44,915 nucleotides of DNA from NCBI GenBank assembly GCA_002842465.1, contig PHDA01000021.1, positions 1-44,915 on the forward strand, given 5' to 3'. The stretch is from Bacteroidetes bacterium HGW-Bacteroidetes-7. GTDB taxonomy: Bacteria > Bacteroidota > Bacteroidia > Bacteroidales > UBA932. The notes under the pieces were generated by a model, which was given only the letters and a program-made list of their open reading frames with translations, was not told where the DNA came from and did no database searches. This document shows, piece after piece, positions 1 to 44,915 of this stretch. Positions within the stretch are counted from its first letter, which is position 1, and each line of letters starts with the position of its first letter. Made by a program: the position numbers and the translations under genes.

Positions 1-336
1 CTTAAAGCAAACCCGGGAGATTGTACTGTTACAATTTGCCATAGCAGGACTAAAAATTTAAAAGAGTACACATTAAAGGCTGATATCATAATTGCAGCAT
101 TGGGTGTGCCGGGGTTTCTTAAGGGAGATATGGTTAAAGAGGGCGCTGTTGTAATTGACGTGGGTATAACAAGAGTAGAAGCCGATACTAAGACCGGCTT
201 CAGACTCGCGGGAGATGTCCTCTTTGACGAAGTTGCTCCCAAGTGCTCATATATTACCCCGGTTCCGGGTGGTGTGGGGCCGATGACAATTATCTCTCTG
301 TTAAAAAATACTTTAAAAGCTTCGTTGATTAAATAA
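1..336 (+). CDS. folD: FolD, C-terminal part (gene truncated by window start)
   Basis: This is the last 111 residues of the bifunctional 5,10-methylenetetrahydrofolate dehydrogenase / methenyltetrahydrofolate cyclohydrolase, a cytosolic enzyme of one-carbon metabolism that uses NADP. The reading frame is open from base 1, so the start lies upstream of the window. The visible part is the NADP-binding domain: CHSRTKNL, then [26 protein letters not shown] and the family signature [11 protein letters not shown] near the end. The stop codon (334-336) directly abuts the stop of the convergent receptor gene, leaving no space for a separate terminator. Identification is firm from the signature; the catalytic lysine lies in the missing N-terminal part. 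Confidence 0.95.
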
Positions 337-2763
337 TCAGTTTCCGGTGCTAACCCTGGAAGTTTCATCTACATTTCCAACCTTTCTCTGTTTGGTTGCT
401 TTGCCCTGTCCGAATCTGTAGCTGAAAGTTAATGTTGCTCTCTGGCTTCTGTATTTTGATTCAAACTGATAGTTTTTGAAAACTTCGTCCTGAAGTGAGA
501 CTCTGTTAACATTTGTGCCAAAAATATCTGATATCAGAAGTGCAAGGGTTCCTTTGTTGTTAAACAACCCCTTTTTTACCCCAAGGGAAAACTCGTACCT
601 TGGTTTTATATCGAAGTAGCCATAAGGTATTCCTGTCGAAAAGAAGCCTGTAAATTCAATTTTTGTCTCTTTTGGCAGAAGAAAAGTGCTGTTGAAATTA
701 CCTTGTGCAAAAATTTTGGATTTTGAGTACTCTTCAAAACTAGTAGTTACATTGGCTAAATATATATTACCATTAAGCATAAACCATTTACTAACTGGTA
801 ATTCAGTTATTGCTGCATTTATTCCGGTCATGTTAAGTTCACCAAAGTTATCCCAAGTCATTAGTTTTTCTCCTGTCTGGGTGTCTAAGCTTGGTGTTTG
901 AATGATAGCTTTATTTATAAGTTGACTGTTTAAACCAAAGTTTAAATGCTTACCTAACCCCAGAGTAAGTGACATCTGATGCCCGTATTGAGGTTCGATG
1001 TTTGGATTACCTAGTGCTGATGTGTTTACGTCAATATAAAATCTTTGCGGGTTCAGTTGTTCAAAATTAGGCCTCTGAATTCTTAATGTGTAGGAAAGTC
1101 CAAGTCTTATTTTTTGATTTGGGTTGTATCCTACAAAAAGAGTAGGGAAGAGGTCCAGATAGCTTTTTGTTGTTACTGTATCTGCTGTAATCCACTCTCC
1201 TTTTGCATGAGTCCACTCTGCACGGAGACCCCCTTTGACAGTGAATTTAGGGCTGAATTGATTTGCTATACTAATGTATGCAGCACTGATATTCTCAGTA
1301 TAGTAGAAAATGGTGCTCTGATCTGTGTTTGGCAGCCATACAGGTCCGCTTTTCTCTTCTCTAAGCAGATTGTTATCTGTTGTGCTCATTGCCCATTTTA
1401 ACCCGGCTTCTAACTTCCCGCTCTTTTTAATATTTTGCTCGTAGTCAGCTTTAACCGAGCGGATATTGATGAACTGGCTTGAGTTTATCCTGAAACTGAA
1501 AGGATCTTTTAACTCCTCTCCTGAATTGTCTAAGTATCTGTTTTGTTGATTGCTGTTGTTACCAAGATCGTAGTAGAAGTAATCTGTGTTTAGTGTTATC
1601 TCCTGACCCTCCCTAAAGATTCTGGTATAGTTCAGATTTGCTGATAAACCATTGAACCCGAATCTGTTTTTAATATCTGCATATGAGTCTTCAATCAGAT
1701 TACCGTTGCGGTACAACTTACTTGTAGCTGAATAAAGGGTTGAGTCATTCGTTTCGCGCAGGTTTGCTCCTACAACAAATCCGAAAATATTCTTTTTATT
1801 GGCAAAGAAGTCGTTTGATATTTTAAAACTGTGACCATCAGTTGTTCTGTTCAGGTAAGTATCACTTTCAGCTGTATTTCCTCCTCCCATATCAGTTGTC
1901 GTAACAAAAGTGTTAAAGCCCTCGTTATATCTTGGACTGTATGAGAAAGAGGTACTATTTTTTTCGGACCTGTAATTCAGTACCAAAGATCCGTCTGCTG
2001 ACTGATAATAATGCTTGTATGGTGATCCTGAATATCCTATCCTTGCTGAACCATTAATCCCTTTTACAAAATTCTTTTTGGTTTTAATATTAATAATACC
2101 GCCTGAACCAGCTGCATCATACCTTGAAGAGGGGTGAGCTATTATCTCAATTTTATCTATTGTTGAGCCATCCGTTCCACTTAATAATGCTTCAAGGTCC
2201 GCTCCGCTGAAGTTAGATGGTCTTCCGTCAATCCAAACCTGAACTGCAGATCCGTTAAGAAGTATATTTCCGGAAGGATCAACGCTTACACCCGGAGCCT
2301 TCTTAAGTATATCCAGTGCATTGCTGCCCTGAGTTGATACTGCTTCTGCAACGTTCATGACGATTTTGTCAAGCTTCTGCTCAATAACAGGTATTCTGGC
2401 TGTTACAACAGCAGAACCAAGGGAGGTTGCTATCCCTTTTAGTGGAATAATTCCAAGATCAACTGTTGTTAACTGATCTTTAAGGTTAAGACTAATGGTG
2501 GTATCCCTGAATCCAATAAAAGAGACTTTCACTTTATATTCTCCGGATAATTCAGTATTGCTGAGCTTAAAAGTCCCATCATCAGCGGTTGTAGTTCCGG
2601 TAATAATCTTATTATCGTTTGTGTGAATAACAATAGTAGCAAATGGAAGAGCTTTCCCGTTCTCCATTTCTGTTACCTTTCCTTGTATTGTTAAATTATT
2701 TTTGGCCGAAGCGACCGATACAGTTGTGATTAATAAAATCAGCGAAATAAATTTGTTAAACAT
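337..2763 (-). CDS. TonB-dependent-receptor-like outer membrane beta-barrel protein (paralogue 1)
   Basis: An 808-residue outer-membrane protein. Residues 1-20 are a Sec signal peptide ending in SVASA. Residues about 24-110 form a carboxypeptidase-regulatory-like beta-sandwich. A plug-like domain follows (about 118-230), with the conserved motif VQVWIDGRPS at 174-183 and the stretch GSGGIINIKT. The rest is a large beta-barrel of the outer-membrane-barrel family 3 type. I chose the ATG at 2763 because it begins the signal peptide; the in-frame ATG at 2811 would fall at the expected start site of the ECF-type promoter at 2816-2845. The protein is closely similar throughout to the next gene upstream, so this is a tandem duplication. 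No SusD partner is present. The ligand is unknown; such proteins take up or sense substrates across the outer membrane. Confidence 0.9.
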   Translation of the reverse strand: MFNKFISLILLITTVSVASAKNNLTIQGKVTEMENGKALPFATIVIHTNDNKIITGTTTADDGTFKLSNTELSGEYKVKVSFIGFRDTTISLNLKDQLTTVDLGIIPLKGIATSLGSAVVTARIPVIEQKLDKIVMNVAEAVSTQGSNALDILKKAPGVSVDPSGNILLNGSAVQVWIDGRPSNFSGADLEALLSGTDGSTIDKIEIIAHPSSRYDAAGSGGIINIKTKKNFVKGINGSARIGYSGSPYKHYYQSADGSLVLNYRSEKNSTSFSYSPRYNEGFNTFVTTTDMGGGNTAESDTYLNRTTDGHSFKISNDFFANKKNIFGFVVGANLRETNDSTLYSATSKLYRNGNLIEDSYADIKNRFGFNGLSANLNYTRIFREGQEITLNTDYFYYDLGNNSNQQNRYLDNSGEELKDPFSFRINSSQFINIRSVKADYEQNIKKSGKLEAGLKWAMSTTDNNLLREEKSGPVWLPNTDQSTIFYYTENISAAYISIANQFSPKFTVKGGLRAEWTHAKGEWITADTVTTKSYLDLFPTLFVGYNPNQKIRLGLSYTLRIQRPNFEQLNPQRFYIDVNTSALGNPNIEPQYGHQMSLTLGLGKHLNFGLNSQLINKAIIQTPSLDTQTGEKLMTWDNFGELNMTGINAAITELPVSKWFMLNGNIYLANVTTSFEEYSKSKIFAQGNFNSTFLLPKETKIEFTGFFSTGIPYGYFDIKPRYEFSLGVKKGLFNNKGTLALLISDIFGTNVNRVSLQDEVFKNYQFESKYRSQRATLTFSYRFGQGKATKQRKVGNVDETSRVSTGN

Positions 2764-2815
2764 AGTAGTATGAAAAAATTGGTAGTTTGTATTGCATAAT
2801 ATTCTTTTCACACAA

Positions 2816-2845
2816 TTAGACGAAAGAGTTGCACGATTAGTTGCA
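2816..2845 (-). promoter_or_regulatory. Candidate ECF-sigma promoter of receptor 1
   Basis: Read on the minus strand this is TGCAAC, 17 bases, then CGTCTAA. AAC at -35 and CGTC at -10 with 16-17 bases between is the general form of promoters read by extracytoplasmic-function sigma factors. There is no TAnnTTTG box nearby. The same arrangement precedes the neighbouring paralogue. A second TGCAAC (2828-2833) lies inside the spacer. The expected leader to the ATG at 2763 is about 45 bases. Confidence 0.6.
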
Positions 2846-2884
2846 GAATTTTCATTTTTTTTTGCTTTTTTATTTAAAAATTTG

Positions 2885-2920
2885 AAAAAAGCCCTCCAAA
2901 TAACACATTTGAAGGGCTTT
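2885..2920 (-). terminator. Rho-independent terminator of receptor 2
   Basis: On the minus strand a 14-bp stem (arms 2907-2920 and 2888-2901, one G-T pair) closes a 5-base loop and runs into six T residues. It sits about 54 bases after the stop codon of the receptor gene at 2974-5403. It separates that transcript from the next receptor, which has its own promoter. Confidence 0.9.
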
Positions 2921-2973
2921 ACAGCAAACTACAATATTTTATTAGCTTAATACTTACTCAATAATTCAAAAAA

Positions 2974-5403
2974 TTAATTTGATAATCCTACTCTCGATCC
3001 CTCTTCAAGTTCGCCAACTTTTCTCTTTTTTATTGCTTTTGCCTGACCGAAACGTAAGCTGAATGTAACAGTAACTCTCTGGCTTTTGTAATTATTTTGA
3101 AGGGTATACTCTTCAATAGATCCATCATCCAGCCTTATCCTTGTGTTTTGCGTATTAAGGATGTCGTTAACCATTAGTGAAATTGTGCCCTTGTTTTGCA
3201 TTACCCCTTTCTTTACGCCAAGACTCAATTCTCCGGATGGTTTAACTGTGAAGTAACCGTATGGCAGACCTGACTGGAATGTACCAATCATTTCTACTTT
3301 GTAGTTTTTTGGAAGAATAAATGTGGTGTTGATATAGGCTTGAGAAAACAGAGACTCACTTTTGTAATCACCCGAACTGTTTGAAAGTGACGCTAGAAAA
3401 ACATTTGCGTTGAGGTTAAGCCACTTGGTAACGGGGTACTCGGTTACAGAGAATGAGGCTCCCATAAAATTCTGCTTCCCAAAATTTTCCCAAACAATAA
3501 GTTTTTCTCCTGTCTGGCTGTTAAAATATGGACTTTGAATAATTGCATTATCTGTGAACTGCCCGTTTAGAGCTATACTAAAGTGTTGTTTAATGCCCAA
3601 TGATAGAGAAATCTGGTTACTGTATTGTGGGTCCAGATCAGGGTTTCCCTCAATTGCATTACTGGCATCTATGTACATTCTGAATGGATTCAGTTGCCTG
3701 AAATTTGGTCTTCTTACTCTCAGAGTATATGAAAGTCCGAATCTTAGGTTTTTATTCGGATTATAGCCCAAAAACAGGGTAGGGAAGAGGTTTACATAGC
3801 TCTTTGAAGAGACTGTGTCTGCACTAATCCACTCCCCTTTGGCTTCAGTCATCTCAGCCCTCAATCCGGCTTTTGCACTTATTTTTTCGTTAATCTGCCT
3901 TGCCGCTGAGATATAGGCTGCGCTAATATCCTCGTTGTACATAAAGAGCGAGCTTAGTTGGTTGTTTTTAACCCATGATCCTGATATAAAATCTTCTCTT
4001 AGAAGGTTGTTGTCAGTTATACTTCTTGCCCATTTTAATCCGGTTTCAACTTTGTATTTTTTGAACATAATTTGTTCATAATCTACCTTAAACGATAATA
4101 TGTTAATATACTGCAGAGAGTTACTTCTAAAAATATCAGGTGTTCTTGTAACGGTTCCGTTTATGTCATAGAATTGATTCTCTTGATTTGAACTTTTAGT
4201 AATATCGTAATACCCGTAATCTGCATTTAAAGTTAATTCTTGTCCCTCTTTGAAAATTCTGGTGTAGTTCAGGTTGGTATTTATATAATCAAATTCGTCG
4301 TTACCATCAATATCAGAAACTGTCTTCTCTAGCAGGACTCCATCTCTTTTTAGTAAACTGCCGGATTTTTCCCCAAGGTATAAATTACCATCACTAATCA
4401 TTCCGGTCACTATGAATCCAAAAATATTTTTTTTATTGGCAAAGTAGTCATTTGATATTCTCAATGTCTGACCAGTGTTGTCAAATCTTAAATCACTTAT
4501 ACCATCAAGTGTTACTCCTGATCCCATGTTGGTAAAAGTTGACATTCTTTCAAAACCTTGATTATATCTTGGACTGTATGAGATTGAGGTGTTGGTCTTT
4601 TCGCCTCTGTAGTTGAGATTTAAAGTACCATCTGTTCCATGAAATATTTTGTCGTTTTCGGCAATATTATATGAAGCTCTAACCGAACCGCTGAGGCCTT
4701 TTGCAAAATTCTTTTTGGTTTTGATATTTATAATTCCACCTGAACCTGCTGCATCATATTTTGACGAAGGATGTGCGATAATCTCAATTTTATCAATATT
4801 AGAACCATCAGTGCCACTGAGCAGAGCCTCAAGCTCCTGTCCCGAAAGATTAGAAGGTCTTCCGTCAATCCATACTTGAACGGCCGCGCCGTTAAGAAGA
4901 ATGTTTCCTGAAGGATCTATGCTTACTCCCGGTGCTTTTTTTAATATATCAAGCGCGTTACTGCCTTGTGTTGATACAGCTTCAGAGACATTCATTACGA
5001 TTTTGTCCAGCTTTTGTTCGATTACGGGAACCTTTGCTGTAACCACTGCTGACTTAAGGGCAACGGCATCTGGAGCAAGTGCTAAGATACCCAAATCTAA
5101 GGAACTGCTATTCTCTTCAATTTTAACAGTTAAAGTTGTATCCTTGAATCCTATGAATGATACTTTAACTTTACATTCACCAATATTTAGATTGTTAATC
5201 CTGAATGTTCCATCATCTGATGATGTTGTGCCGCCTATAACCTTTTCGGTTAAATCGTGAAGACTAATTGTTGCATAAGGAAGAGCTTTTCCGTTCTCTT
5301 TCTCGATAACCTTTCCGGATATTACTCCGTTATTTTTTGCAGCAAACATGCTGCATGATAAAAAAAGTGTTAATAAAAGTAAAGTGATTGATTTGTTATA
5401 CAT
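2974..5403 (-). CDS. TonB-dependent-receptor-like outer membrane beta-barrel protein (paralogue 2)
   Basis: An 809-residue paralogue of the receptor at 337-2763 with the same order: signal peptide (residues 1-21, ending SMFAA), carboxypeptidase-regulatory-like domain, plug-like domain with VQVWIDGRPS and GSGGIINIKT, and a large outer-membrane barrel. The plug region is nearly identical between the two copies, while barrel strands and loops differ, as expected if ligand-facing loops have diverged. The start at 5403 is chosen because it begins the signal peptide and lies downstream of the ECF-type promoter at 5455-5484; the longer reading frame adds 12 residues unlike a leader. The gene ends in a strong terminator and so is a separate unit. 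The substrate is not predictable from sequence. Confidence 0.9.
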   Translation of the reverse strand: MYNKSITLLLLTLFLSCSMFAAKNNGVISGKVIEKENGKALPYATISLHDLTEKVIGGTTSSDDGTFRINNLNIGECKVKVSFIGFKDTTLTVKIEENSSSLDLGILALAPDAVALKSAVVTAKVPVIEQKLDKIVMNVSEAVSTQGSNALDILKKAPGVSIDPSGNILLNGAAVQVWIDGRPSNLSGQELEALLSGTDGSNIDKIEIIAHPSSKYDAAGSGGIINIKTKKNFAKGLSGSVRASYNIAENDKIFHGTDGTLNLNYRGEKTNTSISYSPRYNQGFERMSTFTNMGSGVTLDGISDLRFDNTGQTLRISNDYFANKKNIFGFIVTGMISDGNLYLGEKSGSLLKRDGVLLEKTVSDIDGNDEFDYINTNLNYTRIFKEGQELTLNADYGYYDITKSSNQENQFYDINGTVTRTPDIFRSNSLQYINILSFKVDYEQIMFKKYKVETGLKWARSITDNNLLREDFISGSWVKNNQLSSLFMYNEDISAAYISAARQINEKISAKAGLRAEMTEAKGEWISADTVSSKSYVNLFPTLFLGYNPNKNLRFGLSYTLRVRRPNFRQLNPFRMYIDASNAIEGNPDLDPQYSNQISLSLGIKQHFSIALNGQFTDNAIIQSPYFNSQTGEKLIVWENFGKQNFMGASFSVTEYPVTKWLNLNANVFLASLSNSSGDYKSESLFSQAYINTTFILPKNYKVEMIGTFQSGLPYGYFTVKPSGELSLGVKKGVMQNKGTISLMVNDILNTQNTRIRLDDGSIEEYTLQNNYKSQRVTVTFSLRFGQAKAIKKRKVGELEEGSRVGLSN

Positions 5404-5454
5404 GGTAGTTTTTGTTTTAAGGTACATTGTATTGCACACTATTCACTATACACC

Positions 5455-5484
5455 TTAAGACGATTGTTACCAGTAATTGTTACA
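5455..5484 (-). promoter_or_regulatory. Candidate ECF-sigma promoter of receptor 2
   Basis: On the minus strand this reads TGTAAC, 16 bases, then CGTCTTAA, the ECF form. As in front of the other receptor, a second copy of the -35-like motif (GGTAAC) lies in the spacer. The leader to the ATG at 5403 would be about 50 bases. The two upstream regions also share GCAATACAA between promoter and start codon, as expected after gene duplication. Confidence 0.6.
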
Positions 5485-5592
5485 TAAAAATTTCAAAAAT
5501 TATAATTGAGTTGTGTCTTGAATGACCTGTGATTTTTTTAAATAATTAAAGGGATTTTCTCATTTAGAATAAAGTTAATCTCCTCTTGTAAA

Positions 5593-5934
5593 TTAGCAAT
5601 TGAATACATCTGATGGCTGAATTCCAAGTAAAGACATCTTTTTGATTATCAGAGGAAGTTCCTCTTTCAGAAATTGATCTCGCTGTATCTTAACAATTTT
5701 ACTCTTAGCGTCGTTTTCTACAAAGAATCCGACTCCTCTTTTATTACTTATTATGTTTAGATTTTCAAGATGTTCGTAGGTTCTCATTATTGTGTTGGGA
5801 TTAACTCCCAGGTTGCTTCCCAGCTCCCTGACCGATGGAATTCTTTCGTCCGCCGGCCACTCTTCCGTAAGTATCTTTTCACAGATATTATCGGAGATCT
5901 GGAGATATATTGGTTTATGTTCGTTAAAATCCAT
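5593..5934 (-). CDS. GntR-family regulator, YtrA type
   Basis: A 113-residue transcription factor. Residues about 8-75 form a winged helix with the GntR pattern IPSVRELGSNLGVNPNTIMRTYEHLE and a wing ending RGVGFFV. Only about 35 residues follow, too short for a large ligand domain, which is typical of the YtrA subfamily. It is the last gene of a three-gene minus-strand operon: ABC ATPase (6758-7585), membrane protein (5940-6746), then this gene, with gaps of 11 and 5 bases. YtrA-type regulators usually repress the ABC-transporter operon they belong to, so autorepression is the likely role; the palindrome at 7625-7632 is a candidate operator. The inducing signal is unknown. Confidence 0.9.
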   Translation of the reverse strand: MDFNEHKPIYLQISDNICEKILTEEWPADERIPSVRELGSNLGVNPNTIMRTYEHLENLNIISNKRGVGFFVENDAKSKIVKIQRDQFLKEELPLIIKKMSLLGIQPSDVFNC

Positions 5935-5939
5935 AATTG

Positions 5940-6746
5940 CTAGTATTGTATTGTTTTCATTCTGTAGTATGCGCCTGTTAGTGCACCTACAGGGAATCCA
6001 ACGTTGTAAAGAACTGCAAGAGCTGCTATTGTTACTTTGATAGCAGGGTAGCCTTCAAAAACCTCATTCCTGTATAATTCTGTAAGACTATTGACAGTAA
6101 GTTTAATCTGTAGCTGTAATCCCTGTATTTCTGTTATCTGATCTTTGAAAACATAAAGGAACAAGAATGCGACAATTAATATGAAAACTATATAAGTTCC
6201 TGCAATTGACAGAAAAGTTTTTACCACTTTGTTACCTCTGAAAAGAAGGTTCCCAAGAAGGCAAAACAGAGGCAGAATTGATAAGTCGGCAAACGAAGTT
6301 GAGCTGGAGTTCAAGAATGAGGTATCGCTAAAAATAAAGCCCTTGAAGACAGATGGATTAATGAGGGCAATAGCGGTATCAGTCATCATAACCATGGCAA
6401 AAACTAAAAGTGGCATTGCAACCAGTGATATAATTACCATTGATAGAAATTTTTCTTGAACAGAGGCGGGCAATGATATGTAATCGATCCCTTTCTTATG
6501 GTGGTTAAAGCCTTTGTACATGTTAAACGGAGCCATAACAGCAGTGAAATATGTTACCAAAAAGAGATATACAGCTCTTCCATACGATGATACCTGAGGA
6601 TCCGTTTTAAAGATTATGTATGTCAGCCAAAAACCCACCAAGCTAATTGACAGAATTACAGCTATTTTAAGCATTATGGGTAATCTCTCAGAAAGTTCCT
6701 TTTTTAGAAGCTTTCCAAATCTGTTTATGTTAAATATATCTTTCAT
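5940..6746 (-). CDS. Six-TM membrane protein, probable ABC transporter permease
   Basis: A 268-residue integral membrane protein with about six hydrophobic segments (near residues 25-45, 60-78, 100-122, 155-170, 180-203 and 240-258). It has no signal peptide and starts with a basic cytoplasmic stretch. I recognise no specific motif. Its place between an ABC ATPase and a YtrA-type regulator, with very short gaps, makes it the likely membrane partner of the ATPase, comparable to ABC-2 type permeases. The substrate cannot be told; related operons are often linked to cell-envelope stress or antimicrobial peptides, but nothing in this sequence shows that directly. Confidence 0.7.
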   Translation of the reverse strand: MKDIFNINRFGKLLKKELSERLPIMLKIAVILSISLVGFWLTYIIFKTDPQVSSYGRAVYLFLVTYFTAVMAPFNMYKGFNHHKKGIDYISLPASVQEKFLSMVIISLVAMPLLVFAMVMMTDTAIALINPSVFKGFIFSDTSFLNSSSTSFADLSILPLFCLLGNLLFRGNKVVKTFLSIAGTYIVFILIVAFLFLYVFKDQITEIQGLQLQIKLTVNSLTELYRNEVFEGYPAIKVTIAALAVLYNVGFPVGALTGAYYRMKTIQY

Positions 6747-6757
6747 TGTGTATCAAT

Positions 6758-7585
6758 TTAGCTGTTAAAAATATTGCGGATTACCTCTTTGTTACTTAAT
6801 GTGGCATTGAATAGAGCCTCAATGTTTACCCTGGACTCCTCTGCCTCGATATTCTTCTCTACATTAACATAACCTCCCGGCGAACTTTCACTCCAAAGAC
6901 AATCTTTTGAAGACTTAGTATTGAAACGGAAAACAAGCTTTTCTGAAATTCTGTCGATTGTCTCATTAAGAAGTACACCGTTACTGTCCAGAATAATTAT
7001 CGGATCAATAAGGTTTTCCAGATCTCTCACCTGATGTGTAGAGATAACAATACAACTTTGATCATTTGATGCTTGAGATATAACCTTTCTTAACTGAGCC
7101 TTAGATGGAATATCAAGTCCATTGCTAGGCTCATCCATAAGAATCAATTTTGTATTGGTTGAGAGCGCAAAGGCGATAAGAGCTTTTTTCTGCTGACCAA
7201 AAGAGAGTTTGGTGAACTTTGAATTTCCGTTTACGTCAAATTCAGTCATTAACATATGAAATTTATTTTCATCATAATTCGGATAGAACTCTCCTCTTAA
7301 TTTAGCGTACTTATTTACAACTATATCAGGAGCTGAAAAATCTTCCGGAATGAAAAACATCTGTTCAAAAAACATTGGATTTCTCTCAAATGGAGTGAAA
7401 CCCATTACTTCACATTTACCGGTCTTTAATTTCAGAAACCCACCGATAATTTTAAGCAATGTTGTCTTGCCGACACCATTTTGCCCAAGGAGACCATAGA
7501 TTTTTCCAGCCTCCAAATTAAGGTTTATATTACTAAAGACAGTATGTCTTGAATAACTAAAACTCAGATTTTCAATATTAATCAT
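6758..7585 (-). CDS. ABC transporter ATP-binding protein
   Basis: A 275-residue ATPase. Walker A is GQNGVGKTT (34-42), the signature is LSFGQ (127-131), Walker B is LILMDE (147-152), followed by a D-loop (SNGLD) and the switch histidine H184 in STHQ. The last 70 residues form a small C-terminal extension. The ATG at 7585 is used; the reading frame stays open to 7648, but that upstream part lies across the promoter at 7634-7664 and does not resemble the family. It is the first gene of the operon with the membrane protein and GntR regulator and would energise transport through the six-TM partner. The subgroup is the YtrB/CcmA-like exporter type. Confidence 0.92.
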   Translation of the reverse strand: MINIENLSFSYSRHTVFSNINLNLEAGKIYGLLGQNGVGKTTLLKIIGGFLKLKTGKCEVMGFTPFERNPMFFEQMFFIPEDFSAPDIVVNKYAKLRGEFYPNYDENKFHMLMTEFDVNGNSKFTKLSFGQQKKALIAFALSTNTKLILMDEPSNGLDIPSKAQLRKVISQASNDQSCIVISTHQVRDLENLIDPIIILDSNGVLLNETIDRISEKLVFRFNTKSSKDCLWSESSPGGYVNVEKNIEAEESRVNIEALFNATLSNKEVIRNIFNS

Positions 7586-7624
7586 AAAAATTGTTTTAAG
7601 TTCGTCTTGGTGTATTAGTGAAGT

Positions 7625-7632
7625 AGTGCACT
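7625..7632. promoter_or_regulatory. Candidate operator for the GntR regulator
   Basis: A perfect 8-bp palindrome, AGTGCACT, overlaps the expected transcription start of the ABC/GntR operon, two bases downstream of the -7 box. A further TAGTG lies at 7616-7620. A repressor bound here would block initiation. The assignment is inferred from position and symmetry only. Confidence 0.35.
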
Positions 7633-7633
7633 G

Positions 7634-7664
7634 CAAATGTAAGTACATTTATTTTATCTCCAAA
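7634..7664 (-). promoter_or_regulatory. Housekeeping promoter of the ABC/GntR operon
   Basis: On the minus strand TTTG (7664-7661) and TACATTTG (7641-7634) are separated by 19 bases, matching the Bacteroidota primary-sigma promoter (-33 TTTG, -7 TAnnTTTG). The start site would be near 7631 with a leader of about 45 bases to the ATG at 7585. Confidence 0.75.
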
Positions 7665-7697
7665 TTTATTTTAAATTTTTTTTAAAAATATTTTAAT

Positions 7698-7705
7698 TAT
7701 ATTTG
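7698..7705 (+). promoter_or_regulatory. -7 box of the M28 peptidase gene
   Basis: TATATTTG matches TAnnTTTG and would give a leader of about 60 bases to the ATG at 7768. The -33 region is only a T-rich run, so the call rests on the -7 box. Confidence 0.5.
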
Positions 7706-7767
7706 TAACCCATTGATATTGAGTTAGAAAATTTTCGCATTTTTTTTAATTAACTGATAATAAACCG

Positions 7768-9363
7768 ATGATGATCATAAAATATACTGTTGCAGCCGCA
7801 CTATTATTCTTCTCATTAACACTTGCTTCACAGCAAAAACAAGCAGCCCCTGAAAGAATTAAAAAAGATCTTTCGTTTCTGGCTTCTGATTCACTTAAAG
7901 GCAGATATCCCGGTACAACAGAGGATTCAATTGCAGCTGCCTATATTGCCAACGAGTTTATTAAAGCCGGCTTTCTCCCTTTAATTGGTGATTCTCCGAT
8001 GATACCTTTTGAGTTTACCTTACATAGAGAGGTTTCTAAAGAGGCGGCGCTATGGAATAAAAAAAGAGCCTTTATTAACAATATTCATTTTTCAGTACAT
8101 CCTTCTTCTTCGACCGCAAAAATAAGTTCCAGAGTAGTAAAGATTGACAGGATAGACGTAAAAAGAGATGGGGATAGCATAAAGGGGGCAATAGGTGTTG
8201 TGAAATGCCCTGATGATTCTCTGATGTTCATAATCACTCCTCTTACTGAACTTGGGTTGTCGGCAATCATTTTTTACAACAGTGACACACTAAAGACCCC
8301 TTCTCAAGCAAGAGTTAACGGGGCAACGATACCAGTTATTCAGGTAACTTCAACAGTAGCTGATCATATATTGCAAGAGAACCAAACCCCTCTTAATATT
8401 GAATCAGAGGTCAATATAATTAAAGGTCGTACCTATAATGTTGCAGCGGTGAATTCCACTGCCAAAAGTAAGCCCTTTGTTTTGATTGGAGCGCATTACG
8501 ACCATCTTGGCTTTGGAGGCAGCGGCAGCATGGCAAGAGGTGAAAACGAAATTCATAACGGTGCAGACGACAACGCTAGCGGAGTAGCAGCAGTAATTGA
8601 ATCGGCAAGGCTTTTGAAAAATAACAAAAGAGTAGTAGTGGTGTCGGCATTTGGGGCGGAGGAGAGAGGTTTGATCGGGTCAAGAATTCTTGCAGATACT
8701 CTTTCTGCTTTGGGTTTACTTCCAAATTTAATGGTTAATATGGATATGGTTGGCAGACTTAACGATGAGAAGCTTCAGGTTGGGGGAGTGGGGACCTTTA
8801 AAGAGGCAGACAGCATTGTTAAACACATAAACTCGAACTATAATTTTTCAATTACAACAACTGCAGATGGTTATGGCGCATCTGACCATGCCTCTTTCTA
8901 TAGAAAAGAGGTTCCTGTTCTCTATCTTACAACAGGGGTACACCGAGAGTACCATACTCCGGCAGATGATGTTGATTCGATAAATTTTGGTGGCCTCGCC
9001 AAAATTTCAGCATTTGTTTCTCATCTGATTACCAATATATCAGATAGTGAATTTACTCCAGCATATATAAAAACTGAGGCACCGGCCTCACCTGGCAGAC
9101 AGTCATTTAAAGTTACACTTGGCGTGATACCTGATTTTACATATGAAAAGGGTGATGGATTTAGAATAGGTGTTGTCACTGAGGGGAGACCAGCCTCCAA
9201 AGGAGGGCTCAGAGAGGGAGACATTATAACAAAGATGAAAGAGAAAAAAATTGGCAATATTTATGATTATATGTCAGCATTAGGAGAGCTTAAACCTGGA
9301 GAGAGCATAGTTGTTGAGCTATTAAGAGATGGTCAAATAATTTCGTTAACATTAAATCTATAA
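7768..9363 (+). CDS. Exported M28 zinc aminopeptidase with C-terminal PDZ domain
   Basis: A 531-residue metallopeptidase. Residues 1-21 are a signal peptide (ending LTLASQ), so it acts in the periplasm or at the outer membrane. The M28 zinc ligands are in place: H243 in HYDHLG, D268 region in NGADDNASG (267-268), the catalytic pair E298-E299 in AEER, an aspartate in VNMDMVG, and H396 in YHTPADD. A protease-associated-like insert lies between about 110 and 225. The last 90 residues form a PDZ domain (GVVTEGRPASKGGLREGDII), which may bind the substrate C-terminus. The next gene starts 3 bases after the stop, so the two are probably translated together. The family releases N-terminal amino acids from peptides. 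Confidence 0.92.
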   Translation: MMIIKYTVAAALLFFSLTLASQQKQAAPERIKKDLSFLASDSLKGRYPGTTEDSIAAAYIANEFIKAGFLPLIGDSPMIPFEFTLHREVSKEAALWNKKRAFINNIHFSVHPSSSTAKISSRVVKIDRIDVKRDGDSIKGAIGVVKCPDDSLMFIITPLTELGLSAIIFYNSDTLKTPSQARVNGATIPVIQVTSTVADHILQENQTPLNIESEVNIIKGRTYNVAAVNSTAKSKPFVLIGAHYDHLGFGGSGSMARGENEIHNGADDNASGVAAVIESARLLKNNKRVVVVSAFGAEERGLIGSRILADTLSALGLLPNLMVNMDMVGRLNDEKLQVGGVGTFKEADSIVKHINSNYNFSITTTADGYGASDHASFYRKEVPVLYLTTGVHREYHTPADDVDSINFGGLAKISAFVSHLITNISDSEFTPAYIKTEAPASPGRQSFKVTLGVIPDFTYEKGDGFRIGVVTEGRPASKGGLREGDIITKMKEKKIGNIYDYMSALGELKPGESIVVELLRDGQIISLTLNL

Positions 9364-9366
9364 TAA

Positions 9367-10221
9367 ATGAAGAATTTTTTATTTTGGTTTACTGCAATTG
9401 TTATTACACTTTCAGCAGTTGTATATCAGAGAGTTACCGGGCCTACAAATCCTAAAAGAGTAAGCTTTGAATTTGACGGCACATCATATAAAACAAAATT
9501 GACAAGAAGTCTTGAAACGACTGTAACTCTGGAGGAGGCAAAGGGAGATTATCTCTCTCTGGTCAAAACTTCACAGATGAATATTAAAATATCTCCGTTA
9601 AATGAGAATCTTGAACTATTTGTAATGTTTAGGATATATCCAGGTACCGATACATTAACAGCTGCCAAAGTTGTTAAAGAGGCTGATGGTTATGTTGTGG
9701 CTTTCCCTTCACAACCACCAGCAGGAAAGATTGAATATAAAGCATTGTTTTACAACTCTGTTGATAACAAGGTCGTATTTGAAGACACTGTAAGGATGAG
9801 ATTTAAGTCTCCAGTACCTGCTTTTGTGCTTATTCCACATATTTTATTAATGTTCATAGGAATGTTATTGTCAAATTATTCTGGAATAATTGCCTTTGTA
9901 AACAGAGAGAAGGCACTTCGTTATGCTGTTTATGTGATGATTACAATAGGAGTGGGAGGACTTATTCTAGGCCCTGTGGTACAGAAATATGCGTTTGGAG
10001 CATATTGGACAGGCTGGCCTTTTGGTGAAGATTTAACCGATAATAAAACACTCTTCATCTTTATAGTGTGGCTGACTGCGTGGCTTCTTAACAGGAAAAA
10101 AACCAGAAGGATTCTTCTGGTTTTAGCAGCGTTTCTCACACTTCTTGTTTACTCTATTCCTCACAGTACCGGAGGTAGTGAGTATGATCACGAAACGGGA
10201 GAGGTTGTTTCAGGAAGATAG
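9367..10221 (+). CDS. Membrane protein of unknown function
   Basis: I do not recognise a named family for this 284-residue protein. It has an N-terminal hydrophobic anchor (residues 5-20), a hydrophilic beta-rich segment (about 25-148) likely in the periplasm, then four hydrophobic segments (about 151-175, 184-206, 224-243 and 247-266). A striking polar loop between the second and third of these carries GAYWTGWPFGEDLTDNK, with the look of a conserved functional site. Histidines occur in the first helix (IPHILLM) and near the end (IPHSTGG). It follows the M28 peptidase by 3 bases and converges on cydB with a 14-base gap. A redox or metal-linked role is possible given the histidines and the cytochrome bd neighbour, but this is a guess. 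Confidence 0.8.
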   Translation: MKNFLFWFTAIVITLSAVVYQRVTGPTNPKRVSFEFDGTSYKTKLTRSLETTVTLEEAKGDYLSLVKTSQMNIKISPLNENLELFVMFRIYPGTDTLTAAKVVKEADGYVVAFPSQPPAGKIEYKALFYNSVDNKVVFEDTVRMRFKSPVPAFVLIPHILLMFIGMLLSNYSGIIAFVNREKALRYAVYVMITIGVGGLILGPVVQKYAFGAYWTGWPFGEDLTDNKTLFIFIVWLTAWLLNRKKTRRILLVLAAFLTLLVYSIPHSTGGSEYDHETGEVVSGR

Positions 10222-10235
10222 CCTCCTTACTAATT

Positions 10236-11378
10236 TTAATATTTATGAGCGTCCGGCCTGTCAAGGTCCGAATTGCTTATCTTGGTTTTAGACAGCGATC
10301 TCCAGACAAAGATTACATATCCCATTACAAATGGAATAAAAAGAGATGCGTAGGCCATAACTTTTAATGTAAACAGACTGGACGAACTGTTATAAAGTGT
10401 TAATGATTGTTGGAGATTAACAGTTGAAACAAAGAAGGCGGTGTTATTGAACGCTGCACATATAAGTATGCTCCAAACTGATAGTACAACTCCCCCTCCT
10501 GTTATAAAGAAACTGAATTTTCCCTTTGAAAAAAGAGAGGATCCAATTCCGTACAAAACCATCAAGATCCCGCAAATAAGCATAATGGCAGGCCATATTA
10601 GCTCAACCATGTTAAAGAAGTATTTGTATTTGACGGCACTTATAACGCCATTTTCGGGACTAACTGAGTGGCCTGTCATTGTGAAAAGGGCAATAAGAAG
10701 ACCCACAAATCCCAGAATAAATGCTACTCCTGTTACTTTGATTTGAACTTTTGCTTTGGCTACCAATGAGTCTAGGTCAATCTGTTTGATAACATAAAGC
10801 AGACCAAGTGTTCTTGCAGCAAGATATACAACAATTCCCATAAGCAAATTAAAAGGGTTTGCTATTGCATCAAGGCCGTGCCAGCCATTTGTCCAGTATG
10901 AGATAACCGGCTGAAGGGGATCCGTAATATTCATCTTGTTCATCACAAATGAACCTCCGGTGAAAAATGTGCCTACAGCAACGCCCAGAAGTAATGAGCC
11001 AAAAAAGCCATTAATTAACAAAAATATTTCGTAGGTCTTTGAACCTAACACATTCCCTGCTTTTCCCCTGTATTCAAATGAGACCGCTTGCACTACGAAA
11101 AGAAAGAGAATTGACATCCAAAGCCAGTAAGCTCCACCAAAGCTTGTTGAGTAATAGAGTGGAAAAGAGGCAAAGATAGAACCGCCAAAAGTGACCAGGG
11201 TTGTAAATGTAAGCTCCCACTTATGACCAAGGGCATTAATCAAAAGGGTTTTCTCCTCTTTGCTTTTGACTATCCCAAAGAGCAATGACTGACCTCCCTG
11301 TACAAACATCAGAAAAACAAGAAGAGAGCCAAGCAGCGATACAAGTAACCACCAGTAATGTTGAAGTAAGTATAGCAT
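10236..11378 (-). CDS. cydB: Cytochrome bd ubiquinol oxidase subunit II
   Basis: A 380-residue polytopic membrane protein of the CydB/AppB family, the structural partner of CydA. CydB does not itself bind the catalytic haems in most forms but is needed for assembly. The opening HYWWLLVSLLGSLLVFLMFVQGGQ region, the loop RGKAGN, and NPFNLLMG are typical. About eight to nine transmembrane helices are visible. It begins 27 bases after the stop of cydA on the same strand and so is co-transcribed. The oxidase reduces oxygen to water with electrons from quinol, with high oxygen affinity, and is the usual oxygen-scavenging terminal oxidase of this phylum. Confidence 0.95.
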   Translation of the reverse strand: MLYLLQHYWWLLVSLLGSLLVFLMFVQGGQSLLFGIVKSKEEKTLLINALGHKWELTFTTLVTFGGSIFASFPLYYSTSFGGAYWLWMSILFLFVVQAVSFEYRGKAGNVLGSKTYEIFLLINGFFGSLLLGVAVGTFFTGGSFVMNKMNITDPLQPVISYWTNGWHGLDAIANPFNLLMGIVVYLAARTLGLLYVIKQIDLDSLVAKAKVQIKVTGVAFILGFVGLLIALFTMTGHSVSPENGVISAVKYKYFFNMVELIWPAIMLICGILMVLYGIGSSLFSKGKFSFFITGGGVVLSVWSILICAAFNNTAFFVSTVNLQQSLTLYNSSSSLFTLKVMAYASLFIPFVMGYVIFVWRSLSKTKISNSDLDRPDAHKY

Positions 11379-11405
11379 AAGTTTAGTTTTAAAGTAATGG
11401 TTTAA

Positions 11406-12980
11406 TTATTGTGCAGGACCCTTATGAATTACTTTGAATAAAATTGTAAGTTCGGCAGCCAGCAAAACAGAAAATAGAACAAAAAACATGATTGTTGTTG
11501 TCATTACTGATGAGGCACTTACCCCTGATAGTGATGCTCCGGTAGTCAACAGATCCTGGATTGTCCAGGGCTGTCTGCCAACCTCGGCAACTATCCAACC
11601 GGCCTGAGTGCAAATATATACCAATGGCACACTGACTATTGAAAGCACCAAAAACCAGCGCGTTCTGTAAATTATGCCCTTTCTTTCCAAGTATATTGCT
11701 AGTGAGAAGAGAAGTATAAAAAAGCCTCCCAGAATTACCATTATCCTGAATGCATAAAATGTAAGCGGCACATTGGGAACTATGTCGGTTGGTTTTTCAA
11801 TGTAACCATAACCGAAGTGTCCAAAATTTTCTTTTAAAGTTGCAAGTGCAATCTCTTTGCCTTGATCATCTCCCACCTCTTTGGCCTTATGATAGCTGGC
11901 CAGCGCCCCAATAGCTACTCGACCTCTTTTCATTCTCTCTCTGACAGGCAGTGCAATAACCTCTTCACCCTGATTATTTATATATGTATAACCACCCTGT
12001 ATAATATCCTCTATGCCAGGCACAAAAGTATTGCTCTTTCTGTCAACAAGCAGGGATAGGCCTTTGGGAATAGAAATATTAAAAAGATAGGGTTGCTGCA
12101 GAGCAAAACCAAGTGAATCTCTCTCAAGTCGAGATATGCTCTTTTTTGGATTCAGTATTCCAAAAGCAACAATTGGAGTGCCGATCTGACTCCTGTAGAG
12201 CCCCTCCATCGCTGCCAATTTCATTGGCTGTTTTTTTGCTACATGATAGGCAGAGCCATCTCCTGACCAAATTAGAATAATTAGAGAGATCAATCCGAAT
12301 ACAGAGGCTATCCTAATACTTTTCCGGGCAAACTCCTCCTCTCTTTTTTTAAGCAAATACCACGAAGAAATTCCTGTAACAGCAACAGCTGCAACAACAA
12401 AGCAATTAGTAACAGTGTGGATAAATTTGTTGAGCGCTATGGGTGAAAGAGCAACAGCCCAAAAATCAACCATTTCATTTCTTGCTGTATCAGGGTTGAA
12501 CTCCATTCCGACAGGATACTGCATCCAGGCATTTGCAACCAGAATCCACATTGCAGAAAGTACAGTTCCAAAGGCTACAAGCCAGGTTGATAGAAGGTGT
12601 ACATTTTTGCTAACCTTGTTCCACCCGAAAAACATTATTGCGAAAAATGTGGTTTCGAGAAAGAAGGCGAAAATTCCCTCGATAGCAAGAGGTGCACCAA
12701 AAATGTCTCCTACAAACCAAGAATAATTACTCCAGTTTGTACCGAATTGAAATTCAAGAATTATACCGGTAGCAATACCGATTGCAAAGTTTATGGCGAA
12801 AATCTTCATCCAGAATTTTGTGGTTCTTTTCCAGAATTCGTTCCCCGTCCTGACATAATATGTTTCCATTATGGCAATAATAAACCCCAGACCAATTGTC
12901 AGAGGTACAAAAATCCAGTGAAACATAGCGGTAAGAGCAAACTGAAGTCTGGACAGACCTAGTAAAGAAGCTAGTAACAT
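11406..12980 (-). CDS. cydA: Cytochrome bd ubiquinol oxidase subunit I
   Basis: A 524-residue inner-membrane protein with about nine helices. The N-terminal LSRLQFALTAMFHW contains H21, the expected axial haem ligand (b595 side). Further family signatures are FGTNWSNYSWFVGDIFGAPL with acidic residues lining the proton path, the quinol-binding Q-loop after WSGDGSAYHVAKKQPMK, and GWIVAEVGRQPWTIQ. The Q-loop is of the short type without a long C-terminal insertion, and the length fits the Bacteroidota form. It oxidises quinol and reduces oxygen. It is preceded on the same strand by a DUF4492 gene 70 bases upstream and followed by cydB. A short TTAGG-type repeat lies in its leader. Confidence 0.96.
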   Translation of the reverse strand: MLLASLLGLSRLQFALTAMFHWIFVPLTIGLGFIIAIMETYYVRTGNEFWKRTTKFWMKIFAINFAIGIATGIILEFQFGTNWSNYSWFVGDIFGAPLAIEGIFAFFLETTFFAIMFFGWNKVSKNVHLLSTWLVAFGTVLSAMWILVANAWMQYPVGMEFNPDTARNEMVDFWAVALSPIALNKFIHTVTNCFVVAAVAVTGISSWYLLKKREEEFARKSIRIASVFGLISLIILIWSGDGSAYHVAKKQPMKLAAMEGLYRSQIGTPIVAFGILNPKKSISRLERDSLGFALQQPYLFNISIPKGLSLLVDRKSNTFVPGIEDIIQGGYTYINNQGEEVIALPVRERMKRGRVAIGALASYHKAKEVGDDQGKEIALATLKENFGHFGYGYIEKPTDIVPNVPLTFYAFRIMVILGGFFILLFSLAIYLERKGIIYRTRWFLVLSIVSVPLVYICTQAGWIVAEVGRQPWTIQDLLTTGASLSGVSASSVMTTTIMFFVLFSVLLAAELTILFKVIHKGPAQ

Positions 12981-12991
12981 AGTAAGTATAG

Positions 12992-13015
12992 TTTAGTTTA
13001 GGTTAGGTTAGGTTG
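12992..13015. repeat. Short TTAGG-type tandem repeat in the cydA leader
   Basis: The + strand reads about three consecutive GGTTA units preceded by two TTTAG-like units, that is CCTAA repeats in the cydA transcript just before its start codon (12980). It is non-coding and short. I see no hairpin in it. Confidence 0.6.
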
Positions 13016-13050
13016 TAGTTGGATTTTTTAAATGATTCTTTATTTAAGTT

Positions 13051-13266
13051 TTATTTAGGATTGGTCAAATTTTTAATGACATGCTCGCTCTTCTCTTCCT
13101 GTGAAGAGTATACTCCAAGTTCGCTGCGAAAAAAGAAAAGTTTAAGGATAAAAAACATTATGAACAACTTTATAGCTATAATTAACCACAAAGTTCTTCC
13201 AAGAGTCATGCTCCTGAAACCGTCATAATAGAATAACCAAATGCGTTTTACAAGTGGCTCTTTCAT
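13051..13266 (-). CDS. DUF4492 small membrane protein, cytochrome bd associated
   Basis: A 71-residue protein with one transmembrane segment at about 24-45 (WLIIAIKLFIMFFILKLFFF) and a basic, aromatic N-terminus (VKRIWLFYYDGFRSM). This matches the DUF4492 family, which in Bacteroidota lies upstream of cydA, as it does here (70-base gap, same strand). The start at 13266 gives the usual family length; the reading frame extends to 13401, but those residues overlap the divergent gene and lack family features. The role is not established; a small helix next to cydAB suggests an accessory subunit or assembly factor comparable in size to CydX, though I see no sequence similarity to CydX. Confidence 0.82.
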   Translation of the reverse strand: MKEPLVKRIWLFYYDGFRSMTLGRTLWLIIAIKLFIMFFILKLFFFRSELGVYSSQEEKSEHVIKNLTNPK

Positions 13267-13342
13267 AGAATAAATTTTCTCTAAGATACTAATAATATTA
13301 AAAAAACCATTTGCAGAGGCCATAAATATTAACTTGAAATAG

Positions 13343-13350
13343 TATATTTG
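13343..13350 (+). promoter_or_regulatory. -7 box of the DUF362/polyferredoxin operon
   Basis: TATATTTG matches TAnnTTTG; the start site would be about 18 bases before the ATG at 13371. No TTTG is found at the right distance upstream. The gap between the divergent DUF4492 and DUF362 genes is about 100 bases, so both promoters must lie here. Confidence 0.55.
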
Positions 13351-13370
13351 TAAAAAACAAACCGACTTAT

Positions 13371-14306
13371 ATGGAAAGGAGAAATTTTTTAAAGACTGCA
13401 ATTCTTGGTGGAATAGCAGGTGCTGTTCAACTGAAAAGTAATGGCATTATGGCGGGAGAAAAGATGACTGTATCTTCTGCAAATGACCTTGTTGCGGTAA
13501 TGGGTGGTGAGCCGGCAGAGATGTATAAAAAGGGCATTGAGGCAATGGGAGGAATGACACGATTTGTTAAAAAAGGTAACAAAGTAGTTGTTAAACCAAA
13601 TATTGGCTGGGATAAAAGACCTGAATTTGCCGCTAATACTAATCCTGATCTTGTAGCAGCAATTGTTAAAGATTGTCTGGCTGCCGGAGCATCTGAGGTT
13701 ACCGTTTTCGACCACACATGCGACGAGTGGCAGGCAAGTTATAAAAACAGTGGAATAGAAGCTGCTGCAAAGGCTGCAGGTGCAAAAGTGGCCTTTGCCC
13801 ATGACGAAAAATACTACAGAAATGTCCAGCTTCCCAAGGGTTCAAGATTAAAAGAGGCCAAGATTCATGAATCAATTCTTGATTGTGATGTATGGATCAA
13901 CGTTCCCGTACTCAAAAATCATGGTGGTGCGAGAATGACAATTGCCATGAAAAACTTTATGGGTATTGTCTGGGACAGAAGGTTCTGGCACTCAAATGAT
14001 TTACAGCAATGTATTGCTGATTGTTCAACTTTCTCAAAAATGCCTGTACTAAATATTGTTGATGCGTACAGAATTATGACCCAAAATGGTCCGAAAGGCA
14101 AAAGTATTGAGGATGTTCAAACTCCAAAAGCAATATTCATGTCAACTGATATTGTGGCCGTAGATACTGCTGCAGTAAGATTTTTTGCTCAATTCCGCAG
14201 TGATATGAAGCTGGAAGATGTCAGCCATATCGGACTTGGAGAAAAAATGAATATCGGAACTACCGATATTGACAAACTGAAAGTTGAAAGAATACGAATC
14301 GGATAG
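13371..14306 (+). CDS. DUF362 domain protein with twin-arginine-like leader
   Basis: A 311-residue protein. The first residues, MERRNFLKTAILGG, match the twin-arginine pattern RRxFLK followed by a hydrophobic stretch ending near MAGEK, so export in folded form by the Tat pathway is likely. Residues about 60-300 are DUF362 (VVVKPNIGWDKRPE; VTVFDHTCDEW; INVPVLKNHGGARMTIAMKNFMGI). The family's biochemical function is unknown; many members are linked to iron-sulphur proteins. The only cysteines in the mature part that stand out are in FDHTCDEW, LDCDVW and QQCIADCSTF. The next gene, a polyferredoxin, starts 2 bases after the stop, so the two form one unit and probably one redox system. Confidence 0.88.
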   Translation: MERRNFLKTAILGGIAGAVQLKSNGIMAGEKMTVSSANDLVAVMGGEPAEMYKKGIEAMGGMTRFVKKGNKVVVKPNIGWDKRPEFAANTNPDLVAAIVKDCLAAGASEVTVFDHTCDEWQASYKNSGIEAAAKAAGAKVAFAHDEKYYRNVQLPKGSRLKEAKIHESILDCDVWINVPVLKNHGGARMTIAMKNFMGIVWDRRFWHSNDLQQCIADCSTFSKMPVLNIVDAYRIMTQNGPKGKSIEDVQTPKAIFMSTDIVAVDTAAVRFFAQFRSDMKLEDVSHIGLGEKMNIGTTDIDKLKVERIRIG

Positions 14307-14308
14307 AA

Positions 14309-15850
14309 ATGTACAGATTTTTAAAAAAAGGAAGAGTTGTATTTTCAATTATCTTCTTGTTAATTATTACATCCTCGTTTATTTTCTTCGTAAACAGAGA
14401 GACTCTGCTAATGTCGGAGTTCCTGAAGTTTCAGTTTGTGCCCTCAATGCTTGGGATATTTTCGGGCGGGGCCTTTGTATTTGTACTTCTACTGGCACTT
14501 ACTCTCCTCTTTGGAAGAGCATACTGTTCTACACTGTGTCCGTTGGGTACTTATCAGGATATTGTCTCCAGAACAGCATCTTTGTTCAAAAGTAAAAAGA
14601 ACAAACGTTACAGCTATGACAAACCCTTCAGTAAACTGAGATTTGGAGTTCTGCTGTTTGTTGGAATTTTATTTATTGGAGGTATTTCACTTCCACTTGC
14701 TTTATTGGACCCATATTCCAACTGGGGGAAAATATCAAATGAGATAATAAGCAGGTCTGAACAATATATACACAACGGGCTTGCAGCTGTATTGCCGGAT
14801 GCAATATTTTTTAGAAGCTATGCCAATTTTGCGATCGGCTCTTTTCTGTTCGCACTATTTTTTCTGATTACAGTAACCCTCTTAAGTGCCTTCAAAGGAA
14901 GACTCTATTGTAATACAATTTGTCCTGTTGGTTCATTTCTGGGTTTGCTTTCACGGTTTGCAATTTTCAAACCAGTTATTGATAAAGAGACATGCACAAA
15001 ATGTCGTCTTTGTGTTATTAATTGCAAAAGTCAATGCATCGACCTGGACACTCAAACAGTTGATGAGAGCAGGTGTGTTGCTTGTTTGAATTGCACAGTT
15101 GTTTGTAAATTCAACTCTATAAATTACAAATATACTTGGGGCAGAAACAAAATTTCTGTTGCCGGCAATGAACAAACCACCAAAATAAAAAGTGAAGGCA
15201 GAAGAAATGCAATGATTGCCATGGGTCTTATGGGAACAGCATTGGCCGCAAAGGCAATTAAAGCAGGGCCTGTGATTTCGTCACGCCCAAAGGTAACCGG
15301 TATTGCCCCTCCGGGAGCCATGAGCATTAAGCATTTAAAACAAAATTGTACTGCATGTCATGCCTGTGTAGCTGCCTGCCCCAACAACATAATTCAGCCG
15401 GCCACAACAGAGTATGGTATTGATGGAATACTTCTTCCGGTGCTCAATTTTAAACACCATTTTTGCAGTTACGAGTGCAATATTTGTTCTCAGGTTTGCC
15501 CAAATGATGCACTTAAACCCTTAACTGTAAAAGATAAACAACTTGCGCAGATTGGTCAGACTCAGTTTTATCTAGAAAAATGTATTGTTCACACAGATGG
15601 TACAGACTGCGGCGCATGCGATGAACATTGCCCAACTAAGGCCATAACTATGGTGCCATACGGCGATTCCGGGTTGTTCATTCCAAACATGGAAACAGAA
15701 CTGTGTATCGGATGTGGAGCTTGTGAATACATATGTCCAGCAGTACCCGAAAAGGCAATGGTAGTACATGCACTTTCAGTCCATCAGATTGCTGCTGAAC
15801 CTACATTGGATAAACAGGAAAAGGTTAAGGTAGACGATTTCGGATTTTAA
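14309..15850 (+). CDS. NapH-like polyferredoxin with two Fe-S modules
   Basis: A 513-residue membrane iron-sulphur protein. Residues 1-200 hold four transmembrane segments (about 10-28, 42-66, 110-132, 172-196) with two NapH/RdxA-type motifs, YCSTLCP (C73) and YCNTICP. A first ferredoxin module follows, with CxxCxxCxxxC beginning at C229 and a second set in [11 protein letters not shown]. At residues 298-316 is a twin arginine and a short hydrophobic stretch ([16 protein letters not shown]). A second ferredoxin module then begins at C347 ([12 protein letters not shown]) and ends with the set at C466 ([12 protein letters not shown]). It probably passes electrons from quinol or the cytoplasm to a periplasmic partner. 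It is coupled to the DUF362 gene. The stop overlaps that of trmD by 4 bases (TTAA). Confidence 0.88.
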
Positions 15851-16530
15851 TTGTCCTCTTTACTGAGGTTGGGTCTCAATCTTTTGGTTCTTTCAAGAGA
15901 TTGAGACTCTTGCCATTCAGTAATAAGCTTAGGATTACCGGAGAGCAGAACATCAGGAACCTTCCATCCTTTGAAATCAGAAGGTCTAGTGTAAACCGGA
16001 GGAGCTAGCAGGTTATCCTGGAAGGAGTCACTCAATGCCGATGTTTCATCTGAGATTGCTCCGGGTACAAGTCTGATTATTGAGTCACATAATATGGCAG
16101 CAGGAAGTTCGCCTCCGCTTAAGACGTAATCACCAACGGAGATTTCCTTTGTTATTAGATGTTCTCTGATTCTGTGGTCAACCCCTTTGTAGTGCCCGCA
16201 CAGTAATATCAGATTCTGCCTACATGATAACATGTTGGACATTTTCTGATCAAGAATTTCACCATCAGGGCTCATATAAATAATCTCATCGTAGTCTCTC
16301 TCACTTTTCAATTTAGAGATAAGATTGTACACTGGTTCAATCATAATAACCATCCCGGCATCTCCACCGAAAGGGTAGTCGTCAACCTGTTTGTAACTCC
16401 CTTTTCCATAATCACGAATATTATGAATATATATTTCGACTAAACCTTTTTCCCTTGCTCTTTTGACAATGGAGTAATTTAGCGGGCTTTCAAGCAGTTC
16501 AGGCACAACTGTTAAGATATCAATTCTCAT
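15847..16530 (-). CDS. trmD: tRNA (guanine-N1)-methyltransferase
   Basis: A 227-residue SPOUT methyltransferase that uses S-adenosylmethionine to methylate G37 next to the anticodon of tRNAs reading CNN codons, preventing +1 frameshifts. The start [17 protein letters not shown], the segment [12 protein letters not shown], and the knotted cofactor site [15 protein letters not shown] with [15 protein letters not shown] are diagnostic. Length is normal. It is transcribed alone; it is divergent from the DUF349 gene and its promoter (16539-16568) leaves a leader of only a few bases. It converges on the polyferredoxin gene with a 4-base overlap of stop codons. Confidence 0.97.
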
Positions 16531-16538
16531 AATAGGTG

Positions 16539-16568
16539 CAAATTTACATAAATCACAGTGTTAGCAAA
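16539..16568 (-). promoter_or_regulatory. Promoter of trmD
   Basis: On the minus strand TTTG (16568-16565) and TAAATTTG (16546-16539) are 18 bases apart, a close match to the phylum consensus. The predicted start is about 6 bases before the ATG, so the mRNA has almost no leader. The -33 end lies next to the oppositely directed promoter at 16578-16585. Confidence 0.6.
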
Positions 16569-16577
16569 CTTTTTTTG

Positions 16578-16585
16578 TATATTTG
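16578..16585 (+). promoter_or_regulatory. -7 box of the DUF349-yidC-yggS operon
   Basis: TATATTTG followed by C matches TAnnTTTG, with a leader of about 29 bases to the ATG at 16617. Its position shows that the real start of the DUF349 gene is 16617 and not further upstream. Confidence 0.6.
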
Positions 16586-16616
16586 CGAGTTATTAATCTT
16601 TATTTCGCCTGAATTT

Positions 16617-18455
16617 ATGACCCAAGACATTAACAATTCTGCTCCACAAGAGCAATTCGAGGAGAGCAAAGCCCTTGAAAATAAGCCAAGTACAGGATCT
16701 GTTCCAGCGCCAACAGATTACTCAGAAATGAACCTTAAAGAGATTATCCAGGTTTTTCAGGAGATGATCGACAGGGGTGATCAGCAGGAGATGTACAGAT
16801 GTGCCGATAACATCAAAGCGGCATTTTACAAAACTTTAAAAAAGGAGAAGATTGCTGCCGGTCTCACAATTCCTGTTTCCGAAGAAAAAGAGGAGAGCGA
16901 GCCTAAGGATGATGATAACATCATCTCAATCAACCCTTTTGCTGAGTTGGAAAGAGGGTTTAAAGAGTTGTACAACAGGTATAAAATTGAACGCACATCG
17001 TTTCTTCAGGTGATAGAAAAACATAAAGAAGATAACCTAAAAAACAAAACGCAAATTATTGAAGAGTTAAAGGATCTCCTTGAAAAACAGGAGGATCTTC
17101 AACATACATTTCCAACGTTCAGAGAACTTCAGAACAGATGGAAATCTACAGGCCCTGTTCCTCAGTCCAACAGCAAAGATCTGTGGGATACATACCAGTT
17201 TCTAGTTGAAAAATTCTATGATTTTGTAAAGATCAATAACGAATTAAGAGACCTTGACCTTAAGAAGAATCTTGAAGTTAAAGCCGAACTTTGTGAAAAG
17301 GCAGAGGCACTGGTGAATGAGCCAAATATTGTTCAAGCATTCAGGAAACTTCAGAAATATCATGAAGAGTGGAGAGAATTGGGGCCGGTTCCAAAAGAAC
17401 TCAGAGAGGAAATATGGACCAAATTCAAACTTGCAACCTCAAATGTAAATAAAAGACAGCAAGACTATTTTGAGACCCTTAAAGTTGATCAAAAGAAAAA
17501 TCTAGAGCATAAAACAACCCTTTGTGAGAAGGCTGAGGTAATAGCTGCTTCGGAAGGTGAGGATAAAGACTGGAACCAGCTTACCAAAGATATGGAGGCG
17601 TTACAGGAGGAGTGGAAGTCAATTGGCTTTGCTTCAAAGAAAGACAATCAGAGAATATATGACCGATTCAGGGCAGCCTGCGATAAGTTCTATAATGCCA
17701 AAAGGGACTATTATTCGAACTTCAAAAAGGTAATGCAGGAAAATTTTGACAAAAAAATTGCTCTCTGCGAACAGGCTGAATCTTTAAAAGAGAGTCAGGA
17801 TTGGAAAAAAACGACAGATCAATTGATTGGTCTTCAGAAAAAATGGAAGGAGATTGGACCTGTTGCAAGAAAGCAGTCAGATGTTGTATGGAAGCGCTTC
17901 CGCGCTGCCTGTGACAGCTTTTTTGAAAATAAATCTAAGTTTTTCTCAACAGTAGAGGAGAGTTACGAAGATAATCTTAAAAAGAAATTATCTCTTATTG
18001 ACGAGATTAACGAATACAAACCTGATAACAAGCAATCTGAAAACATTGAGGCCCTCAAGGATTTCCAGAATAGATGGAACGAAATTGGCTATGTCCCTCT
18101 TAAAGACAAAGAGAGAGTGCAATCAGCATACAGACATGCTATAGATGTTAAATTTTCTGATATTAAGAGCAGTGAAAATGAGAACAAGCTCGTAAGATTC
18201 CGAAAACACATTAAAGAGTTGCAAGATTCATCAAAAGGTGAAAGAGGTATTAAAGTAGAGAGGGATAAGCTTCTGCAAAAATTCAGGCAATTGGAGCAGG
18301 ATATTGCTCTTTGGGAGAATAATATGGGATTCTTTACCAAATCAAAAAATGCAGATTCTATCTTGAGCGATATCGAGAAAAAAATAAGCAGAGCAAGAGA
18401 AGAGCTTGCACAAATTGAAGAGAAAATTAAACTGATAGACAAACAATACGAGTAA
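16617..18455 (+). CDS. DUF349 repeat protein
   Basis: A 612-residue, highly charged, mostly helical protein with five consecutive DUF349 units of about 75 residues. Each unit has the core pattern LQxxWxxxGPVP followed by WxxFxxAxDxFF and KKxLxxxAE; visible cores include RWKSTGPVP, EWRELGPVP, EWKSIGFAS, KWKEIGPVA and RWNEIGYVP. The first 90 residues are acidic and low in complexity, and the end is a coiled coil. Function is not established. I chose the ATG at 16617 because the -7 box lies just upstream and because the extra residues of the longer reading frame look unrelated to the protein. It is 7 bases upstream of yidC on the same strand. Confidence 0.88.
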   Translation: MTQDINNSAPQEQFEESKALENKPSTGSVPAPTDYSEMNLKEIIQVFQEMIDRGDQQEMYRCADNIKAAFYKTLKKEKIAAGLTIPVSEEKEESEPKDDDNIISINPFAELERGFKELYNRYKIERTSFLQVIEKHKEDNLKNKTQIIEELKDLLEKQEDLQHTFPTFRELQNRWKSTGPVPQSNSKDLWDTYQFLVEKFYDFVKINNELRDLDLKKNLEVKAELCEKAEALVNEPNIVQAFRKLQKYHEEWRELGPVPKELREEIWTKFKLATSNVNKRQQDYFETLKVDQKKNLEHKTTLCEKAEVIAASEGEDKDWNQLTKDMEALQEEWKSIGFASKKDNQRIYDRFRAACDKFYNAKRDYYSNFKKVMQENFDKKIALCEQAESLKESQDWKKTTDQLIGLQKKWKEIGPVARKQSDVVWKRFRAACDSFFENKSKFFSTVEESYEDNLKKKLSLIDEINEYKPDNKQSENIEALKDFQNRWNEIGYVPLKDKERVQSAYRHAIDVKFSDIKSSENENKLVRFRKHIKELQDSSKGERGIKVERDKLLQKFRQLEQDIALWENNMGFFTKSKNADSILSDIEKKISRAREELAQIEEKIKLIDKQYE

Positions 18456-18462
18456 AACCGAT

Positions 18463-20331
18463 ATGAACAAAAATTCAATTGCCGGCTTTGTGCTGATAGG
18501 AGTAATTCTGATTGCATTCAGCTGGTATAATGCGAAAATTGGGAAAGAGCAGGAGAGGTTACAGTTTCAAAAAGATTCAATTGCCGCTTTAGAGTTTAAG
18601 GCGGCGCAAAAAGCTTCTGATTCAGTCTCTTTACAAATTGTAGGCACAAATTCCGATATTAATGCAACACCTGCCGAACCTGTTGCAGTAACAGAAAAAT
18701 CTTCAATTTACAAAGACTCACTTTTAAACATTGCAAGTAGGGCAGAAGAGCAGAAAACCGTACTTGAAAATAATGACTTAAAAATTGAGTTTACTAATAT
18801 CGGAGCACAGCCGGCTCAGGTTCAGCTAAAGGATTACCAGACATACGATAGCCTTCCTCTGATGCTTACGAAGGAGAAGGGTAGCAAATTTGCCTTAAGA
18901 CTTTTTACAAATCAGGACCTCTATACCTCTAATTTTGCTTTCGACCTTGCTTCACGCACCGATACAACTGTTGTATACAGGTTATATCTTGATTCTCTAT
19001 CATTTATCGAATATACGTACACATTGCCTGAGGACGGCTTTATGCTTGATCTCAATGTGAGACTTTCGGGAATGAACAGACATATCCCAAGAAATACCAC
19101 GAATCTGGATGTTGAGTGGACTTTGGATATGCCAAGGCAGGAAAAAGGATACGACAATGAAAAAAACTACTCAACGGTAGTATATAAATTTCCAAATTCC
19201 AAATCAGTAGAAGATCTTGGGCTTAGAAAAGATGATGCAACTGAAGAGATAAGGACAAAGGTTAACTGGTTTGCATTTCAGCAACAGTTCTTCTCGGCAA
19301 TTATGGTTGCAAAGGATAACTTTAATGGAGGCAATCTGACGTATAATGTGTTTCCGGAAGGCGATCCGGAGAGAAACCTTATGCGCTGCACTGCAAAAAT
19401 GCAACTTCCATATATCGACGCCCCGGAAGTAAATATACCACTTGAATTGTACTATGGACCAAACCATTTCAAAACCCTTAAATCTTACGATATGGGCTTT
19501 GAAAAAATTGTCCCTCTCGGTGGCTGGATTATCGGCTGGATAAACAGGTATATAATCATTCTTGTGTTTGATCTTCTTGGAAACTTCATAGGCAATTACG
19601 GTTTAATAATTCTTATTCTTACCATTCTTATAAAGTTGGTGATATCTCCTTTAACAATAAAATCATACATGTCATCTGCAAAGATGAAGGTTTTAAAACC
19701 GGAGATTGACAAGATCAACGCCAAGTATCCTAAAACAGAGGATGCTATGAAAAAACAACAGGAGACAATGGCGTTGTACAGTAAAACAGGGGTGAGTATG
19801 TTTGGTGGCTGTTTGCCAATGCTTTTACAGTTTCCGATTCTCTTCGCAATGTTCAGATTCTTCCCTTCATCTTTTGAATTAAGACAGGAGAGTTTCCTTT
19901 GGGCAGAGGATTTAAGTGCGTTTGATTCTATACTTGATCTTCCATTTACAATTCCTTTGTATGGTGACCACGTGAGTCTCTTTGCTCTTTTAATGGCTGT
20001 GTCGATGTACTTCTACTCCAGAATGAATATTGACCAGATGAGCGCCGGGCCACAGATGGCAGGGATGAAATATATGTCCCTCTACTTTATGCCTCTTTTC
20101 TTAATGGTTTTGGGTAATAACTTCTCCAGCGGACTAAGCTACTATTACCTGTTGTCAAATCTCATTACAATGGGACAGACATGGGTTATCAGAAAGTATT
20201 TTGTAGATGAGAAAAAGATATATGCAAAACTGCAGGAAAGAGCAGCCACGCCAAAGAAAAAATCAAAATTTCAGGAGAGACTCGACACTGCATATAAAGC
20301 TCAGCAGCAACAACTGAAAAACAAAAAATGA
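18463..20331 (+). CDS. yidC: Membrane protein insertase YidC
   Basis: A 622-residue inner-membrane insertase (Oxa1 superfamily) that inserts and folds membrane proteins with or without SecYEG. The order is an N-terminal signal-anchor helix (residues 5-22), a large periplasmic P1 domain (about 100-360), then the five-helix core, with the cytoplasmic hairpin after IKLVISPLTIKSYMSSAKMK and the later helices containing MFGGCLPMLLQFPILFAMF and YYYLLSNLI. The C-terminus is basic (KKKSKFQERL, ending QLKNKK), suitable for ribosome contact. It is followed by yggS with a 4-base ATGA overlap and preceded by the DUF349 gene. Confidence 0.97.
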   Translation: MNKNSIAGFVLIGVILIAFSWYNAKIGKEQERLQFQKDSIAALEFKAAQKASDSVSLQIVGTNSDINATPAEPVAVTEKSSIYKDSLLNIASRAEEQKTVLENNDLKIEFTNIGAQPAQVQLKDYQTYDSLPLMLTKEKGSKFALRLFTNQDLYTSNFAFDLASRTDTTVVYRLYLDSLSFIEYTYTLPEDGFMLDLNVRLSGMNRHIPRNTTNLDVEWTLDMPRQEKGYDNEKNYSTVVYKFPNSKSVEDLGLRKDDATEEIRTKVNWFAFQQQFFSAIMVAKDNFNGGNLTYNVFPEGDPERNLMRCTAKMQLPYIDAPEVNIPLELYYGPNHFKTLKSYDMGFEKIVPLGGWIIGWINRYIIILVFDLLGNFIGNYGLIILILTILIKLVISPLTIKSYMSSAKMKVLKPEIDKINAKYPKTEDAMKKQQETMALYSKTGVSMFGGCLPMLLQFPILFAMFRFFPSSFELRQESFLWAEDLSAFDSILDLPFTIPLYGDHVSLFALLMAVSMYFYSRMNIDQMSAGPQMAGMKYMSLYFMPLFLMVLGNNFSSGLSYYYLLSNLITMGQTWVIRKYFVDEKKIYAKLQERAATPKKKSKFQERLDTAYKAQQQQLKNKK

Positions 20332-20984
20332 TTCTTAAAGAAAACTTAGATAGCATTAGAAAGAATCTGCCACCAGGTGTTAAACTGGTGGCAGCTTCCA
20401 AATTTAAACCTATCGAAGATATCCTTGAGGCCTATAAATTAGGAATTAAAGATTTTGGTGAGAACAGACCTCAGGAGTTGAGCAAGAAGATGATTGAACT
20501 GCCGGATGATATAAACTGGCACTTCATTGGCCATTTACAGACCAATAAAATCAAAATGATAATCGACAAGGTGTTTCTTATTCACTCTGTTGATAGCTTA
20601 AAATTGCTTACTGAAATCAACAAAGAGGCCAATAAAAGAGATATTACTGTTAATTGCCTGCTGCAGGTTTATATTGCATCTGAAGAGACAAAACAGGGAT
20701 TATCTGAGGATGAATTGAACGAAATTCTTAATATTAAGAACTCATTTACAAATATTAACTTTAAAGGGTTGATGGGAATGGCCTCATTCACTAACAACCT
20801 CAACAAGGTAAGAGACGAGTTTAAGTATCTGAAAGGGGTATTTAATGCCGCTAAAAAGAGGCATTTTGCAGATGATTCTATGTTCAGTGAGATATCAATA
20901 GGAATGTCCGGTGACTATCAAGTTGCGGCAGAGGAGGGGAGTACTATCGTAAGAATTGGCTCTCTGATATTTGGAGAAAGATAA
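20328..20984 (+). CDS. Pyridoxal-phosphate homeostasis protein (YggS/YBL036C family)
   Basis: A 218-residue cytosolic protein with the alanine-racemase-like barrel fold. It binds pyridoxal phosphate on K25 in LVAASKFKP and helps keep the cofactor balanced; no enzymatic reaction is known for the family. Other signatures are FGENRPQEL, WHFIGHLQTNK, and the phosphate-site region MSGDYQVAAEEGSTIVRIGSLIFG. Normal length. The start codon overlaps the yidC stop (ATGA), so translation is probably coupled. It converges on ung with a one-base gap between stops. Confidence 0.95.
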   Translation: MILKENLDSIRKNLPPGVKLVAASKFKPIEDILEAYKLGIKDFGENRPQELSKKMIELPDDINWHFIGHLQTNKIKMIIDKVFLIHSVDSLKLLTEINKEANKRDITVNCLLQVYIASEETKQGLSEDELNEILNIKNSFTNINFKGLMGMASFTNNLNKVRDEFKYLKGVFNAAKKRHFADDSMFSEISIGMSGDYQVAAEEGSTIVRIGSLIFGER

Positions 20985-20985
20985 T

Positions 20986-21648
20986 CTACCATTCAATAGG
21001 AACTTTCCCTTGTAAATTCAGGAAATCATTTGTTTTTGAGAAATGCTTACAGCCAAAAAATGCACCCCTTGCCAGAGGTGAAGGATGCGCTGCTTCAAGA
21101 ATAAGATGTTTTGTTGAATCAATAAGCTCTTTTTTCCCTCTTGCATAATTACCCCACAAAAGAAATACCAGTCCCGTTTTTTGCTTTGATAACATTGAGA
21201 TAACGGCATCTGTAAATTCAGTCCATCCTATTTTGGCATGTGATGCTGCCTGACCGGCTCTAACAGTTAGGACTGCATTTAAAAGAAACACTCCCTGTGA
21301 TGCCCACCTTTCAAGATTGCCCGAAAAAGGGGCATTTACTCCCAAATCACTCTTAATCTCTTTGAATATGTTTTGTAAAGAGGGAGGCAGGTTAACACCG
21401 TCAGGAACCGAAAAAGAAAGACCATGGGCCTGTCCGGGGCCATGATATGGATCCTGACCAATAATTACAACCTTAACCTTATTAAAAGGAGTAAGGTTAA
21501 AGGCATTAAAAATATGAGATCCCCGGGGATAGATGACTATTCCCGAGGATTTCTCAATTTTAATTGTCTCTGTAAGTCTTAAAAAATACTCCTTTTCAAA
21601 CTCCTCTCTGAGCAGCTCTTTCCAGGAACTATCAATTGCAACATCCAT
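20986..21648 (-). CDS. ung: Uracil-DNA glycosylase, family 1
   Basis: A 220-residue base-excision repair enzyme that removes uracil from DNA. The water-activating motif GQDPYHG contains the catalytic D66, the LSFSVP and LLNAVLTV segments match the family, and the DNA-intercalating loop HPSPLARG is present near residue 190. Length is normal. It starts 3 bases after the stop of lon on the same strand and is likely co-transcribed with it. It converges on yggS. Confidence 0.97.
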   Translation of the reverse strand: MDVAIDSSWKELLREEFEKEYFLRLTETIKIEKSSGIVIYPRGSHIFNAFNLTPFNKVKVVIIGQDPYHGPGQAHGLSFSVPDGVNLPPSLQNIFKEIKSDLGVNAPFSGNLERWASQGVFLLNAVLTVRAGQAASHAKIGWTEFTDAVISMLSKQKTGLVFLLWGNYARGKKELIDSTKHLILEAAHPSPLARGAFFGCKHFSKTNDFLNLQGKVPIEW

Positions 21649-21651
21649 TTA

Positions 21652-24057
21652 TTAAAATATAAATTCAAGAACATCATCGATTGTTGAAACGTATCTGAAT
21701 TTCAATCCTTTTAGATATACCTCTTTTATGTCTTTTACATCCTTTTGGTTGTCTGCAGACAGAATAATTTCCTTGATACCAGCTCTTTTGGCTGCAAGGA
21801 TTTTCTCCTTAATTCCACCAACAGGAAGCACCTTACCCCTGAGTGTTATCTCTCCGGTCATTGCAATTCCGCTCTTAACAGCTTTTTTGCGGAAGGCTGA
21901 TGCCATTGCCGAAACCATGGTTATTCCCGCCGATGGACCATCTTTTGGAATAGCACCTTCAGGTACGTGAATATGAATATCCCTCTCTGCAAATTCCTTA
22001 CTGTTTAAACCCATGTACTGTGGATTAGACTTTAGATACTGGTAGGCAATTGTGGCAGACTCTTTCATGACATCGCCAAGGTTACCTGTTGTTGTCAGAA
22101 TGCCTTTTCCTTTACTTAGACTGCATTCAATAAAGAGTATTTCTCCTCCGTTTTGAGTCCAGGCCAAGCCGGTTACAACTCCTGATGCTTCGTTGCCCTT
22201 TTGAATATCAGGTTGATAAACAGGAAGGCCTAATATATCCTTTACCTCTTTGATACCCAATACAGCAGGCCTCTCTTCACCCATTGCCACCCTTTTAGCA
22301 GTAACCCTTGCAAGTTTAGCAATTTGTCTGTCAAGTCCCCTTACTCCTGACTCACGAGTATATTCATTGATTATAGTGTCTATACCTTGCTTGTTAACTT
22401 TTAATTGGTTGGAGACAAGACCATGAGCCTCAATCTGTTTTGGAATAAGGTGATCTTTTGCAATATATCGTTTCTCCTCTGCAAGATAACCACTTACATT
22501 AATCATCTCCATTCTGTCTCTCAGAGCAGGGTGGATAGTCCCAATGTTATTTGCAGTTGTTATAAAAAGCACCTTGGAGAGATCGTAATCTATGTCAAGG
22601 TAGTTGTCATGGAAAGTTGTATTTTGTTCCGGGTCCAAAACTTCAAGCAATGCTGACGCAGGGTCTCCCCTAAAGTCGCTGCTAACTTTGTCTATCTCAT
22701 CAAGAACTATTAGCGGGTTTGATGTACCTGTTTTATTAAGAGTACTAATAATCCTTCCCGGCATAGCACCGATGTAGGTTCTTCTGTGTCCCCTGATTTC
22801 TGACTCATCATGGAGACCGCCTAGTGAAATTCTGCCGTAATGTCTTCCAAGTGCTTTTGCAATTGATTTTCCAAGCGATGTTTTTCCAACTCCAGGAGGG
22901 CCATGCAGACATAAAATTGGAGATTTCATATCTCCCTTTAGTTTTAAGACGGCCAAATGTTCTATGATTCTCTCCTTAACTGTTTCCAGCCCAAAGTGAT
23001 CCCGATCAAGTACTTTCTGAGCATGTTTTAAGTCGAGATTATCTTTGGTTGTTTCGCTCCATGGGAGTTCAACAAGAAATCTGACATATGACAGCTGGAC
23101 ATTGTAATCAGGAGAGTTTGGATTAGATCTCTCGAGTCTCTGAATCTCTTTTTCAAATACCTCTTGAACAGGCTTAGGCCAGAGCTTTGACTGAGCTTTC
23201 AGTCTGATCTCCCCAAATTCCTGAACATTATTGTTCATTCCCAGCTCCTCTTGTATTGTCTTAAGCTGATTGTTCAGATAGTACTCTCTTTGCTGTTGGT
23301 CAATTTCTGTTCGTACCTTCTGTTGGATATCATCTTTCAATTTAAGCATGTCAATCTGCCCATTGAGTATTTCAAGCAGTTTAAGTGCACGATCTTTAAT
23401 CTTATTCTCTCTTAAGAGAGCGATTTTATCTGCAATATTATCTAATTCCATACTGGATGAGATAAAATTGATCAAAAAGCTATATCCCTCAATGTTTTTA
23501 ATTGCAAATGAAGCCTCCTGAGGCAGATGAGGTGAGAGTTTAATAACTTGAAGAGCCAGATCCTTAACTGAGCCGGTAATAGCATCCAACTCCTTTGTGC
23601 TTTTTGGCTTTTTTTCATCATCAATGTACTTAACAGAGGCAATGAAATATGGATTTGTACTTATTAAATCCATAATATGGAAACGTTTCATTCCCTGAAG
23701 TATGATTGTGAGACCCCCATCGGGCATTTCAATGATTTTGATGATTTTTGCTAAAGTACCAATATCATACAGATCCTGAGGCCGAGGGTCCTCTAGTTTG
23801 GCATCCTTTTGAGTAACAGCACCAAGAATCTTATTTCCTTTATATGCCTCTCTGACAAGTTTTATTGATTTCTCCCTCCCAACTGTTATCGGAATAATTG
23901 TTTCGGGGAATAATACTGCATTTCTTAATGCAATAATAGGCAATGTGTCAGGAAGTTCAGATTCACCCAGTTCATTTTCGCCCTCCAAACCCAGAACGGG
24001 TATAATGTTCACTTCATCAGAGACTGTGTGCTGTAATATATAGTCTGAAAACTTCAT
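21652..24057 (-). CDS. lon: ATP-dependent protease Lon
   Basis: An 801-residue cytosolic AAA+ serine protease that degrades damaged and regulatory proteins. The N-terminal substrate domain (about 35-235) is followed by a coiled-coil linker, the AAA+ module with Walker A GPPGVGKTS (386-394) and Walker B LIVLDEIDK, and the S16 protease domain with catalytic S709 in KDGPSAGIT and K752 in GGIKEK. The family's length and order are intact. The start ATG at 24057 precedes a typical acidic N-terminus. ung follows 3 bases downstream. A weak inverted repeat (24092-24120) lies between this gene and the upstream outer-membrane gene; no heat-shock-type promoter was recognised. Confidence 0.97.
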   Translation of the reverse strand: MKFSDYILQHTVSDEVNIIPVLGLEGENELGESELPDTLPIIALRNAVLFPETIIPITVGREKSIKLVREAYKGNKILGAVTQKDAKLEDPRPQDLYDIGTLAKIIKIIEMPDGGLTIILQGMKRFHIMDLISTNPYFIASVKYIDDEKKPKSTKELDAITGSVKDLALQVIKLSPHLPQEASFAIKNIEGYSFLINFISSSMELDNIADKIALLRENKIKDRALKLLEILNGQIDMLKLKDDIQQKVRTEIDQQQREYYLNNQLKTIQEELGMNNNVQEFGEIRLKAQSKLWPKPVQEVFEKEIQRLERSNPNSPDYNVQLSYVRFLVELPWSETTKDNLDLKHAQKVLDRDHFGLETVKERIIEHLAVLKLKGDMKSPILCLHGPPGVGKTSLGKSIAKALGRHYGRISLGGLHDESEIRGHRRTYIGAMPGRIISTLNKTGTSNPLIVLDEIDKVSSDFRGDPASALLEVLDPEQNTTFHDNYLDIDYDLSKVLFITTANNIGTIHPALRDRMEMINVSGYLAEEKRYIAKDHLIPKQIEAHGLVSNQLKVNKQGIDTIINEYTRESGVRGLDRQIAKLARVTAKRVAMGEERPAVLGIKEVKDILGLPVYQPDIQKGNEASGVVTGLAWTQNGGEILFIECSLSKGKGILTTTGNLGDVMKESATIAYQYLKSNPQYMGLNSKEFAERDIHIHVPEGAIPKDGPSAGITMVSAMASAFRKKAVKSGIAMTGEITLRGKVLPVGGIKEKILAAKRAGIKEIILSADNQKDVKDIKEVYLKGLKFRYVSTIDDVLEFIF

Positions 24058-24091
24058 ATAGAATGTTATATTAATGTCAATTTGTCATAAA

Positions 24092-24120
24092 GGGAGTAGG
24101 TAAGTAACTTTATAACTCCC
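24092..24120 (-). terminator. Weak hairpin between the BamA-like gene and lon
   Basis: On the minus strand GGGAGT and ACTCCC form a 6-bp stem with a 17-base loop followed by TTTAT. This is much weaker than the other terminators in the window, so it may only partly separate the two genes. Confidence 0.25.
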
Positions 24121-24150
24121 GAGTTCTTAAATGTCAATCATTATGCCAAA

Positions 24151-25563
24151 CTAAAACATTGGTTTTTTAAATGCTACAAACAGTCCGTGTTTTCCAAAAT
24201 TGTTTATAGAGTATTCCATTGAGAGAGTTATGTCATAATAAGCAACAAGGTCCAGTCCCACGCCTCCGCTGAGGAGTAATTTGTTTGACATCTCGTTTTG
24301 GAGAGAGGCATATTTGTGTGATGCATAACCGATGTCAATAAAACACTTGGTGTATAGTGCTGCATGAACTTTACTGAAACTTGGAAGTTTTCTCAATGGT
24401 TTAATTATAAAACTTGCCTGTGGCATAATATTGTAAAGGATAGTAGGAGAGAGTGTTAAATAGTGTTGTCCGTCAGCAACATAATACTCAAAACCCCTCA
24501 TGTTCACTTCGTCATAGCCTATTGCCCTGTCAAAAATATATGCCTCTTGGCTTTTAACTGAGGTTCCTGCCTGAACTCTGGCTGTCATGTTAAATCTTTT
24601 TGCCAGCTCTTTGTAATAATGAAACTCACCTTTTAACTGCCCGTATTTCATATTAAATCTACTGTTTGAGCTTCCCTTCATCTGACAGAAGAGCAGAAAC
24701 CCATCTAGAGGATATTGTCTGTTATCTCTATGGTCATAAGTTACATTATATATAAATGAGAGAATACTTCGGCGGTGCTCATCACCTCCCCAATAATCAG
24801 GTTTTTTTTCAAAAACTTCCGGAGCAAGATCGGCATATTCATACGAAAAAGTAAACCTATTTCTTAATCTGATGCCGGGCCGGAACTGATATGAAACAGA
24901 GCTGCTGTATCTTTTTATCAGAAAAAGCGAATCAGATCTGAATGATTCAGGAGAGTTATCAGATATTCCAATGTTAAGATGTCGGCTGAACTCTTGAAAA
25001 AGCGATAGGTCAAGAGAGTGCTTCCCGTCTCTGTCCAAAATAATGTTTCTGTAACTAAAAATGAATCCTCTTCTGAACCCCATGGTATACAGTGCCCTTA
25101 CGTTTTGATTTCGCCCAAACAGATTGTTAAAACTAATTCCGGCCTCTGCAGTAAATTTACTCCAGTCGGGATCTCTTATCCAAGTATTAATGTTGTGTTC
25201 GTCAAGACTAAAATTCAATTTAGGCCAATAGTACCACCTCTCATCCACCCTTATTACAACTTCAATATTTAGATGTGTATTGTCGAGATCTGCAGCATCT
25301 GCAATGTAGGTTACAAAGACAAAATTAAAAAGAGATAGATTAAGAATATTGTCCCTTCCAATTCTGAATAGTTGATCAAGCAACCTCATTTCGATTAAAT
25401 CACCCTTCCTGAATGGTAGCTCCCGCAAAATGATGGCGTCTTTTGTGTGTTCGTTGCCTGTTACTCTGATATCAGAGACAAAAGCATGCTTTTGAGAAAA
25501 GAGCTCTGTGGCAATAAACTGCGCCGCAACTAGGATTAAGAAGATTGAAAACGCCTTTTTCAT
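24151..25563 (-). CDS. BamA/TamA-family outer membrane protein with one POTRA domain
   Basis: A 470-residue outer-membrane protein. Residues 1-24 are a signal peptide (ending ELFSQ). One POTRA-like domain follows (about 28-105, VSDIRVTGNEHTKDAIILRELPFRKGDLIE), then a 16-strand-type barrel of the surface-antigen D15 family to the end. A single POTRA makes it much shorter than BamA (about 800 residues, five POTRAs), so it is not the main assembly factor; a role as a dedicated secretion or lipid/protein insertion pore is possible. The ATG at 25563 is chosen over an upstream TTG because it begins a clean leader MKKAFSIFLIL. The -7 box abuts the start codon, giving a leaderless mRNA. Confidence 0.82.
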   Translation of the reverse strand: MKKAFSIFLILVAAQFIATELFSQKHAFVSDIRVTGNEHTKDAIILRELPFRKGDLIEMRLLDQLFRIGRDNILNLSLFNFVFVTYIADAADLDNTHLNIEVVIRVDERWYYWPKLNFSLDEHNINTWIRDPDWSKFTAEAGISFNNLFGRNQNVRALYTMGFRRGFIFSYRNIILDRDGKHSLDLSLFQEFSRHLNIGISDNSPESFRSDSLFLIKRYSSSVSYQFRPGIRLRNRFTFSYEYADLAPEVFEKKPDYWGGDEHRRSILSFIYNVTYDHRDNRQYPLDGFLLFCQMKGSSNSRFNMKYGQLKGEFHYYKELAKRFNMTARVQAGTSVKSQEAYIFDRAIGYDEVNMRGFEYYVADGQHYLTLSPTILYNIMPQASFIIKPLRKLPSFSKVHAALYTKCFIDIGYASHKYASLQNEMSNKLLLSGGVGLDLVAYYDITLSMEYSINNFGKHGLFVAFKKPMF

Positions 25564-25566
25564 GTG

Positions 25567-25574
25567 CAAATATA
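25567..25574 (-). promoter_or_regulatory. -7 box of the BamA-like gene, abutting the start codon
   Basis: TATATTTG on the minus strand ends three bases before the ATG at 25563. As the box is centred near -7, transcription would begin at or next to the start codon. The -33 region has only a partial TTC. Confidence 0.5.
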
Positions 25575-25636
25575 CTTAATTATACCTATTTTGCTGAACG
25601 ATAAGTATTAAATAAAATAAAAAAAAATCAACATTG

Positions 25637-25669
25637 TTTGGAATTATCGATAAAATAGTAGTATTTTTG
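25637..25669 (+). promoter_or_regulatory. Promoter of the HU-like gene
   Basis: TTTG (25637-25640) and TATTTTTG (25662-25669) are 21 bases apart, a good match to the phylum consensus. The leader to the ATG at 25708 is about 36 bases. Confidence 0.7.
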
Positions 25670-25707
25670 TTCGTCCAAAAAAGACTAACCCTTTAATTTT
25701 TATTATC

Positions 25708-25995
25708 ATGACAAAAGCGGATATCGTAAACGAAGTTGCAAAAGCAACAGGAATGGAAAAAATCGCTGTTCAAAATGTAGTTGAAAGCTTCATGGATAGC
25801 GTAAAGGACTCATTGTCAAAAGACAAAAATGTTTACTTGCGTGGTTTCGGCAGTTTTATCGTAAAAAAACGTGCGAAAAAAACAGCTAGAAACATTTCTA
25901 AAAACACAACGTTGGTTATCCCTGAGCACTTTATCCCTTCATTTAAGCCTGCAAAGGTGTTTATGAACAAAGTGAAGAACAACGTTAAAAAATAA
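25708..25995 (+). CDS. HU/IHF-family DNA-bending protein
   Basis: A 95-residue nucleoid protein. It shows the HU order: helical dimerisation part (TKADIVNEVAKATGMEKIAVQNVVESF), the signature RGFGSFIVKKRAKKTARN with the start of the DNA-binding arm, and the closing FKPAKVFMNKV. Arm-tip proline is in VIPEHFIPSFKP. It binds and bends DNA as a dimer. The gene has its own good promoter and is followed 32 bases later by a 30-residue basic protein, probably on the same transcript. HU and IHF types cannot be told apart with certainty here. Confidence 0.95.
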   Translation: MTKADIVNEVAKATGMEKIAVQNVVESFMDSVKDSLSKDKNVYLRGFGSFIVKKRAKKTARNISKNTTLVIPEHFIPSFKPAKVFMNKVKNNVKK

Positions 25996-26027
25996 TTAAC
26001 AATTTTAATTAAACTGTATTTATAGTT

Positions 26028-26120
26028 ATGCCTTGCGGAAAGAAAAGGAAGAGACACAAAATGGCAACACATAAGCGTAAAAAACGTTTACGCAAAAACA
26101 GACATAAAAAGAAAAAATAG
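26028..26120 (+). CDS. 30-residue basic ribosomal-type protein (bS22 / AURKAIP1-COX24 like)
   Basis: A 30-residue protein, MPCGKKRKRHKM followed by ATHKRKKRLRKNRHKKKK, more than half lysine and arginine. The core KRKRHKMxTHKRKKRLRKNRHK matches the AURKAIP1/COX24 C-terminal pattern (formerly DUF1713), which includes the small-subunit protein bS22 of other bacteria. Very short proteins of this kind are widespread in Bacteroidota and are often missed because of length. The ATG is 32 bases after the HU stop and a terminator-like hairpin lies 30 bases downstream. A ribosomal role is inferred from family and composition; it could also simply bind nucleic acid. Confidence 0.85.
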   Translation: MPCGKKRKRHKMATHKRKKRLRKNRHKKKK

Positions 26121-26149
26121 TTGCTTTTTTGGTCTTCAATGTGTGAGAT

Positions 26150-26193
26150 AATCTAAAGCAAGTCGAGAGATTTGCTTTAGATTCTTTTTATTT
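26150..26193 (+). terminator. Hairpin with T-run between bS22-like gene and RNase E/G (terminator or attenuator)
   Basis: A perfect 12-bp stem (arms 26150-26161 and 26172-26183) closes a 10-base loop and is followed by CTTTTTATTT. It ends only 10 bases before the rng start codon, and I find no promoter box between it and rng. It may therefore let through only part of the upstream transcription, acting as an attenuator for RNase E/G. Confidence 0.75.
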
Positions 26194-26203
26194 AAAAACG
26201 TAG

Positions 26204-27757
26204 ATGGATAAAGATCTAATTATTGATGTAAGTTCTACGGAGGTATCCATTGCTCTTCTCGAGGGCCACAGGCTTATCGAGTTAAACAAAGAGCAAAACA
26301 ATGGTAGTTTTTCGGTAGGAGATGTATATCTCGGAAGAGTCAAGCGAATTATGCCTGCTCTTAATGCTGCATTTGTAGATATCGGAGACGAGAAGGATGC
26401 ATTCATACACTATCTGGATCTTGGATTATCGTTTAAAGCCCTTGATTACTTTATCAGGCACATCAATCAAAGCAAAAAATCTTATAAAGAGCTGTTTTCC
26501 GGTGTAAAACTGGGCGATATTCTTGAAAAAGAGGGAAAAATTGCAGATGTCCTGAAACCAGGTCAGCATATTGTCACGCAAATTGTGAAAGAGCCAATAT
26601 CGACAAAAGGCTCCAGACTGACAGCAGAAATTTCAATTGCCGGAAGGAATATGGTACTAATGCCATTTTCTGACAAGGTAAGTATTTCACAAAAAATTGT
26701 TTCCAAAGAGGAAAAGAAAAGACTTGAAAGACTGGTCTACAGTATTTTACCACCTAATTATGGAGTAATTATCAGGACGGCTGCAGAAGGAAAAAGAGCA
26801 GCTGTATTGGATGGTGAACTTAAGTCTCTAATTAAAAAATGGGAGGATTCTTGGGCAAAGATCGCAAAATCCAATCCCCCACAGCTTCTCTTTACGGAAA
26901 ACAGCAGAACCACGACAATTTTAAGAGATTTGTTGAATGACTCATTTTCGAACATTTATATAAATGACGAGAGTATTTTCAACGAGGTCAAAGATTACAT
27001 AACTGTAATCTCACCGGAGCACGAAAAAATTGTTAAGCTCTACAAAGGAAGCGAACCTATTTTTGACCACTTTGAAGTGGCAAAACAGATAAGAGGCGCT
27101 TTTGGAAAGGTAGTACCAATCAAACAGGGTGCATATCTGGTAATAGAGCATACTGAGGCACTGCATGTAATTGATGTGAACAGCGGTATAAGGGCGAAAT
27201 CCGGAGCAGATCAGGAGCAAAATGCTTTTGATGTAAATATGTATGCGGCTGATGAAATAGCCAGGCAGCTTCGTCTAAGAGACATGGGCGGCATTATTAT
27301 CGTTGACTTCATAGATTTGGAGAACAACGAAAATAAAGTCAAGCTCTTTAAGCACATGCAAACATTGATGGAGAAGGACAGAGCCAAACACAACATTCTT
27401 CCCATTACAAAATTCGGCCTTTTGCAGATAACCCGTCAAAGGGTGAGGCCGGCAACCGAAATAAATACCAGCGAGGTGTGTCCCTCTTGTAACGGAACTG
27501 GTAAAATTACATCCAGCATTGTGGTGGATGAAATTATTGAAAGAGAATTGGCGTTTTATGTGAAAGAGAAAGGTTACAATTACATTGCTTTGAAAGTTAA
27601 TCCAATAATTGAAGCTTACCTTAATAAGGGTATCTTTAGTTTAAGGTTTAAATGGTCAAACAAGTATAAATGTAAATTGAAAGTGATATCATCATCAAAC
27701 AATGCACTGCTGGAGGTAATCTGGCTGGACAAAGCTGGAGAGAGGATTGATCTTTAA
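26204..27757 (+). CDS. rng: Ribonuclease E/G family protein
   Basis: A 517-residue endoribonuclease for single-stranded, 5'-monophosphorylated RNA, acting in rRNA maturation and mRNA decay. The N-terminal part has the S1 RNA-binding domain (about 37-125, GDVYLGRVKRIMPALNAAFVDIG). The catalytic metal aspartates are D324 in HVIDVNSG and D371 in VDFIDLEN. The zinc-link that joins subunits is CPSC (C426, C429). There is no long C-terminal scaffold, so it is the short RNase G type. Start at 26204 fits the family N-terminus. A terminator-like hairpin sits just upstream, recalling autoregulation through the leader in rne of Enterobacteria (inference). Stop overlaps the next gene's stop by 4 bases (TTAA). 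Confidence 0.95.
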   Translation: MDKDLIIDVSSTEVSIALLEGHRLIELNKEQNNGSFSVGDVYLGRVKRIMPALNAAFVDIGDEKDAFIHYLDLGLSFKALDYFIRHINQSKKSYKELFSGVKLGDILEKEGKIADVLKPGQHIVTQIVKEPISTKGSRLTAEISIAGRNMVLMPFSDKVSISQKIVSKEEKKRLERLVYSILPPNYGVIIRTAAEGKRAAVLDGELKSLIKKWEDSWAKIAKSNPPQLLFTENSRTTTILRDLLNDSFSNIYINDESIFNEVKDYITVISPEHEKIVKLYKGSEPIFDHFEVAKQIRGAFGKVVPIKQGAYLVIEHTEALHVIDVNSGIRAKSGADQEQNAFDVNMYAADEIARQLRLRDMGGIIIVDFIDLENNENKVKLFKHMQTLMEKDRAKHNILPITKFGLLQITRQRVRPATEINTSEVCPSCNGTGKITSSIVVDEIIERELAFYVKEKGYNYIALKVNPIIEAYLNKGIFSLRFKWSNKYKCKLKVISSSNNALLEVIWLDKAGERIDL

Positions 27758-28980
27758 TTTGCAAAAGTACAGGTAATCAGCTTTTTAACGCCTTTTGAAA
27801 TTGTGCACCCGAAGATAGTAATATCTCCTCCATCTTCAATCTTAAGCCGATCTCTTAATTCGGTGGCAGAAAGTGGAAGGTTTCGGACAGATATGTTGGC
27901 TTTTGGGTATGTTTTACGGAGGTTGCGGATTGAGATTTTATCAAAATCGGCAACCTCTATTATTTTAAAATGTCTTCCCGGAAAGTTGTCAATTATTTTG
28001 TCCGAAGTATAGAGGTGTGTATTAACTTCAAGTTTCTGAACATCATATTTATAAGAAATAAATTTGAATGCTCCTGCTTTTAATATTGCAGCATTTGGTT
28101 CGTACAGATAATTTCCGACAAGGGGTGTGCCGAAAATACTTATTGTTTTGTTTTCGATCTCAGGTGTGAATACTATCTGTTCGTCATTTTTTTTATCTTT
28201 AAGATTAACTGCCCTTATCTCAATCTGCTCAAAGTTCACTTTGCTCCCTTTTTCAAGCAAAATCAAGAGCTCTTTACATTCGTTATTAACAGCAACAATT
28301 TCAATGCTTTTAACCTCTTCAACCTCTTGTTTAACCGACTTAATATCAGCCATTGGAGAGATTTTAATAAGAATTATTTCTGAATATCTGAAAAGAATTT
28401 CCTTTAGTTCATTAATCCTTGGCTCATATTCATTAATGAAATGAACTCTTTTACCCCCGGTTTTTCTTCTAGATGGATCCAGGTAAATTAAATCAAGTCG
28501 TTCAATTGCATGCTTATTTAATACGTCTCTAATCAGGCTATCTCCGTTTATTGAATTGAATTCTTCATTTATTGAAACTATGTTGGTGGCGCCAAGTTCT
28601 AGAAAATTATTAATTGTGGCTTTGAAAAGATCTGGATTCTTCTCTATGTATATAACCTGTCTGTTAACCTTGGCAAAAAAGTAGCTGTCAATACCCATTC
28701 CTCCTGTAAGGTCAGCCACATTACCTTTTTTACAATAGTTCTGCTTATAAATTGCTGTTTTTGATGAGCTGCTTTGTTCTGTTGAAAGAGAACTTGTATA
28801 GATAAGATTTTCGTTTTCAGCCCATTCCGGTACTTTGGAAATAAGTTTTTTTCGAGCTTCAATAATTGTTGCTGCTAATTTGACATCAATTTTTGGATAC
28901 TTTGAAGCCGACATAACTAACTTACCGGTATCGTCATTAAAGTGAGCTGCAATGAACTCTTTTAATTGTTGTGACAGCAT
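27754..28980 (-). CDS. Class I SAM-dependent methyltransferase with THUMP-like end
   Basis: A 408-residue protein. The Rossmann methyltransferase core has motif I ADLTGGMGID (89-98) and the motif IYLDPSRRKTGG (165-176), where DPSRR takes the place of the usual catalytic NPPY/DPPY. The C-terminal third (ETKTISIFGTPLVGNYLYEPNAAILKAG region onward) fits the THUMP-like domain found with this family in Bacteroidota and suggests RNA as substrate. The target base is not known. It is the last gene of a minus-strand operon after a GT39 protein (6-base gap) and a MATE transporter; the three have no obvious shared pathway. Confidence 0.8.
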   Translation of the reverse strand: MLSQQLKEFIAAHFNDDTGKLVMSASKYPKIDVKLAATIIEARKKLISKVPEWAENENLIYTSSLSTEQSSSSKTAIYKQNYCKKGNVADLTGGMGIDSYFFAKVNRQVIYIEKNPDLFKATINNFLELGATNIVSINEEFNSINGDSLIRDVLNKHAIERLDLIYLDPSRRKTGGKRVHFINEYEPRINELKEILFRYSEIILIKISPMADIKSVKQEVEEVKSIEIVAVNNECKELLILLEKGSKVNFEQIEIRAVNLKDKKNDEQIVFTPEIENKTISIFGTPLVGNYLYEPNAAILKAGAFKFISYKYDVQKLEVNTHLYTSDKIIDNFPGRHFKIIEVADFDKISIRNLRKTYPKANISVRNLPLSATELRDRLKIEDGGDITIFGCTISKGVKKLITCTFAN

Positions 28981-28986
28981 AGAGTT

Positions 28987-30564
28987 TTAATCCGACTTTG
29001 AGGGATCATTAATAAGGTTTTTAAAACGGTAAATCGTGTAACGAATAACCGGCTTGCCAAGTTTTTTTAAATAAATAACCTTTGCTACTTCTACCTTCTT
29101 AAAATTACTGTGCCCAAATTCAATCCCATCTTTACCATCCCGAGAGGAGTGGACATAATAGACGCTTTCCCCCAGTTTAATTCCTCCCTGCTTTGATGTT
29201 ATCCATTTATACTTTCTAACTTTGCTTAATGGGCCCCATGTTTTCACAAATGTATTGTTTGGCCTTGCAAGGTAGTAATCCTTGAGAGCTGCCTTTTTGT
29301 AATCAAATTCAATAATGTACGAATGAGCAGATATTCTGCCTGTGGCAATGTCAATATCTCTGATTTTTTTGAATTCATAAGATATTGTTTTCATTCCATA
29401 CCTATCCAGGGTAAAATCATTCCTACCGATAGGATATCCCTCTTTTTTAGCCGTAAAAAGGTGGTTAAGTATGCCTGTGTTCTGGTGTGTTAAACCGATG
29501 ATTACTACGGTTGCAAAAAGATACAAACTCATCCGTAAAGCTTTTATATCCAATAAGTTTTTACTTTTTACATGAATAGTAGATAACCATGAGCCTGCAA
29601 TTATTATAAAGGGTATAATTCCAAGCGAAGTTGCATAAATGAAACTTTCAGACACCAGAGAAAAAACAGTCGAGACAACAATAATCGGAAGGGAAAGAGA
29701 TAGCAGAAGAGAAAAATGCTCTTTGCTAATAAAAGGTGACTTGGAGTGAGCCCTTAATGATTTTAAAATAATGTATAGGTTGACCGGGTTATTAATCAGA
29801 AACGGAATAAATATTCCTTTTAGGAATGCCTGTAAGTTTAATCCTCCTGATAATTTCATTGTTCCTGCCAAATACTCAACCCCTAGAAAATCGTTATTTA
29901 GATTCCATAATAGAACCGGAAACAAAGAAATCAAAGTTACAAGAGCAGCTAAATATAGCTCTGAACGTTTGAATAGAGATCTGTCATTTGATATCGCATA
30001 GACTGCTACACCCAACCATAAGAGGATTGATGAAAATTTTGAAAGGGTGGCAAAACCAATAAAAAGTCCGGCTAAGACAAGTGCCATTCTACAAAGCATT
30101 CTCGATTCTGCGCAATTTTTATCTCGCGGAATCAACCCTTCAAGAAGAAAATAGAGTGAAAGCAGATAAAAAAATGTCTGAGGGCCTTCTGGCAATATGA
30201 AAAGTCCTGCAACAAGACTTAGATAAAATGAAAAACTGTAAAGGAGAGCCGAATAAAAACCTGCTGCCTCCCCTTTGATTCTCCTTCCTATTATATATAT
30301 TATCCATATATTGGCACATCCGGTGGCTATTGATGACAATCTTAGGAAAAACTCTCCTCTTAAAGCCAAATTATTTGTAAAAAGCTGTATAAACCATCCT
30401 ACCATAGGAGGTTGATCAAAGCTGCCGAGCTCAGGAAAAAGGGCGAAAGTCCAGTAATACGCCTCCTCTCCGCCTAAGTTTATTACGATGGCCAGAAGAG
30501 ATCTGATTGCAGCAGATATTGCAATGAGTAGTATAACATGTTTTTTATAATTCAACTCTTTCAT
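28987..30564 (-). CDS. GT39/ArnT-type glycosyltransferase
   Basis: A 525-residue membrane enzyme of the dolichyl-phosphate-mannose mannosyltransferase-like (PMT_2) superfamily. About ten to eleven transmembrane helices fill residues 10-380, with a periplasmic soluble end (about 385-525). The first outer loop has the expected acidic site GGEEAYYW (E33, E34) followed by SFDQPPMVG (D50). Members take sugars from polyprenyl-phosphate carriers and attach them to lipid or protein on the outer face of the inner membrane. The acceptor is unknown here. It starts 2 bases after the MATE gene stop and ends 6 bases before the methyltransferase start. Confidence 0.85.
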   Translation of the reverse strand: MKELNYKKHVILLIAISAAIRSLLAIVINLGGEEAYYWTFALFPELGSFDQPPMVGWFIQLFTNNLALRGEFFLRLSSIATGCANIWIIYIIGRRIKGEAAGFYSALLYSFSFYLSLVAGLFILPEGPQTFFYLLSLYFLLEGLIPRDKNCAESRMLCRMALVLAGLFIGFATLSKFSSILLWLGVAVYAISNDRSLFKRSELYLAALVTLISLFPVLLWNLNNDFLGVEYLAGTMKLSGGLNLQAFLKGIFIPFLINNPVNLYIILKSLRAHSKSPFISKEHFSLLLSLSLPIIVVSTVFSLVSESFIYATSLGIIPFIIIAGSWLSTIHVKSKNLLDIKALRMSLYLFATVVIIGLTHQNTGILNHLFTAKKEGYPIGRNDFTLDRYGMKTISYEFKKIRDIDIATGRISAHSYIIEFDYKKAALKDYYLARPNNTFVKTWGPLSKVRKYKWITSKQGGIKLGESVYYVHSSRDGKDGIEFGHSNFKKVEVAKVIYLKKLGKPVIRYTIYRFKNLINDPSKSD

Positions 30565-30566
30565 TA

Positions 30567-31916
30567 TTAACTGTTTTCTGCAATCATTTTATTGGAAATC
30601 TTACTAAATCTTAGAAGAAATAATATTGCGGCAAATCCTAGCCCTGCCAGTAAACCTATCCAAACTCCTACTGTTCCGAATCCGAGTATAAAGCCGCAAA
30701 AATATCCCATTGGCAAAGATATCAGATAATAAGAGATTATTGAAAGCAACAGTGGAATTTTAACATCTGCCACTGCTCTGAGACACGCAAGGCTGGCAAG
30801 CTGAATTGCGTCAAATATCTGAAAAAGGGCTGCTACAACAAGCAATGAGGCTGCCAAAGACCTAACAGCAGGATCTTCCGAAAAAATGTAGGGTATTTGT
30901 TCTCTGAAAATAATATAGGCTAAGCCACACAAAGCCATGAAAAAAATACTGAGATGGATTGCCGCAAAGCCGGCAATCCTCATTGAGCGGAAGTCTCCAT
31001 AACCGTACTGATGAGAAACCCTAATGGTTGCGGCGGCACCCACACCAAGAGCCAGCATAAACGAAAAACTGCTCATACTCATTGCAATTTGATGAGCTGC
31101 CAGTTGAGTCTCTCCCAACCAACCGATCATTACGGCACTTAGACTGAATGCAGTAATTTCAACAAGGTTTTGGAAGGATAAGGGAATAGATGTTTTGAGC
31201 ACTTTGATTGCCAGGCTTATGTCTATAAGAGGCCACTTTATTAGTTTGAAATATTTGTTATAGCACTCAAATTTGAAAAAGACAATCAGAAAAAGAACCA
31301 GCATAATAATTCTGCTGATAAGAGTAGCAGTTGCAGCCCCTTTTATTCCCATAGCTTCAAATCCCAGATGACCGTAAATGAGTATCCAATTTAAAAATAT
31401 GTTAATAAGGTTAGCAAACAATGTAATATACATTGCATATTTAGTTATCCCAATTCCTTCGGAGAATTGCCTAAGTCCAAAAAACATGAGAAATGGAACC
31501 AGCCCGAATAAAATTATATTGTAGTATTGGCTTGATGTTTCAACTACGGCCTCAGTTTGACCCATATAACTCATTAACGTGCCGGCCAAGTACATAATTA
31601 AAGTTAACAGCAACGAAACGCCAAAATTCAGAACTAGTGAATTCTTTAATAGTGAGGATACATTATTCTGATTACCCCTCCCGAATGATTGTCCTACGTG
31701 GGGGGTTAAACCCTGTGTAAATCCAATTCCAAAGACCATTCCAAGTATGTAAATTGAATTGGCAAATGATACCGAAGCCAATTCTGTAGTACCCAGATGT
31801 CCTACCATTATATTGTCGGCCAGATGCACAGTTATCTGCCCTGCCTGGGTAAGAATTACAGGTACGGCAAAAACCATATTTCTCTTGTAGAATGGAATGT
31901 ACTCCTTGAAATTCAT
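30567..31916 (-). CDS. MATE-family efflux transporter
   Basis: A 449-residue inner-membrane protein with twelve predicted helices in two similar halves, of the NorM/MATE family that exports cationic drugs or metabolites against sodium or protons. The first half has PVILTQAGQITVHLADNIMVG and the second PLSFQNLVEITAFSLSAVMIGWLG, the matched repeat typical of the family. The ATG at 31916 is chosen; five extra residues are possible upstream but would overlap the -7 box at 31921-31928. It is the first gene of the operon with the glycosyltransferase and methyltransferase. Substrate unknown. Confidence 0.92.
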   Translation of the reverse strand: MNFKEYIPFYKRNMVFAVPVILTQAGQITVHLADNIMVGHLGTTELASVSFANSIYILGMVFGIGFTQGLTPHVGQSFGRGNQNNVSSLLKNSLVLNFGVSLLLTLIMYLAGTLMSYMGQTEAVVETSSQYYNIILFGLVPFLMFFGLRQFSEGIGITKYAMYITLFANLINIFLNWILIYGHLGFEAMGIKGAATATLISRIIMLVLFLIVFFKFECYNKYFKLIKWPLIDISLAIKVLKTSIPLSFQNLVEITAFSLSAVMIGWLGETQLAAHQIAMSMSSFSFMLALGVGAAATIRVSHQYGYGDFRSMRIAGFAAIHLSIFFMALCGLAYIIFREQIPYIFSEDPAVRSLAASLLVVAALFQIFDAIQLASLACLRAVADVKIPLLLSIISYYLISLPMGYFCGFILGFGTVGVWIGLLAGLGFAAILFLLRFSKISNKMIAENS

Positions 31917-31920
31917 TCGA

Positions 31921-31928
31921 CAAATATA
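31921..31928 (-). promoter_or_regulatory. -7 box of the MATE operon, next to the start codon
   Basis: TATATTTG on the minus strand ends 4 bases before the ATG at 31916, so the mRNA would be leaderless or nearly so. No good -33 element is visible. Confidence 0.5.
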
Positions 31929-31941
31929 CAAGAGTTTGTTC

Positions 31942-31949
31942 TATTTTTG
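31942..31949 (+). promoter_or_regulatory. Possible -7 box of the phosphohexomutase gene
   Basis: TATTTTTG fits TAnnTTTG and lies about 60 bases before the ATG at 32011. It is back to back with the MATE promoter. No -33 match at the expected distance. Confidence 0.4.
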
Positions 31950-31996
31950 ATAATTGGCTTCATTTCCCTAATTTTACGGTAACAATTTATTTAATG

Positions 31997-32003
31997 TAAG
32001 GAG
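31997..32003 (+). promoter_or_regulatory. Strong Shine-Dalgarno sequence before the phosphohexomutase gene
   Basis: TAAGGAG is complementary to the 3' end of 16S rRNA and lies 7 bases before the ATG at 32011. This is unusual in this phylum, where most genes, including nearly all others here, lack such a site. It fixes the start codon. Confidence 0.7.
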
Positions 32004-32010
32004 ATATCTA

Positions 32011-33771
32011 ATGGGAGCATCATATTTAGAGAGAGCACATTCATGGTTAACGAATGACTTTGACGAGCAAACCAAAGAACAGGTTAAATATCTGATTGAA
32101 AACAACCTGAAAGAGCTTGAAGACTCCTTCTATAAATCACTTGAATTTGGCACCGGTGGACTAAGAGGAATAATGGGTGTGGGTACAAACCGCATTAACA
32201 GATATACAATTGGAATGGCCACACAGGGTCTGGTAAATTATATTGTTAAAACCTTTGGCGCTGACAAAAAACACTCAGTTGCCATTGCATTTGATTGCAG
32301 AAATAACAGTGCATACTTTGCCGGTATAACAGCCGATGTTTTTGCTGCAAATGGCTTTACCGTCTATCAATTTGAAAGTTTAAGACCAACACCTGAACTC
32401 AGTTTTGCAATTCGCCATTATGGATGTGTTGCCGGGGTTATGATAACAGCTTCGCATAACCCAAAAGAATACAACGGCTACAAGGCATACTGGAACGATG
32501 GTGCACAGGTTACTTCCCCACATGACAAAAATATAATTGAAGAGGTTCTAAAAGTTGATCAGCCTTCAAAGGTAAAATTTGGTGGTGTATCGGGAATGAT
32601 TAAAATCATTGGTGTTGAAACTGACGAAGAATACCTGAAAGCAATACTTTCACTCACTCTTTTAACCAAAGAGATGAACAGTCAAAGCTCTTTAAAAATT
32701 GTTTATTCCCCCATACATGGTACAGGTGTAAAGCTTATTCCCGAAGCACTTAGAAGGATTGGATTTAAAAATATTATAAATGTTCCTGAACAGGACATAA
32801 CAGACGGTAATTTTCCAACGGTAAAATACCCTAATCCCGAAGAGAGAGAGGCTCTTCAAATGGCCATTGATAAGGCTGAACTTACAGGGGCTGATATTGT
32901 TCTTGCTACAGACCCGGATGGTGACAGATTAGGAGTAGCAGTAAGAAATTCATCAGGTGAGATTGAAATTTTAAACGGAAATCAGACTGCATCTATTCTC
33001 ACATACTACCTTCTTGAGAGAAGCCGGGAGCTGGGCATAATTGGAGATGGAGCCAACAAGGAACATTACATGGTTAAAACTATAGTAACAACAGATCTGC
33101 TCAAGGCAATATCTGAGAGCTATGGCGTTGAGATGATGAATGTTCTTACCGGATTCAAATATATTGCCGAGGTTGTCAGAAACCTTGAGGGTAAAAGAAA
33201 GTTTATCGGAGGAGGAGAGGAGAGTTATGGATTTAATGCCGGGGAATATGTAAGAGATAAGGATGCTGTAATCTCATGTTGTCTTTTGGCCGAGTCGGCT
33301 GTTTGGGCTAAACAAAAAGGGTTGACACTTACAGATTTGTTAAAGGATATATATGTTAAATACGGTTTCTATAAAGAACACCTTATATCGCTTACAAAAA
33401 AAGGCAAAGATGGTCTTGAGCAAATTGCGCAAATGATGAAGTCATTCAGAAGTTCACCTCCTCAACATCTGGCCGGATCTACTGTAGTTCTCGTTCATGA
33501 TTATCAAAAATCAGAGACTATTGATATGGTAAGTGACCTCAGATACAAAATCAATTTACCAAAATCCGACGTATTACAATTTGTAAGTATAGATAACACA
33601 ATAGTTTCTGTAAGGCCATCCGGTACTGAACCAAAGATTAAATTCTACTTTGGAGTTAAAGGCAATTTAGCGTCAGTGACTGAATACGAAAAAACAGAAG
33701 CAGAATTAAACCATAAAATTGAGATTTTATCAGATCAGATGATCTCTTACCAGACAACAGGCAACCAATGA
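32011..33771 (+). CDS. Phosphoglucomutase/phosphomannomutase family protein
   Basis: A 586-residue alpha-D-phosphohexomutase that interconverts hexose 1- and 6-phosphates in the cytoplasm. The phosphoserine is S148 in TASHNPKEYNGYKAYW, the magnesium loop is DPDGDRLG, the sugar-specificity loop is GGGEESYG, and the phosphate-binding end is RPSGTEPKIKFYF. Length and the N-terminal LEFGTGGLRGIMG fit the long (about 580 residues) PGM2-like type common in Bacteroidota, which links glycolysis to cell-wall and glycan sugar nucleotides. The downstream GH3 gene overlaps its stop by ATGA, implying translational coupling. Confidence 0.93.
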   Translation: MGASYLERAHSWLTNDFDEQTKEQVKYLIENNLKELEDSFYKSLEFGTGGLRGIMGVGTNRINRYTIGMATQGLVNYIVKTFGADKKHSVAIAFDCRNNSAYFAGITADVFAANGFTVYQFESLRPTPELSFAIRHYGCVAGVMITASHNPKEYNGYKAYWNDGAQVTSPHDKNIIEEVLKVDQPSKVKFGGVSGMIKIIGVETDEEYLKAILSLTLLTKEMNSQSSLKIVYSPIHGTGVKLIPEALRRIGFKNIINVPEQDITDGNFPTVKYPNPEEREALQMAIDKAELTGADIVLATDPDGDRLGVAVRNSSGEIEILNGNQTASILTYYLLERSRELGIIGDGANKEHYMVKTIVTTDLLKAISESYGVEMMNVLTGFKYIAEVVRNLEGKRKFIGGGEESYGFNAGEYVRDKDAVISCCLLAESAVWAKQKGLTLTDLLKDIYVKYGFYKEHLISLTKKGKDGLEQIAQMMKSFRSSPPQHLAGSTVVLVHDYQKSETIDMVSDLRYKINLPKSDVLQFVSIDNTIVSVRPSGTEPKIKFYFGVKGNLASVTEYEKTEAELNHKIEILSDQMISYQTTGNQ

Positions 33772-36290
33772 AAATATTTATTGTGAAATTTCCCTTTCTG
33801 CTGCTCTTATTCATTAATTTGACTCTTACAGCACAAAGCACTGCCAATACTATAAACGGACAAAGAAAAATTGACGAAATTATCTCAAAACTAACTGTTA
33901 GAGAGAAGATTGCGCAATTATTTATTGTCTCCTTTTCCTCTGATCCAAAAAACAAAAGCACAATTGAAGCGGAGGAACTGATAAAAAAGGAGGGAGTAGG
34001 AGGTTTGATCATTATGAATTCAGGGTTGACAGCCGGAGCAAATATGATAAACCGTCTTCAAAGCCATTCAAAAATACCGCTGCTTGTGACAATAGATGGA
34101 GAGTGGGGAGTTGCAATGAGGTTTGATTCTGTAATTCAGTTTCCCAGACAAATGCAGTTGGGTGCTCTCTCAGATGATTCTCTTGTTTATCAAATGGGAA
34201 CTGCAATTGCCAAGCAGTCCAAAAGGCTTGGTATTGACGTAAACTATGCCCCCACAATTGACATAAACAGCAACCCAAGAAACCCTGTTATCAATACTCG
34301 ATCGTTCGGAGAGATTCCGGAAGTTGTTACAAAATATGGAAAGGCCTATATGCTTGGAATGAAGGATGCCGGAGTACTGGGATCAGCAAAACACTTCCCT
34401 GGACACGGCGATACCGAAGACGACTCTCACCATACTCTTCCACTGCTGAATTTTTCAAAAGAGAGGATAAACTCTCTGGAACTCTACCCATTTAGGGCGC
34501 TTATTGAGGCAGGTGTAGATATGGTTATGGTTGGACACCTTCAGATTCCATCTCTGGACAGTTCGGGAACACCAAGCTCGATTTCAAAGCCAATTGTCAC
34601 TGGCTTATTGAGGGGAGAGCTTGAATATGAGGGAATAATAATTTCTGATGCACTTAATATGAAAGGTGTATCAGAATACATGTCACCTGAATTGATACCA
34701 TTGGAAGCTTACAAAGCAGGATGTGATTTTATACTTATGCCTGAAAGAGTTACAGAGGCTATAACTGTTATGGAAAAAGCTGTTGAAAGGGGTGAGATTT
34801 CAATTCACAGCCTGAATATGAGGGTTCGAAAAATGTTGTCTGTAAAGATGAAGCAAGGGATCCTTGAGAATTATTACAAAATTCCAATTAAGAATCTTCA
34901 CGAAGACCTCAATGACCCAAACTATTTATCACTTGTCTCTTCAATTTCAGATAAGTCTGTAACTGTGGTGAACAACAGGGGTAACCTGATACCTTTAAAA
35001 GAGATAAAAAGAGAAAAAATAGGATACCTCTCTGTAGGTGGCGAAAGAAACGGCAAAGAGTTGGCAGCTCAGCTACAGCTTTATACAAATATTGACACAG
35101 TTGTTTTGAGAGGCAAATATACACAGGCTGATTTGAAAAGAGCGCTAACCCACTTATCTGATAAATCTTTTGTTATCATAGCTATGCATAACACCGATGC
35201 CAGACCGCAGAGAGAATTTGGAATAGATAGCACTCAAATTAAGCTGTTAACAGATTTTGCTGAAAATAAAAGAGTTGTGTTTGCTTACTTCGGGAATCCA
35301 CTGGCGTTACCACATATTCAAAAATACGAAAATTTTGCTTCGGTAATTATAGGTTACTCTAACACAATCCATAACAACAAAGCGGTAGCCGGAGTAATAT
35401 TCGGTTCAATTGGGGCAGAAGGAAGGCTGCCGGTTACCTCTGGAACTCTTTCAGCGGGACATGCAGTCAAAACAGAGGGTGATTTAAGAATTTCATACGG
35501 AATGCCTGAAGATTTGAAACTGGATGGTAACAGGATCAAAACTGAAATAGACTCCATTATAAATAGCGACATATCGGCAGGAAGATATAACGGAGCACAG
35601 CTTATTCTCATGAAAAACAACCGTGTTCTTATTAACGACTCATACGGTTCTCTAACAAACGATATGACTGTAAGAATAAACCGCATCTCAGGAATGATAG
35701 CCCATTTGCCAACTATGGCACTTTTGGCCGAAAGAGGCAAACTATCATTGGAAGACTTTGCAGGTAAATATCTAAAACGACGAGGCGATACCCATCTTAA
35801 AAATGTACTTCTGTCCGATATATTAATGCACAGAACAGACATTTCTGACCCTGATTCTTACAAATTCAGGTATTCTGAATCAAATAAAGAGGCTTTAAGA
35901 AGAGTTGTTGAGTATGTAACACTACATCATTTTGAAGATTGGGTAAAGGATGAAATTCTCTCAGTTATTGGAATGGACAGAACATACATTAAGGGAGATA
36001 TTGCCTATTCAAATGCAAATGACATTGCTAAGTTTATCTCATTTCTAAGATCAAAGGGTGAGTATGGAGGGTTTAAACTGGCAGAAAACAATACTACTAG
36101 TTTAATTTTAAGCATGATGCATTACTATTCCGGATCAACCAATGGAAGCGTAGTTTGGTATGACGATAAAAGCGATATTGCCCTTATCTTTCTAAATGAC
36201 AAGGATGACTTAAAAATGGACGAATCTCAGAAAATAAACACAGGAGACAATCTCAGAAGAAGAGTTACCGAGCTTTTATCAGGTATTTAA
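33768..36290 (+). CDS. Exported GH3 glycosidase (NagZ-like) with degenerate beta-lactamase-like C-terminal domain
   Basis: An 840-residue exported enzyme. Residues 1-22 are a signal peptide (ending LTLTAQ). The GH3 barrel (about 30-370) has the NagZ-type loop KHFPGHGDTEDDSHHTLP (from K208) with its general acid/base histidine and the nucleophile D294 in ISDALNMKG, so beta-N-acetylhexosaminidase activity on peptidoglycan fragments is likely. A second GH3 domain spans about 400-580. Residues about 590-840 resemble a class C beta-lactamase fold, but the SxxK site is missing (around 636-645 the sequence is RINRISGMIAH), the YxN site is YSE, and the KTG/HTG site is not present. It overlaps pgm by 4 bases and the convergent pssA by 26. 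Confidence 0.88.
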   Translation: MKIFIVKFPFLLLLFINLTLTAQSTANTINGQRKIDEIISKLTVREKIAQLFIVSFSSDPKNKSTIEAEELIKKEGVGGLIIMNSGLTAGANMINRLQSHSKIPLLVTIDGEWGVAMRFDSVIQFPRQMQLGALSDDSLVYQMGTAIAKQSKRLGIDVNYAPTIDINSNPRNPVINTRSFGEIPEVVTKYGKAYMLGMKDAGVLGSAKHFPGHGDTEDDSHHTLPLLNFSKERINSLELYPFRALIEAGVDMVMVGHLQIPSLDSSGTPSSISKPIVTGLLRGELEYEGIIISDALNMKGVSEYMSPELIPLEAYKAGCDFILMPERVTEAITVMEKAVERGEISIHSLNMRVRKMLSVKMKQGILENYYKIPIKNLHEDLNDPNYLSLVSSISDKSVTVVNNRGNLIPLKEIKREKIGYLSVGGERNGKELAAQLQLYTNIDTVVLRGKYTQADLKRALTHLSDKSFVIIAMHNTDARPQREFGIDSTQIKLLTDFAENKRVVFAYFGNPLALPHIQKYENFASVIIGYSNTIHNNKAVAGVIFGSIGAEGRLPVTSGTLSAGHAVKTEGDLRISYGMPEDLKLDGNRIKTEIDSIINSDISAGRYNGAQLILMKNNRVLINDSYGSLTNDMTVRINRISGMIAHLPTMALLAERGKLSLEDFAGKYLKRRGDTHLKNVLLSDILMHRTDISDPDSYKFRYSESNKEALRRVVEYVTLHHFEDWVKDEILSVIGMDRTYIKGDIAYSNANDIAKFISFLRSKGEYGGFKLAENNTTSLILSMMHYYSGSTNGSVVWYDDKSDIALIFLNDKDDLKMDESQKINTGDNLRRRVTELLSGI

Positions 36291-37005
36291 AGGTGCTGTA
36301 AACAATATAGGAGACCAGTACCAGAAAGAGCCATAAAGACCATTTAGAACCGGTTACAATAACCGGAATAACAAGAAGTGCAGAGTAGATAAAAAAGAGG
36401 TATTTAGCCTTGTTTTCGGAAAATTTCAGGCTTTTCAGCTTTAGAGAGAACATTGGGATTTCACTTACCAATAGTAGCGAAAGAACTAATGAAATCAAGG
36501 GGAAAAACCAAAAGTTGTCAAAAACAAAATCAAGATTAACGTTATAGGATGAATAGTGCAACATCATAGCAATCAATAGTGCGTTTGCAGGCGTTGCCAG
36601 ACCAATAAAATCGGTTGTCTGCCGCGTGTCAATGTTAAATTTGGCAAGTCTCAGAGCAGAAAAAAGAGCTATCAACAGAGGAGTGAAAGAGAGTATCTCC
36701 AAAACCACCATATTTCCTGAATGCGTCTGAGGAGCGAGAAAACTGCTGAATCTGTAATAGATTAAAATAGAAGGAGCCAGACCAAAGCTGACAAGGTCTG
36801 CGAGAGAGTCCAGCTCCTTTCCCATTGGTGAATATGCTTTAAGCAACCTGGCAGCAAATCCATCAAGGAAATCGAATATTGCTGCGGCTATAATTAGATA
36901 GACAGAAAAATGGAGCCACCCTTTTAATCCAAAAATAACGGCAAGAATTCCGCAAAAGAGGTTCAGAAGAGTTATTGTGTTAGGAATATGTTTTGTCAAT
37001 CTCAT
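36265..37005 (-). CDS. pssA: CDP-diacylglycerol-serine O-phosphatidyltransferase
   Basis: A 246-residue inner-membrane enzyme that makes phosphatidylserine, the precursor of phosphatidylethanolamine. The full CDP-alcohol phosphatidyltransferase motif DGX2ARX8GX3DX3D is present from D48 to D70 (D48, G49, A51-R53 region, G62, D66, D70). About seven transmembrane segments are seen. N-terminal KHIPNTITLLNLFCG is typical of the PssA subgroup. The start at 37005 is 38 bases after the stop of the upstream C1B peptidase gene. Its last 26 bases overlap the end of the GH3 gene on the other strand. Confidence 0.92.
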   Translation of the reverse strand: MRLTKHIPNTITLLNLFCGILAVIFGLKGWLHFSVYLIIAAAIFDFLDGFAARLLKAYSPMGKELDSLADLVSFGLAPSILIYYRFSSFLAPQTHSGNMVVLEILSFTPLLIALFSALRLAKFNIDTRQTTDFIGLATPANALLIAMMLHYSSYNVNLDFVFDNFWFFPLISLVLSLLLVSEIPMFSLKLKSLKFSENKAKYLFFIYSALLVIPVIVTGSKWSLWLFLVLVSYIVYSTFKYLIKAR

Positions 37006-37043
37006 TGTTTGATTCAGGTTGTTAGGTGAGTTTACTTAATAGA

Positions 37044-38222
37044 TTAAATTCCGAGCTTTTTTCTAATAACGTCAGGTATTGAGTTTTTGTGCACCATAAC
37101 TGAGATAGTCTTAGCCTTAACAAAACTTTCTGACATATTGAGGTAACCACCGAATTTGTTTCTCTCTGTTCCCCATGAATTCTTGGTAATGTAGTACTTA
37201 TTACCGTTCTGATCCTTTACAATGCCTGTTAGCAACATCAGATGATCATCTGTTGTAGTAAAATTCTCATAACCCTTTTGTCTGATCTCCTGAGTAACCA
37301 TAACTTCAGGATAAATGCTCTTGAATTTGTAGATCTCGGCATATTTATCTTCGGGGGCCAATTTTTCAAAACGAGCTCTGTCTTCGCCAAGATATCCTGA
37401 CAAATCTTGGATCTCAGGATTGATTGCGACACCGTTTGAATGTGAAAAGCCCTTCTCGCTGACATCACCATCCCAACAAACTGTGTATCCCTTTGTGAGG
37501 GCATTGTCAATGATTACCATCAGTTCATCAAGTGGTACATTATAGAACTTCTCATAGTCCCAATTATCAGGAACCTCTATGACCGATTTTTTATAAAACG
37601 GTATGTGTGTAAAGCTTGTAATCTCTACGTAGTCATCCATATTCAAACCCAAAGAGTTTGCAAATGAAACAGGAGTGTACTGTTTGCCTTTGAAATCAAA
37701 TTTTTCTGGCAACGGGCCCAGATATATGTCCATCAATGAGTTTACAAGTTTGTAGTATTCAGGACTTCTGTGCTTTAATTCAACTGCCGCTCCTGAAATA
37801 ACATTAACAAATTTGTTAAGCTCTTTGTGGTTGTTTAGCAGTGAGTTGTAATTAATACCATTATAAACCTCCTGTGGAACAACGCCATATTCCTTTACAA
37901 TGTTTGTGAACATATGAGCAAGACTACCCTGGCCAAGATTCCCATTTCCTCTTCTAAGGTAGTTGTCTTCCATTCTTTTGAGGTAATTTATCCTCACAAC
38001 AAACATTTCAGATAGGTCAAATTCGCCCTTACCGGTTCTGAGCAGTTCTGACTCAATAAAAGCTGCAGTGGCATAACTCCAGCAAGTTCCGCTGCTGGCC
38101 TGATTTTTTACCGGGGTTGCTGCATTTCTTACCACATCTGTAAAGATGTAGCCCTGTGCACTAACCGATAATGTAAATGCAAGCAAAATCAGGATTAGTG
38201 TTGTTTTGAGTGAATTCTTCAT
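37044..38222 (-). CDS. Secreted C1B cysteine peptidase (PepC/bleomycin hydrolase-like), copy 2
   Basis: A 392-residue papain-like peptidase. A signal peptide (1-23, ending SVSAQ) shows that it is exported, unlike the cytosolic PepC of lactic acid bacteria. The catalytic triad is visible: C47 in SSGTCWSY, H327 in TTDDHLM and N348 in KNSWG. The C1B insertions typical of bleomycin hydrolase are present. The C-terminus KLGI is a free end as used for self-limited aminopeptidase activity in this family. It lies 20 bases downstream of a close paralogue, with which it forms an operon. Confidence 0.92.
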   Translation of the reverse strand: MKNSLKTTLILILLAFTLSVSAQGYIFTDVVRNAATPVKNQASSGTCWSYATAAFIESELLRTGKGEFDLSEMFVVRINYLKRMEDNYLRRGNGNLGQGSLAHMFTNIVKEYGVVPQEVYNGINYNSLLNNHKELNKFVNVISGAAVELKHRSPEYYKLVNSLMDIYLGPLPEKFDFKGKQYTPVSFANSLGLNMDDYVEITSFTHIPFYKKSVIEVPDNWDYEKFYNVPLDELMVIIDNALTKGYTVCWDGDVSEKGFSHSNGVAINPEIQDLSGYLGEDRARFEKLAPEDKYAEIYKFKSIYPEVMVTQEIRQKGYENFTTTDDHLMLLTGIVKDQNGNKYYITKNSWGTERNKFGGYLNMSESFVKAKTISVMVHKNSIPDVIRKKLGI

Positions 38223-38242
38223 AGTTGTTTATAAATGAGTAA

Positions 38243-39436
38243 TTATTTTATTCCAAGTTTTGCTTTTATTTGAGCAGGAATTGAGTTTTTATGAACTACG
38301 ATATTCATTGTTTTGTATCTGGCAAATGTTTCAGAAACATACCATACACCTTTATAATCACCGGTTTCACCCCATGAATTTTTTACAATATAGTATTTGT
38401 TTCCCTTCTGATCTTTTGCAATACCATAAATGTGCATTCCGTGATCGTCTGTTGTCTGACCATTGTCAAATGCAATTTGACGAATCTCCTGAGTAATCTT
38501 TTTCTCGGGAACAACCTGCTCAAGACTGAATATTTTTGCATCAAGCTCATTTCTGGGAACTCCAAGCCATCTCTCCTGATCAGAGCCTGACATGTTTGCA
38601 ACTTCGGTCTCAGGCACAAAAGCAATTCCTTTACGAGTAAAACCTTTTTCACTTACATCAGAAGCCCATAGAACTGTGTATCCCTTTTCTATGGCGTGGT
38701 CAAATATCATCATCAACTCATCAATTGGCAAGTTGAAAGAGCGGTCCCACCTCCAGTTGTCAGGGATTTCAAGGGCAAATTCCGAGTAAAAGGGGTGGTG
38801 TGTATATGATGTAAGAGATACATAATCATCAGAAGCAATACCAAGTTCTGTCGCAAAACTTTTTGGAGTATATTCTTTTCCGTTATAAGTGAATTTCTGA
38901 GGAACCTCTCCCAGGTATGCATTAAGGATACCTTTAAAGCCCTCTTTCCAGGCGGGAGTATATTTACCGTTTGGATTTTTGACAAGAGCCTTTACATAGC
39001 CCGAAAGTGCAGCGTCAAACTCATTATGAATATGGTTTTTTTCGCCATAATTGAGCCCCGGCATAACTTCATCCGGAACAATCCCGTAATTTTTCCATAC
39101 AGCAAGAACATCTCCAAATGAACTTCCCGGAGCAAAATTTATATTGCCAGACGTTCTTATGTACTTGTCAGCCTTGTCGTAATATGCATTTGACACTATG
39201 AACATTTCAGAAAGGTCGTGAGTGCCTTTGCCTGTTCTTATAAGCTCTGACTCAAGAAAAGAGAGGGCAGAAAAACTCCAGCATGTACTTGTTCTGTTCT
39301 GATTTTTAATGCTTGTAACAGGGTGTTCCTTTACTACAGTAAATTTGTAACCCTCTTTTAAAGAGTTATTTTCCTGACTGAAAGAGGATACAGTTAAAAA
39401 CGAAAGCAGTATTAAAACCGCAGCGAATCTTTTCAT
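38243..39436 (-). CDS. Secreted C1B cysteine peptidase (PepC/bleomycin hydrolase-like), copy 1
   Basis: A 397-residue papain-like peptidase with a signal peptide (1-20, ending SSFSQ). The triad is C52 in TSTCWSF, H332 in TTDDHGM and N353 in KNSWG. Sequence and domain order match the downstream copy at 37044-38222, so this is a tandem duplication. The two differ mainly in mid-region loops. As the first gene it has its own -7 box (39462-39469). Likely function is trimming of peptides in the periplasm or outside the cell, which fits an amino-acid- or peptide-using lifestyle (inference), as does the M28 peptidase at 7768-9363. Confidence 0.92.
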   Translation of the reverse strand: MKRFAAVLILLSFLTVSSFSQENNSLKEGYKFTVVKEHPVTSIKNQNRTSTCWSFSALSFLESELIRTGKGTHDLSEMFIVSNAYYDKADKYIRTSGNINFAPGSSFGDVLAVWKNYGIVPDEVMPGLNYGEKNHIHNEFDAALSGYVKALVKNPNGKYTPAWKEGFKGILNAYLGEVPQKFTYNGKEYTPKSFATELGIASDDYVSLTSYTHHPFYSEFALEIPDNWRWDRSFNLPIDELMMIFDHAIEKGYTVLWASDVSEKGFTRKGIAFVPETEVANMSGSDQERWLGVPRNELDAKIFSLEQVVPEKKITQEIRQIAFDNGQTTDDHGMHIYGIAKDQKGNKYYIVKNSWGETGDYKGVWYVSETFARYKTMNIVVHKNSIPAQIKAKLGIK

Positions 39437-39461
39437 AATCTTTGTTATAATTTAGTTTTCC

Positions 39462-39469
39462 CAAAGTTA
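39462..39469 (-). promoter_or_regulatory. -7 box of the C1B peptidase operon
   Basis: TAACTTTG on the minus strand matches TAnnTTTG, with a leader of about 23 bases to the ATG at 39436. It lies in the 59-base gap after queE. The -33 region is not convincing. Confidence 0.5.
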
Positions 39470-39495
39470 TGAAAAAAATAGAAGTGCATACTCTC

Positions 39496-40119
39496 TTATG
39501 GAATATTCATGTATTTGTGAGTCTGCAGAGATATGTTCCAGCATGGGTTTGCCTTGACATATTCAACAATCTTCTCCATCATCTCTTTAGATCTGCTCCA
39601 TTCAGGTTGAAGATATAGCAGGCAGCCGGGCTTAACCCTTTTCCTGTTCTCCTCAGCCCAAACAAAATCAATCTCCTCCTCAATTATTATCTTTAGCTCC
39701 GAAGCCAACTCATAAATCTCATCCACAGGCGGCTTTTTTTTCTTCGGAGATAAACAAATCCAGTCAAAACTGCCGCTTAGTTGGCTTGAACCGCTTGTTT
39801 CCAGAAATATCTCCATCCCCTTATTTTTAAGCTTGGTACATAAGATGTCCAAAGGATAATTAAGAGGTTCGCCACCTGTTATAACAATTGATTTTGCGGG
39901 GTGTACTATGGCATCTGCAACAATTTTATCCACTTCAACTGGAGGATAGAGTCCTGGATTCCATGTCTCTTTTGCATCACACCAATTGCAACCTACATCA
40001 CACCCTCCGAGTCTGATAAAATATGCTGCTTTTCCTGTGTTAAAGCCCTCTCCCTGAATTGTGTAAAATGCCTCAGCCAATGGGAGAAGGTTCCCGTTGT
40101 CGAGTTCCGGTATCTTCAT
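39496..40119 (-). CDS. queE: 7-carboxy-7-deazaguanine synthase
   Basis: A 207-residue radical SAM enzyme that converts 6-carboxytetrahydropterin to 7-carboxy-7-deazaguanine in the pathway to queuosine and preQ0. The 4Fe-4S site has the cluster pattern CX3CX2C (C40, C44, C47: CDVGCNWC). FYTIQGEGFNTGKAAYFIRLGG before it is the family N-terminus and VITGGEPLNYP follows. No other queuosine genes are in the window. It begins 22 bases after the acyl-CoA synthetase stop on the same strand and is likely co-transcribed with it, without an obvious functional tie. Confidence 0.95.
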   Translation of the reverse strand: MKIPELDNGNLLPLAEAFYTIQGEGFNTGKAAYFIRLGGCDVGCNWCDAKETWNPGLYPPVEVDKIVADAIVHPAKSIVITGGEPLNYPLDILCTKLKNKGMEIFLETSGSSQLSGSFDWICLSPKKKKPPVDEIYELASELKIIIEEEIDFVWAEENRKRVKPGCLLYLQPEWSRSKEMMEKIVEYVKANPCWNISLQTHKYMNIP

Positions 40120-40141
40120 CTTTTTTTTGCAAAGTTAAAAA

Positions 40142-41761
40142 TTAACTATACAGATAACGTTTTATCTTAAGTGTTGCTGTTTTTTCAAATGGCACTGGTT
40201 GTTCAGTAATTTCAGAAAGTCTTGAAAACTTGTTTACCCTCTCGTTTACATATGAGACAAGCTCTGCTTTTATCTTATTAAGCTTATCTGTTATATTTTC
40301 AGAGCCATCGCCCTCTTCGAGCAACCCGTTTTTAATCTCCTCATAATTGAAGTGCACCTTGGCAACTAACTTACCCTTTTTTTGTACTACAAGAGACTCA
40401 AGTACGAGATCAAATTCATTAATAACAGACTCAATATCTTCGGGATATATATTTTCTCCATTAGGTCCAAGCATCATGTTGTCTCTTCTGCCTTTGATGA
40501 AAAGGTTGCCTTTTTTATCGATATACCCTAAGTCCTTTGTAATGAACCATCCATCGCTTGTAAATGAGGCCTTTGTTGTGTCAGGATCCTTATAGTACCC
40601 TTTCATAATATTCGGCCCCTTTGCAAGAACCTCCCCAATCTTCTCCTTATTGGGATTGAAAATTTTTAATTGAACCCCGTCAATTGCCGGGCCGGTTGAC
40701 TGCCACATAACTTTTCCCGGAGTAGCTCCTGCCAATAGTGGGGAGGTCTCCGTAAGTCCGTACCCGATTCCGTATGGAAAACCGGCATCTGCAAGGAAAT
40801 GTTCTACGACGCCATCAATTCTTGAACCTCCAATTCCAAAAAATCGAAGTCTCCCGCCGAATGTCTCGAGTAGTTTTTTTCCGGCCAGTTTATGCAACGC
40901 TCTTCTGATAATTGAAACAGAGTAAAGAATCCTAAGAACTATGTTTTTGGTAAACATTGGCCTAATTTTAATCTTATATATCTTTTCAACAATCAGAGGA
41001 ACACTCAGCATAACAGTTGGCTTTACCTCTTTTAAAGCAGGCATAAGTAACGATGGTGTAGGGGAGCCGTCAAGATAAACTACAGAAGCTCCGCAATAGA
41101 ATGGCAACATCATTCCTATACTACACTCGTAAGCATGTGAAAGAGGCAAAATTGACAGAAAAGTATCTTCCTTTAGAATTGGAAAGAGCTTATATGTCAT
41201 TTTTGTATGGTGTACAAGATTTGAATGAGTAAGCATCACTCCCTTAGAAGCGCCTGAAGTGCCTGATGTGTAAATGATTGAAGCAATATCATCATGCTTT
41301 GGCTCAGACGTTTTTACAAGCGCACTATCAGTAGGAACCTTTACAGGCTCCAAAGTATCCATCCTGATAATCAGAGGTAGTTTATCTGAAATATGTTTGT
41401 GAATTTTGTATTCCAGCTTTGACGATACAATAATTGCAGAGGCATCGGAGTGATCAAGAACGTTTATAATCTCAAAAGCAGTAAAGTCCGGCAATACAGG
41501 CACAACTACCCGCCCGGATACTGTTATCGCGAAATATGACACAGCCCAGTTAGGCATATTGTTGCCAAGCAAAGCCACCTTTTGACCTGATTCTATACCA
41601 GCTTTGTCAAAAAGGTCTATCAGGTTATCAACTCTTGACGAAACCTCTTTGTATGTGATGTTCTCTTTGTTGTGAAGTGAGAATGCCATTCTCTCTCCGT
41701 AGTTCTTAACACTTGCAGAGTAGATGTCTCTCAGAGTGCTGTATTCGTTATCATTTTTCAT
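40142..41761 (-). CDS. AMP-binding long-chain acyl-CoA synthetase (FadD-like)
   Basis: A 539-residue adenylate-forming enzyme that activates fatty acids to acyl-CoA. The P-loop-like motif IIYTSGTSGASKGVMLTH, the later GYGLTETSPLLAG, and the DLGYIDKKGNLFIKGRRDNMM hinge region are all present. The ending is the short C-terminal domain with a lysine near PFEKTATLKIKR. I start it at 41761 (MKNDNEYSTLRD); the reading frame runs on to 41902 but those residues overlap the divergent promoter region. Acid chain-length preference cannot be told. It heads a small operon with queE. Its -7 box is at 41782-41789. Confidence 0.9.
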   Translation of the reverse strand: MKNDNEYSTLRDIYSASVKNYGERMAFSLHNKENITYKEVSSRVDNLIDLFDKAGIESGQKVALLGNNMPNWAVSYFAITVSGRVVVPVLPDFTAFEIINVLDHSDASAIIVSSKLEYKIHKHISDKLPLIIRMDTLEPVKVPTDSALVKTSEPKHDDIASIIYTSGTSGASKGVMLTHSNLVHHTKMTYKLFPILKEDTFLSILPLSHAYECSIGMMLPFYCGASVVYLDGSPTPSLLMPALKEVKPTVMLSVPLIVEKIYKIKIRPMFTKNIVLRILYSVSIIRRALHKLAGKKLLETFGGRLRFFGIGGSRIDGVVEHFLADAGFPYGIGYGLTETSPLLAGATPGKVMWQSTGPAIDGVQLKIFNPNKEKIGEVLAKGPNIMKGYYKDPDTTKASFTSDGWFITKDLGYIDKKGNLFIKGRRDNMMLGPNGENIYPEDIESVINEFDLVLESLVVQKKGKLVAKVHFNYEEIKNGLLEEGDGSENITDKLNKIKAELVSYVNERVNKFSRLSEITEQPVPFEKTATLKIKRYLYS

Positions 41762-41781
41762 AACAGCAGATGTCTTTAACA

Positions 41782-41789
41782 CAAAGATA
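41782..41789 (-). promoter_or_regulatory. -7 box of the acyl-CoA synthetase gene
   Basis: TATCTTTG on the minus strand, followed by T, matches TAnnTTTG. The leader to the ATG at 41761 is about 18 bases, which supports that start over the longer reading frame. Confidence 0.55.
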
Positions 41790-41813
41790 AAAATATTCTT
41801 AAATTGAGCTTTA

Positions 41814-41843
41814 TTGCAGATGGCTTGATTTTTGTTAATTTTG
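41814..41843 (+). promoter_or_regulatory. Promoter of the DUF6913-TPR-DUF368 operon
   Basis: TTG (41814-41816) and TAATTTTG (41836-41843) are 19 bases apart, a fair match to the phylum consensus. The leader to the ATG at 41869 is about 23 bases. Confidence 0.6.
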
Positions 41844-41868
41844 CGTGAGTATAGATAATTGATGGGGA

Positions 41869-42396
41869 ATGTTTTTTGTTGAGAAACGTCGCAGAAAAGC
41901 ACTCAGTAAAATTGAAACAGACAGAGTGGTTAGGTTTATGCCTCTTTCAGAAGTCAGGAGCGTAGGCATTATCTTTGATATAAACGAGGAGAATATAATT
42001 GATACCGTTAAGAAATTTTCAGAGTTTCTTGACAACAGATCTACAAAATTCGGTGCGCTGGCGATCAATTATACCAAATCGCTCTTTCCCGAAGGTTTTG
42101 TAGATTTCAGAATAAAAATTATCAATAGAACTTCATTTAACCGCATAGGAGCCCCAATAGATGATACCGTGCTCGAATTTGCAAATCAAAATCACGATTT
42201 GTACATAGATCTGTCATCACATCATAATTTTACTTACGATTACATATCAAGACTATCAAACGCCTCTTTTAAGGTGGGAAGATGCGGGTACGAAAACAAT
42301 CCATTTGATCTTGTTTTGGCTAATGAGCCCGAAGCAGGCTCAAAACAATTTATTGACTCGGTAATTCATTATCTGTCATTAATCAGATCTGTTTAA
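41869..42396 (+). CDS. DUF6913-like conserved protein of unknown function
   Basis: A 175-residue soluble protein without signal peptide or membrane segment. It begins with a basic stretch (EKRRRKALSK) and then alternates strands and helices: VGIIFDINEEN, ALAINYTKSLF, DLYIDLSSHHNFTYDYISRLSNASFKVGR. I believe it belongs to DUF6913, a Bacteroidota family, from the pattern around LYIDLSSHHNF and RCGYENNPFDLVL, but I cannot test this here. It is the first gene of an operon with a TPR protein (start codon directly after this stop) and a DUF368 transporter. No function can be given. Confidence 0.7.
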   Translation: MFFVEKRRRKALSKIETDRVVRFMPLSEVRSVGIIFDINEENIIDTVKKFSEFLDNRSTKFGALAINYTKSLFPEGFVDFRIKIINRTSFNRIGAPIDDTVLEFANQNHDLYIDLSSHHNFTYDYISRLSNASFKVGRCGYENNPFDLVLANEPEAGSKQFIDSVIHYLSLIRSV

Positions 42397-43665
42397 ATGG
42401 TAGGGGACGATTTTTTAAATATGAACGAAGAGGAGGAGTTCTCTGACCTTATCTCTGAGTGCGAAGATGCTTTTGAAAACGGTACTCTGGAGACAATGAG
42501 ATTTACAGAGGAGGAATTCGAATATCTTATCAACCATTTTATTGATGAGATAGATGATGATATTGTTTATATTCTTACAAAAATGGCATATAAACAACAC
42601 CCTTATTCTACTGATCTGATTATCAGGTATGCCGATGTCCTGATTGTAAACAGAGAACTGGACACAGCCCTTGATATTTTAAACAACCAGTTGGGTTTAG
42701 ACTCCGGTAACAGTGATATCCATTTTCTTCTGGGAAGAATCTACATTAAACTCGGTGATGACCAAAAGGCAACTGAATATATTCAGAGAGCACTTTCGCT
42801 CACTGCAATCGAAAAGACCGAAATGTTACTTACAGCATCTCAGGACTATATTGACATGGGTAAGTTTGACTTTGCCGTTAGTCTTCTGGAAGGGGCTCTA
42901 AAAAGTTCTCCCGATAACCTTGAAATCATAAATGACCTCGCTTTTTGCTACGAAAGAAAAGATAACCTGCCAAAAAGCCTTGAATTTTATGAAAAGTATC
43001 TGGATAAAGATCCATTTAACGATAACGTCTGGTTTAATGTAGGAACCATATATGCCAGAGATCTCAATCTAAATAAGGCAATCGAGGCATTTGATTATGC
43101 AATTGCTCTTAATTCATATAATTCATCCGTATTTTATAACAAAGCAATACTCCTTATTAACACAGGTAAATACGATGAGGGAATAGAGGTCTTTACTCAG
43201 TTTCTCACGATGGAACCTGATAATATTTTTGCATTAATTGGCATTGCAGATGCATATCTTGGAAAAGACAGACTGGATGATGCTATGAAGTTCTTCATGA
43301 TGGCTCTGGCCATCTCTGAAGAGAGCATAGATGCAAACACCGGCGTGGCATTTATTCATATGCTTAGGCACCAAGACCAAGCCGCACTGCCATATTTGAG
43401 AAAAGTAATTGGGCTGGAGGGTGCAGATTACCTGTTCCTGTTGGCAGAATTGCTCAAAACATACAAAAGAACCAAAGAGCCTGAATTTTTGGTTTACTAT
43501 CTTAACGCACTTTATCATACCCAGGAATCAGAGCTTTTCCTTGTCTACCTTGAACTTTTAGTAGCATATGGAGAAGTTTGGCTTGCAAGACTTTTCGAAC
43601 TTGTGCCTTCATTGAAAAAAGATGACAAAGTGACCGGACAAATAGCAAAAAGCAGAAAAAAGTAA
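42397..43665 (+). CDS. TPR-repeat protein
   Basis: A 422-residue, acidic protein made almost entirely of helical tetratricopeptide repeats, about eight to ten in number from residue 70 onward; clear units include the series A-x6-G-x6-A around YIQRALSLT, LPKSLEFYEKYLDKDPFNDNVW, NKAIEAFDYAIALNSYNSSVFYNKA and ALIGIADAYLGKDRLDDAMKFFMMAL. Such repeats mediate protein-protein contacts. There is no signal peptide, so it is probably cytosolic. The start may be 42397, directly after the upstream stop, or the ATG at 42421 (MNEEEEF). The DUF368 gene follows 7 bases later. Confidence 0.85.
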   Translation: MVGDDFLNMNEEEEFSDLISECEDAFENGTLETMRFTEEEFEYLINHFIDEIDDDIVYILTKMAYKQHPYSTDLIIRYADVLIVNRELDTALDILNNQLGLDSGNSDIHFLLGRIYIKLGDDQKATEYIQRALSLTAIEKTEMLLTASQDYIDMGKFDFAVSLLEGALKSSPDNLEIINDLAFCYERKDNLPKSLEFYEKYLDKDPFNDNVWFNVGTIYARDLNLNKAIEAFDYAIALNSYNSSVFYNKAILLINTGKYDEGIEVFTQFLTMEPDNIFALIGIADAYLGKDRLDDAMKFFMMALAISEESIDANTGVAFIHMLRHQDQAALPYLRKVIGLEGADYLFLLAELLKTYKRTKEPEFLVYYLNALYHTQESELFLVYLELLVAYGEVWLARLFELVPSLKKDDKVTGQIAKSRKK

Positions 43666-43672
43666 ATTAAGA

Positions 43673-44572
43673 ATGAGAAAATACCTTTTCACGGCAATCA
43701 AAGGGATTGCTATGGGCGCTGCAGATGTTATCCCCGGTGTATCGGGCGGCACTATTGCATTTATGACAGGAATTTACACCGAATTAATCTCTTCACTTAA
43801 ATCGATAGATCACAAATCAATTAAATGGCTTTTTAAGGGAGACATTGCCAGGTTTTGGAAAGAGATAAACGGTAATTTTCTTGTTGCAGTCTTCTCCGGA
43901 GTCCTAATAAGCATCTTCTCTCTTGCAAGACTGATGCAATATCTTTTGACAAACCATCCAATTCCCCTTTGGTCCTTCTTTTTGGGCCTTATAGCCGCAT
44001 CGGCAATATTCATACTAAGAGATATCAAAGAGTGGAAAACAGGGCACATTATTGCCCTCATAGCAGGTATAGCAGTTGCTGTCTGGATATCACTTGTCTC
44101 ACCAGCCGAAACCACCGATGCACGGTGGTTTATCTTCGTCAGCGGCATGGTAGCCATTTGTGCCATGATTCTTCCAGGAATATCAGGAAGCTTCATTCTG
44201 CTTCTGATGGGTAAGTACGCCTTTATGATGGCCGCAATAAAAGAGTTTAACATACCCGTAATGCTGGTATTTATTGCAGGAGCCGCAATAGGTCTTATAG
44301 CATTTTCCCATTTTCTCTCATGGCTCCTAAAAAAGTACTACGGCCAAACGATAGCCCTACTTGCAGGCTTTATGATAGGCTCACTTGTCAAAGTATGGCC
44401 ATGGAGTGCCGAATCACTCATCTATGAAGGCATCTTTCACCCCGTGCTCCCATCACAATACAAAACCATTACAGAGACCAACCCACAACTCATGTGGGCA
44501 CTACTATTCGTAGCAATAGGAATAGCAATAGTCTTTGCCATTGAAATTATTGCCAAATCTATTCGTAAATAA
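43673..44572 (+). CDS. DUF368 membrane protein, PopT-type polyprenyl-phosphate transporter
   Basis: A 299-residue membrane protein with about eight to nine helices. The family signature GAADVIPGVSGGTIAF occurs near residue 12-30 and a second, shorter copy (MILPGISGSFILLLMGKY) lies at about 163-181, showing the internal repeat of DUF368. Members of DUF368 (PopT) have been shown to return undecaprenyl phosphate from the outer to the inner face of the membrane, recycling the lipid carrier for peptidoglycan and O-antigen. That function is inferred here by family. It is the last gene of the operon with the DUF6913-like and TPR proteins. The tRNA-Arg gene starts 42 bases downstream on the same strand. 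Confidence 0.9.
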   Translation: MRKYLFTAIKGIAMGAADVIPGVSGGTIAFMTGIYTELISSLKSIDHKSIKWLFKGDIARFWKEINGNFLVAVFSGVLISIFSLARLMQYLLTNHPIPLWSFFLGLIAASAIFILRDIKEWKTGHIIALIAGIAVAVWISLVSPAETTDARWFIFVSGMVAICAMILPGISGSFILLLMGKYAFMMAAIKEFNIPVMLVFIAGAAIGLIAFSHFLSWLLKKYYGQTIALLAGFMIGSLVKVWPWSAESLIYEGIFHPVLPSQYKTITETNPQLMWALLFVAIGIAIVFAIEIIAKSIRK

Positions 44573-44583
44573 AAAAATAGTTA

Positions 44584-44591
44584 TATCTTTG
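44584..44591 (+). promoter_or_regulatory. -7 box of tRNA-Arg
   Basis: TATCTTTG followed by C matches TAnnTTTG, with a TTC at 44562-44564 (19 bases upstream) as a weak -33 element. The 5' leader to be removed by RNase P would be about 20 bases and contains the inverted repeat CTGTTT/AAACAG. Confidence 0.6.
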
Positions 44592-44614
44592 CACTCCTGT
44601 TTAAAACAGAACGG

Positions 44615-44688
44615 GGTTCGGTAGCTCAGTTGGATAGAGCAACAGCCTTCTAAGCTGTGGGTCTTGGGTTCGAATCCCAACCGAATCA
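44615..44688 (+). tRNA. tRNA-Arg (anticodon TCT)
   Basis: A complete cloverleaf: acceptor stem GGTTCGG pairing with CCGAATC (one G-U pair), D arm GCTC/GAGC, anticodon stem ACAGC/GCTGT with loop CTTCTAA giving anticodon TCT (reads AGA/AGG), and T arm TTGGG/CCCAA with loop TTCGAAT. The discriminator base is A and CCA is not encoded. The downstream sequence holds a terminator and phased repeats typical of an integration junction, so this gene may be the attachment site of a mobile element. Confidence 0.97.
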
Positions 44689-44723
44689 CTAAAAATGTCC
44701 AAAAAACCGGACAAAAGCCAGAC

Positions 44724-44760
44724 AAAACCTACAATATCAAGTGATTGTAGGTTTTTTTAT
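44724..44760 (+). terminator. Rho-independent terminator after tRNA-Arg
   Basis: A 12-bp perfect stem (arms 44724-44735 and 44744-44755) with an 8-base loop is followed by further T residues to about 44758. It lies 36 bases after the tRNA. Because the stem begins with AAAA it could also terminate transcription from the other strand. Confidence 0.85.
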
Positions 44761-44823
44761 TTTCAATTTGTCTGGTATATTAGTCAAAAAATGGTCATAT
44801 TTGGACACTTTTCCGTGACTAAA

Positions 44824-44859
44824 TCGTGACCTATTTTAAAAATACAAAACAGGTCACGA
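44824..44859. repeat. 9-bp inverted repeat in the post-tRNA region
   Basis: TCGTGACCT (44824-44832) and AGGTCACGA (44851-44859) are perfect inverted copies separated by 18 AT-rich bases. A third related half-site, CGTGAC, is at 44814-44819. It suits binding of a dimeric protein such as an integrase or regulator and has no T-run that would make it a terminator. Confidence 0.7.
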
Positions 44860-44915
44860 ATTGTCACCTTTTGTCTACCTTTTGTCGCGTTTTGTCTAGG
44901 GTGCATATATCTAAA

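Follow-up and report, generated by a model that had tools for sequence, protein, structure and literature searches.

A repeat-rich leader after tRNA-Arg(TCT) as the probable left end of a CTnDOT-type conjugative element in Bacteroidales

The DNA stretch analyzed here (44,915 nucleotides, hereafter the window) ends 226 bases after a tRNA-Arg(TCT) gene (44615..44689, + strand, identified by ARAGORN), and the question it raises is whether these last, gene-free bases (the leader; 44690..44915, + strand) are the left end of an element integrated in the tRNA gene and, if they are, what kind of element it is and how its end is built. The original prediction, made from the raw sequence, had placed a boundary of an integrative element at this tRNA, with a possibly new element beyond the window and a gene-free stretch of 227 bases after the tRNA; the stretch is borne out, with its length corrected to 226 bases. 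The window is the entire contig C28 of a 42-contig, 2.39 Mb genome (G000) and the contig stops at 44915, so that other contigs have to carry the element. The explanation that we put forward is that the window very probably ends inside attL and the integrase-side arm of a CTnDOT-type ICE, about 70 kb long by comparison with the related genome G018, that is inserted in the 3' end of tRNA-Arg(TCT).

The target gene, its core repeat and its empty sites

Left of the site lies a chromosomal undecaprenyl-phosphate translocase-like gene (PF04018; 43673..44572, + strand), which a comparison of gene order places immediately 5' of tRNA-Arg(TCT) in relatives as well; the named relatives found via this tRNA-adjacent gene are mostly Bacteroidales metagenome genomes. 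Elsewhere in the window (37044-39436) are two adjacent papain/bleomycin-hydrolase-type peptidases (PF03051 and PF00112) of 392 and 397 aa, perhaps a tandem duplication.

The original prediction had proposed that a second copy of the tRNA 3' end be sought further on and that the site be compared with relatives without the insert, and both checks came out in its favor. The last 14 bases of the tRNA gene, CCCAACCGAATCAC (44676..44689, + strand), are the attL core and are repeated at the far end, which lies on contig C16 in the own genome (C16:12824-12837) and, in G018 and G010, 72.4 and 30.8 kb downstream, respectively. The far copy is followed by AAAG in all three genomes (C16:12824-12841; G018 213004-213021; G010 1354712-1354729) and, on C16, by the native flank of the tRNA. 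With core ends at 140623 and 213017 in G018 and at 1385540 and 1354716 in G010, the core-to-core elements measure 72,394 and 30,824 bases, respectively; a pattern search with CCCAACCGAATCAC found no second core copy in G004. The core pattern was matched at all in 11 of the 15 genus genomes searched with it, and in seven of the 15 the native flank directly follows the tRNA (the tRNA being cut by a contig end in G007). The left flank from the window and the right flank from C16 adjoin each other at the core in G001, G019, G016, the genome of locus L029 and G007, where only 67 bases of left flank precede the contig end, and the right-flank alignments at these empty sites cover 204-303 bases at 72-78%. 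Genes to the right of attR are mostly not shared among the empty relatives (three are common to G007 and G011, and some to G001, G007, G019 and G016) and no gene there has a match in the attR flanks of G000, G018 or G010, so the proof of an empty site rests on nucleotide alignment.

Several further features of the site were observed. In loci L026, L028, L030 and L034 the native flank after the tRNA has repeated units, CCCCCACCAGGGAACGCCGA...GGCAATCC, whose number varies among relatives. The core itself varies between hosts, as the T-stem of the G004 tRNA-Arg (L041 19300-19374) reads CAAGG...CCTTCC in place of CTTGG...CCAACC, with the changes paired across the stem. G018 has, on contig C20 near 219020 (L044 3880-4802), a second joint of the right end, a core variant CCCAACCGAGTCGC and a leader, with no whole tRNA, followed by a gene that starts like the DUF6088 gene of the first element and a neighbor like its AbiEii-type gene; judged by its sequence, this joint is a tandem array or a remnant at the same site. 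A different insertion is found at the same tRNA-Arg in G001 (L118 867-5773, C16), with an exact 53-base tRNA repeat 4.9 kb on, and in G013 (C32, L071) and G022 (C8, L077) the right end is of yet another type and has an integrase of its own no more than about 1.5 kb away. The tRNA-Arg gene appears to be a hotspot used by three or more kinds of element.

The integrase, the transfer genes and the type of element

Among 60 genomes searched with the 226 bases, the own genome included, nine have matches to the leader. The whole leader is present in G004 and in G010 with one base changed in each, and in G018 at 92% identity; the match in G022 stops with its contig after 61 bases, and four other genomes match partly. 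In G004 and G018 the leader extends 44 bases past the end point of the window and then enters the start of a tyrosine integrase gene, 270 bases after the tRNA (+271). These integrases (403 or 408 residues; L041 17818-19029 and L043 1394-2620) match the arm-binding (PF17293), SAM-like (PF13102) and catalytic (PF00589) domains. In what we take to be their active site, the first arginine is missing (TGLSYIDV) and HxxR, LGH and the tyrosine are kept, so that by domains and residues both appear to fit the IntCTnDOT subgroup. The boundary predicted at tRNA-Arg(TCT) is thus upheld by the core repeat, by the empty sites and by the leader running into an integrase in relatives. It could still be argued that an ordinary intergenic region with chance repeats happens to lie beside a tRNA at a contig end, as the window takes in a complete contig and stops with it and AT-rich DNA yields some repeats; we consider this highly improbable, because a different sequence follows the tRNA in the empty relatives, the leader enters an integrase and a second copy of the core exists.

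The integrase expected close to the leader was thus found in G004 and G018, and neither in the own assembly nor in G010. The own genome has no close integrase in its assembly, the best match (E 1.2e-10) being a distant one on C41. The gene would fall in an assembly gap, from where C28 ends to where C39 begins, that corresponds to 140850-144027 of G018, where the integrase is located. Two integrases of the own genome were considered as the missing one and rejected: that on C41 (411 aa) is distant (28% identity), that on C2 (450 aa) is not among the three G000 matches, and the upstream DNA is different in both. Both genes are near contig starts and are followed by small and replication-type genes (L013 677-6428 on C2; L014 3935-9314 on C41); these loci are perhaps other mobile elements, that on C2 perhaps a prophage.

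In G010 there is no PF00589 match between the att sites. Its leader joins, at the region of the integrase start codon, a mannosyltransferase-like gene (L039 19217-19300; G010 C1 near 1385250), and the 1150 bases next to the joint have a 99.9% identical counterpart deep within contig C18 of G004, where the mannosyltransferase-like frame is longer. Read from this arrangement, G010 apparently has an element that is without its integrase and has kept both ends. A decayed or non-autonomous island of this kind, with no integrase of its own, might also be present in G000, given that G010 combines a leader and attR with a shortened gene in place of the integrase and that the G000 assembly has only the distant match on C41. 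We regard this as unlikely, since the DNA that flanks the integrase-bearing piece of G018 is retained on either side in G000, as the leader (94%, tRNA included) and as the beginning of C39 (95%), since further transfer genes are found in G000 and since draft assemblies commonly lose pieces of such a size (3.2 kb) where contigs end.

Between its cores, G018 has genes for MobC, a relaxase, a coupling protein, a ParA-like protein, a TraG ATPase, TraJ, TraM and DUF4138, so that the relaxase, coupling protein and mating-pore genes by which an ICE is recognized all lie between the att sites. Its cargo includes a type I restriction-modification set as well as lipid-type and other genes. An MMPL exporter, a ketoacyl-ACP synthase III, a patatin, a class I/II aminotransferase and a short-chain dehydrogenase in this cargo (L050 12710-18958; L051 1624-3639) look like a lipid pathway carried by the element. 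That the element lies beyond the window is confirmed by matching pieces on C39, C38 and C16 of the own genome, which fall in one order, C28-C39-C38-C16, and cover 43,834 of the 72,394 bases of the G018 element when alignments of at least 150 bases are counted. Contig C38, placed by alignment to G018, has genes for a relaxase (PF03432), a coupling protein, MobC and a ParA-like ATPase. The element is probably self-transferable. A prophage instead of a conjugative element might be suspected from the 52 loci with relatives of the integrase on contigs called viral in IMG/VR, but we give this next to no likelihood: a relaxase, MobC, a coupling protein, TraG, TraJ, TraM and DUF4138 are present in the element, and no capsid, terminase or tail family was found among 44 element proteins scanned against Pfam (four sets of 10 plus four, some of them counterparts between genomes, which represent part of the reading frames).

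Like CTnDOT, the inserted element is a Bacteroidetes ICE with TraG/TraJ/TraM-type transfer genes and with an integrase, in G004 and G018, that has arm-binding, core-binding and catalytic domains and lacks the first catalytic arginine. CTnDOT has less strict targets and is not known to use tRNA genes, whereas the target here is the 3' end of a tRNA-Arg with a 14-base identical core. The IntCTnDOT subgroup of tyrosine recombinases has been described, the integrase of CTnDOT being reported without the first catalytic arginine and that of NBU1, a member of the same subgroup, with it (PMC8138268). NBU1 and MTnPi4 resemble the present element in their target, a tRNA 3' end, and differ in using tRNA-Leu and in being listed as mobilizable elements of Bacteroidetes that have no mating pore of their own (PMC5704250); NBU1 also differs in the retained arginine of its integrase. 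The 10K genomic island of Riemerella anatipestifer is likewise a Bacteroidetes island with a tyrosine integrase, IntN1-like, beside an Arg-tRNA, and its integration and excision have been shown experimentally; it has 10 kb, 12 reading frames and a 53-bp repeat, with no conjugation genes named in the available part of the report (PMC6764341), as opposed to about 70 kb and a 14-base core here. The possible novelty of the element applies to the individual ICE and not to its kind, CTnDOT-type conjugative elements being already known.

Repeats, terminator and module B in the leader

The repeats predicted in the leader, namely two copies of GACAAAA, three of TTTTGTC, two of CGTGAC and a 9-bp inverted repeat, are all found in their predicted places; the three words have the predicted spacing of 10-11 bases and exceed what shuffling gives by chance. 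On the core side, a pattern search located GACAAAA at 44710 and 44721 (44710..44727, + strand; spacing 11), a phased pair of candidate arm-type sites, and GACA occurs at like offsets in related leaders. On the far side, the same search located TTTTGTC at 44869, 44880 and 44890 (spacing 11 and 10). These three copies are the last three of four phased TTGTC words (starts 44861, 44871, 44882 and 44892; 44861..44896, - strand), also candidate sites, which are the core-side GACAA word in opposite orientation. CGTGAC starts at 44814 and 44825 (spacing 11), and the perfect inverted repeat CCAGACAAA/TTTGTCTGG at 44718-44726/44767-44775 is one of 24 inverted pairs listed. The fourth phased TTGTC, a terminator hairpin and an inverted copy of the CGTGAC module were absent from the original prediction. 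Counted from the end of the tRNA, GACAA is found at +21 and +32, the terminator from +35, a single TTGTC at +79, the CGTGAC module (module B) at +121 to +146, its inverted copy at about +157 to +178, and the TTGTC array at +172, +182, +193 and +203.

None of 5000 dinucleotide shuffles reached the five TTTTGTC/GACAAAA words of 44690-44915, and more than two such words occur in only two of the 2235 frames of 226 bases in the window (four and five words), both of which overlap the leader, judging by their counts. Identical 5-mer pairs at spacing 10, 11 or 21 number 12 in the leader, which 0 of 1000 shuffles reach. By a laxer test, any 7-mer at least five times on both strands, 118 of 5000 shuffles do as well and the leader is less striking. 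Between the leaders of the window and of G018, seven differences fall in 93 motif bases versus 11 in 133 other bases, and the motifs are not clearly better kept.

The predicted terminator (44724..44762, + strand) consists of a hairpin (44724-44755; -13 kcal/mol, z -4.7) and a T tail and is borne by the element; at its position the empty sites carry a different hairpin, the native one of the tRNA. GACAAA/TTTGTC is scarce at the right ends of the elements, with 0, 0, 1 and 2 copies in four right ends of 330 bases each, so the sites are not alike on both arms; both ends were then aligned, by which module B was found. This module, TTTCCGTGACTAAATCGTGACCTATT (44810..44835, + strand), has two TGAC boxes 11 bases apart, has an inverted second copy at about 44846..44867 (- strand; also inverted repeat I3) and reappears, as TTTCCATGACCAATTCATGACCTATT (C16:12741-12766), at the right end of the element. 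The similarity between the two ends was reached by 0 of 2000 shuffles for G000 and by 3 of 2000 for G010, and the alignment of the two ends on the reverse strand is weaker (295 and 49 of 2000, respectively). The element of G011 at tRNA-Asp (cores at 749358 and 759303) has a different module of its own at both ends, with 18 of 18 bases identical (ACCTAAACTGTACCCCCT; 0 of 1000 shuffles), and this right-end repeat was predicted before it was looked for.

Leaders of related elements and the proteins that may bind them

Relatives of the integrase were collected from the 52 loci on IMG/VR viral contigs and from 247 genomes of the order, 60 of which had a match at E 1e-60 or better and from which 30 loci were taken; six loci from the genus brought the set to 88. 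Five were too short upstream and two were duplicates, and the other 81 comprise 27 loci with a same-strand upstream tRNA and 54 without. The tRNA (Arg, Asp, Ser, Lys, Gly or Pro) lies 232-359 bases before the integrase in the 27 loci, from which two redundant ones were dropped, leaving 25 leaders for the phasing count.

Identical 5-mer pairs in the 25 leaders number 39, 63 and 23 at spacing 10, 11 and 12, 71 and 16 at spacing 21 and 22, and 18 at spacing 24, where 5.2 to 5.8 are expected and 0 of 200 shuffles reach the count at each peak, spacing 24 included; the leaders are related, and repeats shared by descent are not independent in these counts. Peaks of this kind are absent from the beginning of the integrase gene (4, 4 and 7 at 10, 11 and 12; 9 and 3 at 21 and 22) and from the DNA upstream of the tRNA (5, 10 and 6; 8 and 5), and directly downstream of the integrase smaller ones are seen at 12 and 22 (18 and 13). 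A pure 10.5-base rule does not explain these two or the peak at 24 in the leaders. The 54 loci without a tRNA stand outside this main count, and in the 43 of them that are non-redundant, the peaks at 10, 11 and 21 are 58, 69 and 45 over a higher background of 10.7.

By our grouping, 13 of the 25 leaders have the GACAA word and 12 are without it. The 13 are exactly those with an integrase at least 46.7% identical to that of G004, the other 12 integrases being at most 45.5% identical to it. The peaks at 10 and 11 are present in each group separately and nine of the 12 leaders without GACAA have at least three phased pairs; spacing 21 is confined to the GACAA leaders (two pairs in the other 12) and spacing 22 to the others (11 pairs; 1 of 300 shuffles). 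In core-side offset windows GACA is found in 27/66 versus 2/48 for TGTC, and in far offset windows TGTC in 18/48 versus 1/66 for GACA, the p-values being optimistic as the windows were chosen after inspecting the leaders and only the G018 leader was excluded from the count. A hairpin with a T tail within 120 bases of the tRNA is found in 14 of the 27 leaders versus 2 of 540 shuffles, starting at +35/36 in nine leaders, at +22/24 in four and at +48 in one, by a strict test that misses terminator-like hairpins visible by eye, such as that of G018.

The evenly spaced repeats of the leader most probably serve, as we read their arrangement, as docking sites for the proteins by which the element moves, and we favor assigning GACAA/TTGTC rather than module B to the integrase, because the word follows the integrase clade. 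The reverse assignment, in which the GACAA/TTGTC arrays bind an excision factor (a small winged-helix protein, one per turn) and module B is the arm-type site of the integrase, is plausible but less likely. In phage lambda the sites of the excision factor are on the integrase-side end, which is where most GACAA/TTGTC words are found here, and module B is present at both ends, as is the module of the G011 element. Moreover, RdfS is reported to oligomerize and BldC to bind one per DNA turn (PMC11963761). The presence of GACAA in exactly the 13 leaders of the closer integrases is nevertheless more easily explained by an integrase site, and module B differs between elements whose integrases are about 50% identical.

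Based on the favored assignment, we propose that an IntCTnDOT-like integrase would exchange strands within the 14-base core at the tRNA 3' end, as the repeat suggests, and that the inserted element would restore the tRNA and, through the terminator seen in its sequence, may supply it with a new terminator. The facing, helically phased GACAA and TTGTC arrays would be bound on one face of the helix by the N-terminal arm-binding domain of the integrase, which may bend or fold the leader into a recombination complex, and module B, at both ends, could be a second binding site, for the integrase or an excision factor, that links the right and left arms.

We further suggest, tentatively and with slightly less than even confidence, that the tRNA-using integrases of this group share one att-site layout of which the spacing, and not the sequence, is kept by selection, since the word changes between integrase clades and the one-turn spacing stays. 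In such a layout, for targets in tRNA-Arg, -Asp, -Ser, -Lys, -Gly and -Pro, arm sites would be spaced by one or two turns of the helix and keep near-fixed offsets from the tRNA end of about +12, +22 and +33 and, facing the opposite way, about +174, +185, +195 and +206, with a tRNA terminator supplied by the element between the two arrays and with a module B, specific to each element, that has another copy at the right end.

A suspicion raised by raw sequence has become a mapped ICE end with a target, a core, an empty site and cargo. The element belongs to a known kind of ICE and occupies a tRNA hotspot, and it is a layout common to different targets and words that lifts it above routine. If shared, this layout could make the ends of Bacteroidales elements recognizable by sequence alone, from a tRNA, phased words, a terminator and an integrase within about 230-360 bases, and it predicts, in concrete structural terms, the folding of att sites by the arm-binding integrases of this group. 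The terminator borne by the element, in turn, suggests how a tRNA gene keeps working after the insertion.
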